Assembly: GCF_037055325.1 (NCBI RefSeq)
Contig: NZ_CP146373.1
Location: 2,356,001 to 2,420,000 of the forward strand
Direction: 5' to 3'
Source: Arachnia propionica
GTDB lineage: Bacteria > Actinomycetota > Actinomycetes > Propionibacteriales > Propionibacteriaceae
Length of the DNA: 64,000 bases
The notes below the pieces were generated by a model. It did no database searches. It was not told the origin of the DNA and worked only from the letters and a program-made list of their open reading frames with translations. The translations under genes and the position numbers were made by a program. Positions 1-64,000 of this stretch are shown one piece after another (the first letter of the stretch is position 1; each line of letters begins with the position of its first letter).

Positions 1-794
1 CCACCGCTATCGCCACCGGGGTCGCGGCGGCCCGCGAGGATCTCAACGTGTGGGTGATCACGGGTGACGGTGATGCGCTGTCGATCGGCGGCAACCATCT
101 CATCCACGCACTGCGGCGCAATGTGAACATCAACATCCTGCTGTTCAACAACCGCATCTACGGGCTGACGAAAGGGCAGTACTCCCCCACCTCGGAGCAG
201 GGCAAGCTGACCAAGTCCACGCCCTACGGCTCCTTGGACGTGCCGTTCAACCCGGTGGCGCTGGCGCTCGGCGCGGAGGCGTCGTTCGTGGCGCGCGCCG
301 TCGACTCCGATAGAGCTCAGCTCACTGACGTCATGAACGCGGCGGTCCGGCATCGTGGCGCCGCCCTGATCGAGATCTACCAGAACTGCCCAATCTTCAA
401 CGACGAGGCCTTCGACGCCCTGAAGGGCCCGGAGTCGGCGAACGCGCTGATCCGGCTCCGCGACGGTGAACCCGTGGTTTTCGGCACCGAGGAACAGTTC
501 TGCGTGGTCCGGGAACCCGACGGGGGGTTGCGGGTCGCCGAAACCGCCACCACTGCCCCGGAGAGGATCGTCATCCACGACACGAGACGCCCGGACCCGT
601 CACAGGCCTTCGCCCTGGCGCAGCTCACCGACCACGGCGTGATGCACCGCGCCCCGGTCGGGATCTTCCGGCAGGTGGAACGTCCTGCCTACGACGACCT
701 GCTGCGCGCGCAGGTGGCCGAGGCACGCGCGGAGAGTCCGCACGATGCATTGCAGGCCGCCATGTCCGGGAAGAGTTTCTGGAAAATCGACTGA
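1..794 (+). CDS. korB: 2-oxoacid:ferredoxin oxidoreductase beta subunit (3' part)
   Basis: This is the C-terminal part of the thiamine-diphosphate subunit that, with the alpha subunit, oxidises 2-oxoglutarate or a similar 2-oxoacid to acyl-CoA and reduces ferredoxin. The frame is open from base 3, so the gene starts upstream of the window. The ThDP/Mg-binding region is visible: VITGDGDALSIGGNHLIHAL followed by NNRIYGLTKGQYSPTSEQG, typical of KorB/PorB. About 264 codons are present out of a usual ~340. A TGA stop is followed within 20 bp by a strong hairpin terminator. The alpha subunit would be expected just upstream, outside the window. Which 2-oxoacid is used is inferred from family, not shown. 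Confidence 0.93.
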   Translation, partial: TAIATGVAAAREDLNVWVITGDGDALSIGGNHLIHALRRNVNINILLFNNRIYGLTKGQYSPTSEQGKLTKSTPYGSLDVPFNPVALALGAEASFVARAVDSDRAQLTDVMNAAVRHRGAALIEIYQNCPIFNDEAFDALKGPESANALIRLRDGEPVVFGTEEQFCVVREPDGGLRVAETATTAPERIVIHDTRRPDPSQAFALAQLTDHGVMHRAPVGIFRQVERPAYDDLLRAQVAEARAESPHDALQAAMSGKSFWKID

Positions 795-810
795 AATATC
801 GTGTGGGCAG

Positions 811-850
811 TGTGTGGGCCCGGCGATCCGTGGATCGCCGGGCCCACACA
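811..850. terminator. Bidirectional intrinsic terminator between convergent genes
   Basis: A perfect 19-bp inverted repeat (811-829 against 832-850) with a 2-nt loop lies between korB and the convergent gene ending at 867. On the plus strand a run of five T starts at 861. The placement between two convergent stops supports a shared terminator. Confidence 0.88.
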
Positions 851-866
851 CTGAAGCAGGTTTTTC

Positions 867-2252
867 TTATCTGTCTTCCCAGACCACCTTGGGATCATCC
901 TCGGCAACATTGAGCGTCGCCTTCGGGAATCTCGATCCCTTACCGAATCCCCAGAGATCGCACGGCTCTGTTCCGCTCGAGTCGGTGCACGTGGCAGACA
1001 GGCTCACAGAACCCATGTCTCTGGCGGAGATGATCGTCGGTACCGACGAACCCGGCTCAGGAACGACATTCTCCAGCTTGTATGCATTCTCGGAGTCCTG
1101 AGTGCGCGTGATACTACCCTCAACGAGGGTGGTTCCATCCTTCAGCGTGCCGCTGATGGCCATGTTGCACCCTGGATCGAGATTCGTGGAGGCCAGGCAG
1201 GCCTTTGCCTCCGGGACCACCTTCTCACGGAACAGATCGATGCCAGCCTGACTCACCTTGAGCTTGAGATCCGAAGATGGCGTGTCGTTCTTGCTGCTGG
1301 TGATGAGGATGGTGTTTTCTCCTTCAACCTCAAGGTACTTGTTGGCAGATGCGACGACATAACTTCCCGGGAAAGCCGAGCGGTTCGTCTCACTGCTCTT
1401 GACAGTCACGCCGTTCACGGTGAGATCGACCCCCTTGAGCATGTACAGCCCCAAGGTGGGAAGAGACGTGAAGATCTTGTTGTCGCTGGAGCCAACCGTG
1501 TACTCTTCGGTAGCCGGCTCACCGGCCACCTTGTAGGTGACAGAAACCTTTTGGGAACTACTGTACTCAGTCGTGACTTCACCGACCGTTATCTCGGTGA
1601 TCGGGGCCCGGGTCAGCGAATCTTTCAACACCTCGTCGGTGAGCAACGATGCATCGGATGTGGCGGATGAGGAGCCCAGGAATTTCTTGGCATCCTCCGC
1701 GCGTCCCTCCGAAACCGCGGTCAAATAATTCGTAACAACGGCTTTAGCTGCTTCTTTGGGGTCCGCAGGCAGTTCTGAACCGTCCCCTCCCGCAGCAGTC
1801 TTGTTGGAGAACACACCCGAGAGCACCAGCACCAGCGCCACGACCACCACCGCGGCGACAAGACCCAGGCCAATCCACAGCGGGGTCTTCGACTTTTTCA
1901 CCGGGTTCCCTGCCCCCTGCTGGAGATGACCCGCCGCATATATAGGTTGCTGCCCTGTGTACCCTTGCCCGGGTCCCTGCTGTGGCGGCCCCTGGTGGGA
2001 GGACCCCGGATCCTGTTGTGGATTCTGCGAAGGACCTTGGTAAGGCCCCTGTTGCCCAGAGCCCTGGTTCAATGCGTTCGGTTTCCCCGACGCGTGGCCC
2101 CCTTGGGGTTGCTGTCCCCCCGGGGGAACGAACTGCGGGGCATCCGCCTGCACTTCAGCGTGCGGCGCCGATGTTTCCTGTGGCTGCTGCGGAACGGGGT
2201 TCTCCTGCTCTCCCGACTGACCGGAGGCATCGGGCCCGTGCGGTGTTGACAT
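867..2252 (-). CDS. Single-pass membrane protein with Pro/Gln-rich cytoplasmic head
   Basis: A 461-residue protein of unknown function. Residues 1-120 are low-complexity and rich in Gln, Pro, Gly and Ser. One strong membrane segment follows at about 123-150 (PLWIGLGLVAAVVVVALVLV). The remaining ~300 residues should lie outside the membrane. Just after the membrane segment, about 165-200, is an AAKAVVTNYLTAVSEGRAEDAKKFL stretch resembling the helical start of DUF4878-type extracytoplasmic domains, a weak assignment. There is no signal peptide or sorting motif, so an N-in, C-out topology is inferred. The ATG is preceded by GGAAGGAAACAG, a good ribosome site. Similar proteins with proline-rich heads are common in Actinobacteria, often of unknown role. 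Confidence 0.8.
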   Translation of the reverse strand: MSTPHGPDASGQSGEQENPVPQQPQETSAPHAEVQADAPQFVPPGGQQPQGGHASGKPNALNQGSGQQGPYQGPSQNPQQDPGSSHQGPPQQGPGQGYTGQQPIYAAGHLQQGAGNPVKKSKTPLWIGLGLVAAVVVVALVLVLSGVFSNKTAAGGDGSELPADPKEAAKAVVTNYLTAVSEGRAEDAKKFLGSSSATSDASLLTDEVLKDSLTRAPITEITVGEVTTEYSSSQKVSVTYKVAGEPATEEYTVGSSDNKIFTSLPTLGLYMLKGVDLTVNGVTVKSSETNRSAFPGSYVVASANKYLEVEGENTILITSSKNDTPSSDLKLKVSQAGIDLFREKVVPEAKACLASTNLDPGCNMAISGTLKDGTTLVEGSITRTQDSENAYKLENVVPEPGSSVPTIISARDMGSVSLSATCTDSSGTEPCDLWGFGKGSRFPKATLNVAEDDPKVVWEDR

Positions 2253-2674
2253 CTGTTTCCTTCCTCACCCGCTTCCGGAGCGTCTCAGCTCACGGAAACC
2301 GGGGCAACATCGAACTCGGTCGTGAGCCCAGATCATCACGCAGACCCACTCCAACACGCTACACCACGCAGCGCTCTCGCGAGAGGCCTCGAGGATGTGA
2401 TTCCGGGTTTTTCCACATTCCCATGCACCTGCCCCACTGAACAGGCCAGAACAGGGCTAGACGATCCAACCAGCGCACCCCGATGCTCCATGGTGGGTCT
2501 AGCGATGGCCCAGCACCCTCACGGATTCTTTCCCGGACATGAGCTGCAGCTCAGCGAGAACCGGGCGCTGAGAAAGAGGAAGTTGTGGAGGGACCAGACT
2601 CATCCAGCCAAGGCCCCTCCCCAAGGACGCACCCCCCGCGTCACGTACGCCGGTGGCCCAGTACTGTCCGCTAC

Positions 2675-2707
2675 CTGTTGCCCGGCGCCACTGGCGCCGG
2701 GCAACAG
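2675..2707. repeat. Perfect 16-bp inverted repeat with 1-nt loop
   Basis: Bases 2675-2690 are the exact reverse complement of 2692-2707; only one C separates the arms. No T-run follows on either strand, so this is not a typical intrinsic terminator. It could be a protein-binding palindrome or a cruciform. Confidence 0.75.
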
Positions 2708-2812
2708 ACGGGAACAGCAGATTCGGCCCCCGGCTCGCTGCCGTTCAGATTCCCTTCCGCAAGGTCGCCGGTTTCCTCGTGAAACATCGGCGGACCAAGG
2801 ACAGTCGATGCA

Positions 2813-2850
2813 GCGCGCATGGCCGACACCCCCATGACGGCCATGCGCGC
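2813..2850. repeat. 13-bp inverted repeat
   Basis: The arm 2813-2825 (gcgcgcatggccg) pairs exactly with 2838-2850, leaving a 12-nt loop. Bases after it read atttcgcgcg. It is one of three hairpins in the same gene-poor stretch. Confidence 0.7.
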
Positions 2851-2991
2851 ATTTCGCGCGTCGACGTATCTCCCCATCCCGGAATCCCCTGAACTCACTC
2901 GCATGATTCGACAGCGGATTGAAGCTATCAGGAAAATCTGTCCACTGAAAGGAGGACAATGATCACACACTTGCCGAAAGGCCACATGAGG

Positions 2992-3034
2992 GGAGGGGTG
3001 GGATTCCTTGGGCAGAACTGAATCCCACCCCTCC
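2992..3034. repeat. 14-bp inverted repeat
   Basis: The arm 2992-3005 (ggaggggtgggatt) pairs exactly with 3021-3034, with a 15-nt loop. There is no flanking T-run. Function unknown; a terminator or an RNA structure is possible. Confidence 0.7.
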
Positions 3035-3514
3035 TGAGGGGCGCAGCGCGCCATTGCGCCGCCAGCCGAAGGGGGATACGGCTCTTTACCCCCAGGGCGC
3101 ACGGAGCGCCCGTTCTGATGGCTCACCTAAGAGCCACATTCGCTTGTCATGTCATGTCGCGATCACACGCTTGATGGACCACGAAACCAAGAGGTTTTCC
3201 CTCCTCCCGACGAAGACTTTCTCGCGAGACTGTCACGAGCCAAAAAGCGCAGCGCAATCGGACAGGAGACACTCAGCGAGCAACCGCATGAAACATCACT
3301 GACCCAGCAGGAACAGTACATACACCCTCTTCCCTGCAACGCATTCAAAAGAGACATATGATTTACTGACATCTCTGCGCTCCACATTCTTTAGGAAACA
3401 GGTTTCTACTGAGCAAAAACGGCCTCTGAACTTTTCTCAACAACACCGGAGGTCGCCGGCTTATGCAGCTCACAGAAGCCAGAGCAGCAGCTTGGCAACA
3501 CGCATCGAATCGAC

Positions 3515-4264
3515 TCATTTTCGCCCCTCACGTTTTCCGACAGGACGTCCGACATGTCTGCCGGCCAGCGCACCAGCAACCGCGACCACGCACAGCAACC
3601 CCACCACCAGCCCAGGCGGCGTCGACTCCTCAGGCTCAGCTCCCGAAGATTCCTCCTTGTTCGGCCCCTGTTGGTTGGCGATGAGCACCTCGGAAAGCAT
3701 CGCCGGGGAGGTCTCTACGAAACGTTCGCCGTTCTCGACCAGCCGAGAGAACCCAGACGCTCCACCTGCGCCATCCGAGTGCGCATCAAACATGCGACGA
3801 GACGGCGAAGATTTTCTCCTCACGGAGGATGGAAGCCAAAGAGACCTTTCTCCAGAACATACTTCTTCGCCGCCACGAAGAGTAAGGCTCGCACCTCTAG
3901 ATTTCTCCAGGAGTCTCGCAAGACGAGCGCAATGCGATGGCATCTCCTTCAGGGATGATTCCGCGCGACGGTTCAGCCCTATCATCTGAGTCCAGAAAGC
4001 ATCGCCTTCACCTCCACCAGCAGTATGGAATTGACCACGAAAACAGATGCGCACCACCATCTCAGGCATGATCCGCGCTCCGCTTTCCTCCAGGTCAACT
4101 TGGAGTCCCCAAAGGCTCCCGGCAAAGCCCGCTTGCCGCCACCGTTCCATTTCACCGACAGCCGTCGATGTCCCAGCAGCCAGAAAAGCCACCAATGCCC
4201 CAATCACGACTACACGCAGAAGGCGATCGACTCCGCTGACCTTGCGCCTACCCCCAAACTTCAA
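3515..4264 (-). CDS. Predicted membrane-anchored extracytoplasmic protein
   Basis: An unrecognised protein of about 249 residues. It opens with a basic stretch and a hydrophobic segment (LLRVVVIGALVAFLAAGTSTAV), has about 180 residues of ectodomain, and ends with a second hydrophobic segment (GLVVGLLCVVAVAGALAG) and a basic tail (RHVGRPVGKREGRK). This layout resembles a type I membrane protein or a sortase-like anchor without an LPXTG motif; the residues before the last segment are acidic and Pro-rich. I chose the TTG at 4264 because GGAG lies 11 nt upstream; an in-frame GTG at 4306 would add 14 residues but has no ribosome site. It lies downstream of two LPKTGA-ending adhesins on the same strand. 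Function unknown. Confidence 0.65.
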   Translation of the reverse strand: MKFGGRRKVSGVDRLLRVVVIGALVAFLAAGTSTAVGEMERWRQAGFAGSLWGLQVDLEESGARIMPEMVVRICFRGQFHTAGGGEGDAFWTQMIGLNRRAESSLKEMPSHCARLARLLEKSRGASLTLRGGEEVCSGERSLWLPSSVRRKSSPSRRMFDAHSDGAGGASGFSRLVENGERFVETSPAMLSEVLIANQQGPNKEESSGAEPEESTPPGLVVGLLCVVAVAGALAGRHVGRPVGKREGRK

Positions 4265-4306
4265 CTCGCCCCCATCTCCATAAAGAGTTGATTCTTTGAA
4301 CAACAC

Positions 4307-4831
4307 CCAACTTAACAGAAGTTACCCTTCACGGCGAGGGCATCGCGTCGAAACTCTGGCCGTTCGTCCAAGAAATCCCGTGTCTTCGGGCCAAAAGTCA
4401 CCACGCAGGAACGGCTGCAGTGAGCAAAAACTTTGTTCACCGAGAGTAGCACTGCGGATTGACGGGAGCATTCACGTTGATTGAATCAACTCACATGGAT
4501 GTCAACGGATGGCCAAACCCCTCAAACAGGATTCATCTGAGGACACAACTTTCAGACATCATCATGCCGCGGCAGGGCCAGAGCAAACGGGCAGCACCTG
4601 ATTGACTGCCCGGCCTTTGCGGTCGGGACGCCATGGAATGGGAGGGATAGAGCGGATCGCTATTACCGATCACGTGACGGTGCTCATTCACAGGACACGC
4701 TCTGCGCAGCGAGTGCCTTGACCGCGACGAGTTTGGTGGAGACAGCGCCTGAACGTCGTTGTTCGAGGACACGCAACGGGCCCTGATTCCGTAGAACCGG
4801 GGCCCGCGTACTTCGTGGGTTACTCAGCGCC
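4307..4831. other. Intergenic region, no gene seen
   Basis: About 520 bp between two minus-strand genes. No open frame here looks like a protein with a ribosome site. It contains the weak hairpin at 4777-4806 just below the adhesin stop and presumably the promoter of the gene that starts near 4264-4306. Confidence 0.55.
4777..4806 (-). terminator. Possible terminator of the downstream adhesin gene
   Basis: A 7-bp GC-rich stem (cgggccc 4777-4783 with gggcccg 4800-4806) lies 25 bp past the stop of the minus-strand gene ending at 4832. There is no U-run, so this is only a candidate. Confidence 0.4.
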
Positions 4832-7168
4832 TCAGGCGCCGGTCTTCGGCAGACCCGGTTTCACCGGCGGCGGAAGCGGCCTGACCGGGGTCGGGGTGAC
4901 GGTAACCGTCGACGTCGGAGTCGGCGTTGGACTCGGCGTCGGAGTGACCGTCGGGGTCGGTGTTGGGGCGCCACACACCGGCTGATCCTTAGTAGTAGTG
5001 AACGTCGCACTAGTTTCACTCACCCGGGTCCAGCCCTCCGGCAACACACCACCAAACTGGAACCCAGCCTTCGCAGTAGCCGACGCCGTAACAGTCACCT
5101 TCCCAGCCTTGACCTCAACCTTCGGCTCAGAAAACTCCACACCCTCAACCGGATCAAACACCGCAGAAGGAGCCGAAGGAGTCAACGAATCCGCAGGACA
5201 GGTACCCACATCAACCCTCGGAACAACCGGAATCACACACTTCGGCTGCGTCACCGTCGTCGTATAGGTCACCACACCATTGACCACACTCCAGCCCTCA
5301 GGGAGATTCGCAGTATCAATCCGATACCCAGGCCTCGCCGTCGCAGTCACAGTGACACTCACCCGATCACCATCACTAGTGATAACAGGCTCCCCATAAT
5401 CAATCTGCTCGGTATCCTCAACACCCGAAACACTCGGCCGGGTAGGGGTAGTCGAATCAACCGGACACACCCCCGCCTTCACAACCGGAACCACCGGCAC
5501 CACATCCCGGGTGCAGGTCGGCTGAGCAACGACCTTGGTGAATGTGAAAGAACCATCACCATTCGCAACCCACCCCTCAGGCAGGTTCTTCTCATCAACC
5601 TTCCTGCCAACCACCGGCGTAGCAGTCACCTTGACCGTCACCTGATCCCCAGCCCTGGTGAACTGCGGCTGGGAGTAAGTGATGCCCTCTGTAGGACCAA
5701 CCTCAACCGTAGGATCCGACGGCTCCGAAGCACCCGGAGCACACACACCCGGCGTCACCTTCACAGAACCCACGACCACACCCGGCTGACTCACCGGATT
5801 CGTCAAAGTCACCTCGAGAGTTTTCAAACCCTCAACCGTCACCTGGGCACTGTTCGCATCCGGAGCTCCATCAGTCACACCATCCCCGGAAAACGCGGGG
5901 TCGCCGAACTCCACCCCAGCCACAGCCGGAACCTTCTCCGTGAACGTCACAACAGTCCCATGAGGAACGTTGTTCAAGGTCGTCAGCGTCCCATCGCCCT
6001 TCACGTTCAAGGTTCCGGTCCTCACCTGCCCCTTGACCGTGTAGCTGTAATCCACCGGAAAGACGGTATCCGTCGGCACCGCGCCAGCCGCGTCATTGGC
6101 CACGGTCTTCCCAAGAGTCACATGCCCAACGGTGTCGCTACCCCCTGCACCGGTTCCACCGCCGGCTGCTTCCCGGATGGCTGTTGCTTCGTAGGAATTA
6201 TCATTGACCTTGACGGCGTTCGGGTACTGCCCACCGACGAGAATCTCCTCACCAACAGAAAGAATGTACTCAAACAGGTACATGTCATCCCCAGAGAATT
6301 CTTCGGAGTTGTTGTAGGTGAGTTGTATCCGACTGGTGTCGTCGATGTTTGCGGTCACGCCCGGATAATTAGCACCATCATTCTTGTAAACGACGGTGCG
6401 GCAGTCAGCACGCCAGTTCTCGTTCCAGCACAGAGGATTGTTGTTGGGGATCCGGTAGAGAATGACTTCTCCCGGCTTCGCGGTCAGCGTAGAGCCCGGA
6501 ACCTTAAACGTGTCATCAATCGTCAGGGTTTTACCACTCAGCTCCTGCCCGGGGATGCGAATCTTCCAGGCCAAGCTGTCGTAGGGATCCCCAAGGAAGT
6601 AGCCAACTTTTGAAATGTCGTCAGGAACATACGGGGAATAGCCGATGTCCGTCTGCCCGTTCGGGAGCGGAACCTCAATCGGCGTTCCTCCGTTAACGAG
6701 CAATGTGGCGGTATCTCCCGTGTGAGTTGCCCCCACCCTGGTGTTGATGAAGAACTCGCCGCCCACACCAGTCTTGCCGACGACGTTGCCGTTCAGGACG
6801 CACGACACCTCAGCCCGGGAAACAGTACAGGTCCCGTAGCTGACGGGATCCTGAGCCGAACCAACCAGTTCAAAGGTGCCGCTGGTTCCCTCGAAAGCAG
6901 CAGGCAGGCCGATCGTGAAGGTGTCGCCTTCCTGGCCGCTGTAGTCGTTGATGGCCCAGCGACCGCTGAGCTCCACATCATTCCAGACGTAGGTGGGCCC
7001 AGCAGGCGACGTCTTGTCCGTCAGCTCCACGCTTCCAGGAACGATCGGATTAATCACGTCAGCATGCGCCGTCTGCACACCCTGTACCAGTCCGAACAGG
7101 ACCATCGCTACCACGAGCAACAACGGACCGAAACGCCCTCTGCTCTCCCAAGTCCGCTTCTGTTTCAC
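4832..7168 (-). CDS. MSCRAMM-like adhesin with DUF5979-type domain, ends at LPKTGA
   Basis: A secreted surface protein of about 778 residues. A signal peptide (GRFGPLLLVVAMVLFGLVQG, cleavage after AHA) leads into an Ig-like adhesin head; the phrase GQEGDTFTIGLP resembles the first Ig domain of Gram-positive MSCRAMM adhesins. A DUF5979-like module (about 355-460) follows, then three Cys-bounded repeats of roughly 80-90 residues (each opening GVC or GTC and closing QPxC), then a Pro/Thr-rich stalk. The protein stops immediately after GLPKTGA: the sortase motif is present, but the hydrophobic segment and basic tail that sorting signals normally need are absent. I prefer the GTG at 7168, which has GGGGGA 7 nt upstream; the ATG at 7183 has no ribosome site. 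Codon use changes sharply between about 4975 and 5890. It is paralogous to the next gene upstream. Confidence 0.82.
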   Translation of the reverse strand: MKQKRTWESRGRFGPLLLVVAMVLFGLVQGVQTAHADVINPIVPGSVELTDKTSPAGPTYVWNDVELSGRWAINDYSGQEGDTFTIGLPAAFEGTSGTFELVGSAQDPVSYGTCTVSRAEVSCVLNGNVVGKTGVGGEFFINTRVGATHTGDTATLLVNGGTPIEVPLPNGQTDIGYSPYVPDDISKVGYFLGDPYDSLAWKIRIPGQELSGKTLTIDDTFKVPGSTLTAKPGEVILYRIPNNNPLCWNENWRADCRTVVYKNDGANYPGVTANIDDTSRIQLTYNNSEEFSGDDMYLFEYILSVGEEILVGGQYPNAVKVNDNSYEATAIREAAGGGTGAGGSDTVGHVTLGKTVANDAAGAVPTDTVFPVDYSYTVKGQVRTGTLNVKGDGTLTTLNNVPHGTVVTFTEKVPAVAGVEFGDPAFSGDGVTDGAPDANSAQVTVEGLKTLEVTLTNPVSQPGVVVGSVKVTPGVCAPGASEPSDPTVEVGPTEGITYSQPQFTRAGDQVTVKVTATPVVGRKVDEKNLPEGWVANGDGSFTFTKVVAQPTCTRDVVPVVPVVKAGVCPVDSTTPTRPSVSGVEDTEQIDYGEPVITSDGDRVSVTVTATARPGYRIDTANLPEGWSVVNGVVTYTTTVTQPKCVIPVVPRVDVGTCPADSLTPSAPSAVFDPVEGVEFSEPKVEVKAGKVTVTASATAKAGFQFGGVLPEGWTRVSETSATFTTTKDQPVCGAPTPTPTVTPTPSPTPTPTSTVTVTPTPVRPLPPPVKPGLPKTGA

Positions 7169-7332
7169 AACAGCTTCCCCCATGTTTTAAATCACGCTAC
7201 CGCGCAATCGCTTAGAAGTTCCTACTTCCAGTCGATTAGCACATACGCGGGGTTAGCGTAGCCGTCCGCGATGATTCCCTCATCTTCCCTTTTGTACATT
7301 ACGGAAAGATGGATGTGGGTGACGAAGGAAAC

Positions 7333-7368
7333 GGTCGGGGCCCGATCACGCGATATCGGGCCCCGACC
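7333..7368 (-). terminator. Terminator after the upstream adhesin gene
   Basis: A perfect 14-bp stem (7333-7346 with 7355-7368) with an 8-nt loop starts 15 bp beyond the stop of the minus-strand gene ending at 7384. On that strand it is followed by gtttcc. It shows that the adhesin reading frame really ends here, with no room for a membrane anchor. Confidence 0.78.
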
Positions 7369-7383
7369 AATGAGAACAGGAAA

Positions 7384-9396
7384 TCAGGCGCCGGTCTTCG
7401 GCAGACCCGGCCTCACCGGAGCCGGAAGCGACCTGGCCGGAGTCGGCGTGACCAACGGAGACGGAGACGGGGTCGGGCTCGGAGTGGTCGGAACTTCGCA
7501 GACGGGGAGCTCAACTTCTCCTGCGAAGACAGCGGTCTTGGCGTCAATCCGTTTCCAGCCCTCCGGCATCGGGCCACCGAACTCATGGCCTTCCTGGGCA
7601 GTTGCAGTGACGGTGACGGTCACCTTGCCATCAGCGACCTTGATCTCCGGTTGGCCGTACGTGACCCCGGGGGTTTCGGCCACCGTGACGGTGGGTTGCG
7701 ACGGAGTGGTGGAGTCGACGGGACACGCCTGCGCACCGACGGTCGGGGTCACGGGGGTGACGGTCTTCACGCAGGTCGGCTGGGTGATGGTGGTGGTGAA
7801 GGTGTAGGTGCCGTCGCTATTGGCCTTCCAGCCTTCCGGCAAATGCTGGTCATCGATCTCCCTGCCCGTCGCAGGGGTGGCGGTGACCTCGACGGTCACC
7901 TTGTCACCGGAGGTGGTGAGCTTTGGGGTGGAGTAGGTGATGCCGTCGGTCTCGCCGACCTTGACGGTGGGTTTGGAGGGCTCGCTGGAGCCCGGTGTGC
8001 ACACGCCGAGGGTGACTTCGACCGGGGCCAGTTTCGGGTTCACGTGGTTGGTGAGGGAAACCTCGACGGTCTTGAGGCCCTCGATGGTGACCTGGGCGCT
8101 GTTGGCGTCGGGAACCCCGTCCTTGACGCCCTGCCCCGAGAACGCCGGGTCGCCATAGTCGATGTCACCGCTGGAGGGAACCTTCTCGGTCAGGGTGACA
8201 ACGGTGCCATTCGGGACGTTGTTGAGGGTTTCGAGGGTGCCATCGGCCTTCACCGCTAGCTCGCCACTGCGTGTCTGCCCCTTGTATTGATAGGACCAGG
8301 TCACCGGGTAGGCGGTGTCGGCGGGGACCTGGCCGCCCACGACGGCCTTCTTCACGGCAAGATGCCCGACAGTGTCACCGGAACCCGTGCCACCACCCGA
8401 CACGCTCTTGACAGCGGTCGCAGTGCGGTGTTCGGCATCGACGGTGGCCTTGTTGCTGTACTGCGCCCCTGCGGGGATCGGCCCGTCGGCTTTCAGCCGC
8501 AGATCGAACACGTAGAGCCGATCGGCCTCGAATTTCTTGCCCTTGTTGTCGATGGTGGCAGTAACGACGTCCTTGGAATCGTCAACGGAAACCTTGAGCG
8601 ATGGCGTGGTGGATGCGTCCACGGAGTGATGGCACTCGTCGGTGTAACTCTCGTTCCAGCACTTCGGAGTGTTGGGGACCCAGTGGACGGACGGGTTACC
8701 GTCGATGACGGTCAAGGTGGTTCCCGTCACCGCGTAATTGTCCGTGATGACCATGCGGGAACGATCGGCCACCCGGGAGCCAGGAACCACGATCCGCCAA
8801 TGGATGACGCTCAGGTCATCGGTCGGGAACCACCCGGACTTGTTGATCTCGGTGGGAACCTTGGGGCTGTAGCCGATGTTCCTCTGCCCATCGGGCAGCG
8901 GAACATCGAGTGGGCCGCTGCTGAGGGGGAAAGTGACCTTGTCGGTGTTGATCAGGGTGCTCACTTGTGCGCTCACCCACAGCGAGCCACCGACATTGTT
9001 CTTGCCCTCGACGTTCTCGTTGAAGGTACAGACCACGTCGGTTTCCCTCACCTCGCAGGTACCGTAGGTCAGCAGATCGCCCTCGGCCCCCTTGAGCTCG
9101 AAACTTCCAGTGGAACCTCCGATTTCTTTGGGCAGGTTGAGCCTGAAGGTATCCCCCGCTTTGCCGCTCTGATCGGGGATCCTCCACTGTGCATCGATCC
9201 GCACACCACTCCACAGGTAGACCGCGGGATCGCCGGCATCAAGTTTCGACAGCCGGATGCTTCCCCTGTCGATGGCGTTCACCTCGGCGGCCCGCGCCAC
9301 GGGGCTCGCAGCAACCAGACCGGCAATGCCGATCAGGAAAGTAAGCAGAAGCACCCCCGGCCTCCACCCGCTGCGAGCTTTGGTCCTCTTCAACAC
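7384..9396 (-). CDS. MSCRAMM-like adhesin with DUF5979-type domain, ends at LPKTGA
   Basis: A 670-residue paralog of the adhesin at 4832-7168. The signal peptide is clear (GVLLLTFLIGIAGLVAASPV, cleavage near ARA-AE). The Ig-like head spans about 40-340 and contains the GKAGDTFRLNLP motif and paired Cys. A DUF5979-like module (about 343-445, starting DTVGHLAVKK) and two Cys-bounded repeats follow, then a short Pro/Thr stalk. It also ends exactly at GLPKTGA and a stop, without membrane segment or basic tail. The start is GTG with AGAGGG about 8 nt upstream. Codons are C/G-ending throughout, as expected for this genome. Likely role: binding host matrix or other cells; how it stays on the surface is unclear. 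Confidence 0.85.
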   Translation of the reverse strand: MLKRTKARSGWRPGVLLLTFLIGIAGLVAASPVARAAEVNAIDRGSIRLSKLDAGDPAVYLWSGVRIDAQWRIPDQSGKAGDTFRLNLPKEIGGSTGSFELKGAEGDLLTYGTCEVRETDVVCTFNENVEGKNNVGGSLWVSAQVSTLINTDKVTFPLSSGPLDVPLPDGQRNIGYSPKVPTEINKSGWFPTDDLSVIHWRIVVPGSRVADRSRMVITDNYAVTGTTLTVIDGNPSVHWVPNTPKCWNESYTDECHHSVDASTTPSLKVSVDDSKDVVTATIDNKGKKFEADRLYVFDLRLKADGPIPAGAQYSNKATVDAEHRTATAVKSVSGGGTGSGDTVGHLAVKKAVVGGQVPADTAYPVTWSYQYKGQTRSGELAVKADGTLETLNNVPNGTVVTLTEKVPSSGDIDYGDPAFSGQGVKDGVPDANSAQVTIEGLKTVEVSLTNHVNPKLAPVEVTLGVCTPGSSEPSKPTVKVGETDGITYSTPKLTTSGDKVTVEVTATPATGREIDDQHLPEGWKANSDGTYTFTTTITQPTCVKTVTPVTPTVGAQACPVDSTTPSQPTVTVAETPGVTYGQPEIKVADGKVTVTVTATAQEGHEFGGPMPEGWKRIDAKTAVFAGEVELPVCEVPTTPSPTPSPSPLVTPTPARSLPAPVRPGLPKTGA

Positions 9397-10106
9397 GTCG
9401 TTTCCCTCTCATGTCAATACATGTAGTTCTTGTCCTCCGATCAGCTGACCTTTGGAGGCTGACGAACGTTAACACGAATTGCTTGAAGGGTGCACCATTT
9501 GGTCAGTTATGCATAGCTCACATCCCACCTTTTGTCCCGCGAGCCATCTTTCTACCAGCAGCCAGACCTGTCGTTCAGGTGCTCTTCCACTGTGGAGTTC
9601 CCCGAAAACCTTGCGCAAAACCAGTGTTCACACCACGTCTTCATCTCCACAGACGCACTGCGACGCGGTCGCGACAGAGTAGAAAACATCTTCGAGCGCA
9701 ACAACCGCGCTGCCACTAACACGAAACCTGATCCACGGGCTCGGAACACACCCCACGACCCATCCGACAAAGGATAGGAACACACTCATCGACTTCCGTA
9801 GCGCACGTGAGCATTGTTTCGCTGGCACAGGACTTCCCGTCTCCACAGGAACGGCGCCACACCCACAGCCATTTCCGGGTATCCGTCGCGCATCCGGACA
9901 TAGCGTGGCGTCGGGCCACCAGGCCTCGGCGCATGTGTTTCAGTCACGAAAAGGACGTGACCACAAGGAAGATCCCCGGAAACCATTGACATTGGATCGT
10001 ACAATCGACGCGGTCGCTGACCATCCGCGTCGCGAGAACTCCCGCCGAAGCGCTGACCACGTACGGCACGTAGCTCCACCCTTGAACAGGAAGCGCGACC
10101 GAGGAA
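9397..10106. other. Intergenic region, no gene seen
   Basis: About 710 bp between the adhesin start and the 3' end of the nuo-linked operon. The short open frames here lack ribosome sites and recognisable sequence. The part next to 9396 should hold the adhesin promoter. I saw no clear terminator for the operon ending at 10107. Confidence 0.55.
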
Positions 10107-11057
10107 TCAGGCGGAGCGTTCCACCAGGTCGTCACAGACCTGGAGCAGCAGCTGTTTGACCTGGCCCTCCGGAAGCGGCCCCAGATGCTGCCTGGCCAGG
10201 TCTGCGTGGCGGCGAACCTCGACCCGCGCCTTCTCGATGACAGGATGGATACGCAACGCAGCCAACGCCTCCGCAAGAACCGCATCATCGCTCAGGTCCC
10301 CAGCGAGCAGGTCCTTCAGGGGCTGATCAGCGGGGTCATTGGAAGCCTCCAGCAGCAGCGTCGGCAGCGTCGGCACCCCCTCACGCAAGTCTGTGCCCGG
10401 GGTCTTGCCGGCGACATCGCTGGTGATGTCGATGATGTCGTCGCTCAGCTGGAAGACCAACCCGACTTCCTCGCCGTAAGCCGCCAAGGCATCCCGAATT
10501 CTCTGAGGAGCCCCCGCAATCATCGCACCGAACAGCGCGGAAGCGGCAATCAGCGAGCCTGTCTTGTCAGCGATCACCTGCAGGTAGTGCTCCAGCGGCA
10601 CCTCCCCCGTCTCCGGGCCACGGGTCTCCGCAATCTGCCCCTGCACGAGCCGAGTGAAGGTCTTCGCCTGAAGCCGCACGTAGTCGGTGCCAAGGTCCGC
10701 CACCAGGATCGACGCCTTCGCGAACAGATAGTCGCCGATCAGGATCGCTATGGAATTGCCCCACCGGGAGTTCGCGGACGGCGCGGAGCGGCGCACATCG
10801 GCCTCATCCATGACATCGTCATGGTAGAGGCTCGCGACGTGGGTCAGCTCCATCACGAGGGCTGCCTTCAGCAGCCGCTCCTCGTCCACCTCACCACCGA
10901 ACTCCGACGCGAGATACACCAGCTGAGGCCGGAACCGTTTTCCTCCAGCCGCTATCAGGTGGCTGGCGGCCTCGGTGACGAACGGGGAATCGGCCACGGC
11001 AACCTGCCGCAGCTGCTCCTCGAAGCGGATCGAGAGGGCTTCGATGTCGAGGGTCAA
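10107..11057 (-). CDS. Trans-polyprenyl diphosphate synthase
   Basis: This 316-residue enzyme condenses isopentenyl diphosphate with an allylic diphosphate to give a long all-trans chain, probably the menaquinone tail. Both Asp-rich motifs are present: the first as LYHDDVMDEADVRR (about residues 78-91) and the second as QLSDDIIDITSD (about 205-216). The GGKRFRPQL motif near residue 33 is also typical. The start is a TTG with GGAG 5 nt upstream. It follows nuoN by 14 bp and is the last gene of the complex I operon, which supports a role in making the quinone used by that enzyme. The chain length (heptaprenyl to nonaprenyl) cannot be read from the sequence with confidence. Confidence 0.9.
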   Translation of the reverse strand: MTLDIEALSIRFEEQLRQVAVADSPFVTEAASHLIAAGGKRFRPQLVYLASEFGGEVDEERLLKAALVMELTHVASLYHDDVMDEADVRRSAPSANSRWGNSIAILIGDYLFAKASILVADLGTDYVRLQAKTFTRLVQGQIAETRGPETGEVPLEHYLQVIADKTGSLIAASALFGAMIAGAPQRIRDALAAYGEEVGLVFQLSDDIIDITSDVAGKTPGTDLREGVPTLPTLLLEASNDPADQPLKDLLAGDLSDDAVLAEALAALRIHPVIEKARVEVRRHADLARQHLGPLPEGQVKQLLLQVCDDLVERSA

Positions 11058-11071
11058 GATGACTCCAGGGG

Positions 11072-12643
11072 TCAGCGGATGAACTGAGCGGCTCCAGCCG
11101 CCAGGTCAAGAATGCTACCCGGAATCAAACCGAGAACGATTGTCGCCACAGCGGACACCGCAACAACGATCCAGGTCCAGCCGGAGGCCTCGGCCACCCT
11201 GCCCTGTTCACCGCGCTTGGGTTCCTTGAACCACATCGCCACCACGACCTTCAGGTAGAAGAAGGCGGCCACGAGGCTCGCGATCACCGCGACCAGAACC
11301 AGCCAGCCGTACCCGCCTTGCCAGGCGGCGGCGAAGACCACCAGCTTGCCGACGAAACCCGCGGTTAGCGGGATACCGGCGAAGCTGAGCAGGAACAGGG
11401 TCATGACCCCGGCGACGAACGGGCTGGTCCGTCCCAGCCCCTGCCACGCAGCGATCCCGTTCGCTTCTCCCCCGGCGCGCCGAACCATCGTGATGACCCC
11501 GAAGCCACCAAGGGTGGCGAAACCGTAGGCCAGCAGGTAGAAGGAGATCGACCCGACCGACGAGACACGGTCCTCGACCGTGAAACCCACCGCGGCGACG
11601 AAACCTGCCAGGATGAACCCGGCGTGGGCGATCGAGGAGTAGGCGAGCAGACGTTTGATGTCCTGCTGCACCAGGCCCACCACCGCGCCGACCACCATGG
11701 TCGCCACCGCGACGGTGGCGATGATCGGTTGCCAGTCCCAGCGCGCCCCACCGAGAGCGACGTAGAACACCCGCAGGAGCGCGGCCACGGCGGCCGTTTT
11801 GGTGGCGATCGCCATGAAACCGGTCACAGGGGTCGGGGCGCCAGTGTAGACGTCCGGAGTCCAGGTGTGGAACGGCACCGCACCCACCTTGAACAGCAGT
11901 CCGACGGCCAGCATCACCAGGCCGGCCAGCAGCAGCACTGGCGGCGACTCGTCGGTGACTATGGCCTGCGCCACACCGGCGTAGGCGAAGGTACCCGCGT
12001 AGCCGTACAGCAGCGCCACACCGAACAGGAAGAACGCGGAGCTGAACGCGCCGAGCAGGAAGTATTTCAGTGCCGCTTCCTGACTCAGCCAGCGCCGACG
12101 CCGCGCCATCCCTGAAAGCAGGTACAGCGGCAGGGAGAAGATCTCGAGCGCCACGAACAGCGTCAGCAGGTCGTTGGCGGCCACGAACAGCAGCATCCCG
12201 AACAACGCGAACAGAATCAACGGGAAGATCTCGGTGTGTTCACGGCGCTGACGTTCGGCCTCCCGCTCCATCGGCGACCCCGGAACGGTGGCGGCGGATG
12301 CGGCGAAGGCCGACACCCCGCCAGCGACAGCGCGTTCGGCAAACAACGCCACCCCTCCCAGACCAACCAGCAGCAGCAGCGACCAGAAGAAATACGTAGG
12401 CCCGTCCACGGCGATGCTTCCAGGAGCGACAATCTTGAAGTCCCCGCGCACCCAGTTGTAGACGGTGAACCCCATGGCAGTGAGGACCGTCAGCATCGCC
12501 AGTCCCGTCTGCGCGGGGTAACGGTACTCGCGAGGGGCCACGGCCTCGAGGAGCACCCCCAGGGTGGCGCCGACCAGCAATGTGATCAGGGGTGCCTCGA
12601 GCATCCACTCCATGACCGGAACGGTGATCTCAAGCGGGCTCAT
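11072..12643 (-). CDS. nuoN: NADH-quinone oxidoreductase subunit N
   Basis: Antiporter-like membrane subunit of complex I, 523 residues, one of three related proton-channel subunits. Multiple hydrophobic helices are visible. The conserved core has the GLLFKVGAVPFHTWTPDVYTGAPTPVTGF run, with the Lys and His used in proton transfer, and LLAYSSIAHAGF. Its ATG overlaps the nuoM stop by one base (TGATG), so translation is coupled. Length and position as the final nuo gene are normal for Actinobacteria. Confidence 0.97.
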   Translation of the reverse strand: MSPLEITVPVMEWMLEAPLITLLVGATLGVLLEAVAPREYRYPAQTGLAMLTVLTAMGFTVYNWVRGDFKIVAPGSIAVDGPTYFFWSLLLLVGLGGVALFAERAVAGGVSAFAASAATVPGSPMEREAERQRREHTEIFPLILFALFGMLLFVAANDLLTLFVALEIFSLPLYLLSGMARRRRWLSQEAALKYFLLGAFSSAFFLFGVALLYGYAGTFAYAGVAQAIVTDESPPVLLLAGLVMLAVGLLFKVGAVPFHTWTPDVYTGAPTPVTGFMAIATKTAAVAALLRVFYVALGGARWDWQPIIATVAVATMVVGAVVGLVQQDIKRLLAYSSIAHAGFILAGFVAAVGFTVEDRVSSVGSISFYLLAYGFATLGGFGVITMVRRAGGEANGIAAWQGLGRTSPFVAGVMTLFLLSFAGIPLTAGFVGKLVVFAAAWQGGYGWLVLVAVIASLVAAFFYLKVVVAMWFKEPKRGEQGRVAEASGWTWIVVAVSAVATIVLGLIPGSILDLAAGAAQFIR

Positions 12644-14175
12644 CAGTTCTCTCCCTGGATCGTGGGGGCGGGATTGGTCTCACCGGCGGCTTGCATCACG
12701 CCCTGTGCCGCATCATCGGCCACCTGGAGCAGCGGCTTCGGGAAGAACCCGAAGACGATCAGCAGCACCAGCAGCGGCACCACTGCCAGGCGTTCGCGCA
12801 GGTTCAGGTCCGTGGAGACGTGTTTGCGCACGTCGTCGGGCACGGGGCCGGTCATGGTTTTCTTGTAGACGGTGAGCACGTAGGCCGCAGCCAGCACCAT
12901 TCCGAGGGTCAGCACTGCGGTGTGCACCGGGTAGCGCTGCCAGGAACCGGCCATCACCAGGAACTCCGAGACGAAGCTGGACATGCCGGGCAGAGCGAGC
13001 ACCGACAGGCCCGAGAGCAACAGGAAACCGGCCAGCACCGGGGCGGTTTTCTGCACCCCGCCGTAGGCCTCGATGGCGGCGGTGCCGCGGCGTTTCACGA
13101 GGAAACCGATGACCAGGAACATCGCTGCCGTGGAGAAGCCGTGGTTCAGCATGTAGAAGATCGACCCGCTCAGCGACTGCGTGGTCAGCGCGAAGATCCC
13201 GAATACCATGAACCCGAAGTGGCTGACGGAGGTGTAGGACACGAACCGCAGCAGGTCGGGGCTGCCGAGCGCCATGAGGGCGCCGTAGAACATGGAGACC
13301 ACCGCCCACACCAGGATGACCGGTGTAGCCCAGTGCGAGGCCTCGGGGAAGATCGTCATGCAGATCTTGATCATCCCGAAGGTGCCGATCTTGTCGAGGA
13401 TGCCCACCAACATCGTCGACGAGCCGGCGGTGGCCTGCTCGGCGGTGTCCGGCAGCCAGGTGTGCAGACCGGCCATTGGTGCCTTCACCGCGAACGCGAA
13501 GAAGAAAGCCGCGAACAACCAGTAGCCAATGTCGCCACCCAGGTCGAGGCCCTTCAGGTCGCTGATCAGGAAGCTGGGATCCCCTGCCGCCACGGAGACC
13601 GCATACAACCCGGCGACGCCCACCAGCATCACCAGCCCACCGGCCAGCGAGAACAATAGGAATTTCACGGCCGCCGCGGCCCGTTCCGGCCCGCCAAAAC
13701 CCGAGATCATGAAGTACATCGGGATCAGTGTGGCCTCGAACATCACGTAGAACAGCAGCACGTCGTTGGCCAGGAACACCAGGAGGGAGAGCCCTTCCAG
13801 TGCCAGCGCGAGGGCGAAGAAGGTCCGCGTCGACCAGCGGGCGCCCTCCGCGTCGCCGACGTGCCACTCGGCGATCAGCACCAGTGGGGTGAGGATCACG
13901 GTCAGCAGCACCATGACGGCACTCATGGAGTCCAGTTCCAGGGCGTAGGAGGTCCCGATTATCTGGATCCACGACACCGTCTCCGACAGCGGCTTCTTCA
14001 GGTGGGGGCCGGTGGTCCCCAGGACGAAGACGAACACCCCGAGAACGGTGGTGGCGAACGCGAAGCACAGGCCGATGACGCGGGCGGCGGTGCCGCGCAC
14101 GCAGGTCAGGACCAGGGCGCCGAACAGCGGCAACAGCGCGAGAATGCTCAGGAGGGGAATCGAGTGGTTGATCAC
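12643..14175 (-). CDS. nuoM: NADH-quinone oxidoreductase subunit M
   Basis: Antiporter-like membrane subunit of complex I, about 510 residues. Typical motifs include ALEGLSLLVFLANDVLLFYVMFEATLIPMYFMI with its conserved Glu, KAPMAGLHTWLPDTAEQAT, and FVSYTSVSHFGFM. The start is taken as GTG at 14175, which has GGAAGGA about 9 nt upstream and leaves a 16-bp gap after nuoL. A longer in-frame ATG at 14223 would overlap nuoL by 32 bp and adds a non-hydrophobic, Trp/Glu-rich N-terminus, so it was rejected. Confidence 0.97.
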   Translation of the reverse strand: MINHSIPLLSILALLPLFGALVLTCVRGTAARVIGLCFAFATTVLGVFVFVLGTTGPHLKKPLSETVSWIQIIGTSYALELDSMSAVMVLLTVILTPLVLIAEWHVGDAEGARWSTRTFFALALALEGLSLLVFLANDVLLFYVMFEATLIPMYFMISGFGGPERAAAAVKFLLFSLAGGLVMLVGVAGLYAVSVAAGDPSFLISDLKGLDLGGDIGYWLFAAFFFAFAVKAPMAGLHTWLPDTAEQATAGSSTMLVGILDKIGTFGMIKICMTIFPEASHWATPVILVWAVVSMFYGALMALGSPDLLRFVSYTSVSHFGFMVFGIFALTTQSLSGSIFYMLNHGFSTAAMFLVIGFLVKRRGTAAIEAYGGVQKTAPVLAGFLLLSGLSVLALPGMSSFVSEFLVMAGSWQRYPVHTAVLTLGMVLAAAYVLTVYKKTMTGPVPDDVRKHVSTDLNLRERLAVVPLLVLLIVFGFFPKPLLQVADDAAQGVMQAAGETNPAPTIQGEN

Positions 14176-14191
14176 GTGAGTTCTTCCTTCC

Positions 14192-16099
14192 TCAGACCAG
14201 CCGTCCGAACACCACGATGGCACCGAGGATCACGACGCCGATCACCAGCGTGAGGCCGTAGGTGCGGGAATAGCCATTCTGTGCCTTCCGCAACAGGCCC
14301 GCCACACCTTTCGCCCCATATCCGGAGCCCCGGACGAGGCCGTCGACCACGCCTTGATCCGCAAGGCTCAGCGCGGTCGCGATGCCACTCACGGGCCAGA
14401 TCACCGCGTAAGTGTTGATGGCGTCCCCGTAGAGGTCGTTGCGACCGATCAGCACCAGCGGATTGCGGGTCCGCGGCGCCTGTTTCGGGATGAGACCGCT
14501 GTGCAGCCACCACCCGAGCGCGACACCCAACGCCACGACGACCAGCGTGACCACGCCGATCCAGCTGAAGGCCAGCAGACCGGTCTCGTGGGGATGCGAC
14601 CCAGTGGCCGGCGCCAGCCAGCCCTGGATCCAGTTGTTCATCACAAGGCCCGCTCCCAGTGAGGCAATGGCCAGGATCACCAGCGGAATGGTCATCACAG
14701 CCGGTGATTCGTGCGGGTGCACGTCCTCCTCCCAGCGGCTGCGCCCCAGGAAGGTCATCATCATCAGGCGCGTCATGTAGTACGCGGTGATACCCGCTCC
14801 GATGAGCGCCAGGACACCCAGGACGATGTTGCGTTCGAAGGCGGCCTCGATGATGTGGTCCTTGGAGTAGTAGCCCGCGGTGAAGGGGAACCCGATGATG
14901 GCCAGATATCCCATGGCAAAGGTCAGGAAGGTCCACCGCATCGCCTTGGCCAGGGCACCAAAGTTGCGCATGTTCACGTCGTCGTTCATGCCGTGCATCA
15001 CGGAGCCGGCACCGAGGAACATGTTCGCCTTGAAGAAGCCGTGGGTGATCAGGTGGAAGATCGCGAAGGCCGCACCCACCGGCCCGAGACCCGCGGCCAA
15101 CATCATGTAGCCGATCTGCGACATGGTGGAACCGGCCAGGACCTTCTTGATGTCGTCCTTGGCGGTGCCGATCCAGGCGCCGGCGAGCAGCGTCACGACG
15201 CCCACGATCGCCACCGCGAGGGTCGCGGCCTCGCTGATCTCGTAGATCGCGTGGCTGCGCACCACCAGGTAGACGCCAGCCGTGACCATCGTGGCCGCGT
15301 GGATCAGGGCGGAGACCGGAGTGGGGCCCTCCATGGCGTCGAGCAGCCACGACTGCAACGGCACCTGCGCCGACTTGCCGCACGCCGCGAGCAACAGCAG
15401 GAAACCGAGCAGCGTCGCGGTGGCGACATCGGCCCGCGGTATACCGGCGTTGACCTCGGAGAAGGCGGTGCTGCCGAACAGCGACAGCATCGTGAAAATG
15501 GCCATCGCCATTCCCAGGTCGCCGACGCGGTTGACGACGAAAGCCTTGCGACCCGCAGCAGCCGCAGAGGGTTTATGTTGCCAGAAGGAGATCAGCAGGT
15601 AGGAGGCCAGACCGACGCCCTCCCACCCGAGGAACAGCACCAGGTAGCTGTCGGCCAGCACCAGCGTGAGCATCGCCGCGATGAACAGGTTCAGGTAGGC
15701 GAAAAACCTGCGCCGCCGCTCGTCGTGGGCCATGTAACCGATCGAGTAGATGTGGATCAACGACCCGACGCCGGTGATGAGCAGCACGAACAGGATCGAC
15801 AGCTGATCGATCAACATCCCGAAGCTGAGGTTCCACGATCCGGTGCTGATCCAGTCGTAGAGATACACGGTGACGGCCCGCTGCCCCTCATCGGCGCCCA
15901 GCATTGAACTGAACAGCAAAACCCCGATGGCGAACGACGCCAGGCAGCACGCGGTCGCCAGCCAGTGGCCCCACGAGTCAGAGAAACGCCCGAGGACCAG
16001 CAGCAGCGCCGCCCCGGCCAGAGGAATCGCGATCAGGAGCCAGGCGAGGCTGAACAGCCCCATGGCGGGTACCGTCGCTATGGTTTCCAACAACAGCAC
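14192..16099 (-). CDS. nuoL: NADH-quinone oxidoreductase subunit L
   Basis: Largest antiporter-like membrane subunit, 635 residues, which also carries the long lateral helix of the membrane arm. Visible motifs: LIHIYSIGYMAHDERRRRFF, FLGWEGVGLASYLLISFW, KSAQVPLQSWLLDAMEGPTP with the conserved Lys, and ALIHAATMVTAGVYLVVR with the conserved His. The GTG start has GGAGG just upstream and follows nuoK by 10 bp. Normal length. Confidence 0.97.
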   Translation of the reverse strand: MLLLETIATVPAMGLFSLAWLLIAIPLAGAALLLVLGRFSDSWGHWLATACCLASFAIGVLLFSSMLGADEGQRAVTVYLYDWISTGSWNLSFGMLIDQLSILFVLLITGVGSLIHIYSIGYMAHDERRRRFFAYLNLFIAAMLTLVLADSYLVLFLGWEGVGLASYLLISFWQHKPSAAAAGRKAFVVNRVGDLGMAMAIFTMLSLFGSTAFSEVNAGIPRADVATATLLGFLLLLAACGKSAQVPLQSWLLDAMEGPTPVSALIHAATMVTAGVYLVVRSHAIYEISEAATLAVAIVGVVTLLAGAWIGTAKDDIKKVLAGSTMSQIGYMMLAAGLGPVGAAFAIFHLITHGFFKANMFLGAGSVMHGMNDDVNMRNFGALAKAMRWTFLTFAMGYLAIIGFPFTAGYYSKDHIIEAAFERNIVLGVLALIGAGITAYYMTRLMMMTFLGRSRWEEDVHPHESPAVMTIPLVILAIASLGAGLVMNNWIQGWLAPATGSHPHETGLLAFSWIGVVTLVVVALGVALGWWLHSGLIPKQAPRTRNPLVLIGRNDLYGDAINTYAVIWPVSGIATALSLADQGVVDGLVRGSGYGAKGVAGLLRKAQNGYSRTYGLTLVIGVVILGAIVVFGRLV

Positions 16100-16109
16100 G
16101 GCAGCCTCC

Positions 16110-16409
16110 TCAGAACTTCAGCAGGTTCGCGTCGTCGACGGAGGCCGAACGGCGGGCACGATACACGGCGACGATGATGGCCAGGCCGACCACGACCTCG
16201 GCAGCAGCCACCACCATGACGAAGAAGGACGCCACCTGACCGTCGAGTCCGCCGTGCTGGCGGGCAAAGGTCACGAACACCAGGTTCGCGGCGTTGAGCA
16301 TCAGCTCCACGCTCATGAAGGCAATGATCGCGTTGCGGCGCAGCAGGAATCCGAGCGCACCGACGGCAAACAGCAGCGCCGCCAGCACCAGATAGGCTTC
16401 GGTGCTCAC
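16110..16409 (-). CDS. nuoK: NADH-quinone oxidoreductase subunit K
   Basis: Small membrane subunit of 99 residues with three predicted helices. The second helix carries the conserved Glu ([17 protein letters not shown]) and the third another ([18 protein letters not shown]), both used in proton transfer. GTG start overlapping the nuoJ stop by 4 bp (GTGA). Confidence 0.97.
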
Positions 16410-17224
16410 TTGGCTTCTCCTTCCAGTTCAGCGGAAACCTTCTCGATCTCACCGAAGGTGGTGGTCGTCGGGTTGCGCAGGTCATCGACCGCCACCACCG
16501 CACCACGGGTGGTCAGGGCGTGGCTCACAGATTTCTCGGCGACGGTGCCGTCGGGAAGCAGCGCAGGCGCGTGGATTGCGTTGGAGCGGGCGTAGACGCC
16601 GGAGTTCGGGTCCGGCCCCGGGTGCACACCACCGACCGCATAGCGCTCGATACGAGCTTCCATGTTCTCGGCCTGACGTCGGGGCTCGCGGAGCCGGTCA
16701 CCGTGGGCCAGCACCATGGCGCCCACCGCCGCGGTGATCAGCAGCGCCGAGGTGGCTTCCAGCAGCACCACGTAGCGCGAGAACAGCAGGGCGGCCACAC
16801 CCTGGGCGTTGCCGCCGCCGGCCTCGTTGGCCTGCGCCAATCCCGCCGGACCACCGACGAAGACCGCCTGTCCGATGGCGAACACCAGCAGACCCGCGAG
16901 GCCGAGCACCGCCAGAATGCCCGCCACCCGCTGGCCCTTGAGGGTCTCCACCACGGAGTCGCGGCTGTCAACGCCAATCAGCATCACCACGAACAGGAAC
17001 AGCATCAAAATGGCGCCTGTGTAGACGATGATCTGCACCACGAACAGGAACGGGGCGTCCTGGGCGGCGTAGAGGACCGCGAGCCCCACCATCACTCCGG
17101 CCATGCAGAGGGCCGAGTGAACGGGTTTGCGGGCGACGACGATGCCGATGGCCAGCAGCACCATGATCGGCGCACACACCACGAAGGCGACGAGCTCACC
17201 CGTCAGCGGGGGAAGGGGAATCAT
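16406..17224 (-). CDS. nuoJ: NADH-quinone oxidoreductase subunit J
   Basis: Membrane subunit of 272 residues. The N-terminal ~170 residues hold five hydrophobic helices, including [24 protein letters not shown], the characteristic NuoJ third helix. A hydrophilic C-terminal tail of about 90 residues follows, longer than in Escherichia coli (184 residues in total) but usual in Actinobacteria. ATG overlaps the nuoI stop by 4 bp. Confidence 0.97.
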
Positions 17225-17775
17225 TTCACCGCTCCTTGTTTGGGCGCCGTTCGGGTGTCGGGCTGACCGGTGGGCGGCAACCCCAGGAAATAGTCCTTCT
17301 CATCATCACCGAGGCGGCGCGGATGCGGCGGCTGCTCCATGCCCGCCACCAGCGGCGCCAGGAGGTCCTGCTTCTCGTAGATCAGCTTCCCACGGGTCTT
17401 GTCGGCGATCTTGAATTCATTGGTCATAGTCAACGCACGCGTCGGGCAAGCCTCGATGCACATCCCGCAGAAGATGCAGCGCAGATAGTTGATCTGGTAC
17501 ACGTGCCCGAACCGCTCCCCCGGCGAGAACCGCTGTTCATCGGTGTTGTCGGCGCCTTCCACGTAGATGGCGTCGGCAGGACAGGCCCAGGCACACAGTT
17601 CACAGCCGACGCACTTCTCCAGGCCATCGGGCCAGCGGTTGAGCTGGTGGCGGCCATGGAAACGCGGCAACGTGACCTTCTCCTTGCCCTTCTGCGGATA
17701 ACCCTGCGTAAAGGTCTTGCGGAAGATGGTGTGAAGAGTGATGCCGAAGCCGGCCCACGGGTCGAAGATTCCCAT
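17221..17775 (-). CDS. nuoI: NADH-quinone oxidoreductase subunit I
   Basis: Ferredoxin-like subunit of 184 residues that holds two [4Fe-4S] clusters (N6a and N6b) passing electrons towards NuoB. Both Cys sets are intact: [12 protein letters not shown] and [12 protein letters not shown]. The N-terminus has the amphipathic [19 protein letters not shown] segment that lies on the membrane. The ATG overlaps the nuoH stop by one base (TAATG). Confidence 0.97.
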
Positions 17776-19064
17776 TACCTCTCCTCGCTCTCGGTCGGCG
17801 CAACGGTCTCGGACCGGATCACCCGGGCCAGTTCAGGCAGCACCTGACCGGGCCTGGGCGGCACCGGATAGCCGCCCGCAAAGGCATCGAATGGTTTGTT
17901 CGGGTCCACGGGAGGCACCCGCTCGGGTTCCTTCTTCCTCGGTGCGAAGGCCACCAGGATCGCCACGAGCGCGACAGCCAGCGCGAGGGTGTAGCGCGGC
18001 GCGAGCGCGACCATCACGATCCACAGCAAAGAGATCGGGATCAACCGCTTCCAGCCCAGGTCCATGAACTGGTCGTAGCGGAACCGGGGCAGGGTGCCGC
18101 GCAACCACACGAACACGGAGAACAACAGCTGCACCTTGAGGACGAACCAGATCGGGCCGAGCCACGGGTTGTTGAGGGATTCGATGAGGTTGAGCGGCCA
18201 CAGGGGCAGGTAACCGCCCAGGAACAGGGTCGTGCACACCGCGGAGACCGTCGCCATGTTGATGTACTCCGCCAGGAAGAACATCGCGTAGCGGAAGCCG
18301 GAGTACTCGGTCAGGTAGCCGGAAACCAGCTCGGACTCACACTCGGGCAGGTCGAAGGGGGCACGGTTGGTCTCGCCCACCATCGCGATGGCATAAATCA
18401 CGAACGACGGCGCCAACAGCAACGCGTACCAGCCCATCATCCCGATGTTCGCCTCGCCCTCCACGAAGGGAAGCCGGAAGATGATCGGAGAGCGCTGCGC
18501 TTCGACGATGCCGTAGGTGGACATGGTGCCCGCCTGCAGGAACACCCCAACGATGGACAGTCCCATCGCGATCTCGTAGGAGATCATCTGCGCGGAGCTG
18601 CGCATCGCACCCAGGAAAGCGTAGGTGGAGTTCGACGCCCACCCAGCCAGCACGATGCCGTAAATACCGATGGATGCGATGGCCAGCACGAAAAGCACCG
18701 CCACTGGAAGGTCGGTGACCTGGAGCCGGGTGGGGACCCCAAAGATCTCCACCTCACCGCCGAACGGGATCACCGTCCACGTGGTGAAGGCCGCCATGCC
18801 GGTCAGAATCGGAGCCAGGTTGAACACCCACTTGTCCGTGTGCTTCGGTCGGAAATCTTCCTTCACGAGCAACTTCATGCCGTCAGCGAGCGCCTGACCC
18901 AAACCGAAGGGGCCGTTCATGATCGGTCCGAGGCGGTGCTGCATCTTGCCGACGAGGCGCCGCTCGTACCAGACGTTGAAGATGGTCCACACCAGCAGGA
19001 TCACGAACAGGGCGAGGACCTTGATGGCGATGAGCCACCACGGATCCTGGAAGAACACGTTCAT
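17775..19064 (-). CDS. nuoH: NADH-quinone oxidoreductase subunit H
   Basis: Membrane subunit of 429 residues that forms the quinone tunnel together with NuoB and NuoD. Characteristic stretches: [21 protein letters not shown] near residue 34, and [20 protein letters not shown] with its conserved acidic residues. It has a hydrophilic C-terminal tail of about 55 residues, rich in Pro and Glu, as in other actinobacterial NuoH. ATG overlaps the nuoG stop by 4 bp. Confidence 0.97.
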
Positions 19065-21454
19065 TCCTGATCTCCTTCATCGCTGGAGGCGGGCGTCACG
19101 GTCACGATGGACCCGGGCACCACGCCGAGACGACCGGGTTCCCCGGGGTTCATCGGCACCCACACCACACCGTCGACCATCTCCGTGAGCTGGACGGGCA
19201 GCAACTGCGAGGACCCAGGGGCTTCGACGCGGCACAGCTCACCGATCCCGAATGCCGCAGCCGTCGCCGGGGACATCCGGGCGACGGCAGGCCGGGCGGT
19301 CCTGCGCAACGCGATCTCGAAGTCAATACCGCTGGTGGCGTCGAGAGCCTCCCGCCACGAGGCGACCACGAGGCCTCCCTGGGTCACACCGGCGTCGAGT
19401 TTGCGTGGAACCGCGACCCGCTCGCCCTCCCAGGGCCCGAGCTCCCGGAAATCGGCCCAGGCGGCAGCGGATGTGCGGAACCCGAGGTCGGTTCCCATGG
19501 CGTCGGCCAGGGCCGCGAGGATCCGTAGATCGCTCATGGGATGTTTCGTGCCCTCGTTGACCAGAGCGACGGGCCGGATGCGCTGCTCCCAGTTCAGGAA
19601 GTGCCCGGCCTGCTCTTCCGTCAGACAGGCAGGGAAGACCACATCGGCCACCTCGGTCACGGCATTGGCGCGAGTGGAGACGTGCACCACAAAACTCTTG
19701 CGCAGCGCATGCAGTGCAGAATCGACCTCCGGCATGTCGTAGGGATCGACACCCGCCACCAGGAACGCCTTGAGGTAGCCCTCCTGCGCCGAGGCGAACT
19801 GCTCGGCAGCGCTCAGGCCGGGTTCTATCGGCAGGGTCTCGACCCCCCAGGCCGCGGCCATGTCGACCCGGGCTTCCGCGGAAGCGACGGGGCGACCGCC
19901 CGGCAACAGACCCGGCAGACAGCCCGTCGCGATGGCACCCATGTCGCCCGCACGACGCGGCATCCACGCCAGACGCGCCCCGCTTCGAATCGCCTTGGAG
20001 GAGACCTCGGACAACAGGCCCGGCTGACAGGCAGCCCGCTCGCCGACGAGGATGATGGTGCCCTCCTCCAGCTCCATCGCTTCCAGCGTCTGTGCCTCGG
20101 CTCCGGGTGCGACGGGAATCAGCGTCGCAGAGAGCTTCTGCGTTCCGCGGGACGCGAAGGGCGCGAGCGTGGTGACCTTGAGGCCGTGCTTGCGCACAGC
20201 CTTGCGCAGTCGCAGGAACACCACGGAGGTCTCGTCCTCGGGTTCGTAGCTGACCAGAACCACGTGTTTGGCGGCCTCGAGATCCGCGTAGGTGACGTCC
20301 ATTCCGCGCCCCGCGATCCGAGCGGCCAGGAACTCGGCCTCCTCCTCGGAGGCGGCCCGGGAGCGGAAGTCGATGTTGTTGGTACCGAGCACGGTGCGCG
20401 CGAACCGCGAGTAGGCGTAGGCGTTCTCGACGGTCAACCGACCGCCAGGAAGCACACCGACCGCGGGTCCCGCGGCCTTCAATCCGGCGACGGCGGCGTC
20501 GATGGCCTCGGGCCAGCTGGCGGCCTGCAGGACCCCGTTGCGCCTGACCAGTGGTCGGGTCAAGCGGTCCTCGCCACGTCCCGAAACGAAACCGAAACGT
20601 CCCTTGTCACAGAGCCATTCCTCGTTCACCTCGGGGGCATCGCCCGCCTGGTGGCGCTTCACCTGGTGGTGGCGGTGGTCGGCACGGATCTCACAGCCCC
20701 CCGCGCAGTGATCGCAGGTGGTGGTCGTTGATTTCAGGTCGAAGGGGCGTGCCTGGAAGCGATAGGCGGCCGACGTGAGCGCACCCACCGGACAGATCTG
20801 CACCACGTTGCCGGAGAAGTAGGAATCGTATGGATCCTGCTCGTAGAACCCGACCTGCTGCAGCGCGCCGCGTTCCACCAGCGCAATGAACGGATCCCCG
20901 GAGATCTGCTCCGAGAAACGGGTGCAGCGGGCACACAGCACGCAGCGTTCGCGGTCGAGGAGAATCTGCGCGGAGACGTTGACCGGCTTCGGGTAGGTGC
21001 GCTTCACTCCGCCGTAGCGCGACTCGCCGCGCCCGTTGCTGAGCGCCTGGTTCTGCAGGGGACACTCGCCACCCTTGTCGCAAATGGGACAGTCGAGCGG
21101 GTGGTTGATCAGCAGCAGCTCCAGGATGCCCTCCTGGGCGCGTTTCGCCACGGGCGAGCTGACCTGGGTGCGCACCACCATGCCCTCGGCCACCGGCATG
21201 GTGCAGGAGGCCTGGGGCTTGGGGAAACCGCGCCCGTTGCCCGCGTCGGGGATATCGACGAGACACTGACGGCAGGCCCCGACAGGGTCCAGCAGCGGAT
21301 GGTCACAGAACCGGGGAATGGCGGTACCGATCATCTCGGCGGCCCGAATGATGAGGGTTCCCTTCGGGACGCTGACCGGGACGTCGTCGATGGTGAGGGT
21401 GACGAGATCCGGTTTCGGCGCCACCTTGGCTGCGGTTTCGGTTGGCTGACTCAC
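19061..21454 (-). CDS. nuoG: NADH-quinone oxidoreductase subunit G
   Basis: Large peripheral subunit of about 797 residues carrying several iron-sulfur clusters. In order: a [2Fe-2S] ferredoxin domain (CDHPLLDPVGACRQC), the His-Cys3 cluster (HPLDCPICDKGGEC), a [4Fe-4S] pair (CVLCARC and CPVGA), then the molybdopterin-oxidoreductase-like fold opening with TTTCDHCAGGCEIRADHR, which may hold the extra N7-type cluster. The GTG at 21454 overlaps the nuoF stop by 4 bp (GTGA). An upstream in-frame start at 21706 lies inside nuoF and was rejected. Confidence 0.96.
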   Translation of the reverse strand: MSQPTETAAKVAPKPDLVTLTIDDVPVSVPKGTLIIRAAEMIGTAIPRFCDHPLLDPVGACRQCLVDIPDAGNGRGFPKPQASCTMPVAEGMVVRTQVSSPVAKRAQEGILELLLINHPLDCPICDKGGECPLQNQALSNGRGESRYGGVKRTYPKPVNVSAQILLDRERCVLCARCTRFSEQISGDPFIALVERGALQQVGFYEQDPYDSYFSGNVVQICPVGALTSAAYRFQARPFDLKSTTTTCDHCAGGCEIRADHRHHQVKRHQAGDAPEVNEEWLCDKGRFGFVSGRGEDRLTRPLVRRNGVLQAASWPEAIDAAVAGLKAAGPAVGVLPGGRLTVENAYAYSRFARTVLGTNNIDFRSRAASEEEAEFLAARIAGRGMDVTYADLEAAKHVVLVSYEPEDETSVVFLRLRKAVRKHGLKVTTLAPFASRGTQKLSATLIPVAPGAEAQTLEAMELEEGTIILVGERAACQPGLLSEVSSKAIRSGARLAWMPRRAGDMGAIATGCLPGLLPGGRPVASAEARVDMAAAWGVETLPIEPGLSAAEQFASAQEGYLKAFLVAGVDPYDMPEVDSALHALRKSFVVHVSTRANAVTEVADVVFPACLTEEQAGHFLNWEQRIRPVALVNEGTKHPMSDLRILAALADAMGTDLGFRTSAAAWADFRELGPWEGERVAVPRKLDAGVTQGGLVVASWREALDATSGIDFEIALRRTARPAVARMSPATAAAFGIGELCRVEAPGSSQLLPVQLTEMVDGVVWVPMNPGEPGRLGVVPGSIVTVTPASSDEGDQE

Positions 21455-22767
21455 CGGGCTTCTCCTTCCGTGGCGAACAACGCGCTGCGCTCGTAGGGGA
21501 AAAGCTCCCAGGCGGGCGTGTGGTAGCCCTGTTCGAACTCGGACCGGAAGTGGCGCACCGCACTCGTCACGCAGGCGACGGCGCCATCGGCCAGGGCACA
21601 GAATGAGCGACCACCGATGCTGGTGCAGACGTCGAGGAGCTTGTCCACGTCGCCCTCCTCTGCGGTGCCGGCCTCGAACTTCATCAGCAGCTGCACCAGC
21701 CACCACGACCCCTCACGGCAGGGGGTGCACTTGCCGCACGACTCGTGCTTGTAGAACTCCACCCACCGCAGGGTGGTGCGCACCACGGAGGTGGTCTCGT
21801 CGAAGACCTGGAGCGCCTTGGTGCCGAGCATCGTGCCCGCCGATGCCATGCCCTCGTAGTCGAGGGGGATATCGAGGTGTTCGGGGGTCAGGATCGGGGT
21901 GGAGGAACCACCCGGGGTGAAGAACTTCAGCTCGTGACCCGCCCGGATGCCGCCGGAAAGATCCAGCAGCTGCCGCAGCGTGATGCCCATGGGGGCCTCG
22001 AACTGCCCGGGTCGGGCGACGTGCCCCGACAGCGAGTAGATCGTCATACCCTTCGACTTCTCCGTGCCCATCGCCTGGAACCAGGCGGCCCCGTTGTTGA
22101 CGATCGAGGGCACCGAGGAGATGGACTCCACGTTGTTGATGACCGTCGGGGAGGCGTACAGGCCCGCGACCGCTGGGAACGGGGGACGCAGCCTCGGCTG
22201 GCCGCGCCTACCCTCCAGGGAGTCGAGCAACGCGGTCTCCTCGCCACAGATGTAGGCCCCGGCCCCGGCGTGGACGATCACGTCGAGGTCATAGCCGGAT
22301 CCCAACACGTTCCTTCCCGCGTAGCCGGCCTGGTAGGCCTCCTTGACGGCCTGCTGGAGCCGCCGGATCACGTGCAGCACCTCACCGCGGCAGTAGATGA
22401 ACGCCTGGTGGGAGCCGATGGCGTAGGAGGAGATGAGCACGCCCTCGACGAGGGTGTGGGGGGAAGCCATCAGCAGCGGCATGTCCTTGCAGGTGCCGGG
22501 CTCCGATTCGTCGGCGTTGACCACGAGGTACTTCGGGTTGGGGTTGTCCTGGGGCACGAAGCTCCACTTCATTCCCGTCGGGAAACCCGCGCCACCGCGG
22601 CCACGCAAACCCGCGTCCTTGACCAGGGCGATCACTTCTGCCTGGGTCATGCCGAGCAGCGCCTTGCGCAGCGCCCGGTAGCCGCCCGCGGCCTCGTAGC
22701 GCGAGAGCTTCCAGGATTTGTCCTGGCCCCACTGGTCACTGAGGACTGGGGCGAGCAGGTCGCTCAC
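21451..22767 (-). CDS. nuoF: NADH-quinone oxidoreductase subunit F
   Basis: NADH-binding, FMN-containing subunit of about 438 residues. Motifs: GLRGRGGAGFPTGMKW (NADH/FMN loop), an ADESEPGTCKDMPLL stretch contacting flavin, GAGAYICGEETALLDSLEG, and the [4Fe-4S] cluster N3 ligands CGKCTPCREG plus a later Cys. The GTG start at 22767 overlaps the nuoE stop by 4 bp and has GGAGGAG upstream. Longer in-frame starts lie in nuoE and give Arg-rich nonsense. Confidence 0.96.
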   Translation of the reverse strand: MSDLLAPVLSDQWGQDKSWKLSRYEAAGGYRALRKALLGMTQAEVIALVKDAGLRGRGGAGFPTGMKWSFVPQDNPNPKYLVVNADESEPGTCKDMPLLMASPHTLVEGVLISSYAIGSHQAFIYCRGEVLHVIRRLQQAVKEAYQAGYAGRNVLGSGYDLDVIVHAGAGAYICGEETALLDSLEGRRGQPRLRPPFPAVAGLYASPTVINNVESISSVPSIVNNGAAWFQAMGTEKSKGMTIYSLSGHVARPGQFEAPMGITLRQLLDLSGGIRAGHELKFFTPGGSSTPILTPEHLDIPLDYEGMASAGTMLGTKALQVFDETTSVVRTTLRWVEFYKHESCGKCTPCREGSWWLVQLLMKFEAGTAEEGDVDKLLDVCTSIGGRSFCALADGAVACVTSAVRHFRSEFEQGYHTPAWELFPYERSALFATEGEAR

Positions 22768-23500
22768 TTCGTCTCCTCCTCGGGTGCTGCCGGCAGATTG
22801 TCGGGATCGGGAGCGCTCCAGCCGTTCTCGGCGGCGATCCGCCTGCCGAGGGTGGATGCGTGCCCGGCCGAGGGACCTTCGTCGGCGCGCCCGTCGGGGA
22901 ACCCGGCAAGCACTCGTTCGGCCTTCTTCCACGACGTGATGGTGGCTCCGCGTGGAGAGACCACCTCCTCGCCATTCATGAGCGCGTCGATCAGCTCATC
23001 AAGCTTCTCCGGGGTCATGTCGTCGAAGAACTCCCAGTTGACCATCGCCACGGGCGCGTAGTCGCAGGCGGCATTGCACTCCAGGCGTTCCAGCGAGACC
23101 CGCCCGCACGGGGTGGTCTGGCCCTCGTCGATGCCCAGCCGCTGTTTGGCCCGTTCCAGGAGGATGTCGCCGCCCATGACCGCGCACAGGGCCGTGGTGC
23201 ACACCCCCAGGTGATGGTGCCCAGCGGGCCTGCGCTTGAACATGGTGTAGAAGGTGGCCACCCCGGAGACCTGGGCCGTGGTGATCCCGAGGATCTCGGC
23301 ACACAGCTCGATGCCGCGCGGGCTGATGCGACCGTCGTAGGACTGCACCAGGTGCAGCATCGGCAGCAGCGCGGAGCGCGGGTGCGGATAGCGCCCCGCC
23401 AGCTCGTTCAGCTCGGCGATCGCGGTCTCATCGAGGTTGGTGGACTGGTCCGAGTAGTCCACCGAACCGGAATCGGGGAAATCGCTGACGAAATGACCGC

Positions 23501-23504
<4 letters not shown>
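22764..23504 (-). CDS. nuoE: NADH-quinone oxidoreductase subunit E
   Basis: Thioredoxin-fold [2Fe-2S] subunit of about 246 residues that pairs with NuoF. The four cluster Cys can be seen in [10 protein letters not shown] and, further on, [18 protein letters not shown]. The [20 protein letters not shown] helix is typical. An extra C-terminal region of about 60 residues is common in Actinobacteria. ATG overlaps the nuoD stop by 4 bp (ATGA). Confidence 0.96.
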
Positions 23505-24834
<1,330 letters not shown>

Positions 24835-24835
<1 letters not shown>

Positions 24836-25521
24836 CAGTTGTACGTCCTCCGGTGATCGGGGGCAGGCACGGTGGCGCCCTTGTACTGGATGTCGATGCC
24901 GCCCAGCGGGTAGTCCTTGCGCTGCGGGTGCCCCACCCAGTCGTCGGGCATGAGGATGCGGGTCAGCGACGGATGGCCGTCGAACAGGATCCCGAACATG
25001 TCCCAGGTCTCGCGTTCGTGCCAGTCGGCCATCGGATAGGTGGCCACCACCGACGGGACCTGCGGATCGTTCTCGGGGGCCGTCACCTCGAGGCGGACTC
25101 GACGGTTGTGGGTGATCGAGAGCAGGTGATAGACCACGTGCAGTTCCGCACCGGTCTGTTGCGGGTAGTGCACCCCGCTGACCGACACGCAGATCTCGAA
25201 ACGCAGGTGGGCGTCGTCGCGGAATGCTTTCACGGTCTCGCGGAGGTGTTCACGGGGCACGAAAATGGTCAGCTCACCGCGGTCGAACAGCACCAGCCCA
25301 CCGGCCAAGGCGGGGACGAGCTCTGCTCCGCGAGCGACGATGGTATCGAAGGGTTCCCCGAAGGGGCCCTGGGTTTGGCCGGGCATGGAGATCTGCCGCT
25401 GAATGTGGCCATACCCGGAGGTGTCGCCGGAGCCTCGGCTCCACATGCCAGCCTTCGTCTCGAACACCGGAGCCTGGGGGGTGTTCTGCCGTGGGGTGAT
25501 CTCGCCGGGGGTCTCGGTCAT
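24835..25521 (-). CDS. nuoC: NADH-quinone oxidoreductase subunit C
   Basis: 30-kDa-type peripheral subunit of about 228 residues. The family signature is [20 protein letters not shown] followed by [23 protein letters not shown]. The first ~50 residues are an actinobacterial extension rich in Gln and Gly. ATG at 25521 overlaps the nuoB stop by 4 bp; a longer frame to 25989 runs inside nuoB and was rejected. Confidence 0.96.
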
Positions 25522-26072
25522 CGCATGAGTCCCTTCAGCTCGTGGGTCGCGGGCGCAGCCAGGGCGGCCTCCTCGCGGGCCGCGATGGCGGCGGCCTCGT
25601 TCGGACCGATCGGGCGTTTCGCAACCTCCTCGCGGAGCTTGAACATGGCATCGATCAGCATGTCGGGGCGGGGCGGGCAGCCGGGCACGTAGATGTCGAC
25701 GGGCACGATGTGATCGCAGCCCTGAACGATGGCGTAGTTGTTGAACATGCCGCCCGAGGACGCACACGCACCCATCGAGATCACCCACTTGGGGTTCGGC
25801 ATCTGGTCGTAGACCTGCCGCACGATGGGGGCCATCTTCTGCGACAACCGTCCGGAAACGATCATCAGGTCGGCCTGGCGCGGCGAGGCACGGAAGACCT
25901 CCTGCCCCCAGCGTGCCGAGTCGAAGCGGGGGGTGGCGTAGGCCATCATCTCGATGGCGCAGCAGGCCAGGCCCATGGTCACGGGCCAAAACGATGCCTT
26001 GCGCACCCAGCCGAAGATCCCCTCGACCGTGGTGAGCAGGATCCCGGAGGGAAGTTTCTCTTCGATACCCAT
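25518..26072 (-). CDS. nuoB: NADH-quinone oxidoreductase subunit B
   Basis: Subunit of 184 residues holding [4Fe-4S] cluster N2, the last electron carrier before the quinone. The ligands are visible as the adjacent Cys pair in [12 protein letters not shown], the Cys in [11 protein letters not shown], and the Cys in [11 protein letters not shown]. It follows nuoA by 15 bp. Confidence 0.97.
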
Positions 26073-26087
26073 CTGTGGTCCTCTCGT

Positions 26088-26447
26088 TCAGTCCCAGTCC
26101 AGGCCGCCGCGGCGTTTGACGTAGAAATAGGCCACCAGCACCGTCACGATGAAGCTGATGATGGCGATGATCCCGAAGAGCCCGAGCTGGCTATAGGTGA
26201 CGGCCCACGGGTAGAGAAAGACGATCTCGATGTCGAAGACGATGAACAACATCGCGATCACGTAGTACTTCACGGGGAAGCGTCCCCCGCCGACAGGCTG
26301 CGGGGTGGGCTGGATGCCGCACTCGTAGGAGTCGTACTTGGCACGGTTCTTGCGCCCGGGCCCGATGAGGATGCTCAGGGTCATGGACACGGCCACGAAC
26401 ACCGTGGCCAGCACCACCATCCCGACTATTGGAATGTAGAGATTCAC
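26088..26447 (-). CDS. nuoA: NADH-quinone oxidoreductase subunit A
   Basis: Small membrane subunit of 119 residues with three helices. The loop after helix 1 contains [13 protein letters not shown], with the conserved Cys, and helix 2 contains [18 protein letters not shown], with the conserved acidic residues. GTG start with GGAAGGA upstream. It lies 28 bp after the reductase gene ending at 26476, so the nuo operon probably begins with that gene. Confidence 0.97.
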
Positions 26448-26475
26448 TGTGCTTCCTTCCCTTCCACCTGTCTGC

Positions 26476-27738
26476 TCACGCCGCCGGCGCTACCCGGCAC
26501 AAGGCATTGATGACGCGATCCATGGCATCCCCGTCGTGACTGTCGGTCAGGTTCGCCAGCAGCTTCATGACGAAGCGCATCAGGGTCTTGCGGGGCAGCC
26601 CGTAGGTGGTGCACAGGTGCATCACGCGCGGGTCGCCGATGAGCTTCACGAAAATGGTTCCCAGCCTGTAGTAGCCGCCGAGGCTGGCTTTCAGCTGAAT
26701 GCGATAGCCGTGCAGGGCGCGTTCGGCGGACTCGGTGCCGATCCCGCGGGCATGGGCCTGAGCGATGGCATCGGCGGCCAGTTCCGCGGACTCCATGGCG
26801 TAGGCGATCCCCTCGCCGTTGAACGGGTTGACCATGCCGCCCGCGTCACCTACCAGTAGCAGGCCGCGACCGTAGACGGGTTGCCGGTTGAAAGCCATCG
26901 GGAGCGCCGCGCCCTGGATCTTCCCGAGACGGTTTTCCTCCCGGAAACCCCACTCCTCGGGGGTGTTGGCGAGCCAGCGTTTCATCAGCTCCCGGTAGTC
27001 GGTTTTCTGGAATGACCGGGACGTGTTGAGAACGCCGAGCCCGACGTTGCAGGTGCCGTCGCCCATCCCGAAAATCCAGCCGTAGCCAGGCATCAAAGTG
27101 GATTCACGAGGTTTGCCGTCCCACAGTTCCAGCCACGATTCGAGGTAGTCGTCGTTGCTGCGTGGGGAACGATAGTAGGTGCGGTAGGCCACCCCCATCG
27201 GACGGTCGGAACGCTTGTTCAACCCCATGGCAACCGACAGCCGCGAGGAGTTGCCATCAGCAGCTACCACCAGTGGGGCGCGGTATTCCTCACCGTCTCG
27301 GGTCCTCACCCCAACGATGCGACCGGTGCGATCGTCCAGGATCGCCTCGGTCACGTTGGCCCCCTGGATCAGTTCGGCCCCGCACCCGACGGCGTGTTTG
27401 GCCATCAGATCGTCGAAGTCAGCGCGTTTTCGCACCAGCCCGTAGGAGGGGAAGTCGGCGAGCTTCGGCCACTCCAACTGGAAGGGCTCGACCCGCCCTC
27501 CGTACACACGCAGACCCTTGTTGTGAAGCCATCCGGCCTCTTCAGAGGTGTCAATGCCGAGGCGCACCAAAGCCCGGGTGGTGCGCGGTGTGAACCCGTC
27601 GCCACACACCTTCTCGCGCGGGAAATGGCTCTTCTCCAGCAGCAGAACGCCCACTCCCCGCCGCGCCAGATTGGCCGCAGCAGCGGATCCCCCAGGACCC
27701 GCACCGACGACGATGACGTCGGCTTCCGCCTTTGGCAT
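26476..27738 (-). CDS. menJ: Geranylgeranyl reductase-family flavoprotein, probable menaquinone tail reductase
   Basis: A 420-residue FAD-dependent reductase. The N-terminal dinucleotide fold is VIVVGAGPGGSAAAANLARRG; the family motif FPREKVCGDGFTPR follows, and a second FAD motif is GRGLLLVGDAGGMVNPFNGEGI. Members of this family saturate isoprenoid chains; the mycobacterial homolog MenJ reduces one double bond of the menaquinone tail. Its position directly in front of nuoA, with a prenyl synthase at the other end of the operon, supports a quinone role. The ATG has GAGGAGAG upstream. The gene symbol is assigned by analogy; archaeal-type lipid reduction is an unlikely alternative in this context. 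Confidence 0.85.
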   Translation of the reverse strand: MPKAEADVIVVGAGPGGSAAAANLARRGVGVLLLEKSHFPREKVCGDGFTPRTTRALVRLGIDTSEEAGWLHNKGLRVYGGRVEPFQLEWPKLADFPSYGLVRKRADFDDLMAKHAVGCGAELIQGANVTEAILDDRTGRIVGVRTRDGEEYRAPLVVAADGNSSRLSVAMGLNKRSDRPMGVAYRTYYRSPRSNDDYLESWLELWDGKPRESTLMPGYGWIFGMGDGTCNVGLGVLNTSRSFQKTDYRELMKRWLANTPEEWGFREENRLGKIQGAALPMAFNRQPVYGRGLLLVGDAGGMVNPFNGEGIAYAMESAELAADAIAQAHARGIGTESAERALHGYRIQLKASLGGYYRLGTIFVKLIGDPRVMHLCTTYGLPRKTLMRFVMKLLANLTDSHDGDAMDRVINALCRVAPAA

Positions 27739-27994
27739 TCGACTCTCCTCGCCTTACTCATCAGGAACCCGGCTCCCAAGGCTGCCGTGAACCGGACTTC
27801 AGGCCTCAGTCTATGGGGTGACCTCTCTTTCTCACCAACCACCCGGAAACCTCCGATAAATCGACCCTGACTAGGGACAACACCTCAGTTTTTAACAACG
27901 GAAAGCGTTCGTTAATCGCACGCGCCGAGCAGCGTGTCGACCTCGGCTGTCCCTGGCCATCCAACCCTTCTGGCCTCTAGGAGCCAGCCTCGAC

Positions 27995-28000
27995 TATCGT
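27995..28000 (+). promoter_or_regulatory. Predicted -10 box of menF (leaderless)
   Basis: TATCGT fits the actinobacterial TAnnnT -10 pattern. The menF GTG starts 7 nt later and has no ribosome site, so the transcript is probably leaderless. Confidence 0.5.
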
Positions 28001-28007
28001 TCCCCGG

Positions 28008-29258
28008 GTGAGCCTTGACTTCGCGACGAAACGGTTGCGCGCCACGACCGTCTCCATCGATGATCCGGGGGACCTCGCGCACTTTCTCACCACCGAGCGA
28101 GCCACCGCATTCCTAAGGAAAGGCGAGGGATTCATCACCCTGGGCGAGGTGGCCCGCTTCGAGACCGATTTCCCCGACGCCGCCGACGTCTGGTGGAGCG
28201 AGGTCAGCGCCCACATCGACCACGATTCGGAACTCCCCGGCGCCTGGGGAACCGGCCCCCTGGCAGTCGGTTCTTTCGCGTTCGACCCGGACCGCTCCCG
28301 CACCCGTTCCGTGCTGATCGTCCCCGAGACCATCATCGGCAAACGCGACGGGCAGGCCTGGATGACCAGGATCAGCGAGAGCCGCCTCAGCCTGGAGCTG
28401 CCCGGCAGAGGCGATCCCGTGGTACCAACCGAGGGGATCCGACTGGTCCCTGACGGCTTGTCCGGTCAGGACTGGGCGGACATCGTCGCTGAGGCCGTAG
28501 CGCGCATCCGCGCCAACGAAATCAGCAAGGTGGTGCTGGCCCGCTCCCTGAAGGCCGTCGCAGAAGCCCCCATCGACCCGCGTCATGTGCTGCGCAGGCT
28601 CCTGCGGGCCTACCCGATGGCCTGGAATTACCTGGTCGACGGCATGGTCGGCGCGACCCCGGAGCTACTGATCCGCCGTCACCGCACCCTGGTCACGTCT
28701 CGCGTCCTGGCAGGCACGGTTTCCCTGGACCCCGGCCACACCAACCCTCTCCACAGGGCCGAACAGCTCGCGGGTTCCGGCAAGGACGTCGCGGAACACG
28801 AATTCGCGGTCGCATCCGTTGCCGAGGCACTGGAGCCCTACTGCGGCGCCATGAACGTGCCGGAAGCCCCCTCCGTACTGACCCTCCCGAACGTCATGCA
28901 CCTGGCCACCGACATCACAGGGGTGGCGGAACCCGACATCAGTTCCTTGGCGCTGGCGGGAGCGCTGCACCCGTCGGCGGCCGTCTGCGGCACCCCGACC
29001 TTCTTCGCGGGCGAGATCATCGCGGAACTGGAATCCATGGACCGGGGACGCTACGCCGGCCCCATCGGCTGGGTGGACTCCGACGGCGACGGCGAATGGG
29101 TCATTGCTCTACGCGGCGGGTTCATCAATCCTGCCCACCCCGGGGAAATCCGCCTGTTCGCGGGCGCCGGAATCGTTGCCGACTCGGACCCACAGGCAGA
29201 ACTGGCCGAGACCGAGGCCAAGTTTATTCCGATGCTCCAGGCTCTCGGCCTGGTCTGA
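28008..29258 (+). CDS. menF: Isochorismate synthase
   Basis: A 416-residue chorismate-utilising enzyme that converts chorismate to isochorismate, the first step of menaquinone synthesis. The C-terminal chorismate-binding half is recognisable: ANEISKVVLARSLKAVAEAP, ATPELLIRRHRTLVTSRVLAGT, the SGKDVAEHEFAV helix, HLATDITGVAEP, LALAGALHPSAAVCGTP, and RGGFINPAHPGEIRLFAGAGIV. It is divergent from the menJ-nuo operon, and the other men genes lie 5-18 kb further along. Salicylate or siderophore isochorismate synthases are related, but no such partner genes are seen nearby. Confidence 0.9.
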   Translation: MSLDFATKRLRATTVSIDDPGDLAHFLTTERATAFLRKGEGFITLGEVARFETDFPDAADVWWSEVSAHIDHDSELPGAWGTGPLAVGSFAFDPDRSRTRSVLIVPETIIGKRDGQAWMTRISESRLSLELPGRGDPVVPTEGIRLVPDGLSGQDWADIVAEAVARIRANEISKVVLARSLKAVAEAPIDPRHVLRRLLRAYPMAWNYLVDGMVGATPELLIRRHRTLVTSRVLAGTVSLDPGHTNPLHRAEQLAGSGKDVAEHEFAVASVAEALEPYCGAMNVPEAPSVLTLPNVMHLATDITGVAEPDISSLALAGALHPSAAVCGTPTFFAGEIIAELESMDRGRYAGPIGWVDSDGDGEWVIALRGGFINPAHPGEIRLFAGAGIVADSDPQAELAETEAKFIPMLQALGLV

Positions 29259-29664
29259 AACGCCTCCCCCGCCTCACAATCACCTGCTCTAGGCCCATCC
29301 ACCCGTCTCACGCCCGCCCACTCGAGCCGTAGAGTCGATAGGCAAAAGCAAGGTAAGCATTTCCATCAGAAGGGACAGGCGACTCACGGCAGGAGCAATG
29401 CGTCCCGAGTCAGCTGATTCGAGGCAAGCCTTTCCTGCTTCTTCTTCCTTCACTAGGGGTTTCTCGACGCACCCCACACAAGCGACGGAAAACATTTCGC
29501 AAGCTTTCAATTTTCGAAACACAAGGGACCATTAAAGACGGGCGAATTCCGCGTCGTTTTTGCTCATTTACCCAAGTCAGCAAAGGATTCTCTTGCTTGC
29601 AGGGGGTTGGAACCAGACGTAACGTATTTCTCGTCAGATGCACCACAGACGAAAGGTCCTAGAA
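29259..29664 (+). other. Intergenic region, no gene seen
   Basis: About 400 bp, clearly more A/T-rich than its surroundings from about 29340 on. No convincing frame on either strand. It presumably holds the promoter and 5' leader of the small Cys-rich gene; GAAAGG just before 29665 is its ribosome site. Confidence 0.55.
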
Positions 29665-29931
29665 ATGCCCACCGTCACCCCCGTCAAGTCCTGCGACACC
29701 ACCACCTGCGCTTTCAACAACAAGGGCTGCACCGCCTTCGCGATCACCGTTGACGGCTCTTCGGCCTGCACCACCTTCATCACCCTCGACGCCCGCGCTG
29801 GCCTGCCCACCGCTGAGGGACGCGTCGGCGCCTGCCAGCGCCTCGAATGCGCCCACAACAAGGACCTGCTCTGCAGCGCCTCCGGCGTCACCGTGGTTGA
29901 CGGCGTCTGCACCTCCTACGAGGCCCGCTGA
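29665..29931 (+). CDS. Small DUF1540-type Cys-rich protein (two tandem units)
   Basis: An 88-residue protein containing two related Cys-rich units. The first is VKSCDTTTCAFNNKGCTAFA with a later CTTF; the second is VGACQRLECAHNKDLLCSAS with a later CTSY. The Cys spacing CxxxxC-x5-C and the C-T-[FY] ending match DUF1540, a small domain thought to bind metal, known from Firmicutes and Actinobacteria. There is no signal peptide, so it should be cytoplasmic. The ATG at 29665 follows GAAAGG by 7 nt; an ATG at 29638 would add nine basic residues but lacks a site. It ends at a strong terminator. Function unknown. Confidence 0.85.
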   Translation: MPTVTPVKSCDTTTCAFNNKGCTAFAITVDGSSACTTFITLDARAGLPTAEGRVGACQRLECAHNKDLLCSASGVTVVDGVCTSYEAR

Positions 29932-29971
29932 GTCCCCTGAACGGCCCACAGGGCCGCCACGTCTGAAAGCA

Positions 29972-30008
29972 AAAGCTCAGGCCCCGCTCGGTGCGGGGCC
30001 TGAGCTTT
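29972..30008. terminator. Bidirectional intrinsic terminator
   Basis: A perfect 16-bp stem (29972-29987 with 29993-30008) closes on a TCGGT loop. A-rich and T-rich ends on each side suit both the plus-strand DUF1540 gene and the convergent minus-strand gene ending at 30025. Confidence 0.9.
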
Positions 30009-30024
30009 CTCCCGGGGCCAGCCG

Positions 30025-30861
30025 TCAGATGCACCGGTGGGGGTGCACCGGCCTCGAGTCCTCAACAAGACGCAACACCTGCTGCGTCAATGCCGACAGC
30101 GTCGCAGGGCGATCCTCGAAACGCGCGAAGACTGTCGCGGTCTCATGCTCCCCTACGTGCATCAACGTGACTCCCGATCGGTCGACGTCGATGCAGAAAA
30201 CCCTGTCGAGCACGTGTCCGCAGAGCCCGGAACTGCTCGGGCGAAGGGCGGCCTGCCCCGGCAGACTGCCGTTGATCACGGCACGGCACACCCACCAGAG
30301 GGCATCACATCCCTGCGAGGCCACGACGTCGTGCGTCTCGAAATCGTCACACCAGACTTCGGGCGCTTCCGAACAGGTCGCATGGACTTCCTCCCACGAA
30401 ACCGGGGTGACCCCACTGTGGTCGTGCACCAGGACGCGGTCCGTGACCACCAGACCGATCCGGGTACCGCTGATCTGCGCCAGTTCCGCGACCCGCCCCG
30501 GAAGCTGGTTCTCGGACAGCAGGCGGTCCACGGCGGCATTCGGCAGCAGGACGAGCTCGCCCAGCAGGTGGGCGGAAGCCGCGATGACCGAGAGCATCAC
30601 GTCGTTGCTGTATCGGGTCAGGTCCATCCGCACCACGGTCCCGGAGCCGGGGGGCAGGGTGGACAACAGGCAGTCCTCGTCGGGGCGGACAGCCACCACA
30701 ATGTCTCCCTGGGCGGTCAGCCCGTGGGCGACGAAGTCGTACTGACTGCTGATCCGCCAAGCCACCAGGGAGCAGGCCGCCCCTCCCCGCAGCATCCGTC
30801 CCGCTAAGGAGCGCGCGCGCTCAAGACACATGTCTTGGGAAGCCTCTGGTGAAGTGGTCAT
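30025..30861 (-). CDS. Uncharacterised 278-residue protein
   Basis: Not recognised with confidence. It is soluble, has no signal peptide or membrane segment, and contains 11 Cys spread along the chain. The N-terminal ~90 residues (CLERARSLAGRMLRGGAACSLVAWRI and following) have the rhythm of a split beta-barrel as in HugZ/pyridoxamine-oxidase-like proteins, and a DUF2470-like tail is possible; both are guesses. The ATG has GGAAGG about 9 nt upstream and a TAGGCT box 31 nt upstream. It is a single-gene unit between the terminator at 29972-30008 and the ABC transporter genes. Confidence 0.7.
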   Translation of the reverse strand: MTTSPEASQDMCLERARSLAGRMLRGGAACSLVAWRISSQYDFVAHGLTAQGDIVVAVRPDEDCLLSTLPPGSGTVVRMDLTRYSNDVMLSVIAASAHLLGELVLLPNAAVDRLLSENQLPGRVAELAQISGTRIGLVVTDRVLVHDHSGVTPVSWEEVHATCSEAPEVWCDDFETHDVVASQGCDALWWVCRAVINGSLPGQAALRPSSSGLCGHVLDRVFCIDVDRSGVTLMHVGEHETATVFARFEDRPATLSALTQQVLRLVEDSRPVHPHRCI

Positions 30862-30891
30862 CCGCGCCCGCCTTCCAGCTTGATTAACGTC

Positions 30892-30897
30892 AGCCTA
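30892..30897 (-). promoter_or_regulatory. Predicted -10 box
   Basis: On the minus strand this reads TAGGCT, 30 nt before the ATG at 30861, leaving a short leader with the GGAAGG ribosome site. Confidence 0.4.
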
Positions 30898-30962
30898 GCG
30901 CACTGAAAACTGAGAAGGAATGCCTACTCTCAGCTACGTGCAACGAGCAGCGGGCGGCGAGG

Positions 30963-32588
30963 TCAGCGTTTCCGCTGCACCCTCACCTTCGAACCGCCCC
31001 CACCACGACCGGAACGCCCGGACTTCTGCTCCTCCAGCAGGCGCTGCTGCTCCTCACGTTCATCCATCAGGGCCTGCTGATCGAATCCGGAACGCAGGAC
31101 CAGCCAGGTGACCGTCGCAATGCCCAACGAGATCCAGGATGGCCACCCGAGGACGAGCGGCAGGGTGATCAACGCGACGATGTCGATGCCGCGGATGAAG
31201 GAGAACATCATGCCCGGCGGCATGGCCCCGATCCCGACCGAGACCATGGGGCCGCCATAGTTCGGGGGCTTCGCACACACCCAGCGGAAGGCCGCCAGCA
31301 GACCGCCCAACGCGGTGATGAGTGAGACCGAGAGCCCGGTGACCGGATCGAACTCAGCTCCGCCGAAGATCCCCCCGAAAGCGGGCATCGTCGCAGCCGC
31401 CCAGAGCAGCGCCAGCAGGGCGGGCACCGTCATGGCGGCCTGCCTGACATCACCCGGGGAGAACGGGAAACAGCGCTGGAGACCCTTGGTGCGGGTCAGC
31501 ACACGCAGCGTGTTGCAGAAACCAATCAGGGCAGTCATCAGCACCAGCGCGGAGATCGACGGGTTCAGCACCTCGATGCGGAGTGCGTGGACGGCGTAGG
31601 GAACAGCAATGGAGGCCAGCCAGAAAGCCAGCGGCTTGGGAGCACGCCACAGCCGCTGCAGGTCGCGCAGGACGATGGCCCACACGCCACTGCCCGACCC
31701 ACGGGTCGGACGGACGTGCCCACGACGTCGTGCCTGGTCCTCGACCAGGATGTCGCGGACCAGGGCGAAATCGAGGGCGAAAGCGGCGCCCTGCATGCCC
31801 GCGAGCAGCGATGAACCCGCGGTGAGTCGCTGGCGACGCATGTGGCGCAGCCGGAGCCAGGCGGGCACGATAGAAATCAGACCCAGCAGCAGACCACCGC
31901 CCGCCACCACCCAGGCAAAGTCGACGCTCAGCGCGGCCACGAGACTGATGGGCGCCACCCCGGCGGAGATCGTGACCAGGACGAGCAGGGCGGCGAAGGC
32001 GATGATCCCGATCAACCACAGCAGCGCGGTGGTGATCCAGCGCCGTTCCGCTCCTTGCTCGGCAGCCGCGAAGGCCACCAGCCCAAAGCATCCGAGGCCG
32101 GATGCCAGCCCCCAGGTGAGAACCTCCGTGGTGTTGCCACCGACCAGGGCCGCCACGAGCACCCCGAGTCCTGCGCCGAAAACCAAAGCCACAATCACCG
32201 AGGCAACGAGGCGCCCCGCAAGCATCCTGCGCCGGTCGACATTGCCGTCCATGACCCAGAAACCCTCGGCGGCCGAGGCCACAACGGGACCAAACAGGCG
32301 CGCAGCCACGAGGGCCAGGGCCAGGAATCCCGCGACGGCGACCCAGGGCAGCAGCCCCCGCGCCGCCCGGCAGGAATCGGCCGCGCAATCCGCCACGCTG
32401 CGTTGGGCCTGCATGATGGAGCTGATCACCATGGCGCCGATCAGGACGAGAGCGAAAACCATCACGTAGGCGTCCTGCATGGCCTGGAAGAGGTTGCGGT
32501 CAGCCCTGCCGCGCCGCCAGTCGCGCACGAGAAGACGGAGCTGTTTCTCATCGACCTCGCCGATGACCCCGAACCGTTCGTCGCTCAT
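30963..32588 (-). CDS. ABC transporter membrane subunit (DUF6297-like)
   Basis: A 541-residue polytopic membrane protein with roughly a dozen hydrophobic segments in two blocks separated by a hydrophilic linker near 265-320. It opens with a soluble ~40-residue stretch and ends in a basic, Gln/Gly-rich tail. The gene overlaps the upstream ATPase gene by 4 bp, which makes it that ATPase's membrane partner. The sequence resembles the actinobacterial DUF6297 group of ABC permeases, recalled from memory and unverified. Substrate unknown; no binding protein is nearby, which fits an exporter. Confidence 0.75.
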   Translation of the reverse strand: MSDERFGVIGEVDEKQLRLLVRDWRRGRADRNLFQAMQDAYVMVFALVLIGAMVISSIMQAQRSVADCAADSCRAARGLLPWVAVAGFLALALVAARLFGPVVASAAEGFWVMDGNVDRRRMLAGRLVASVIVALVFGAGLGVLVAALVGGNTTEVLTWGLASGLGCFGLVAFAAAEQGAERRWITTALLWLIGIIAFAALLVLVTISAGVAPISLVAALSVDFAWVVAGGGLLLGLISIVPAWLRLRHMRRQRLTAGSSLLAGMQGAAFALDFALVRDILVEDQARRRGHVRPTRGSGSGVWAIVLRDLQRLWRAPKPLAFWLASIAVPYAVHALRIEVLNPSISALVLMTALIGFCNTLRVLTRTKGLQRCFPFSPGDVRQAAMTVPALLALLWAAATMPAFGGIFGGAEFDPVTGLSVSLITALGGLLAAFRWVCAKPPNYGGPMVSVGIGAMPPGMMFSFIRGIDIVALITLPLVLGWPSWISLGIATVTWLVLRSGFDQQALMDEREEQQRLLEEQKSGRSGRGGGGSKVRVQRKR

Positions 32589-33235
32589 CGACGTTCCCCC
32601 AGCCTCACCTCGCGGGCGCCGATGGCGGCCAGCAGGCTGGGTTCGTGGCTGGCCAGCACGATCGCCAGACCGTCACCGAGCTCCGCCTTGAGGCGGGACC
32701 CAAGCCATTCGATACCTTCGACGTCGAGCCGCTGCTCCGGTTCGTCCAGGACCAGCAGGCGCCGGGGCCTGACGAAAGCAGTGGCCAGCGCCAGGCGTCG
32801 CCGCTGACCAGACGACAGGGTCGAGGGCAGCTGCCCGGCCTGGGGAACGAGCTGCACCTCCTCGAGGATCTCGTCGACCAGGTCGTCGGGGTCAGCGATC
32901 CCATGGGCCCGCGCCAGCAGGTCGAGATGCTCCACGACAGACAGGTCGGGGAAAAAATCGAGATCGTCAATGACGGTGGCCACGTTGCGGCGGATCTCCG
33001 GGCTGGTTTCCTTCATCTTCACACCCAGCACCTCGACGGTGCCTTCATCGGGCCGATCGGCCCCGACCAGGCACCGCAGCACCGTCGACTTGCCCGCGCC
33101 GTTGCGCCCGGTGAGCGCGACGGCCTCTCCCGCGGCCACCTTGAGGTCGAAGCCTTCCACAATGGTCGCGGGCCCGTAGGCCTTCTTCAGTTTTTCAACC
33201 TTGAGAACGATGTCCTTCTTCGCCACGGCGACCAT
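32585..33235 (-). CDS. ABC transporter ATP-binding protein
   Basis: A 216-residue ATPase. Walker A is GRNGAGKST, the signature motif is the variant LSSGQRRRLALATAF, and Walker B is RLLVLDEPEQRLD, with the Glu following DEP unusually in the E-Q-R context. The Q-loop region lacks an obvious Gln (ATVIDDLDFFPDLSVVEHLDLL). It is short, in the size range of CcmA-type exporters. Partner of the downstream membrane protein. Confidence 0.9.
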   Translation of the reverse strand: MVAVAKKDIVLKVEKLKKAYGPATIVEGFDLKVAAGEAVALTGRNGAGKSTVLRCLVGADRPDEGTVEVLGVKMKETSPEIRRNVATVIDDLDFFPDLSVVEHLDLLARAHGIADPDDLVDEILEEVQLVPQAGQLPSTLSSGQRRRLALATAFVRPRRLLVLDEPEQRLDVEGIEWLGSRLKAELGDGLAIVLASHEPSLLAAIGAREVRLGERR

Positions 33236-33322
33236 TGTGGCGCATCCCAGCCGGGCACCAGGGCACCACGCAGCGGTATGCGACGCTCATGACATGTGCT
33301 GTCCTCATTTGCCCTTTTTGTG

Positions 33323-33328
33323 TAGGAT
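33323..33328 (+). promoter_or_regulatory. Predicted -10 box
   Basis: TAGGAT lies 29 nt before the ATG at 33358, which has its own ribosome site (ggaggt), giving a short normal leader. Confidence 0.45.
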
Positions 33329-33357
33329 GCAGGAAATTACCAACGGAGGTAGCCCGT

Positions 33358-33927
33358 ATGAGCGGAATTGCCCGCGTCCAGCCCGAAGCCACACTGCATC
33401 CCGGCAAACTCGATCTGCTTGCCAGGTGGCTTCCCGATCAATGGTGGTTCGATGGCGATTCCTCGGACCTGGAGATCGTCGCTAGGTTCCGATTCGTCGA
33501 TCCCAACGACGTCGTGGGACTCGACTGCATGCTGGTGCGCTCCATGGACGCCGTCTACCACGTCCCCGTCACGTGGCGTCCCCACCCGCTGGACTGCGGT
33601 GCACTGATCGGGACCCTCCAGCACTCAGAGCTGGGAACCCGGTACTGCTACGACGCCCAGACCGACCCGGTCTACCTGGACGAGCTGGTGCGGGTGATCC
33701 GGGAGAAGGACTCGGACGCCGACATCGTGGCAATCGGACAGGACACGCCATACCCCAGGAACATCAAGGTCTTCGGCAGCGGTTTGGTAGCCGGGGAAAC
33801 CTCGGGGTATCCGCACGTGGTACACAAACTCAACCGCGCCCCGATCAACGACGTCGTCGGCCAGCTGATGGGCCAGTGGCGCCACCACGGCATCGATCGC
33901 GTCGATTTGTTGGCCGTTCTGCACTGA
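33358..33927 (+). CDS. Maltokinase N-terminal cap-like domain protein
   Basis: A 189-residue protein resembling the N-terminal cap of actinobacterial maltokinases (CG0192-type). Typical are the opening ARVQPEATLHPGKLDLLARWLPDQWWF and the strand with VPVTWRPHPLDCGALIGTLQHSELG. The catalytic kinase domain is absent, so it is a stand-alone cap protein of unknown function. ATG at 33358 has ggaggt 7 nt upstream. It sits 32 bp before menG on the same strand but menG appears to have its own promoter. Confidence 0.8.
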   Translation: MSGIARVQPEATLHPGKLDLLARWLPDQWWFDGDSSDLEIVARFRFVDPNDVVGLDCMLVRSMDAVYHVPVTWRPHPLDCGALIGTLQHSELGTRYCYDAQTDPVYLDELVRVIREKDSDADIVAIGQDTPYPRNIKVFGSGLVAGETSGYPHVVHKLNRAPINDVVGQLMGQWRHHGIDRVDLLAVLH

Positions 33928-33947
33928 AATTTGTCAAGGGCTGGCGA

Positions 33948-33953
33948 TAAGGT
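33948..33953 (+). promoter_or_regulatory. Predicted -10 box of menG (leaderless)
   Basis: TAAGGT fits TAnnnT and ends exactly 6 nt before the ATG at 33960. No ribosome site is present, so a leaderless transcript is likely. Confidence 0.45.
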
Positions 33954-33959
33954 GTGCGC

Positions 33960-34652
33960 ATGCACCAGACCCGAGCCAACCTCGACAAGAAACGCGCCGA
34001 GGTCTCGGCCATGTTCGACGGTGTCGCCGCACGCTACGACCTGTTGAACTCGTTGCTGTCGCTGGGCAGGGACCGCGGCTGGCGCCGGGAAACCGTGACA
34101 GCCGTCGCCGCACGTCCAGGGGAACGCATCCTGGACCTGGCCGCCGGCACCGGCACGTCATCGTTGCCTTTCGTGGAGACGGGTGCACACGTCTTCCCCA
34201 CAGACCTGTCGATGGGGATGCTGAAAACGGGCAAGCAGCAACACCCGCGGCTGTCCTTCGTTCGCGGCGACGCCTTGGCCCTGCCCTACGCCGACTCGGT
34301 GTTCGACGCAGTGACCATCAGCTACGGCCTGCGCAACGTAGAGGATACCGCCGCCGCTTTGCGGGAGTTGCTGCGCGTGACCCGCCCGGGCGGGCGCATG
34401 GTGATCGCGGAGTTCTCCACCCCGGTGAACCGGGCGCTGCGGTTCATCTACGCCCACGGCGCATTGCGGGCGCTACCCGTGGCTGCCAAAGTGTCGAGCA
34501 ACCCCGTTGCCTACGGATACCTGGCGGAGTCGATCCTCGCGTGGCCCGCGCAGGAGGAGCTGGCAAACCTGATCGCGGACTGCGGCTGGCAAAACGTCGA
34601 GTGGAAAAACCTGACGGGCGGCATAGTTGCTCTGCACCGGGCTTGGAAATGA
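33960..34652 (+). CDS. menG: Demethylmenaquinone methyltransferase
   Basis: UbiE/MenG-family SAM-dependent methyltransferase of about 230 residues, catalysing the last step of menaquinone synthesis. Visible motifs: [20 protein letters not shown] near the N-terminus, the SAM-binding loop [15 protein letters not shown], and the family signature [19 protein letters not shown]. The ATG at 33960 is chosen because a TAnnnT box ends 6 nt before it; a GTG two codons upstream is an alternative. The stop overlaps the next gene by 4 bp. Confidence 0.93.
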
Positions 34653-36343
34653 CGTTTCTGCTGGACCCGTACGCAGCCCGAAGCTGCCCCGTCAAGACCT
34701 TCAACGCTTTCGACCCTGGCACCCCGAAACCCGAGAACCCTCTCGATGAGTCGCTGCTAGAGGCATTCGCGGGCGGCTCGGAGTTCCGCGATTCCATGCT
34801 GAAGGCCCTCTGCCGCGCCGCCGACGTGGTCGATTTGCGCGGAGAGAAGAACCCGACCGAAACCTTGGACGCAATGGGCGCCGGCGCATCTGTGATCATT
34901 GGCGGAACACTCCCGGCAGACGAGCAGGGACATCGTGTCGGAAGCCCTGATGCCCTCGTACGCGGTAGCGACCGGCCCGGTGGACGTCCCGGCTATTGGC
35001 CGCTGCGTGTCAAGCCCTATCGCCTGCTGGAGGAACAGCGAAACGCCAAGGAACTGCGCGTCTCCACGCTCACCTCCCCAACTGTTCTAGAACCACTCCC
35101 TGGATACCGTTTCCGGTCCTACCGGCAGGGGGTGCTGTTGGAGCTGGCCCATCACTGGAGACTGCTCCAGGCCTGCGGTCGTTCGGCCTCCACTGCCATC
35201 GTCGGATCAATCGGTTTCGACGACCGCACCAGGGGGCTGATCGTCTGGGTGCCCCTCGAGCTGCGCTTCCTGCGCACCTTCTCCCGCACATCACCCAGCG
35301 GTCACCGGCTCCGTTCGGCGCTGGAACGCTACGACCACGAGCACGGGTTCCGGGTGCACGTCGCCCAGCAAGCGATGACCCGCGAAATGGATGATTCCCG
35401 CCCTCCTGCAGTGCGTCCCATCCGAGTGCCGGAGTGCGAGTGGTGTGCCTGGTGGGAGACGTGTCGACCTCGCATGGACGACGACGACATCTCGCTACGC
35501 ATCTCCAAGACACCACTCGACGTCCGCGAACTCCAGACCCTGATGGGGCTCGGTATCACGACGGTCTCGCAGCTAGCCGACGCGGATGTTGATGCTCTGC
35601 TTCCCGACTACCTGCCGCTCACCGCGCATCGCGACCGCTCGGAGGCCAGGTTGCGCACCGCCGCCCGGCGCGCCCGGATGCTGAAGCGAGGGGTCGCCCT
35701 GGAAAAGGCCTCGCTGGAACCCATCGAGGCTCCGCGAGCACCGGTGGAGGTGGACCTGGACATCGAAACTGACGACGGCGACCGCACCTACCTGTGGGGG
35801 GTCATGCTGACCGACCGCGCCACGGGGAAACAGAAATATCAGCACTTCAGCTCTTTCACCTACCTCTCCCCCAGCGGAGAGCTGGATCTCGCGATTAATT
35901 TCGCCCGCTGGCTCCTGCGGTTGGTGAACAAACACCCCGATCTGCTCGTCTACCACTATTCCGACTACGAGTTGGTGCGCCTGCGTCGCCTCGCCCAGCG
36001 CAGCGGGAACCCTGATCTGTCAGCGGTCTGCGAGCTCATCAAGGACCATTTCGTAGATCTTTTCCAGCTGGTCCGCGACAACTTCGTCGCCGTAGACGGT
36101 CTGGGGTTGAAGGTGGTCGCGAGCAAGGGCGCGGGGTTCTCGTGGCGCGATGAGGAACCGGGCGGTTTGAACTCGCAGACCTGGTTCGCCACCGCCGTTG
36201 ACGGCCTCAACGCCGCGGAGCGCAAAGCGGCGCGCATGCGCGTGCTGGAGTACAACGAGGACGACGTCCGGGCCACCTGGCACGTCAGGGAGTGGATGGA
36301 TCGGCTCGATGCGGAAACCCACGAGGACGCCCAACCCACCTGA
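34649..36343 (+). CDS. TM0106-family RecB-like putative nuclease
   Basis: A 564-residue protein joining a RecB-type nuclease-like N-terminal half to an RNase H-like C-terminal domain. The N-terminus [20 protein letters not shown] is the usual TM0106 opening. A possible PD-(D/E)xK site is at GSPDALVR...YWPLRVK, but the second acidic residue appears replaced (R-V-K). A Cys cluster [10 protein letters not shown], with an earlier Cys, could hold an iron-sulfur cluster as in RecB/AddB. The C-terminal domain has [27 protein letters not shown] and YNEDDVRAT, the DEDD-like acidic set of RNase_H_2 domains. The ATG overlaps the menG stop (ATGA), so the two are co-translated. Role in DNA or RNA processing is inferred. 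Confidence 0.85.
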
Positions 36344-36375
36344 TCGCATCCCGGATAGCCGGTCAGCCGTCCCTG

Positions 36376-38322
36376 TCAGGAGGCGGCTGACAGGGTCATG
36401 TCCAGAAGCTTGTTAGCCACCTGAGGACCGAACAGGTCGTTGTCCACGTGACTGCCGTCGGGCCGCATCAAGTTGCCGTTCACGGTGTCATCGCACAGTG
36501 GCCCAGGGCCAACGCCCGGAGCGTCGCCGCAGAACAGGGAGTCCCCGTCGATGGTGCGGATGTCATCGCGTTGCGCCGCCACTTCCGTGACGATCTGGTT
36601 GAACCGCTGCCGATACTCGTCATGCTCGATCGTGTACTTGATCAACATGGACGCCAGCTCGTTGTCGGGACGTGACATCAGGCCGATGCCGGGGCGCTCA
36701 GTCAGCACGATCACCAGGGTTTCCCCACGCCCCGTCAACCGGTCGGCGGTGGCGATGAGGTCGCGGCGCTGCGCCTCCCAGAACTCGTCCGACTCCGGGG
36801 AGAGCACCCGGTCGCCCTCGTAGCGGTCAATGTACTCGTGCCGAGACCACCACAGGATTATTCCGGGAGAGTGGACTCGGATGGCCTCATCCTGCACGTC
36901 CTTGACGGGCGGGCAGAGCTTACCGAACTCATCGTTGGGCCCGAAGTACAGGAATGTGCCCATCGGTGTGCACATGCCCTGGGCTGTTTCTACCACGGTC
37001 AATCCCCGTTCCTGTCCGGCCACGGCCAGCGGATCGGCTATCCGCAGCGGAACAGAGTCACCGACCAGCATGATGACGTCACGCCTGATCTCCCCACTAC
37101 CGTGTCCCAGACGCAGCGCCCGCGCGAGCGGGGTGCCACCCACGAAACCGCTGCTCAGGGCCATGATAACCATCGCAGTGGCTCCTGCGACGATCGCTCT
37201 CCACGGCTTGAGGAAATTCCCGATTCGCCCCTGCCTGATCGGCATCTCCAGCAGATGATATGAGGCGGAGGAACACACGAGGGTCAACACCAACACAGCC
37301 ACCGTCCGCAAAGGTCGGAAGGTCCCGGAGTTGACCCCGAACCACACCGCCACTGGCCAGTGCCACAGGTACAGGCCGTAGGAGATTCTGCCGAGATAAC
37401 TGATCGGCGCGAACGCGAGCACTTTGGCCTCGGGCGTCGCCAGGCCGTAGCGGACGCCGAGGATGAGCGCGCCGGTCCCCAACGAGAACAGCAGCGCACC
37501 CCCGTGGAAGTAGAACGGAGCGGGACCATCCAGCACGGCGAACAGGACCGCGGTCGAGACCGCACCGCCCCAGAACAGGAACCTGGCACAGCGGGTGCAC
37601 CATGCAGCGAACCGAGGATTGGCGGCAAGGATCGCCAGCAGTGCCCCGAGCATCGGTTCGAAAGCCTTCGCATCGGTTCCCATGTAGGCCCGTTCCGCCG
37701 CCTGCGGCGCGTAGAAAAGCGCCAGAAGCACCGCCGAGGCCACGACGATCGCGACAGCAACCCCCGCCAGGACTCGCACCGCATTCCGGTTCCCGGCCCG
37801 GAAAACCCTCAGCACCAGCCAGGTGATTCCGGCGATGAGCAACGGCCAGACAATGTAGAACTGTTCCTCGACGGCAAGGCTCCACATGTGCAGCAGGGGC
37901 GAGACAGTGCCGTCATTCTCGAAATACGAGGCCGAGCCTATGAATCGCCAGTTCGCGAGGTAGAAGATCGTGTACCAGGCGTCAAGGGAGAGATTGTCGC
38001 GGCGATGCACCAGCGCAAAATTCCCCGCCCAGATGAGGACGACGCACACCACCAACAGGGCGGCGGGCATGAGTCGTTTGATCCGCCTACTCCAGAAATC
38101 GCCCAGGGATATCCGTCCGCTGCGTTCGACCTGCGCTATCAGTCCCGAGGTAATGAGGAAACCGGAGAGCACGAAGAACATGTCCACGCCCAGAAACCCG
38201 GCCGCCATGTAGGGGGCCGAGACGTGGAAGAGAACCACCAGCCCTACCGCTATGGTCCGCAGACCATCAAGCGCGTCGAACCGGTTGCCGTGACGTGCGG
38301 GGGCCTCGGACAGCGAATTCAC
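36376..38322 (-). CDS. OatA-like membrane acyltransferase with SGNH domain
   Basis: About 648 residues. The N-terminal ~370 residues form an Acyl_transf_3-type membrane domain: FDALDGLRTIAVGLVVLFHV, FLGVDMFFVLSGFLITS, and WSLAVEEQFYIVWPLL are its hallmarks. The C-terminal part is an SGNH-hydrolase-like domain with LVGDSVPLRI (catalytic Ser block) and RPDGSHVDN (Asp-His block). Such proteins move acetyl groups across the membrane onto peptidoglycan or surface glycans. I place the start at GTG 38322, 7 nt after a TAGCAT box; a GTG at 38355 would add 11 residues. It stands alone on this strand after pntB. Confidence 0.88.
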   Translation of the reverse strand: MNSLSEAPARHGNRFDALDGLRTIAVGLVVLFHVSAPYMAAGFLGVDMFFVLSGFLITSGLIAQVERSGRISLGDFWSRRIKRLMPAALLVVCVVLIWAGNFALVHRRDNLSLDAWYTIFYLANWRFIGSASYFENDGTVSPLLHMWSLAVEEQFYIVWPLLIAGITWLVLRVFRAGNRNAVRVLAGVAVAIVVASAVLLALFYAPQAAERAYMGTDAKAFEPMLGALLAILAANPRFAAWCTRCARFLFWGGAVSTAVLFAVLDGPAPFYFHGGALLFSLGTGALILGVRYGLATPEAKVLAFAPISYLGRISYGLYLWHWPVAVWFGVNSGTFRPLRTVAVLVLTLVCSSASYHLLEMPIRQGRIGNFLKPWRAIVAGATAMVIMALSSGFVGGTPLARALRLGHGSGEIRRDVIMLVGDSVPLRIADPLAVAGQERGLTVVETAQGMCTPMGTFLYFGPNDEFGKLCPPVKDVQDEAIRVHSPGIILWWSRHEYIDRYEGDRVLSPESDEFWEAQRRDLIATADRLTGRGETLVIVLTERPGIGLMSRPDNELASMLIKYTIEHDEYRQRFNQIVTEVAAQRDDIRTIDGDSLFCGDAPGVGPGPLCDDTVNGNLMRPDGSHVDNDLFGPQVANKLLDMTLSAAS

Positions 38323-38329
38323 GGGCGGA

Positions 38330-38335
38330 ATGCTA
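38330..38335 (-). promoter_or_regulatory. Predicted -10 box of acyltransferase gene (leaderless)
   Basis: On the minus strand TAGCAT is followed by 7 nt and then the GTG at 38322. This spacing matches the other leaderless genes in the window and decides the start. Confidence 0.4.
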
Positions 38336-38424
38336 GCACCGTTCGCGTTCCCCACACCTTCTCGGAAGAGAGGACGAGATGCAGAAAAACATGCTCCCGT
38401 TTCCCCGGTTGAAACGGCAAGGAA

Positions 38425-39837
38425 TCAGCCGGTGGTGGAGCTCATGTCGTTCAAGATTGTTTGGACCGTCGCCTTGGCGTCGCCGAAACACATCACCGAG
38501 TTCTCTTTAAAGAACAGCGGATTCTGCACGCCTGCATAGCCTGCGTTCATGGAACGTTTGAAAACCACCACCTGGCCGGCCTCCCACACCTTGAGAACGG
38601 GCATACCGGAGATCGGGGAACCGGGCTCATTCGCGGCAGGGTTGACCGTGTCATTGGCCCCGATCACCAGCACCACGTCGGTGTCGGCGAAGTCGTCGTT
38701 GATTTCGTCCATCTCCAGGACGATGTCGTAGGGCACCTTTGCCTCGGCCAGCAGCACGTTCATGTGGCCGGGCAGCCGTCCCGCAACAGGATGGATCGCA
38801 AACCGCACATTCACGCCCTGCTCCCGTAGCCGCGCGGTCAGCTCGGCCACGGGATACTGGGCCTGGGCCACCGCCATCCCATATCCGGGTGCGATCACGA
38901 CGGAACGGGCCTCGGTCAGAAGTTTCGCGACCTCGGCGGTACTGACCTCACGGTGTTCCCCTGCCACGCCACTGTCCGCCACGGGGGCGTCACCGAACCC
39001 TCCGAAGATCACGGAGACGAAGGAGCGGTTCATGGCCCGGCACATGATGTAGGACAGGATCGCGCCGGAGGCACCGACCAGGGCACCCGTGATGATGAGA
39101 ACGCTCTGGTCCAGCACGAATCCGCTGAAGGCCGCTGCCCACCCGGAGTAGGAGTTCAGCATCGAAACAACCACAGGCATGTCGGCGCCACCGATGGCAG
39201 CCACCAGATGACAACCCAGGGCCAGGGAGATCAGGGTCACCAGCAGCAGCGGGACCAGCGACAGCGTCGCGACGTACCACCATCCGAGCCCGGCGACGGC
39301 CACGAGCATGCCCAGGTTGATCCAGTTCCTGCCGGGCAGCATCAACGGTTTTGAGGCGATGCGACCGTTGAGCTTGCCCCAGGACACCAACGAACCGGTG
39401 AGGGTGACCGCGCCGATGAAGATCCCGAGCACCACCTCGACGGCATGCAGCACGTCGGTGTGGTCGGTGTGGGTGGCCGTCAGGTGCACGTTGAATCCCA
39501 CGAGCACTGCGGCGGCCCCGACGAAGCTGTGAAGCAGGGCGATGAGCTCCGGCATCCCAGTCATCTCGACCCGGCGGGCCTTCCACGTGCCGATGACCGC
39601 GCCGATGGCGATCGCCCCGTACAACAGGGCAGCGGAGGTCCAGTCGAAACTTCTCCCGTCAGCGGGCTGGGCGATGGCGTAGTTGGTGGCCACCAGGGCG
39701 AGGACCATGCCGAGGATTCCGAACGCGTTGCCCTTCTTCGCGGTCTCGTGTTTGCTGAGGCCCGCCAGGGCGAGGATGAACATCAGGCCGGCAGCGATGT
39801 AGGTGGCGTTGACGAGGTTATGCAGGTTATCCAGCAC
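38425..39837 (-). CDS. pntB: NAD(P) transhydrogenase subunit beta
   Basis: Membrane and NADP-binding subunit, 470 residues. The first ~260 residues carry the hydrophobic helices of domain II, with [14 protein letters not shown] typical of the family. The C-terminal domain III binds [62 protein letters not shown], and [20 protein letters not shown]. It follows pntA by 3 bp. The enzyme couples proton entry to hydride transfer from NADH to NADP+. Confidence 0.97.
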
Positions 39838-39840
39838 GGC

Positions 39841-41370
39841 TCAGCCCTTCCGGAACATGTTCAGCATGCGGTGGGTCACCGTGAACCCACCGAAGACGTT
39901 GATGGATGCGATCAGCACCGCCACGAAGGAGATGATCCTGATGACCCAGTTGTCGATGGGCAGCTGTGTCATGGCGCCGACGACGATGATGCCGCTGATG
40001 GCGTTGGTGACGCTCATCAGCGGGGTGTGGAGGGCGTGGGTGACGTTCCAGACCACGTAGTAGCCGACGACGATGGCCAGCACGAAAACGGCCATCAGGT
40101 CCACCAGCCGCTGCGGGGCGAGGGTCAGTAGCGCGATCAGCGCCACCGACCCTGCCCCGACCCAGGCAACCTGGTGCCACCAGGGGCGCGGGGGTTTCGG
40201 AAGCGTGACGGGCGCCGAGGGCCTGTCTGCGGCGGCCGGAGCGAGCGCCGCCGCGGAGACCTTGATCTCCGGGGGCGGGAAGGTCACCTCCCCATCACGG
40301 ACGATGGTCATGGTGCGCACCACCTCATCGTCGAAGTCGATGACGAGGTTCCCGTCCTTCTCGGGGGTCATGAGTTTGAGAGCATTGACGAGGTTGGTGC
40401 CATAGAGCTGCGACGACTGCCCGGGAAGCCGGGAGGACAGGTCCGTGTAACCAACGATGGTCACCCCATTGTCGGTGACGTAGCTTTCACCGGGCCGGGT
40501 GAGCTCGCAGTTGCCACCACCGATGGCTGCCATGTCCACGATCACCGAACCCGCCTTCATGGATTTCACCATCTCGGCGGTGATCAACCGGGGCGAAGGT
40601 TTCCCCGGAATTGCCGCGGTCGTGATGATGATGTCCACCTCACGCGCCTGGGCGGCGTACAGTTCGGCTGCCCGTGCCGCGTAGTCGGCGCCGACCTCCT
40701 TGGCGTAGCCATCGGAACTGACCCCCTGATCAGCCTGGCCGACGTGCAGGAAGGCGGCGCCCATGGATGTGACCTGCTCCGCCGTCTCGGGACGCACGTC
40801 GGTCGCCCGCACGATGGCCCCCAGCGAGTTCGCGGCGCCGATGGCAGCGAGTCCTGCGACACCGGTGCCGATCACGAGCACGGTGGCGGGGGGCACCTTG
40901 CCCGCCGCGGTCACCTGACCGGTGAAGAAGCGCCCGAAAGCATGGGCCGCCTCGACGACGGCCCGGTAACCGGAGATGTTCGCCAGGGAGCTGAGAGCGT
41001 CAAGGGCTTGGGCACGAGAGGTACGCGGCACCATGTCCATGCTCAGCGCGTTGATGCCCTGGGCCGCGATCCTCCTGGTCAGGCTCGGGTCCTGCCGAGG
41101 CGCCAGGAAGGAGATCAGCGTGGCTCCCGAACGCATGTCCAACAGCTGTGCATCCGAGGGTGCCCCGACTGCGAGCACGATGTCACGGTTCCAGGCGTTG
41201 TCGACGATCACTCCGCCGACTTCGCGGTACGCATCGTCGTCGAATGAAGCTCCGAGACCGGCCCCTGTCTCCACGAAGACGTGATAGCCGAGCTTCCGCA
41301 GCTGAGCAACGGTTGTGGGAGTCGCGGCTACGCGCGTATCGCTGGCTTCCCGAGGTACACCAATGTCCAT
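39841..41370 (-). CDS. pntA: NAD(P) transhydrogenase subunit alpha
   Basis: A 509-residue undivided alpha subunit. Domain I binds NAD(H): alanine-dehydrogenase-like N-terminus, the [23 protein letters not shown] loop, and the Rossmann motif [30 protein letters not shown]. The last ~110 residues carry the hydrophobic helices of domain II, so this is the fused type found in enterobacteria rather than the split PntAA/PntAB of many Actinobacteria. Its ATG lies 6 nt after a TAGCGT box. Confidence 0.96.
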
Positions 41371-41376
41371 AGGATC

Positions 41377-41382
41377 ACGCTA
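41377..41382 (-). promoter_or_regulatory. Predicted -10 box of pntAB (leaderless)
   Basis: On the minus strand TAGCGT is followed by GATCCT and the pntA ATG. No ribosome site is seen. Confidence 0.45.
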
Positions 41383-41444
41383 TCGCTCATCGAGCGTCCT
41401 GCGCATCCAAGGTGGGGCTGATGCCATTTCCGGAGACGACGTCA

Positions 41445-41463
41445 GGCGGTTGACAAAACCGCC
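41445..41463 (-). terminator. Possible terminator of the men operon
   Basis: A 7-bp stem (ggcggtt/aaccgcc) with a 5-nt loop lies between the end of the men operon at 41587 and the pntA promoter. There is no U-run, so confidence is low. Confidence 0.3.
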
Positions 41464-41586
41464 AACCGCCCGACGTGCAGACCGGACCGGGAACGCCTCT
41501 CGGCGAAAGGCCGCTCGTAGCGGCTAAAGGTGGAGCCCGGGGTTACCGCGATCCGGTGAGACCCATACTAGCGTGAACTGTGCCAA

Positions 41587-42072
41587 TCACCAGAGCTTTC
41601 CGGCGTACCAGGACTTGGAGCATCCCTCCAGCTCAGCGGCGAGCTGATCCCAACGAGGCCCGAGACGTCTACCGATGATGGCTGCCCGGGCACACAGATC
41701 CCCGAAATCACCCTCGTATTCCCCCGCGAGAACGCTGCGCACGTCCTCGGCGACAGGCCCCTCAGGAAGCTTCCGCTCAATCTGCCGCAACCGCCACAGC
41801 GACCCAGGCAGTGAGACCGCCGCCATCCGGGACCAGAGTTCCAAAAGGTCCTCGATGCCCTCGGCCGCTATGTACTCCACCAACCGGGTGCGCACCGCGG
41901 GCACCGCTTTGTCGCCCACCATGTGAACGAGGACAGCGGCGGTGTCGTGAGCCGTGCTGCTCTCGTCCGCCGGGTCCCCTGAACCATTGAACTCTTCAAG
42001 GATGTCGCTTGGTCGCCTCACAGGCTTGTGGAACTGACGCACTTCGTCTTCCCTCCTTGAACGAGTATTCAT
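41587..42072 (-). CDS. Uncharacterised small protein at the end of the men operon
   Basis: A 161-residue soluble protein with no recognised domain. The first ~25 residues are basic; the rest looks alpha-helical (RLVEYIAAEGIEDLLELWSRM; SLWRLRQIERKL). It follows menD by 17 bp. Two in-frame starts each have a good ribosome site: ATG 42072 with AAGGAG 6 nt upstream, and GTG 42042 with AAGGAGGG 8 nt upstream; the second site lies inside the codons of the longer form. Position suggests a link with menaquinone synthesis or its control, but nothing in the sequence proves it. Confidence 0.75.
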   Translation of the reverse strand: MNTRSRREDEVRQFHKPVRRPSDILEEFNGSGDPADESSTAHDTAAVLVHMVGDKAVPAVRTRLVEYIAAEGIEDLLELWSRMAAVSLPGSLWRLRQIERKLPEGPVAEDVRSVLAGEYEGDFGDLCARAAIIGRRLGPRWDQLAAELEGCSKSWYAGKLW

Positions 42073-42089
42073 TCGCCACTCCTTGAAGG

Positions 42090-43643
42090 CTAGTCCTGCC
42101 CCAGGACAATATGCAGTAACTCTCGGTCAGAGCTTGGCCTGGCGAGCATCTGACGCAGTGATTGTATGCATGTAACTTCCGCCGTCCGCCACCCCATCGA
42201 ACGGACCACAGAACCCAGCTCAACCCCTTGTGAAGCGCGGAACACCCGATCGAAAGCGGCTGCGAACGCCGGCTGTCCCTGCTCCAGTGAGGCAAAGATC
42301 GTTCCTCCATGGTCATCCAAAAGGATGACACGCAAACACGCCTCGTGTCCAACCTCGGGCGGGGCCAACGCCCCCAGGTCGTGCTGCAGGGTGAGATCAC
42401 CCAGCAGCAATGTCGTCGGCGCTCCGGTCACCAGTGCGATCCCGGTTGCAGTTGCAACAGTACCGTCTATCCCGGCAAGACCGCGATTCGCCCAGCAAAA
42501 TCCGGGGTTCGGGTTGATCGGCGCGAGGTCCGCGTAACGAATGCTGGAACTGGCACCGAACACCAGATTCTCGCCGGGACGCGCAGCCGCGACCACTTCT
42601 GCAGCCACGGTCTGCCCCGTGAGCTCATGCGGTTCCTGCGGGGTCGTATCCGCCTGCTGTTGCCAACGGGCCAGCCAGGCGGGGTCCCCGGGTGGCAGTA
42701 GTACGCGATCGACCACCCGCGCGGCGGTGTGCCCGGGATCGATCCAGTCGGCATGTGGGGCGACGACGATCAGCTCGACATCGCTGCGGCCCAGCAGGTC
42801 GGAAACGGGCCTGGACAACGTGGGGTGTCCGAAAACCACCACGCGTTCGATCCCGGGACCGAGGACAGGCAGCAGTTCCCGGTATCGGGGCACGGCACTG
42901 CCGGTGCGGGCGTTGCTGGAGGGTTCGGCCAGCAGCGGGACACCTGCCATCTCCGCAGCGGCCCTGGCCTCCGCCCCCACCGCAGGAGGAGCGTCCCCTG
43001 CGAGCACCACCGTGCGAGCCGTTCCCGTCACCTCGTATACCTCGGCGCCGACACTCGGGGCGATGCCCGGGAGCACCTCTTGAGGTTCAGGCGCAGGCGT
43101 GGCGGCATCAACGAGCGGGGTCTCGAACTCCACGTTGACCTGCACGGGCCCCGGGCGGCGGGTCCTAGTACCCGCGGCCAGGGCGCAGGCACGGGTGATC
43201 GTCGCACGCCAGGCCCGTTCGGTGCCTGTGCCGGAGGCCAGCCGCAGCACCCCGACCGCGGCGGGCCCGAGGATCCCCAGTTGATCGCAGGTCTGGTTGG
43301 CTCCCGTGCCGACCAGATACGCGGGACGGTCGGCGGTCAGCAGCAAAAGCGGAATCCCGGAGGCGCGCGCCTCCATGGCTGCAGGCACCAGGTTTCCCAC
43401 CGCCGTCCCGGAGGTGGTGACCACCGCGACGACCCTGCCCGAGGCCTTCGCCATCCCGAGAGCGGTAAAGGACGCGACGCGCTCATCGATCCTGACGTGC
43501 AGCCGCAGCAACCCGGCGGCCTCGGCGGCGTGAAGCGCCAAGGAGATCGGGGCGTTGCGGGACCCGGGAGCCAGCAGCACGTCTTGGACCCCGGAGGCCA
43601 GCAGGGCCTCCACGATCACCTTTCCCAGCAACGGGGAGTTCAC
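42090..43643 (-). CDS. menD: SEPHCHC synthase (MenD)
   Basis: ThDP-dependent enzyme of 517 residues that joins isochorismate and 2-oxoglutarate in menaquinone synthesis. Motifs: VLLAPGSRNAPISLALH, the RIDERVASFTALGMAKASGR stretch with the catalytic Glu, TSGTAVGNLVPAAMEA, LTADRPAYLVGTGANQT, and the cofactor-binding GDLTLQHDLGAL. The GTG at 43643 overlaps the menC stop by 4 bp (GTGA); upstream starts lie in menC. Slightly shorter than the E. coli protein, normal for Actinobacteria. Confidence 0.94.
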   Translation of the reverse strand: MNSPLLGKVIVEALLASGVQDVLLAPGSRNAPISLALHAAEAAGLLRLHVRIDERVASFTALGMAKASGRVVAVVTTSGTAVGNLVPAAMEARASGIPLLLLTADRPAYLVGTGANQTCDQLGILGPAAVGVLRLASGTGTERAWRATITRACALAAGTRTRRPGPVQVNVEFETPLVDAATPAPEPQEVLPGIAPSVGAEVYEVTGTARTVVLAGDAPPAVGAEARAAAEMAGVPLLAEPSSNARTGSAVPRYRELLPVLGPGIERVVVFGHPTLSRPVSDLLGRSDVELIVVAPHADWIDPGHTAARVVDRVLLPPGDPAWLARWQQQADTTPQEPHELTGQTVAAEVVAAARPGENLVFGASSSIRYADLAPINPNPGFCWANRGLAGIDGTVATATGIALVTGAPTTLLLGDLTLQHDLGALAPPEVGHEACLRVILLDDHGGTIFASLEQGQPAFAAAFDRVFRASQGVELGSVVRSMGWRTAEVTCIQSLRQMLARPSSDRELLHIVLGQD

Positions 43644-44587
43644 GGCAGACCCACTCCCGCGACCGCGGCCACCCGATGCATCCTGTCCAGCCACCAGCGT
43701 TCGGTGCGCGCGTCAGCGCGGCAGGCTGTCAGCAGATCGGCATCGACGCGCACAGGGCGCACCTCGATCTGGCCCGCGACCGGCTGCAGCGGGTGCGCGG
43801 TGACGTCACAGGTCAGGAGCCTGCCGGTTTCCAGGCCGCAGGCGAACGGCAGCTCCGGAAGGGCCGCGGCCAGCCGCAGGCCCGCCTCCAAGCCGACGGA
43901 GGTCTCCACGGCGCTGGAGACCACCACGGGAAGCCCCAGCCGCTCCGCCAGGTCGAGACAGGCGATGGCTCCGCCGAGCGGCTGTACCTTCAGCACCACC
44001 ACGTCGGCGGCGTCGAGTTCCCTCACCCGTAGCGGATCGGTGGCCCGCCGGATGGATTCATCGGCAGCGATCGCGACCACACCGTCGAGGCGCCGACGCA
44101 GCTCGGCGAGCTCTTCCACGCTGGCACAGGGCTGCTCCACGTATTCGAGGTCGAACTGCGCGAGTTCCCGGATCGCATCCTCAGCCTGGTCGGGTGTCCA
44201 GGCCCCGTTGGCGTCGACACGGATCGCCCCGCCGGGTAGGGCAGCGCGAGCGGTCGCCACTCGGGCGACGTCGTCGTCGAGGTTCTCGCCGGGGGCCGCG
44301 ACCTTGACCTTGAGGGTGCGGCACCCGGATTCCGCGACTCGTCGTGCCACCTCACCGGGGCCGATGGCAGGGATGATGCCATTGACGGCGACGCGATCCC
44401 GCAGTGGCTCGGGATGACCCTCTCGGGCCACCGTGGCGCTGGCCCGCAGCCAGGTGGCGGCCTCCTGGTCGCTGTATTCCCGGAAGGGACTCCACTCGAC
44501 CCAGCCCGCCTCACCTTCGAACAGGACTCCCTGCCGCCGGGTGACGCCCCGGAACGGAACCTGCAGGGGGATGTCGAAGACGATCAC
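43640..44587 (-). CDS. menC: o-Succinylbenzoate synthase
   Basis: Enolase-superfamily dehydratase of 315 residues. The catalytic set can be read in order: RTLKVKVAAPG (Lys pair), IRVDANGAW (metal Asp), YVEQPC (metal Glu), AADESIRR (metal Asp), and VVLKVQPLGG (second catalytic Lys). The GTG start overlaps the menA stop by 4 bp, and its own stop overlaps menD. Confidence 0.94.
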   Translation of the reverse strand: MIVFDIPLQVPFRGVTRRQGVLFEGEAGWVEWSPFREYSDQEAATWLRASATVAREGHPEPLRDRVAVNGIIPAIGPGEVARRVAESGCRTLKVKVAAPGENLDDDVARVATARAALPGGAIRVDANGAWTPDQAEDAIRELAQFDLEYVEQPCASVEELAELRRRLDGVVAIAADESIRRATDPLRVRELDAADVVVLKVQPLGGAIACLDLAERLGLPVVVSSAVETSVGLEAGLRLAAALPELPFACGLETGRLLTCDVTAHPLQPVAGQIEVRPVRVDADLLTACRADARTERWWLDRMHRVAAVAGVGLP

Positions 44588-45486
44588 CGACCGACCACCG
44601 CCCCCAGCAGCAACCCGGCGGCCATCGCCAGCTCCGTGAAGGACGTGGCCTGGAGCATCGCGATCAGGTCACGTCCGATGGCCCCGCCCAGCAGCCGCGC
44701 GGCGGGACCGAGCACCAGGACGAACCCCAGCAGCCCCAGCCCCGCCCAAGGTGTGCTGAGCGCCATCACCCCCAGCACCGAGACCGCACCCACCACCAGC
44801 AGCGCCACGAAGAAAACCCGGGTTCCGGAATCACCCAGCCGGGTGGCCAGGGTGCGCTTGCCCACCTCGGCGTCGGCGGTGAGGTCGCGGAGGTTGTTGA
44901 CCACCAGCAGGGCACTGGCCAGGGCCCCGATCCCGATGGCCGCCACCCAGGAGACCGGCGGGGCCGAGTCGAAGGTGACCAGGGTGGTGCCGACCGTCGC
45001 CACCAGACCGAAGAACAGGAAGACCATGACCTCCCCGAGGGCGCGATACCCGTAGGGCCGGGAACCGCCCGTGTAGTACCAGGCGGCAAGGATGCTGGCG
45101 GCTCCGACAGCCAGCAGCCACCAGTGCCCGCTGATCACGACGATCGCGCTTCCCAGCACCGAGGCCGCAATGAAACACAGGACGGCAGCTCGTTTCACCG
45201 ACTCGGGACGCGCCAGGCCGGAGGCAGTCAGCCGGACCGGGCCGACGCGCACGTCGTCAGTGCCGCGGATACCGTCGGAGTAGTCGTTGGCGTAGTTGAC
45301 CCCTATTTGAAGAGCCAGCGCCACCCCGAGGCAGAGCAGGGGAACCAGGATCAGGCGCCACAGGGGTGGTGTGGGTCCGGTCCCGAGTCCCGCGGCCACT
45401 CCCGCCAGGATGGGTGCGGCTGCAGCGGGAAGGGTCCGGGGCCGGGCACCGGCCACCCATGTGGAAAAGTTCATGATGGGGGTCAT
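44584..45486 (-). CDS. menA: 1,4-Dihydroxy-2-naphthoate polyprenyltransferase
   Basis: UbiA-superfamily membrane enzyme of about 300 residues that attaches the polyprenyl tail to dihydroxynaphthoate. The first Asp-rich motif is NYANDYSDGIRGTDD; the second region NNLRDLTADAEVGKRTLA is also present. Eight or so hydrophobic helices are visible. The opening STWVAGARPRTLPAAAAPIL is typical. No clear ribosome site; I use ATG 45486, 7 bp after menE, but ATG 45474 or TTG 45510 are possible. Confidence 0.93.
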   Translation of the reverse strand: MTPIMNFSTWVAGARPRTLPAAAAPILAGVAAGLGTGPTPPLWRLILVPLLCLGVALALQIGVNYANDYSDGIRGTDDVRVGPVRLTASGLARPESVKRAAVLCFIAASVLGSAIVVISGHWWLLAVGAASILAAWYYTGGSRPYGYRALGEVMVFLFFGLVATVGTTLVTFDSAPPVSWVAAIGIGALASALLVVNNLRDLTADAEVGKRTLATRLGDSGTRVFFVALLVVGAVSVLGVMALSTPWAGLGLLGFVLVLGPAARLLGGAIGRDLIAMLQATSFTELAMAAGLLLGAVVGR

Positions 45487-45493
45487 GCTAGTG

Positions 45494-46498
45494 CTATCGG
45501 TCCGCAACAAGACGGTTCAACGCCTCACGGTCCGGTTTGCCCCCGGGGGTGCGTGGGATCGGGGTGACGACGAGCTGCCGCGGCAGCCACGTCCGGGGCA
45601 GCGCGCCCGCAAGGGCCTCGCGCCAGCCCGCAAGGTCCCCGCTCGTGGCGAACAACACAACCCGCCTGCCCCATTCTGTGTCCGGGACGGCCAGCACCGC
45701 GGTCTCCGGATCGAGGCGCGCCACGGCGGCCCGTACCTCGGCCAGGTCGATGTTCACCCCGCCGGAGATGATCACGTCGTCGATGCGTCCTGTGATCACG
45801 AGCTTCCCGTTCGCCCAGCATCCCCGGTCGCTGGTGAGCAGCGCACCGTCGTTCATGACCGCAGCAGTCGCGGCGGGGTCGCCCAGGTAGCCGTCGAACA
45901 GGGTCGGACCACCAATAAGCACCCGACCGTCACGCAGCTCGACCCCAACGCCTGGAAGCGGTGTCCCGTCCCAGACCACCCCACCGCAGGTCTCCGACAT
46001 GCCGTAGCTCTCGACGACGGCCAACCCAGCGTCGTCAGCGCGTTCCCGCAGCTCGTTACCAAGAGGTGCGCCACCGAGCAGGATCAGGTCGAAGGCTTGC
46101 AGTCGTTTCGTGACGGCGGCATCCTGCAGGGCGCGGTGCAGCTGGGTGGGCACCAGGCTGATGGCGTCACCGTCGCCGGTGGGAGCGAGCCCCTCGAGGT
46201 CGGCGGGAACTACGGGTGTCCTCCTCCCCGCCGTCGCCGAGCGCACCTGCACCATCAACCCGGCCACGTAGCGCCCGGGCAGAGCTAGATGCCAGGTCAG
46301 GTCGCCTCCCGCGCGTTCCCGGGCCGCTTTCGCGGCTGCCCGCAACGCGTCCCTGGAAAGCACGACGCGTCGGGCCGACCCGGTCGTGCCGGAGGTCTGC
46401 ACCACCGCCCCCACATCTCGCGGCAGCCGGGGGGCCGGCCCGTCCGCCAGCCACAGCGCCGCTGCGCCTTCCAGCATCCGGGACACATCCGCGCTCAT
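45494..46498 (-). CDS. menE: o-Succinylbenzoate-CoA ligase
   Basis: Acyl-CoA synthetase of 334 residues, shorter than the Bacillus or E. coli enzyme but in the actinobacterial range. The P-loop is QTSGTTGSARRVVLS, the adenylation signature region VESYGMSETCGGVVWDG, then TGRIDDVIISGGVNIDLAEV, and the C-terminal catalytic Lys in PRTPGGKPDREAL. The ATG at 46498 has GGAGGT upstream; an earlier in-frame start lacks support. First gene of the menE-A-C-D operon. Confidence 0.93.
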   Translation of the reverse strand: MSADVSRMLEGAAALWLADGPAPRLPRDVGAVVQTSGTTGSARRVVLSRDALRAAAKAARERAGGDLTWHLALPGRYVAGLMVQVRSATAGRRTPVVPADLEGLAPTGDGDAISLVPTQLHRALQDAAVTKRLQAFDLILLGGAPLGNELRERADDAGLAVVESYGMSETCGGVVWDGTPLPGVGVELRDGRVLIGGPTLFDGYLGDPAATAAVMNDGALLTSDRGCWANGKLVITGRIDDVIISGGVNIDLAEVRAAVARLDPETAVLAVPDTEWGRRVVLFATSGDLAGWREALAGALPRTWLPRQLVVTPIPRTPGGKPDREALNRLVADR

Positions 46499-46567
46499 CG
46501 TCACCACCTCCGCTCTTCGGTCGCGACGCGACCCTAACACCGGGAGTGGAAACCGGGTTCCGGGAGC

Positions 46568-46573
46568 TAGGAT
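46568..46573 (+). promoter_or_regulatory. Predicted -10 box (leaderless)
   Basis: TAGGAT ends 6 nt before the GTG at 46580. This is the best match to the -10 consensus among the leaderless candidates here. Confidence 0.55.
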
Positions 46574-46579
46574 TGTCGT

Positions 46580-46822
46580 GTGCTCAGGGTGCTCTTGTTC
46601 GTCGCGGTGGTGATGCTCACCATCTATTGCGTCGTCGAACTCGCACAGACCAAGGGAGCCCGCGTACGCGCCATGCCCCGGTGGCTGTGGTTGTTCGTCG
46701 TGATCTGCGTCCCAGTGGTTGGCCCGCTCGCCTGGTTGTTCTCGGGACGCCCCAGCTCACGCTCCCGGCCACGCCCTCTCGCCCCCGACGAGGACGAGGA
46801 TTTCCTGCGCGGCCTGCGCTGA
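46580..46822 (+). CDS. Small PLDc_N-type membrane protein
   Basis: An 80-residue protein with two membrane helices (LRVLLFVAVVMLTIYCVVEL and PRWLWLFVVICVPVVGPLAWLF), matching the phospholipase D N-terminal anchor-like domain (PLDc_N) that is widespread as a stand-alone protein in Actinobacteria. The end is acidic and Arg-rich (DEDEDFLRGLR). Divergent from menE. Function unknown. Confidence 0.85.
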   Translation: MLRVLLFVAVVMLTIYCVVELAQTKGARVRAMPRWLWLFVVICVPVVGPLAWLFSGRPSSRSRPRPLAPDEDEDFLRGLR

Positions 46823-46876
46823 AATCCACTTCGACTGCTTCTGCGGGGAGATCACCCCGAAACGGAAAGGACGCCC

Positions 46877-47497
46877 ATGCTTGACAGCCCTGATGCCCTG
46901 AGCGCCTGGCTGAAATCAACCGCCGCGGAGTTCGAGGCACGCATCGACGAGCTGGACGGGCTGGACGCCGCCATCGGCGACGGCGACCACGGCACGAACA
47001 TGGCACGTGGCATGGCTACCGCATCCACGATCGTTCCCAGTCCGTGCACCACCACGCGTCAGTACCTCAACCAGGTGGGCATGGCCCTGGTCAGTTCCGT
47101 CGGCGGGGCCTCGGGGCCCCTGTTCGGGACGTTCTTCCTGCGCGTCGGGCAGCTTTGGCAATCCCCGCACAGCGTCTCCAGCATCTGGCAGGCATTGAAG
47201 GCCGGACGCGACGGAATCGCCTCACGAGGCAGGGCGAAGGTGGGCGACAAGACCATGCTGGACGCCCTGTGCCCCGCCGTCGACGTGCTCGAACACGCGG
47301 CCATGGAACGCGACGAGGAGCCCTCCGCCAGCCTGGCCCGGGCAGCTGCCGCCGCCCGGGCGGGCGCCGAGGCCACCCGTGACATGGTGGCCCGCCGCGG
47401 TCGTGCGGCGCACTATGGGGAACGCTCCGTCGGGCACATCGATCCTGGGGCGGTGTCCATGGCGATGATCCTCGACAACGCATCCCGGATTCTCTGA
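46877..47497 (+). CDS. dhaL: DhaL-like dihydroxyacetone kinase ADP-binding subunit
   Basis: A 206-residue DhaL-domain protein. The Mg-ADP-binding acidic motif is DAAIGDGDHGTNMARG (residues ~34-49), followed by VGGASGPLFGTFFLR and the typical end GHIDPGAVSMAMIL. In the PTS-dependent system DhaL works with DhaK and DhaM, but neither is in this window. It could act with partners elsewhere or on another substrate. ATG has GGAAAGG upstream. Confidence 0.88.
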   Translation: MLDSPDALSAWLKSTAAEFEARIDELDGLDAAIGDGDHGTNMARGMATASTIVPSPCTTTRQYLNQVGMALVSSVGGASGPLFGTFFLRVGQLWQSPHSVSSIWQALKAGRDGIASRGRAKVGDKTMLDALCPAVDVLEHAAMERDEEPSASLARAAAAARAGAEATRDMVARRGRAAHYGERSVGHIDPGAVSMAMILDNASRIL

Positions 47498-47577
47498 TCC
47501 GGCGCGGGGAGCTGCGTTCTCCCTGCGAAATTTCTGCGCATTTCTGACACCGAGGCGAGCATTTCGCTCAGTTTCAA

Positions 47578-47583
47578 TAGGCT
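47578..47583 (+). promoter_or_regulatory. Predicted -10 box (leaderless)
   Basis: TAGGCT ends 7 nt before the ATG at 47591, and no ribosome site precedes that ATG. Confidence 0.5.
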
Positions 47584-47590
47584 TTCGTGC

Positions 47591-48415
47591 ATGGTTTCGC
47601 ACGCCACACCGCACAAAGCCGTCATTCTCGCTCGCGGTCTCGGGTCACGCATGCGCAAGGCAGCCGAGAATGTCGCGCTGAGCGCCGAGCAGAGCAGGGC
47701 TGCCGATGCCGGTGTGAAGGCCATGATCTCTCTGGACGGTCGTCCCTTCCTGGACTTCGTGATCTCAGCCCTGGCGGACGCCGGTTTCACTGAGATCTGC
47801 TTGGTGATAGGCCCCGAGCACGACCTGATCCGCGACCACTACGACGGCATCAGCACACAGCGTGTGCACATCTCCTACGCCGTGCAGGCCGAACCCCTCG
47901 GAACCGCCAACGCGGTGCTGGCGGCGGAGGAATTCGCGGGCGAGGACCGGGTGCTGGTGCTCAACTCGGACAACTACTACCCCACCGAGGCCCTCGAGCT
48001 GTTGCACGAGGTGCCCAGTTCCGCGTTGGTGGGTTTCACCCGCGAGGGCATGGTGAACCGTTCCAACATTCCCGCCGAACGCATCGCCGCGTTCGCGCTG
48101 GCCATCGCCGATGCCGAGGGCAACCTAGCCGAGCTGGTGGAAAAACCTGACGAGGCCACGGTGAAGCGCTTGGGTGAGGGCGCCGTGATCTCCATGAACT
48201 GTTGGCTGTGCACGCCCGCGATCTTCGCGGCCGCTCGCGCCATTCCGATGTCGGCGCGCGGTGAGTACGAGATCACCGACGCGGTGCGACGCGCCATCGC
48301 CGACGGCGACCCGTACCGTCTGGTTCGAGCGGACCTCGGGGTGCTCGACATGTCGAGTCGCGGGGACATCGCTTCCGTGGTGGATGCCCTGCGCGCCCGG
48401 GAAGTGCGCCTGTGA
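47591..48415 (+). CDS. Sugar-phosphate nucleotidyltransferase-like protein
   Basis: A 274-residue NTP-transferase-fold protein. The nucleotide-binding loop is AVILARGLGSRMR, followed by a conserved Lys (GVKAMISLDGRPFLDF), the base-binding QAEPLGTANAVLAAE, and the metal Asp in VLVLNSDNYY. An insertion (about 27-38) separates the loop from its Lys. The final codon overlaps a galactokinase-like gene by 4 bp, so the two probably make one nucleotide sugar from a free sugar: kinase first, then nucleotidyl transfer. Which sugar is not known. Confidence 0.85.
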   Translation: MVSHATPHKAVILARGLGSRMRKAAENVALSAEQSRAADAGVKAMISLDGRPFLDFVISALADAGFTEICLVIGPEHDLIRDHYDGISTQRVHISYAVQAEPLGTANAVLAAEEFAGEDRVLVLNSDNYYPTEALELLHEVPSSALVGFTREGMVNRSNIPAERIAAFALAIADAEGNLAELVEKPDEATVKRLGEGAVISMNCWLCTPAIFAAARAIPMSARGEYEITDAVRRAIADGDPYRLVRADLGVLDMSSRGDIASVVDALRAREVRL

Positions 48416-49605
48416 CCGCGTGGTTCGTGCCCGGGCGACTGGAGGTCCTCGGAAAGCACACCGATTACGCGGGCGGGAACTCGTTGCTGGCCGCAGTGGA
48501 GCAGGGAATCACGATCGAGCTTGAGGATGCGGCCTGCGGGATCTCTGCCGTCACGACGGCCTCGCCCGGTGAGGAGCTGGCCCTGATTCCCGACCGCCCA
48601 CACACCCTTCCTACTGGGCACTGGGGCGGCTACCTGCAAACGGTGATCGACCGGCTGGCCCTCAACTTCGGTAAGTTGCGTCCCGCGCGGCTGGTCATCG
48701 ACTCGACGCTGCCGCTGGCCTCCGGCATGTCGTCGAGTTCGGCCCTGGTTGTGGCGGTGGCACTGACCCTGATCGACCACAACGGTTTCCGGGAGAGCCC
48801 CGAGTGGCAGGAGAACATCACCTCCGTCACCGATCTGGCCGGATACCTGGCCTGCATCGAGAACGGCATGAGCCTCGGGTCACTGACCGGGGTGCGGGGG
48901 GTCGGCACCTTCGGCGGCTCCGAAGACCACACCGCCATGCTGTGCTGCCAGGCCGACCGATTGACGCGATTCCGGTTCTGTCCGATCCAGGAGGGCGAAT
49001 CCGTCACGCTGCCCGGGGACCTGAGTTTCGTCGTCGGGGTTTCCGGGGTCCTGGCTGAGAAGAGCGGGGCGGCCCTGGAACTGTACAACGCGGCGTCGCT
49101 GCAAACCCGGGAGATCGTCGCCGCCTGGAACTCCGCCACCGGCGCCGAGGAGTCCACGATCGGCGGCATCCTGGCCGGCGATGAGGACACCTGGGAAGGC
49201 CTCAGCGCGGTCGTCGCCCACTCCCCCGCGCTGTCGGCGCGACTGCGGGCTTTCCTGGTCGAGTCGGAGGAACTGATACCGGCGACGGTCACGGCTCTTG
49301 GAGACGGCGACCTCGAGGCTCTCGGCAGACTGGCCGACCGTTCCCAGCGCAACGCCCACGACAACCTGGGCAATCAGGTGCCTGAGACCATCCGGATGCA
49401 GGCCCTGGCCCGCGACCTGGGGGCGCAGGCCGCCTCCAGTTTCGGTGCGGGCTTCGGTGGTTCGGTGTGGGCTCTCGTGGCTACCACCGAGGCCAATGAT
49501 TTCGCCACCGCATGGCTGGAACGTTATTCGGCTGAATTCCCGGAGGTCGCAGAAAGGGCCACCACCCTGGTCACCCGCCCCGGCGGCCCTGCCCACCGGC
49601 TCTGA
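48412..49605 (+). CDS. Galactokinase-like GHMP sugar kinase
   Basis: A 397-residue GHMP kinase. The sugar-binding signature PGRLEVLGKHTDYAGGNSL corresponds to the galactokinase motif GR-x-N-x-IGEHTDY, with LGKHTDY in place of IGEHTDY. The ATP motif is LPLASGMSSSSALVVAV and the third GHMP motif SSFGAGFGGSVWALV. True galactokinases are of similar length, but the altered first motif (Glu to Lys) and the coupling to a nucleotidyltransferase, with no galT or galE nearby, suggest another sugar. GTG start overlapping the previous gene by 4 bp. Confidence 0.87.
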   Translation: MTAWFVPGRLEVLGKHTDYAGGNSLLAAVEQGITIELEDAACGISAVTTASPGEELALIPDRPHTLPTGHWGGYLQTVIDRLALNFGKLRPARLVIDSTLPLASGMSSSSALVVAVALTLIDHNGFRESPEWQENITSVTDLAGYLACIENGMSLGSLTGVRGVGTFGGSEDHTAMLCCQADRLTRFRFCPIQEGESVTLPGDLSFVVGVSGVLAEKSGAALELYNAASLQTREIVAAWNSATGAEESTIGGILAGDEDTWEGLSAVVAHSPALSARLRAFLVESEELIPATVTALGDGDLEALGRLADRSQRNAHDNLGNQVPETIRMQALARDLGAQAASSFGAGFGGSVWALVATTEANDFATAWLERYSAEFPEVAERATTLVTRPGGPAHRL

Positions 49606-49677
49606 CCTCTCCCCGTCCCCCCACTCTCCCCGGCGTTCTCCACCTCCCCTCCCCACCGTTTTGCTGGCCTTGAGGTT

Positions 49678-49745
49678 GGTTTGCTGGCCTTGTTCACGTT
49701 TGCTGGCTTCACAGCGCAGGCCAACGTGAAAAAGGCCAGCAAACC
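49678..49745. repeat. Large imperfect inverted repeat, with three direct TTTGCTGGC copies
   Basis: Arms 49678-49700 and 49723-49745 pair at 22 of 23 positions around a 22-nt loop. Within 49657-49708 the core TTTGCTGGC occurs three times in the same direction (near 49659, 49680 and 49699). It lies 70 bp after the kinase stop and just before a decayed transposase end, so it may be a terminator, an insertion-element end, or a repeat element. Confidence 0.7.
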
Positions 49746-49781
49746 GGGGACGGCACGCCAACTCATGCGGCAGGAGGATTT

Positions 49782-49958
49782 GGTGACCTGCCAGCCCCAC
49801 CCGACCTCATCACCGCGATCGAGGACCACCTCGCCGCCCGCGACGACGACCCCCGGCCCTTGACCTAGATCGCCATCGCAGAATCCATTCTCGCCAAGGC
49901 CGCCCGCGGAAACGTCATCCTCAACAGAGAAACCACATCAAGGCCACGCAGGGTCTAG
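49782..49958 (+). pseudogene. Remnant of an IS630-like transposase C-terminus
   Basis: Conceptual translation gives PDLITAIEDHLAARDDDPRP, then L-T, an in-frame TAG, then IAIAESILAKAARGN. This resembles the C-terminal end of IS630-family transposases, where the phrase is roughly L-x2-AI-x-N/D-x3-P-x-PF-x-W-T-x-(4)-IL-x-KV. The TAG falls where the family has Trp, a one-base change from TGG. Only the last ~58 codons remain; no catalytic DDE part is seen. Family assignment is from pattern memory. Confidence 0.6.
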
Positions 49959-49961
49959 GAT
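49956..49961 (+). promoter_or_regulatory. Predicted -10 box (leaderless)
   Basis: TAGGAT ends 6 nt before the ATG at 49968. It overlaps the final stop codon of the transposase remnant. Confidence 0.5.
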
Positions 49962-49967
49962 CGTGTC

Positions 49968-50366
49968 ATGAGGAGCGTTCGGAAATGCGGCGAGCGCGGT
50001 GCCATAACGGTGTGGACGGCGGTCGTACTGATCGGTTTCATCGTGATCATCGGAATCGGAGTGGATTTCTCCGGTCACGCTAGAGCCACACAGGAGGCCC
50101 GTGGCATCGCTGCGGAAGCAGCCCGGGCAGGCCAGCAACACCTGGGGTTGACGGACGGGCGCCTGAGCCCCGAACCCGATGTCGCAAAAAAGGCGGCCGA
50201 GAAATACGTGGCGGCGTCCCGATTCCGTGGCACTGCCCAAATGATCGGCGGCACTGTCATCGAGGTCAAAGTGACGGGAGAATACACCTGTATGTTCCTG
50301 AACATCATCGGGATCAGAACCCTTCCGGTCAGGGCAGAAGGAACCTCCGAACTACATTCCTCCTAG
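49968..50366 (+). CDS. TadG-like membrane protein
   Basis: A 132-residue protein with the N-terminal pattern of TadE/TadG-type pseudopilins: ERGAITVWTAVVLIGFIVIIGIGVDFSGHARATQEAR (residues ~9-45), i.e. a short basic head, a Glu next to a hydrophobic helix, then a helical QEARGIAAEAARAGQQ. The rest is a small extracytoplasmic domain with one Cys. No Tad ATPase, TadB/C or Flp pilin is in the window, so it is isolated here. The PKD-like gene that follows on the other strand is often found with tad genes in Actinobacteria. Confidence 0.8.
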   Translation: MRSVRKCGERGAITVWTAVVLIGFIVIIGIGVDFSGHARATQEARGIAAEAARAGQQHLGLTDGRLSPEPDVAKKAAEKYVAASRFRGTAQMIGGTVIEVKVTGEYTCMFLNIIGIRTLPVRAEGTSELHSS

Positions 50367-50461
50367 AAAACCTGACACAACGGCCTACCGACTCACGCCC
50401 GCAACGGTCCGTACATGGCCGCCGTCCACGGATTCCTTCAACCACCTCTCACGTGGCAGGG

Positions 50462-51373
50462 TCAGCAGCCGTGTTTGTTGTGGTTGGTAGGACAGGGCGC
50501 CAGTGCGGTCGGGGTACCAGTCGGGTTCGGTGACGGCGACGGTGACGGCGCACTGTGTCGCCTGCCGTTGGGAATGTTGACTGCGAATGCTTCGATCACA
50601 CTCGTGTGTACCTGAGAGGAGAGATCCATCTCGATGGTTCCCTGCTGCCCCAAGCCGTTCCACACAATCACCCAGTGTGCGGTCGCGGTGATCGTGTAAT
50701 CCCCGCGCTGATGATAGACATATCCGCACGTCGGCGACGGCTTGTCGTCTTTCTGCCAGGCGGGGTGTTCCATTCCCTTGTCACACACTTTGGTATCCCC
50801 ATTGCCCATCTCCCACGTCACCTTCGTCACCGCCGCAGTAGCCGTGATCGCATACCCCGACTCGGTCACAGTCTTGGTGATCGGCCCCCACGTGGCAGGA
50901 CCCGGGTCTCTGATCCACATCCAGTTATGCCACCCGACATAGTTATGCCCTGTAGGCAGCTTCTCTAACGGGTCAGGCCACAATCCGATGTCTGGGGCGT
51001 GAAGATCCATTCGCTCCACCGCGACCTTCGCCAACACCACAGGCTCCGGCGCACCCGCAGGAACAGTAGGCTCATCGCTAGGAGGAGTGGGTAGACCGGG
51101 AAAATATCTGGCGCAGGTCCCATCAGGCTTGTAGAGCCCGCACTGGTCCGAAGAACGGTGTTGACCAACCGAACCCCGCCCAGACTTCCCGGGCCGCCCG
51201 GGTTTCCCGGGCTGCCCACCAGACCCCGGAGCCCGCACCTCAATCATACAGGACCCAGAATTACTATCTCTTCTTCCACATCGAGTTCCAGAATCAGCAC
51301 CGGCCTGATCCACGAATCTGTTTATGCCCAAGAAGCAGGCAGCGATGATGGTGATGACGATTATGCGTTTCAT
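50462..51373 (-). CDS. Secreted PKD-like domain protein
   Basis: About 303 residues. A short hydrophobic N-terminus (RIIVITIIAACFLGINRF) acts as signal or anchor. A Gly/Pro/Lys-rich collagen-like stretch (PGSGGQPGKPGRPGKSGRG) follows at about 45-65. The central part, about 140-260, resembles PKD domains found next to actinobacterial tad genes: VTKVTWEMGNGDTKVC, PTCGYVYHQRGDYTITATAHW. It ends in a Ser/Pro-rich tail. ATG 51373 overlaps the stop of the upstream lipoprotein gene by 4 bp (ATGA), so the two are coupled; longer frames run into that gene. Confidence 0.8.
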   Translation of the reverse strand: MKRIIVITIIAACFLGINRFVDQAGADSGTRCGRRDSNSGSCMIEVRAPGSGGQPGKPGRPGKSGRGSVGQHRSSDQCGLYKPDGTCARYFPGLPTPPSDEPTVPAGAPEPVVLAKVAVERMDLHAPDIGLWPDPLEKLPTGHNYVGWHNWMWIRDPGPATWGPITKTVTESGYAITATAAVTKVTWEMGNGDTKVCDKGMEHPAWQKDDKPSPTCGYVYHQRGDYTITATAHWVIVWNGLGQQGTIEMDLSSQVHTSVIEAFAVNIPNGRRHSAPSPSPSPNPTGTPTALAPCPTNHNKHGC

Positions 51374-52014
51374 TTCGGACACCCCGGAGCCGAGTCGTTC
51401 GTGGCATCCCCGAACTTCCACCCTTCCTCGGTTTTGACCACAGCCACATTCCACTGCAGGTACCGCGGTCGCTGCGACGAAATGACCACGGATTTCCCGG
51501 TCGCTGAATCGATCACATCGACCTTCCCTGCATCCGTGCACATCTGCACATTCACCGTCCGCACGCCATCAACCTCGACCGGCTCCGACGCACCCGTGAT
51601 GTGAACAACCGTGGCCCCTGTTTGCACATGTCCTTGCCTGCGGTAGTCGTTCAGCACATTTATGTCTACTTCTTGGCTTTGACCCGTGGTGATGTCCTTC
51701 AAAGGCTGAGGATCGCCATCAGGATTACCGAGAATCTCATCACGAATTCGGTAGTAATCGACCAAAACATTGGCTGCCTCCAGTTGCTCCGGAGTGAAAG
51801 TCTCCGACGGCTGCGGCCCCGACGGCGTCACCAACTTCGACGGCCGCGAAGACGAAACCTCAGAAGACGGCGATTCGGAAGACGGCGACAACGAGACAGG
51901 ACTCCCTGACCCCGACACACCACCCCCCGGAGCAGACGACCCCCCGCTACACGACACCAGCACCGAGATCACCGCCGCAACCACACCGACACGACACATC
52001 ACCATCCGACTCAT
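51370..52014 (-). CDS. Predicted lipoprotein
   Basis: About 214 residues. The N-terminus MSRMVMCRVGVVAAVISVLVSC ends in an LVSC lipobox, so the mature protein should be lipid-anchored at Cys-22. A Ser/Pro-rich linker (about 25-70) leads to a small globular domain beginning TFTPEQLEAANVLVDYY, resembling actinobacterial conserved lipoproteins found with PKD proteins. I chose ATG 52014, which has GGAGGT 8 nt upstream; the open frame continues to a TTG at 52128 without support. Confidence 0.78.
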   Translation of the reverse strand: MSRMVMCRVGVVAAVISVLVSCSGGSSAPGGGVSGSGSPVSLSPSSESPSSEVSSSRPSKLVTPSGPQPSETFTPEQLEAANVLVDYYRIRDEILGNPDGDPQPLKDITTGQSQEVDINVLNDYRRQGHVQTGATVVHITGASEPVEVDGVRTVNVQMCTDAGKVDVIDSATGKSVVISSQRPRYLQWNVAVVKTEEGWKFGDATNDSAPGCPK

Positions 52015-52598
52015 CACACAACACCTCCATTGGTGCCACAATCCCGAACCGGCCCCTCCGCCCCGGGATTCCACTGACATTAGAACCAGACGCAACCCCC
52101 GGAGACAACAAAGGGAAACTCTGACCAAAAGTTAAGGTTCTGGAGGACGCCGAGCGCGTCACGGGCAGCCCTGAAGAACAGATGTCATCGACCACGCAAG
52201 GAATGGCTCCATGTTGCGCCGGCGTCGAAGCATCGGCGAGGAGCTGAAACAACGAGTTGCGACGGGAACCGCATGATCGACGAGGCGGCCACGTCCTGCG
52301 GGCTGGTCGCACACGGATAAGCAGGTGGAAAAATCTCGTTACGGAGCCGGAGGCGAGGAAATCGGCGGCTGGCCGCAATGCCCTGGGCACCGGGATGTAC
52401 CGCGACAAAAAGTCCGAAGCCGCCGACCCTTCGGGGACATGATCATCGTTCTTGTCGAACACAACCGGCTCGGCGACTCCGACAACACCCCGCTTACCCT
52501 TATCGGCCATCATGGAGGTGCATCAACAGCCAACATCGGCTGTGCATCAAATGGGGGTTTGCTGATCGACGCACCGTCTGCGAACGAACTTTACCGCC
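52015..52598. other. Intergenic region, no intact gene
   Basis: About 580 bp between two minus-strand units. Frames on both strands are interrupted or lack ribosome sites. Parts look like decayed coding sequence (for example around 52320-52440 on the plus strand), but I cannot name a family. The part next to 52014 should hold the lipoprotein promoter. Confidence 0.5.
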
Positions 52599-53786
52599 TC
52601 ACTCCTCTCCCATCGAGAAGACCGCGATCCCCACTTTTCCTGAGTCTGTGTCAACAAAGATGGTCTTCATATCCTCAACACTCATGTCCTTGCTCTCGGC
52701 GCGCGCTTGCATCCACCCGACTCCGAATTTCTTTGCGTTTTTTTCGATCCGCACTTCTCTTTCCAGCAGGAGGCCGGGCCCCGTCAGGAGGATCACGTCA
52801 TCGACGGACATGTCGGAGATGTCCATGCTCGCTTTAGTGTCAACATTGATCAGTTCCTGGGGATGTTTCGCGTAGGGTTCCCGGATTGCGGCAGCCGGGT
52901 CCCTGAAACGCTCCACCCAACCGCCGGGATGAACATTGAGGATGCCTGTCAGGGTTCCCAGGTCTTCGCCCGATGTGCTCATTCGAGTCACGGTGTAGGG
53001 AAAATCCGTATTGACCCGTTTCGGACGTTTTCCTGGAGCCAGGATCAAGGAGTCGGCGGTGGCGCCGATGAGCCATTGATCGGCACGCACCGTCGCCGGA
53101 TCGGCCCGGACGTCCTTCAGGGAATAGATGTGAAGCGTTCCGGTGCCTGCCGGAAAATAGTTTTCCGCGGTCTGCACCACCAGGGAATCGTTGGTCAGGG
53201 CCTGCCCCAGGACCAGACCGGAGACCTGAACGGTGCGGATCTCCTGCCCGGTCTCGGTATCCAGCACGACGGTGTTCATGCGCTGATCGGCAATGTCCTT
53301 GGCTTTCCCGTTGACCATGTACGGTTCGAGTTGAATCGCCACGTACTTTCCATCCGGGCTGGCGACAACAGTTTCGGGAGCCGCAAAATTTCCGTGTCTT
53401 TTCTCCAAGGTTTCTTGATGCACAGCTCGGAGACCGTTTTCCATCGGCTGCTCGACGGTCGCGGCCCACCGGACCGATCCATCCGCGGGATTCAAGGAGA
53501 CGACCTGAGTGACGGAGAACCTATCCTTTTCTTCCCAGGGCTCATGATTTCCGGAGACGATGACCGGCCCGCTGGCGGTGGGAATCACGGTGCTATTCCT
53601 CAGGTCGCTCACAACGGCGGACCAGCCAGCCTTGGTGGGCTTGGGAGCCTGTACGACACCCGATGCGTCGTCGAGGTTGCTGATCCGGACACGAGGGACG
53701 TCCCGACCCAGCGAGCACGCTCCGAGCAGCAGCGCCACGATGAGTCCCGCGACGACGGAAGACCGGGTCGATTTCCCAGGTTTCAC
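52599..53786 (-). CDS. Lipoprotein with beta-propeller-like repeats
   Basis: A 395-residue protein of unknown function. The signal VVAGLIVALLLGACS ends in an LGAC lipobox. The mature part has blade-like repeats: SLNPADGSVRWAATVEQ, VVASPDGKYVAIQLEP, VVLDTETGQEIRTVQV, typical of PQQ/WD-like propellers. Only the lipobox Cys is seen in the protein. It overlaps the stop of the upstream membrane propeller protein by 4 bp, so the two are made together and may form a surface sensor or complex. Confidence 0.78.
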   Translation of the reverse strand: MKPGKSTRSSVVAGLIVALLLGACSLGRDVPRVRISNLDDASGVVQAPKPTKAGWSAVVSDLRNSTVIPTASGPVIVSGNHEPWEEKDRFSVTQVVSLNPADGSVRWAATVEQPMENGLRAVHQETLEKRHGNFAAPETVVASPDGKYVAIQLEPYMVNGKAKDIADQRMNTVVLDTETGQEIRTVQVSGLVLGQALTNDSLVVQTAENYFPAGTGTLHIYSLKDVRADPATVRADQWLIGATADSLILAPGKRPKRVNTDFPYTVTRMSTSGEDLGTLTGILNVHPGGWVERFRDPAAAIREPYAKHPQELINVDTKASMDISDMSVDDVILLTGPGLLLEREVRIEKNAKKFGVGWMQARAESKDMSVEDMKTIFVDTDSGKVGIAVFSMGEE

Positions 53787-55861
53787 GACATGCCTCCCGT
53801 CAGGCCATACAGGCGGCGGTAATTCGATCTTGTTCCGTTTGCTGGGTCAAAAACAACCACGGTGACCCCCGGCGCATTCTTAAATACGGCGTCTAGGCCA
53901 TCGCATCTTGCAGCGAGTTGGACAGGAGCATGATGGTGGCAGTCACCGCCTCTTCCGGGGCCGGATTTACCATACGATTCGAGAGACAGGTAGGTGGATC
54001 CGGGCGCGATGGGAATCGTGGCCCCGTCGGAGCCGTTTCCGGGCTGCACGACAACCGCCCCGGCGAGGGTCTCTCCTTCTCCCACGATCGTCACACCAAC
54101 CTTGGCGGCTGCCACACCCGCGTATTGGGAGGCGGGAGTCGTGGTACGGGAGGCGGGATCGAACACAGCATCCACCCAGGCCTTGTCCGATCCCCCCGAG
54201 GAGATCATGGTGCAACTTCCCTTTTTCTCGTCCGCGGAGTACTCGGGATAGAGGGCGAGCGTCTCCGATGCAGTGGATGCGCGGTAGTTGACTCCGGCTG
54301 TCCTGCCCAGCGGGATTGGCGCGCTCGTTTCCAGTCCCGCCAGAGAATCGAGTGTGACCGCCTGCATGGCGGCGCTCTCTACAAGCTTCTCGCCATCCGC
54401 TTCCTTCTCCTCTGGCGGGGCCTCCGCATACTGTGCGACCCATCCATTCACCACGACAACCCCCTCGGAATGTCCACACGCATCCCCGGTGGGAATACCC
54501 TGCACTTCGACGGCAGCTGAAGGGTCTGTATCGGGGGCAACGAGCAGGAGGGCAGGCTTGGACCGATCGCTGTTTTCCTGTCGGCGTTGGAGGATCACGG
54601 AGGCATGCCCTGCGGACTTGGTGTGGCTGTTGGCGACCTCAAAATCATCCGGCAATGTCCAACGTTGGCTGCCATCGGCCAGCTCGTAGGCGATGTCACC
54701 GTCCAGAACAACAGAATCCGTGAGCTGAATGCCCTTTCCTCCTGCGGGGTGTTCACTGGTCACCTGCCCCGTGAGGGAATCCAGCACCAGGGTCGAATTG
54801 TCGTACACCGGTTCTTCGGTCTGATCGTGCCTCCTATTCCCTTGATCAGACCCATCTCGGGGAATCGACATCCTCAGCACAACATGCCGACCATCAGGAC
54901 TGATCAGTGGATCTTCGTACTTGGCTTGTCTGTGATAGGTCCACAGGGTGGTTCCATCGGGTCGCAGCGCCGTCAACCCGTCCGTGGTGAGGATGATCGG
55001 GCCTGCCGCTCCTGCGGTGACAGCGAGCAGATTGGGAACATCCTTCGTCCAGGCAACCGTGGACCCCACCGTGGCCGGCAACTCGGGCAATGCACCCTCC
55101 GGCATGGCCGCCGTGGTGTGGGAAAAAGGAGTCGACTGGGCCGGAGGATCCGTCAGAGCACGCAACGAAACGGTCGCACCGGTCAGAACAAGAACGGGAA
55201 CCAGCGCAACAGCCACCCATCGCACCCTTCTGGCGATCCCCAAACCGGCGTTGTCGTCATCATGACGGGAGAACACGATCCCGGCGGGATCGCCCTTGCC
55301 GCCCTCCGGAAACCCTCGCTGATCGCGTATCCCGCGCAGCAACAGATCAAAGACGGCGACGATTCCCAGGCCGAACGCACCCAGAGCCCATACCAAAAGC
55401 CGGGCAGCACCAACCGATGTTTTATCAATGAGCATCCACCACGATCGCATCTGATGGATGGCGACCGCGGTCCACCCCAGCCCGACGATTACCGCAGGAA
55501 CGACCCTCCGTTTCCCATTCCCGGCAGCGAGAAACCAGACGAAAGACAAAATCGCACCGACAATCCACAACGGAACGGGTTCATGGGAATCAACGCGTTC
55601 TCCACGCATCCCCCATGCAAAGGTCAGTACCACTGCCGCCAGAAAGGTGAGCACTCCCCCAACCCGAAGCGCCCTGAAAACCGGGACACACCGAGGTACA
55701 ACCTCTTCATCCCCGACCTTCGTTTTCCCGGTCTGATTTTCCTTCCCAAGACCATCCGTTTTCTTCTCGGAGATCTTGTTTATCGAACTGGCCTCGATGT
55801 CGTCCTTGTCTTTCCGGGGCATGTCACCATCGTCCCACGGGACCGGTCCACGACCTCTCAC
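53783..55861 (-). CDS. Multi-pass membrane protein with extracellular beta-propeller
   Basis: A 692-residue protein. Residues ~1-55 are polar and charged. Four or five membrane helices follow (about 65-240), e.g. RVGGVLTFLAAVVLTFAWGM and WVAVALVPVLVLTGATVSL. The rest is an extracytoplasmic PQQ-like propeller: ILTTDGLTALRPDGTTLWTY, DPLISPDGRHVVLRMS, LVLDSLTGQVTSEHPAGG. The GTG at 55861 overlaps the TetR stop (GTGA); an ATG at 55822 is an alternative start. The link to the regulator and to the next lipoprotein suggests one operon. Confidence 0.78.
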   Translation of the reverse strand: MRGRGPVPWDDGDMPRKDKDDIEASSINKISEKKTDGLGKENQTGKTKVGDEEVVPRCVPVFRALRVGGVLTFLAAVVLTFAWGMRGERVDSHEPVPLWIVGAILSFVWFLAAGNGKRRVVPAVIVGLGWTAVAIHQMRSWWMLIDKTSVGAARLLVWALGAFGLGIVAVFDLLLRGIRDQRGFPEGGKGDPAGIVFSRHDDDNAGLGIARRVRWVAVALVPVLVLTGATVSLRALTDPPAQSTPFSHTTAAMPEGALPELPATVGSTVAWTKDVPNLLAVTAGAAGPIILTTDGLTALRPDGTTLWTYHRQAKYEDPLISPDGRHVVLRMSIPRDGSDQGNRRHDQTEEPVYDNSTLVLDSLTGQVTSEHPAGGKGIQLTDSVVLDGDIAYELADGSQRWTLPDDFEVANSHTKSAGHASVILQRRQENSDRSKPALLLVAPDTDPSAAVEVQGIPTGDACGHSEGVVVVNGWVAQYAEAPPEEKEADGEKLVESAAMQAVTLDSLAGLETSAPIPLGRTAGVNYRASTASETLALYPEYSADEKKGSCTMISSGGSDKAWVDAVFDPASRTTTPASQYAGVAAAKVGVTIVGEGETLAGAVVVQPGNGSDGATIPIAPGSTYLSLESYGKSGPGRGGDCHHHAPVQLAARCDGLDAVFKNAPGVTVVVFDPANGTRSNYRRLYGLTGGMS

Positions 55862-56517
55862 CCGCCGACCCGCCGGGCCATTCCCTCGATGATGAAATGG
55901 ATCTTGCGGTCCAGGAAACCCCGGTCCGTCCAGTCGTCATTGGGCACGAGCTGCTCCGGGAAATCCTCGGCGAACTTCTCCCGGTTGAAGTTCTCGACGG
56001 CGGCCTCCAGCCCCGTCGCAACCGTACCGTCCTCCCCCGGGAGGATCGCACGGTTCGCCTCGATCACCAGATGGGTGCACAGCACGGTGTCGCCGATGAA
56101 ATCCACGGCGAAAACGGCGTCGTCCGGGCTAAACCCCCGCTCGACCAGCGCATCGATGCAGGTTTTCATACCCCGGGCGAAGTAGTGGTGCGCCCACGTG
56201 ACCACCAGGAACGTCTCCGCGAGCCCAGGGTGGCGGTCCACCAGACCCCATAACCACTCGGCCTGGTGCCGCAGCAGTTCCCGCCAATCGCCTTCGGGGA
56301 CAGTGAACCTGTTCTCCCCGGCCAGGCGTTTCAGACAGCCACGCAGCAGGTCGTCCCGCGACGCGATGGTGCGGTACAGCGCCGGGGTGCCGACCCCCAG
56401 GAGTTTGGCCACCCCGGCGAGGGTGAAGTCCCGGACCCCGATCTCAAGTGCGGCCGTGACGACGTCGTCGTGGGTGAAGCCCGGTTTCGGGCCGGTGCGC
56501 CTCCCGTGTGATCTCAT
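55858..56517 (-). CDS. TetR-family transcriptional regulator
   Basis: A 219-residue regulator. The N-terminal helix-turn-helix reads DDVVTAALEIGVRDFTLAGVAKLLGVGTPALYRTIASRDDLL, a normal TetR DNA-binding domain. The C-terminal ligand domain is helical. It is transcribed divergently from a two-gene ABC transporter with 96 bp between starts, the classic layout for a regulator of an exporter or uptake system. The ATG at 56517 lies 6 nt after TACGTT on its own strand, so it may be leaderless. Confidence 0.9.
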   Translation of the reverse strand: MRSHGRRTGPKPGFTHDDVVTAALEIGVRDFTLAGVAKLLGVGTPALYRTIASRDDLLRGCLKRLAGENRFTVPEGDWRELLRHQAEWLWGLVDRHPGLAETFLVVTWAHHYFARGMKTCIDALVERGFSPDDAVFAVDFIGDTVLCTHLVIEANRAILPGEDGTVATGLEAAVENFNREKFAEDFPEQLVPNDDWTDRGFLDRKIHFIIEGMARRVGG

Positions 56518-56521
56518 GCGG

Positions 56522-56559
56522 TTAACGTACTCGTTGCCCACGTCACAGCGTGGCGTTAA
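56522..56559. promoter_or_regulatory. Candidate operator between TetR and ABC genes
   Basis: Nested inverted repeats are present: TTAACG (56522-56527) with CGTTAA (56554-56559), and CCACG (56538-56542) with CGTGG (56549-56553). The spacing is not symmetric, so this is a candidate only. The left half overlaps the proposed -10 box of the regulator gene (56524-56529 on the minus strand), which would allow autorepression. Confidence 0.4.
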
Positions 56560-56613
56560 GGTGAACCTCATTGAACACTGAAGACCATTTTCCAATCTTT
56601 CGAGGTGCACTTC

Positions 56614-58446
56614 ATGACGACGCAGGAACGTGAGCGCGTCGAACCGGACCAGCGGGCCGATCCGAGGGCGGCGAACAAGCAGAAAGCGCAGGAGGGGCAG
56701 GCAGCAATCAAGCGCCTGGCCGCCCCGGTGCGCGGACTGCAACGGCTGGGACAGGTGTTCGTGATCGCCTCGGCCATTCTCACGACCGCCCCCTACCTCG
56801 CCCTCGTCCAGCTCGGTGACCTCCTGCTGGCCGCCCACAGCGCCGGCACCGTCGTCGACGCCGACCGGGCATGGTCGGCGATCAACCTGCTGATCGGCTC
56901 CTTCTCCGGCCAGTTGTTGCTGTACTTCGTCGGCCTGCTCATCACCCACGTCGCCGACCTGAGGCTGCGCGACCAGTTGCAGCGCGGCATCGCGCAGCGC
57001 CTGGCCCGGGCCCCGCTGTCGTGGTTCACCGAGTCGACCTCGGGCATGATCCGCAAGGGCGTCCAGGACGACACCCGCACCGTCCACACCGTGATCGCCC
57101 ACGGCCCCGTCGAGATCCTCAACGCGGTGGTGACCCCGCTGGCCCTGCTTTGCCTTGCGTTCTGGCTGGACTGGCGGCTGGGGCTGCTCAGCATCGCCAC
57201 AATCCCGCTACACATGGCCACCTACGCCGTCTCCATGAAGGGCATGCCGGAGAAGACCGCCGAGATGGACGCGAAACTGGCGAAAGTCTCCTCCACCATG
57301 GCCGAGTTCGTCGCCGGGATCTCAGTGGTCAAGGCCTTCGGGCGAGTCGGTAGGGCGCATTCCGCCTACGTGGATTCCGCCGACGAGTTCTCCCGGTTCT
57401 TCCGCGCCTGGGCGCTGCCCCTGGTCTCGATCAGCTGCGTCTCCATGGCGTGGATCTCCATTCCGCTGCTGCTCGTGGTGAACCTGGGGGGCGGGGCCCT
57501 GCTGATCCAGGCCGGGACGGTCACGTTGCCCAAGGTGCTCGCGGCCACGCTGATCGCGTTGGTGCTCCCCGGCGCCGTGCAGGTCGTCTCGTCGATCTCC
57601 TGGTCCTATCAGATGGCCGGGGCCGCGGCGATCCGGCTGTGCGCCATCCTCGACACCCCTGTCCTGCCCTACCCCGAGACCTCGCAGACCCCCCAAGGGT
57701 GCACCGTCGAACTCGATCACGTCACCTTCTCCTACGGCCAGACCCTCGCCGTCGACGATGTCAGTCTCACCCTGGAGGAAGGAACCGTGACGGCCCTGCT
57801 CGGCCCCTCAGGTTCCGGCAAGTCGACCCTGGCCACGCTGATCGCCCGTTTCGCCGATCCGGATTCCGGGAGCATCCGGCTCGGGGGCGTCGACCTGAGG
57901 CAGCTAACCGAGGAGACCCTCTACTCGCACGTCTCGTTCGTGCTCCAGGACGCCCAGCTGCTGCGGGCCACCGTCCGCGACAACATCGCCCTGGGTCGTC
58001 CGGGAGCGGGACTCGACGAGGTCCGGGAGGCCGCGAGAATGGCCAGGATCGACGACTTCGTGATGTCGCTTCCCGAGGGCTACGACACCGTCATCGGCAC
58101 CGACACCTCGCTGTCCGGTGGGCAGGAGCAGCGGATCGCGATCGCCAGGGCGCTCCTGGTCGACGCCCCCGTGCTGCTCCTCGACGAGGCCACCGCCTTC
58201 GCGGATCCCGAGTCCGAGGCCGAGATCCAGCAGGCCCTGACCACCCTGGTGAAGGGACGCACCGTGCTGGTGATCGCCCACCGGCCCGCCGCCATCCGGG
58301 GAGCCCACCGGATCGTGGTGATGGACCGGGGACGCATCCAGGCGGTCGGTTCCCACGAGGAGTTGCTCGACGAACCCCACTACCAGGCGTTGCTGCGCCA
58401 GAGCGGCGAGCTACTCACCGCCTCACCCAAGGAGGACCCGCGATGA
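56614..58446 (+). CDS. ABC transporter, fused membrane and ATPase domains (first half-transporter)
   Basis: A 610-residue half-transporter of exporter fold. The membrane domain (about 45-340, ~6 helices) precedes the ATPase: Walker A GPSGSGKST, Q-loop SFVLQDAQLL, signature LSGGQEQRIAIARALL, Walker B VLLLDEATAFADPESE. The ATAFADP form of Walker B and the pairing with the next gene recall IrtAB/YbtPQ systems, which have exporter fold but import siderophores. ATG 56614 has GAGG 8 nt upstream. It is controlled, by layout, by the divergent TetR. Confidence 0.88.
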   Translation: MTTQERERVEPDQRADPRAANKQKAQEGQAAIKRLAAPVRGLQRLGQVFVIASAILTTAPYLALVQLGDLLLAAHSAGTVVDADRAWSAINLLIGSFSGQLLLYFVGLLITHVADLRLRDQLQRGIAQRLARAPLSWFTESTSGMIRKGVQDDTRTVHTVIAHGPVEILNAVVTPLALLCLAFWLDWRLGLLSIATIPLHMATYAVSMKGMPEKTAEMDAKLAKVSSTMAEFVAGISVVKAFGRVGRAHSAYVDSADEFSRFFRAWALPLVSISCVSMAWISIPLLLVVNLGGGALLIQAGTVTLPKVLAATLIALVLPGAVQVVSSISWSYQMAGAAAIRLCAILDTPVLPYPETSQTPQGCTVELDHVTFSYGQTLAVDDVSLTLEEGTVTALLGPSGSGKSTLATLIARFADPDSGSIRLGGVDLRQLTEETLYSHVSFVLQDAQLLRATVRDNIALGRPGAGLDEVREAARMARIDDFVMSLPEGYDTVIGTDTSLSGGQEQRIAIARALLVDAPVLLLDEATAFADPESEAEIQQALTTLVKGRTVLVIAHRPAAIRGAHRIVVMDRGRIQAVGSHEELLDEPHYQALLRQSGELLTASPKEDPR

Positions 58447-60200
58447 GTGACATCGACCGCAACGCGCTGCTGCCCCGCTACCGCCGCCTCATGACACCGT
58501 CCCAGTGGCGGCAGTTGTCCACGGGCCTGACCATCGGTGTGGTGGCCGGGGCACTGACGGGGTTCGCGCTGCTGGCCCTGCTCCCCACATCCGTCGCCCT
58601 GACCACGGGTGGCCCGAGCTGGGGGCTGGATTTCGGCGGCTGGCTGGTGGTTCTGCTCATCACCGCCGTCGCCACCCTCACCATCGACTTCATAGGCACC
58701 CGCACCGGGTACCTGGGTGCACTCGGTTTCATGCAGAGCGTCCATCACAGCATCGGCGACAAGGTCGCGAGGCTGCCCCTGTCCTGGTTCGACCCGTCGT
58801 CGGCGGGCTGGATGTCGCGGATGGCCAGCCAGGAGATGATGTCCTTGTCGCAGTCGGTGGCGCACTTCCTGTACAAGCTGCGGGTCGATGCGGCCGCCTG
58901 CGTCGTGATCGGGATCGGCGCCTGGTTCTGGGACTGGCGGCTCGGCCTGCTGCTGACCTGCGCGGCTCCCGTGCTGACCGTGGGCCTCATCATCGGACGG
59001 CGCATCCTGAACCACGGCAAGGCCATCGCCGAACCCTCCGAGGTCGAACTGGCGGCCCGCATCATCGAGTTTTCCCGCTGCCAAGGGGCGCTGCGTTCCT
59101 GCAACGCACCAAACCCACCGGGCCTCAAGACGGCATTCGAGAACAACCACCGCGACTCGCGGCGCGCCTTCTGGTGGGAGGCCGTCGGCAACATGGTCAA
59201 CGGCGCCTTCGCCCAGCTCGTGGTGATCTCCATGATCGTCCTGTCCGCCACCCTGGCGCTGTCGTCACAACTCGCCCCGCTTCAGGCGATCGTCACCATC
59301 GGTATGTGCCTGCGGTTCATGACGATGCTGAGCGACATCGGGGCCATGATGATCGGTTTCGAGGAGCGCCGACAGATGATGAACCACATCGATCGGGTCA
59401 TGGACTCCCCCGTGCTGCCCGAACCCGACACATCCCCCGATGCACCCTCCGACGGCAGCGTCGAACTGGTCGACGTCGATTTCAGCTACCAAGCTGGCGT
59501 GCCGGTGCTGCGCGGGGTCTCGATGACGGTGCCCAGCGGTTCGATGTGTGCCCTCGTCGGCCCCTCCGGCAGCGGCAAGACCACCATCGCCCGTTTGGTC
59601 GCGCGATTCTACGACGTCGACTCCGGGCGGCTCAGGGTCGGCGGGGTGGAGGTGAAGCAGCTGACCACCGAGGACCTGATGTCACAGCTGTCGATGGTCT
59701 TCCAGGACGTCTACCTGTTCGACGACACCCTGGAAGCCAACATCCGCCTGGGCCGCCAAGACGCCACCGACGACGAGGTGCACCACGCCGCCAATCTCGC
59801 CGGGGTGACGGAGATCGTCGAACGGCTCCCCGGCGGCTGGGAGACCCGGGTCGGTGAGGGCGGTCGGGCCCTGTCCGGCGGCGAACGGCAGCGCGTCTCC
59901 ATCGCCCGCGCCCTGCTGAAACGGGCACCCATCGTGCTCCTCGACGAAGCCACCAGCGCCCTCGACGCCGAGAACGAGGCGAACATCGTGGCCGCCATGG
60001 AGGAGCTGAGACGCTCCTCCACCCTCATCGTCATCGCCCACAAGCTGGAAACCATCGCCGCCGCCGACCAGGTGGTGGTGCTGGGGGCCGACGGCCAGGT
60101 TGCGCAGCAGGGCCGGCACGAGGACCTGGTGGGCGTCGATGGCCCCTACCGCGACTTCTGGCAGTACCGGAGCAGCGCCAGCGGATGGTCCCTGGTCTGA
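58443..60200 (+). CDS. ABC transporter, fused membrane and ATPase domains (second half-transporter)
   Basis: A 585-residue partner of the previous gene, overlapping it by 4 bp (ATGA). The membrane domain (about 20-320) is followed by an ATPase with Walker A GPSGSGKTT, signature LSGGERQRVSIARALL and Walker B IVLLDEATSALDAENE. Both halves have intact catalytic motifs. Substrate is unknown; siderophore or metallophore uptake is an inference from the neighbours. Confidence 0.88.
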   Translation: MSDIDRNALLPRYRRLMTPSQWRQLSTGLTIGVVAGALTGFALLALLPTSVALTTGGPSWGLDFGGWLVVLLITAVATLTIDFIGTRTGYLGALGFMQSVHHSIGDKVARLPLSWFDPSSAGWMSRMASQEMMSLSQSVAHFLYKLRVDAAACVVIGIGAWFWDWRLGLLLTCAAPVLTVGLIIGRRILNHGKAIAEPSEVELAARIIEFSRCQGALRSCNAPNPPGLKTAFENNHRDSRRAFWWEAVGNMVNGAFAQLVVISMIVLSATLALSSQLAPLQAIVTIGMCLRFMTMLSDIGAMMIGFEERRQMMNHIDRVMDSPVLPEPDTSPDAPSDGSVELVDVDFSYQAGVPVLRGVSMTVPSGSMCALVGPSGSGKTTIARLVARFYDVDSGRLRVGGVEVKQLTTEDLMSQLSMVFQDVYLFDDTLEANIRLGRQDATDDEVHHAANLAGVTEIVERLPGGWETRVGEGGRALSGGERQRVSIARALLKRAPIVLLDEATSALDAENEANIVAAMEELRRSSTLIVIAHKLETIAAADQVVVLGADGQVAQQGRHEDLVGVDGPYRDFWQYRSSASGWSLV

Positions 60201-60242
60201 ATCCGAGTCAAAAAAACCGAACAGCAACACGAGAAAGCAGGA

Positions 60243-61754
60243 ATGATGAAACCTTGGAGATTGCGTCTGGGCGCCGTCATCGTGGCCGCCGCCCTGGGAC
60301 TGACCGGATGCGCATCCGGTTCCGGCGGCAGCTCCCCGTCGGCCTCGGGCGCCTCCCAGCCGGTCAGGATCGGGGCGCTCTTCGCCCCGACCGATTCACT
60401 CGACCCGGCCACCGCCTCCTCACCGGGTTCGATGCTGCTGGCGTTCAACGTCTACGACTCCCTGGCGATCATGACCAAGAAGGGGGCGGCGCTGTCCCTG
60501 GCCAAGTCCATCGAACCCAACGCCACCGCCGATGAGTGGACCGTCACGCTGCGCGACGGCCTGACCTACTCCGACGGCACCGCCGCCACTGGGCAGGACG
60601 TCCTGGATTCCCTCGCCCATTTCGCCCAGTCACCCAGCTACGCCAGTCTGTACTCCGACATCGACTTCGAGGCCTCCAGCGCATCCGGGTCGACGGCGAC
60701 GCTGAAACTGAAGAAACCCGCCTCCGATTTCCTCGAATCCTCGCTGGGAATGTTCTCCGCCATCGCCCCGAAGGGCCAGTTCACCGGCATCGGCGCCGGC
60801 CCCTTCGTCGTCGACAAGGGGGACCCCGGCACCGGCTACCAGCTACACGCCAACGACAAATACTGGGACGGCACCCCGTCCATCCCGCAGGTCACGATGG
60901 TGCCGATCCCCGACTCCACGGCCCAGGCCAACGCCCTGCGCACCAGCGAGATCGACCTCGCCACCGGCCTCAACTCGGCTGCCCTCACGACCCTGTCCGG
61001 AGCTCCCAACGTCAAGGTGGCCGACCCCACCCTGGAGTCCGCATCCGCCCTGGAGCTGGCCCTCAACACCCGCGTCGCGCCCTTCAACGACCCGGAGGTG
61101 CGGCGGGCCGCCAAACTTGCCGTGGACCGGGACAAGCTGGTCACCACCGTCCTCGGATCCACCGGTGAGGTCGCCAACGACATGCTCGGCAAGGGATACG
61201 ACAACTACCCGGAGGACGTCGCCCAGACCACGGCCAACAAAGAGGAGGCCAAGCGCATCTTCGCGGAGAAAGGGGTCACGTCCTTCACGATCGTCGCAGC
61301 CGACGTCATGCCGGGTATGGTCGCCTCGGCCGAGTTGATGGCCCAGGAGTTCGCCGAGGTGGGGGTGCAGATCACCGTCGACAAGCGCGACCCGCAGACC
61401 TACTACAGCAACCCTGCCGAGCTGCACCAGGCGCAGGCGGCGACCGCCTTTTGGATCAACCGCAACCCTATCACCGAGTTCCGCAGCCAGGTCATGCCCG
61501 ACTACCCCTTCAACCTTTCCGGTTTCACCTCCGAGACGATCCAGCAGAACCTGACGAAAGCCACCGCCACCCTGGACGCGGCCGAGCAGAAGAAGCTGGT
61601 GGGCGAGATCAGCAAGGAGATCCACGACCAGGGCGGTGACCTGATCTGGGGCTACCAGAAGCAGGTCTCGGCGTACCGGGCCGGGCTGGAGAATTTCACC
61701 TCCGTCCAAGCGGTTCCCTGGCTGACAAAGGCCACCTTCAACCCGGTCGGCTGA
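60243..61754 (+). CDS. Nickel/peptide-type ABC transporter substrate-binding lipoprotein
   Basis: A 503-residue SBP_bac_5-family binding protein. The signal ends in LTGC, a lipobox, followed by a Gly/Ser linker. Family features: DSLDPATASSPGSMLLAFNVYDSL near the start, WTVTLRDGLTYSDGTAATGQDVLDSL, and FNDPEVRRAAKLAVDRDKLV. It precedes the two permeases and ATPase of the same transporter. These systems import nickel, metal-chelate complexes or short peptides. No distinctive nickel ligand can be claimed from sequence alone. Confidence 0.92.
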   Translation: MMKPWRLRLGAVIVAAALGLTGCASGSGGSSPSASGASQPVRIGALFAPTDSLDPATASSPGSMLLAFNVYDSLAIMTKKGAALSLAKSIEPNATADEWTVTLRDGLTYSDGTAATGQDVLDSLAHFAQSPSYASLYSDIDFEASSASGSTATLKLKKPASDFLESSLGMFSAIAPKGQFTGIGAGPFVVDKGDPGTGYQLHANDKYWDGTPSIPQVTMVPIPDSTAQANALRTSEIDLATGLNSAALTTLSGAPNVKVADPTLESASALELALNTRVAPFNDPEVRRAAKLAVDRDKLVTTVLGSTGEVANDMLGKGYDNYPEDVAQTTANKEEAKRIFAEKGVTSFTIVAADVMPGMVASAELMAQEFAEVGVQITVDKRDPQTYYSNPAELHQAQAATAFWINRNPITEFRSQVMPDYPFNLSGFTSETIQQNLTKATATLDAAEQKKLVGEISKEIHDQGGDLIWGYQKQVSAYRAGLENFTSVQAVPWLTKATFNPVG

Positions 61755-61761
61755 TCTGGCC

Positions 61762-62741
61762 TTGGTACGAACCATCGACGCGTCGCCGCAGCAACCCACC
61801 TTCACCGGCTGGTTGTTGCGGCGGCTGGCGCGCTCCGCAGGCCAATGCCTGACGGCCTCGCTTCTGCTGTTCCTGCTGATCCAGGCCCTGCCCGGGGATG
61901 CGGCAACTGCGAGCGCCTCGAGGAACGGGGCCGCCGCGGTGGAGGCGGCCAGGACCCGGATGGGTCTGGACCGGCCCGTCCTGGAACGCTACCTGGAATG
62001 GGTGGCGGGCATCCTGCGGGGGGATCCCGGGACCACGCTCATCACGTCCCGGCCCGTGGCCGAGACGATCACGCAACCGGTTCTGGCGTCGCTGAGCCTG
62101 GCCGCGGTGGTGCTGCTGGGGTTGTGCTGCTCACCCTGCCCGTCGCGGTCGTCACCGGGGCGCGTCCGAGGCATCCGGTCAGCCGGTTCCTGACGGGGTT
62201 CTCGGTGGCCGCTGCCGCGATACCGGAGTTCGTGGTGGCGATCGCGCTGCTGGCCGTCCTGGCGGTGTGGACCCGCTGGCTGCCGGTGCTGTCGGTGCCC
62301 GGTGCGGGTCGCACGGTGTGGGAGAACCCCGTCTGCCTGGTGATGCCGGCGCTGTCGCTGTGGCTGGTGTGTTCCGCATCCCTGACCCGTCGCGTCCAGG
62401 CCCTGGTGGCCACCCACGCCGCGGCACCCTACGTGCGCGAGGCGGAACTGGCGGGCCTGACGCGGCGACGGGTGCTGTCCAGGCACCTGTTGCCGTCGGT
62501 GGCTCCCGGCGTCCTGCAGCTGCTCGCGCAGACGATCCCCTACCTGCTGGGTGGGGCCGTGGTGGTCGAGACCGTGACCTCCTTCCCCGGTCTGGGGTTC
62601 GCGCTGGTGCGGGCCGTCGGGGACAGGGAGGTGCCGGTGGTGATGGCCGCGGGGGCGTTGATGATGGTGGTCGCGGTGGTGGCCTTCACCGTCGCGGATG
62701 CGCTGTCGGTGCGCCAGGAACGCATGGTTGCGGTGGTGTGA
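61762..62741 (+). pseudogene. First permease of the nickel/peptide transporter, broken by a frameshift
   Basis: The sequence codes for a NikB/DppB-like permease but in two frames. Bases 61762 to about 62120 give the N-terminal part (WLLRRLARSAGQCLTASLLL through AAVVLLGL) and from about 62125 a different frame gives the rest (VLLTLPVAVVTGARP to the TGA at 62741). Joining them needs one extra base near 62122, such as GGGTTGG for GGGTTG. The joined product would be ~326 residues, the normal size, with the permease loop EAELAGLTRRRVLSRHLLP. The start is a TTG. This may be a sequencing error, a real mutation, or, less likely, recoding. Confidence 0.8.
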
Positions 62742-62742
62742 G

Positions 62743-63528
62743 GTGAGCGTTTCAGCGAGGATCTGGGGCGGCATCGCCCTGCTGATGGTGCTTGTCACCA
62801 TGGTCGCCCCGTGGTTGGCGCCAGCGGCCGGGAATTCCGCGGCCACGACGTCCTTCGCCTATTCGGTGGGCGGTCCGGGCGGGTTGGGGCACGACTACCT
62901 GGGGCGGCCGGTGCTGCCCCAGCTCCTGGAGGGCGGCCGGGCGTTGCTGATCGCGGCCCTCCTGACCGCGGTGGTCTCGCAGGGCGTCGGGCTGGCCGCT
63001 GGTTTGTGGCTCGCCACCCGGGCCCGGGGGGCCTGGTTCGCGCGGTTCGTCTTGGATGTCGTCCTGGTGACACCGATGATTGTTGCCTCGCTGGTGGTCT
63101 ATCAGCGCGCCGGGGCGTCGCTGTATGCCACCATCCCGATCGCAACCGCCCTGACCCTGCCGTTCACGTCCCGCTACTACCGGGCGGCCGCGGAGCCACT
63201 GTTGGGGGCGGCCTTCTTCGAACAGGCCAGGGTGGCCGGCGACAGGACGTCGGTGGCGCTGGTCCGGGAGGTGGTGCCGGTGCTGCTGCGTCCCGTCCTG
63301 GCCGACCTGGGGTTGGCGACGATCACCGCCCTCTACCTGATGGCCACCATTTCCTTCCTGGGCACCACCGCCGCCGAGTCCGGTTTCCTGTGGCCGACGA
63401 TGGTGTCGCGGAACCTCGACGGGCTGGGGCTCAATCCGTGGGCGGTGCTGGCCCCGTTGGGTGCGATGGTGGCGTTGACGGTGCCCGTGAACCTGTTCGT
63501 CGATGCCCTCGGAGGTCGCCGTGACTGA
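62743..63528 (+). CDS. Second permease of the nickel/peptide transporter
   Basis: A NikC/DppC-like membrane protein of 261 residues. It has the typical early LGHDYLGRPVLPQLLEGGRALLIAAL, where the family usually has GTDxLGRD, and the EAA-type loop FFEQARVAGDRTSVALVREVVP. GTG 62743 follows the previous stop by 1 bp. It is intact, unlike its partner. Confidence 0.9.
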   Translation: MSVSARIWGGIALLMVLVTMVAPWLAPAAGNSAATTSFAYSVGGPGGLGHDYLGRPVLPQLLEGGRALLIAALLTAVVSQGVGLAAGLWLATRARGAWFARFVLDVVLVTPMIVASLVVYQRAGASLYATIPIATALTLPFTSRYYRAAAEPLLGAAFFEQARVAGDRTSVALVREVVPVLLRPVLADLGLATITALYLMATISFLGTTAAESGFLWPTMVSRNLDGLGLNPWAVLAPLGAMVALTVPVNLFVDALGGRRD

Positions 63529-64000
63529 ACCAGCCGTGCAGGTCGACGACCTGCGGATCCGTTCGGTCGCCGGAACGATCCTGGACAAAACCGCCCTTGC
63601 CGTGGAACGGGGCGAGCGGGTCGGGCTCGTAGGGGAATCCGGTTCGGGGAAGTCGACCCTGTCCTTGGCCCTGCTGGGTTCGATCGCGCCTGGTTTGGAA
63701 CTGGGGGCGGGGAACGTGACGGTGCTGGATGTGCCCGTCGTTGTCGATGGCCGGTTGGCCTCCCCCGGGGCCCTGCGGGGACTGCGGCGTCGCGTCGCCC
63801 GGCTGGATCAGGACCCGGCCGGGGCGTTGACCCCGACCCGCCGCATCGGATACCTGATGACGGAGTTGTCGCGGGGTCCGCGTGAGGATGCGCAGCGACT
63901 CCGCGACGAGGCCCTGGAGGTCTTCGGGCTGCCGACGACCCGCGACTTCCTGAACCGTTTCCCGGCGGAGCTGTCGGGAGGGCAGCGGCGGCGGGTGGCG
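63521..64000 (+). CDS. ATPase of the nickel/peptide transporter (5' part)
   Basis: A NikD/DppD-like ABC ATPase open to the end of the window, with 160 codons present. Walker A is GLVGESGSGKSTLSLALLG, the Q-loop region RLDQDPAGALTPTRRI, and the signature ELSGGQRRRVA. GTG 63521 lies inside the end of the previous gene (8-bp overlap) and has GGAGG 5 nt upstream. Walker B and the C-terminal half are outside the window; a second ATPase (NikE-like) or a fused second domain may follow. Confidence 0.9.
   Translation, partial: MTEPAVQVDDLRIRSVAGTILDKTALAVERGERVGLVGESGSGKSTLSLALLGSIAPGLELGAGNVTVLDVPVVVDGRLASPGALRGLRRRVARLDQDPAGALTPTRRIGYLMTELSRGPREDAQRLRDEALEVFGLPTTRDFLNRFPAELSGGQRRRVA

Follow-up and report, generated by a model that had tools for sequence, protein, structure and literature searches.

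Two paralogous adhesin-like proteins of Arachnia propionica end on a bare LPxTG motif, and this ending belongs to a general rule, [KR]PGLPxTG followed by one to five residues, mostly one, of which LPKTGA is one case. In the textbook sorting signal, LPXTG is accompanied by a helix and a basic tail. We consider it likely that the bare ending is a natural minimal sorting signal, used by a class F-like sortase after the protein has been fully exported; sequence comparisons suggest that the proteins are then cleaved and anchored by this enzyme.

Results

The window genes and their homologues

The window, i.e. the whole analyzed stretch of 64,000 nucleotides, covers positions 2356001-2420000 of a complete genome of 3.31 Mb. 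Both window proteins (783 aa and 670 aa; Table 1) end with GLPKTGA-stop in translation, as the initial annotation had stated, with the longer 3' contexts ...VKPGLPKTGA-TGA for the 4832-7183 ORF and ...VRPGLPKTGA-TGA for the 7384-9396 ORF. The best local match between the paralogues reaches 47% identity over residues 12-601 of the larger protein. A basic C-terminal tail is absent from both proteins, PF00746 is not among their Pfam results, and no membrane helix was found past either stop in the three frames of the following 180 nt. The maximum hydrophobicity of 17 residues in this region is 1.16 for the 4832 gene and 0.66 for the 7384 gene, compared with 1.6 and 2.27 for the two classical tails of the genome, which served as yardstick with the same measure; hence, the earlier statement that no hydrophobic segment follows the stops was confirmed. 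The hairpin reported within 20 bp after the second gene was recovered as well, as a terminator-like structure of a kind that shuffled sequence yields more often, while the scan named no terminator after the stop of the 4832 gene.

Table 1. Features of the two window genes that end on the bare signal.
Feature	Position	Strand	Basis
Adhesin-like secreted protein, 670 aa, GTG start, end RPGLPKTGA-TGA	7384..9396	minus	Big_8 and DUF5979 above Pfam cut-off
Paralogue, 783 aa, end KPGLPKTGA-TGA	4832..7183	minus	DUF5979 above cut-off; Big_8 22.7 bits, just under cut-off of 22.9
Codons R-P-G-L-P-K-T-G-A and stop, bare sorting signal (putative)	7384..7413	minus	Sequence, pattern match, extended motif
Codons K-P-G-L-P-K-T-G-A and stop, bare sorting signal (putative)	4832..4861	minus	Sequence, pattern match, extended motif
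Signal-peptide-like N-terminus of 670-aa protein, likely cut after A-R-A (residue 36)	9289..9396	minus	Translation, by eye
Signal-peptide-like N-terminus of 783-aa protein, likely cut after A-H-A (residue 41)	7061..7183	minus	Translation, by eye
Big_8 domain of 670-aa protein, residues 62-145	8962..9213	minus	Pfam search
DUF5979 domain of 670-aa protein, residues 347-452	8041..8358	minus	Pfam search
DUF5979 domain of 783-aa protein, residues 355-462	5798..6121	minus	Pfam search
Terminator-like hairpin, 15 pairs, starting 15 nt past stop of 7384-9396 gene	7332..7369	minus	Consensus match; shuffled region yields more such sites than found

Among the 120 listed homologues of the window proteins (123 were found), whose names include Arachnia propionica and [Pseudopropionibacterium] massiliense, 110 have LPxTG plus exactly one residue as their C-terminus. 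This last residue is A in 85 proteins, i.e. the terminal LPXTG-A for which a search of related genomes had been proposed, S in 14, V in 4, I in 4, T in 2 and N in 1. The other ten comprise two proteins with M or P in place of the L, three that extend for 14 residues with a mean hydropathy of 0.7, and five without the motif near the end. The initial annotation had taken normal tails in close relatives as the sign of recent nonsense or assembly artefacts; a classical tail was found in none of the 115 listed motif-bearing homologues and appeared only in more distant genera, for which the nucleotidase was tested (see below). The ending had been called a "truncation", a term that does not suit a signal held in common.

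Bare signals in the own genome and in relatives

The own genome was scanned for P-x-[LIMF]-P-x-T-G without requiring a stop, and the frame was read at each of the 64 places found. Eighteen PGLPxTG ORFs from several unrelated families stop one to four residues past the Gly, with one residue in 12 proteins, two in 2, three in 3 and four in 1. Left out of this set were a 71-aa frame without start codon (L059/L108, PELPKTGTLR) and an out-of-frame ORF (L072, PGFPATGPLG), the latter still being among the 19 rows of the tables on post-stop hydropathy and extended motifs. The Pfam content of the 18 proteins includes a 5'-nucleotidase, two subtilases, three thioester-domain proteins, four GDSL lipase/PKD proteins, one SdrD_B/DUF5979 protein, one DUF7926/DUF5979 protein and Big_8 adhesins, and two proteins have no Pfam match; such domains are typical for wall-anchored proteins. 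Signal-peptide-like N-termini were recognized by eye in 16 of them, the N-termini of L101 and L071 lying outside the reading. The narrower pattern P-x-LPxTGx-stop occurs at 13 sites, versus 4 for the reversed pattern, which rules out a chance origin of the bare ends.

The stop codons TGA, TAG and TAA are all used by these genes, and in-frame hydropathy past the stop does not exceed 1.09 in any of the 18. Out-of-frame hydrophobic stretches lie within 180 nt of the stop in L065 and L098, that of L098 falling in a separate ORF. The same scan, which demands a Pro two residues ahead of the Leu and is thus escaped by classical proteins without such a Pro, found LPxTG with helix and basic tail in two proteins only (PVLPLTGG and PQLPLTGG). 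These pilins adjoin each other and a class C sortase gene, and one of them, at 417 kb, is the single PF00746 match of the genome.

Six relatives were scanned for PG[LF]PxTG, again without requiring a stop, which gave 100 places, 98 of them distinct. The ORF stops one residue past the Gly at 67 sites, of which 9 sit in short frames and are perhaps in part noise, two to five residues past it at 17 sites and eight to 13 residues past it at 3, while a classical tail occurs at two sites (L292 and L380). The nine remaining rows comprise two scored 0, meaning a stop codon inside the motif, one stop at +7 in a 21-aa frame, one at +31 without clear helix, a short frame at +34, and four frames that overrun the stretch (three with PGFP; L345 is an internal motif). 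At none of the 98 sites does the ORF end on the Gly itself. The own genome has one 104-aa ORF (L074), without PGLP, that ends with PSIPATG on the Gly, and it looks like a chance occurrence. Sortases are reported to require LPX1TGX2, a Gly with free carboxyl group being no substrate (PMC9126251). Since most sites stop one residue past the Gly, the commonest bare end is also the shortest one expected to be acceptable to a sortase.

Ahead of the PG, a basic residue is present in 16 of the 18 own signals and in 68 of 73 signals of the relatives, and Lys or Arg occupies the x of LPxTG in 17 of the 18 and in 55 of the 73, respectively. Hence, "exactly LPKTGA", as initially annotated, is right for both window genes but too narrow as a rule, whereas the view that selection rather than accident is responsible is strongly supported by the homologues, the own ORFs and the six relatives together.

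One protein family, the 5'-nucleotidase, gives the most direct indication that the bare end may have taken the place of the classical signal; its own-genome member (L102) has the bare end. In a survey of 25 out of 148 genomes, which were chosen mainly for their classical anchors, eight had a relative of L102. Five of these eight genomes, from three genera, have a nucleotidase with classical tail, namely LPNTG, LPQTG or LADTG followed by a helix and basic residues; in these genomes the class F-like sortase match is absent (G130, G064, G027) or weak (G132, G004). One nucleotidase (G017) ends bare with GGLPKTGL-stop and those of G008 and G012 have neither type of end, and all three genomes have a strong class F-like match.

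Distribution of the signal among bacteria

The family survey covered 148 genomes of Propionibacteriaceae. P-x-LPxTGx-stop occurs on average 7.0 times per genome in the genus of the window (33 genomes; control 1.12) and 4.0 times in genus g12 (9 genomes; control 0.78), which takes in Cutibacterium (C. equinum and two others; C. acnes is not among the names) and Acidipropionibacterium timonense. Thirty of the 36 places in g12 were read, and 28 of them are the end of an ORF of at least 129 aa, with V as last residue in 16 and A in 6; this pattern includes the stop and is therefore uninformative on tail length. In a sample of the whole class (393 genomes, 41 with any match), PGLPxTGx-stop never exceeded two per genome outside the family, versus 12 here, i.e. 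the signal stays at background there, and a trait of the whole class is unsupported. Among named genomes, one codon version of the signal was found in 31 stretches, 29 of which belong to Propionibacteriaceae. The two Streptomyces matches, in which the ORF ends with ...EINPPGLPKTG, look by eye like solute-binding lipoproteins and were taken as chance.

The candidate sortase

The initial annotation had suggested looking for an unusual sortase, and a class F-like enzyme is indeed encoded beside the class C sortase of the pilus. The PF04203 profile detects two sortases in the own genome, namely the class C enzyme and, at 154 kb, the candidate (L002:1465-2181:-). The latter adjoins an ORF that by eye resembles DNA polymerase I, and it matches PF04203 with 29.6 bits (cut-off 26.6). 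Its best NCBIfam match is the class F sortase NF033748 with 64.8 bits, which does not reach the cut-off of 166, and we therefore call it class F-like; eight relatives of the enzyme score 30-68 bits with this profile, and several relatives are named class F sortase by NCBI. The protein has a hydrophobic N-terminal helix. H141 is present in 69 of 70 aligned relatives and C213 and R226 in all 70, all three being invariant in 44, and their position suggests that they are the catalytic residues. The structure model (pLDDT 84) predicts a sortase fold: its top 50 listed PDB matches consist entirely of sortases, the best having an E value of 1.5e-7. The class F-like sortase of G060 is 86% identical to the candidate.

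For the comparison of enzyme and signal, a genome was counted as having the sortase if the match had an E value below about 1e-15, weaker matches being counted as lacking. The 66 genomes with such a strong match have on average 4.44 tail-less sites (control 0.95), the 82 others 0.62 (control 0.79). The rank test gave p ~1e-12, and 1.2e-5 outside the genus of the window, with descent being ignored in both cases. At the level of genera, an excess of at least one site per genome is found in 6 of 13 with the sortase versus 1 of 14 without it (p=0.029, with a threshold chosen after the data were seen). The exceptions are the seven other genera with strong match, which have no excess, and g2 (one genome), which has an excess and no match; moreover, G142 from the genus of the window has five tail-less sites and no class F-like match. 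In the tree, 12 class F-like sortases from genera without tail-less excess form a supported clade (7 sites versus 8 in the control over the 12 genomes), and 11 of these 12 genomes have PF00746 anchors. Hence, the enzyme alone is insufficient.

The PF04203 profile misses many class F-like proteins. Its counts are thus not sortase totals, an additional sortase has to exist in both G084 and G116, and the notion derived from these counts that the class F-like enzyme is the sole sortase in some relatives was dropped. Three genomes of the cutibacterial group (G011, G083, G097) have bare signals, a class F-like enzyme and no PF04203 match, which does not prove a single sortase.

Discussion

The sequence of events that we propose begins with export by Sec and removal of the signal peptide, after which the protein would sit at the interface between membrane and wall on its Pro/Thr-rich linker. 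The membrane-bound class F-like sortase would then bind the free C-terminus, cut the Thr-Gly bond with release of a short peptide (Gly-Ala in the case of the window proteins), and link the Thr to peptidoglycan or its precursor via an amino group of this acceptor. Binding strength, which elsewhere comes from membrane retention, may here be provided by the PG ahead of LPxTG and the conserved basic residue; conceivable substitutes for this retention are a tighter hold on [KR]PG, a slow transit of the protein across the wall, and a helper. Among the mechanisms suggested by the initial annotation, a sortase that accepts the bare LPXTG is preferred, for which a candidate enzyme is present, while a partner that holds the substrate is still a rival.

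Sortase chemistry is independent of the tail, as can be concluded from two reported cases with tail-less substrates. SrtF of P. acnes joined LPQTGE peptides to oligoglycine in vitro (PMC7451113), and SrtA of S. aureus incorporated an externally added LPMTG-amide into the wall, probably not by way of lipid II (PMC9026250). In vivo, classical systems seem to need the tail, because GamR fused to the LPHTG end of BasO, a protein without hydrophobic tail, appeared exclusively in the supernatant of B. anthracis (PMC3208642). The Propionibacteriaceae seem to have found a way to operate without the tail. Three further reports, as well as the uneven link between sortase and signal, count against this reading: DsA1 of C. 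acnes has been described as surface-bound and also as secreted (PMC7913060, PMC5527093), few LPXTG proteins were detected in the surface proteome of cutibacteria (PMC3848858), and the quadruple deletion of class F sortases in Actinoplanes missouriensis was reported to have no phenotype (PMC13251363).

It is possible, though fairly unlikely, that a helper such as a membrane protein, a glycolipid or a Sec-associated factor replaces the tail by keeping the protein near the membrane, where a sortase then joins it. The insufficiency of the tail-less end in B. anthracis in vivo (PMC3208642) indicates that something should replace retention, and the occurrence of class F-like sortases in genera without the bare signal implies that a second factor may be needed; the shortness of the shared part of the signal, [KR]PGLPxTGx, speaks against such a helper, and no candidate for it emerged from the analyses described above. 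We regard it as quite improbable that the proteins are simply secreted and that the LPxTG end serves another role, for example in binding or in protecting the C-terminus. The absent tail, the partial secretion of DsA1 (PMC7913060) and the BasO fusion remaining in the medium (PMC3208642) would fit this explanation, but unrelated families retain the motif, with at least one residue past the Gly, which matches the sortase rule, and it replaces the classical signal in the nucleotidase family.

Processing of the bare signal by another sortase, i.e. the pilus class C enzyme here and other classes in relatives, is very improbable. Such enzymes are available, since the own genome has the class C sortase and several relatives carry further PF04203 sortases, but the pilins adjoining the class C gene retain their classical tail, and G011, G083 and G097 have bare signals with the class F-like enzyme as only match, bearing in mind that PF04203 misses some sortases. 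Furthermore, P. acnes, whose sole sortase is reported to be of class F (PMC7913060), is reported to have 15 C-terminal LPXTG proteins (PMC3848858). Finally, an artefact can practically be dismissed: only L065 and L098, and neither window gene, have an out-of-frame hydrophobic stretch within 180 nt of the stop, whereas readthrough into a hidden in-frame tail is ruled out by the low post-stop hydropathy in genes with all three stop codons, and recent nonsense or assembly error by the identical ending in homologues from many species and in other genomes.

Compared with the classical signal (PF00746; LocateP criteria, PMC2375117), the putative minimal signal used by the class F-like sortase has the signal-peptide-like N-terminus, the linker, the C-terminal LPxTG and the kinds of proteins in common, whereas it lacks the hydrophobic helix and the basic tail, has only one to five residues past the Gly and carries the conserved [KR]PG ahead. 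SrtF of P. acnes, which belongs to class F as does the best NCBIfam match of the candidate, acts on short LPXTGX peptides in vitro (PMC7451113), but the candidate and the tested family members stay far under the NF033748 cut-off and the substrates of the candidate are putative. The minimum of one residue past the Gly without any tail is the same in the LPX1TGX2 substrates used for labelling (PMC9126251), which are engineered or externally added, whereas the form found here would be native. BasO of B. anthracis is also tail-less, but it was shown to be unanchored, and no genome-wide set is described in the available part of that paper (PMC3208642).

The missing tail has already been noticed for DsA1 (PA25957) of C. 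acnes, which has a Pro/Thr linker and LPXTG and is without membrane-spanning domain or charged tail (PMC5527093). As far as its published description goes, on which our comparison is based, DsA1 was presented as a single case, and its end, with LPXTG at position 411 in a protein of 432 residues, exceeds most of the ends found here in length. For P. avidum, P. acnes and P. granulosum, 12 to 18 C-terminal LPXTG proteins were reported, the available part of the text making no mention of tails (PMC3848858). Our literature search, which covered few subscription journals, found no earlier description of a tail-less system.

There is about an even chance that Propionibacteriaceae including Cutibacterium possess a second sortase pathway without membrane retention, in which the class F-like sortase would catch exported [KR]PGLPxTGx proteins and attach them perhaps to finished peptidoglycan and not to lipid II. 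As part of the same reading, loss of the tail together with the divergent sortase would be an evolutionary switch from the classical system.

The predictor LocateP demands LPXTG, helix and basic tail together (PMC2375117), so that proteins with the bare signal would not be counted as wall-anchored. Provided that bare signals are in use, too few surface proteins have been counted for Cutibacterium, Arachnia, Tessaracoccus and Acidipropionibacterium, the function of class F sortases can be put to a direct test, and a naturally tail-less system is at hand for studying what the tail itself does. A native pair of sortase and tail-less substrate for protein labelling might be a further yield. The bare endings in a family whose members come from the mouth, the skin and the environment hint at a simpler route for fixing proteins to the bacterial surface.

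Bare and classical sorting signals in the genome

Bare signals, C-terminal PGLPxTG motifs followed within a few residues by the stop codon, also occur in Arachnia propionica outside the window. A 241-aa protein ending in PGLPRTGAAA overlaps the start of an ORF which by eye resembles a wall-polymer enzyme of the LCP (LytR-CpsA-Psr) type, and three more paralogues of the window adhesins, grouped at 3.12-3.14 Mb, all carry the bare signal (3/3). A pilus island comprises two pilin-like proteins and a class C sortase; because these pilin-like proteins have classical LPLTGG tails, bare and classical signals coexist in the genome.

Longer ends were found as well. Three adhesin homologues (P0101, P0103, P0117) share an identical extension of 14 residues beyond PKTG, which is not a classical tail. 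Three proteins of one relative, G091 (L327, L332, L335), have 8-13 residues after PGLPxTG and lack a full membrane helix, and it is possible that their ends are intermediates between bare and classical ones.

Locations of the features discussed
Feature	Location	Strand
Class F-like sortase, at 154 kb in the genome	L002:1465-2181	-
241-aa bare-signal protein and overlapping LCP-like ORF	L098:3308-4985	
Three adhesin paralogues (L092, L093, L094)	G000:C1:3123710-3138856	
Pilus island (L099, L100, L001)	G000:C1:411754-419629	
Sortase pieces, genome G069	G069:C1:843598-844246	

Variation of the class F-like sortase

In alignments to the genome's own class F-like sortase, two cysteines in addition to the catalytic Cys213 are conserved, C74 in 69/70 and C178 in 70/70 class F-like sortases, and perhaps they form a disulfide. 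In G069 (genus g12) the sortase query aligns in two pieces that overlap but lie in separate frames, and a TGA interrupts one of them; the frame is thus split, and the genome still has three bare-signal sites. G142, from the genus Arachnia, has five P-x-LPxTGx-stop sites and no match to this query, but since its assembly consists of 220 contigs and is 97% complete, the gene may be absent from the assembly.

Finally, 12 class F-like sortases from the genera g26, g15, g25 and g11 form a supported tree clade, and these genera possess classical anchors without an excess of tail-less sites over the control count. The contrast between this clade and the remaining class F-like sortases could reveal what reads the bare signal.
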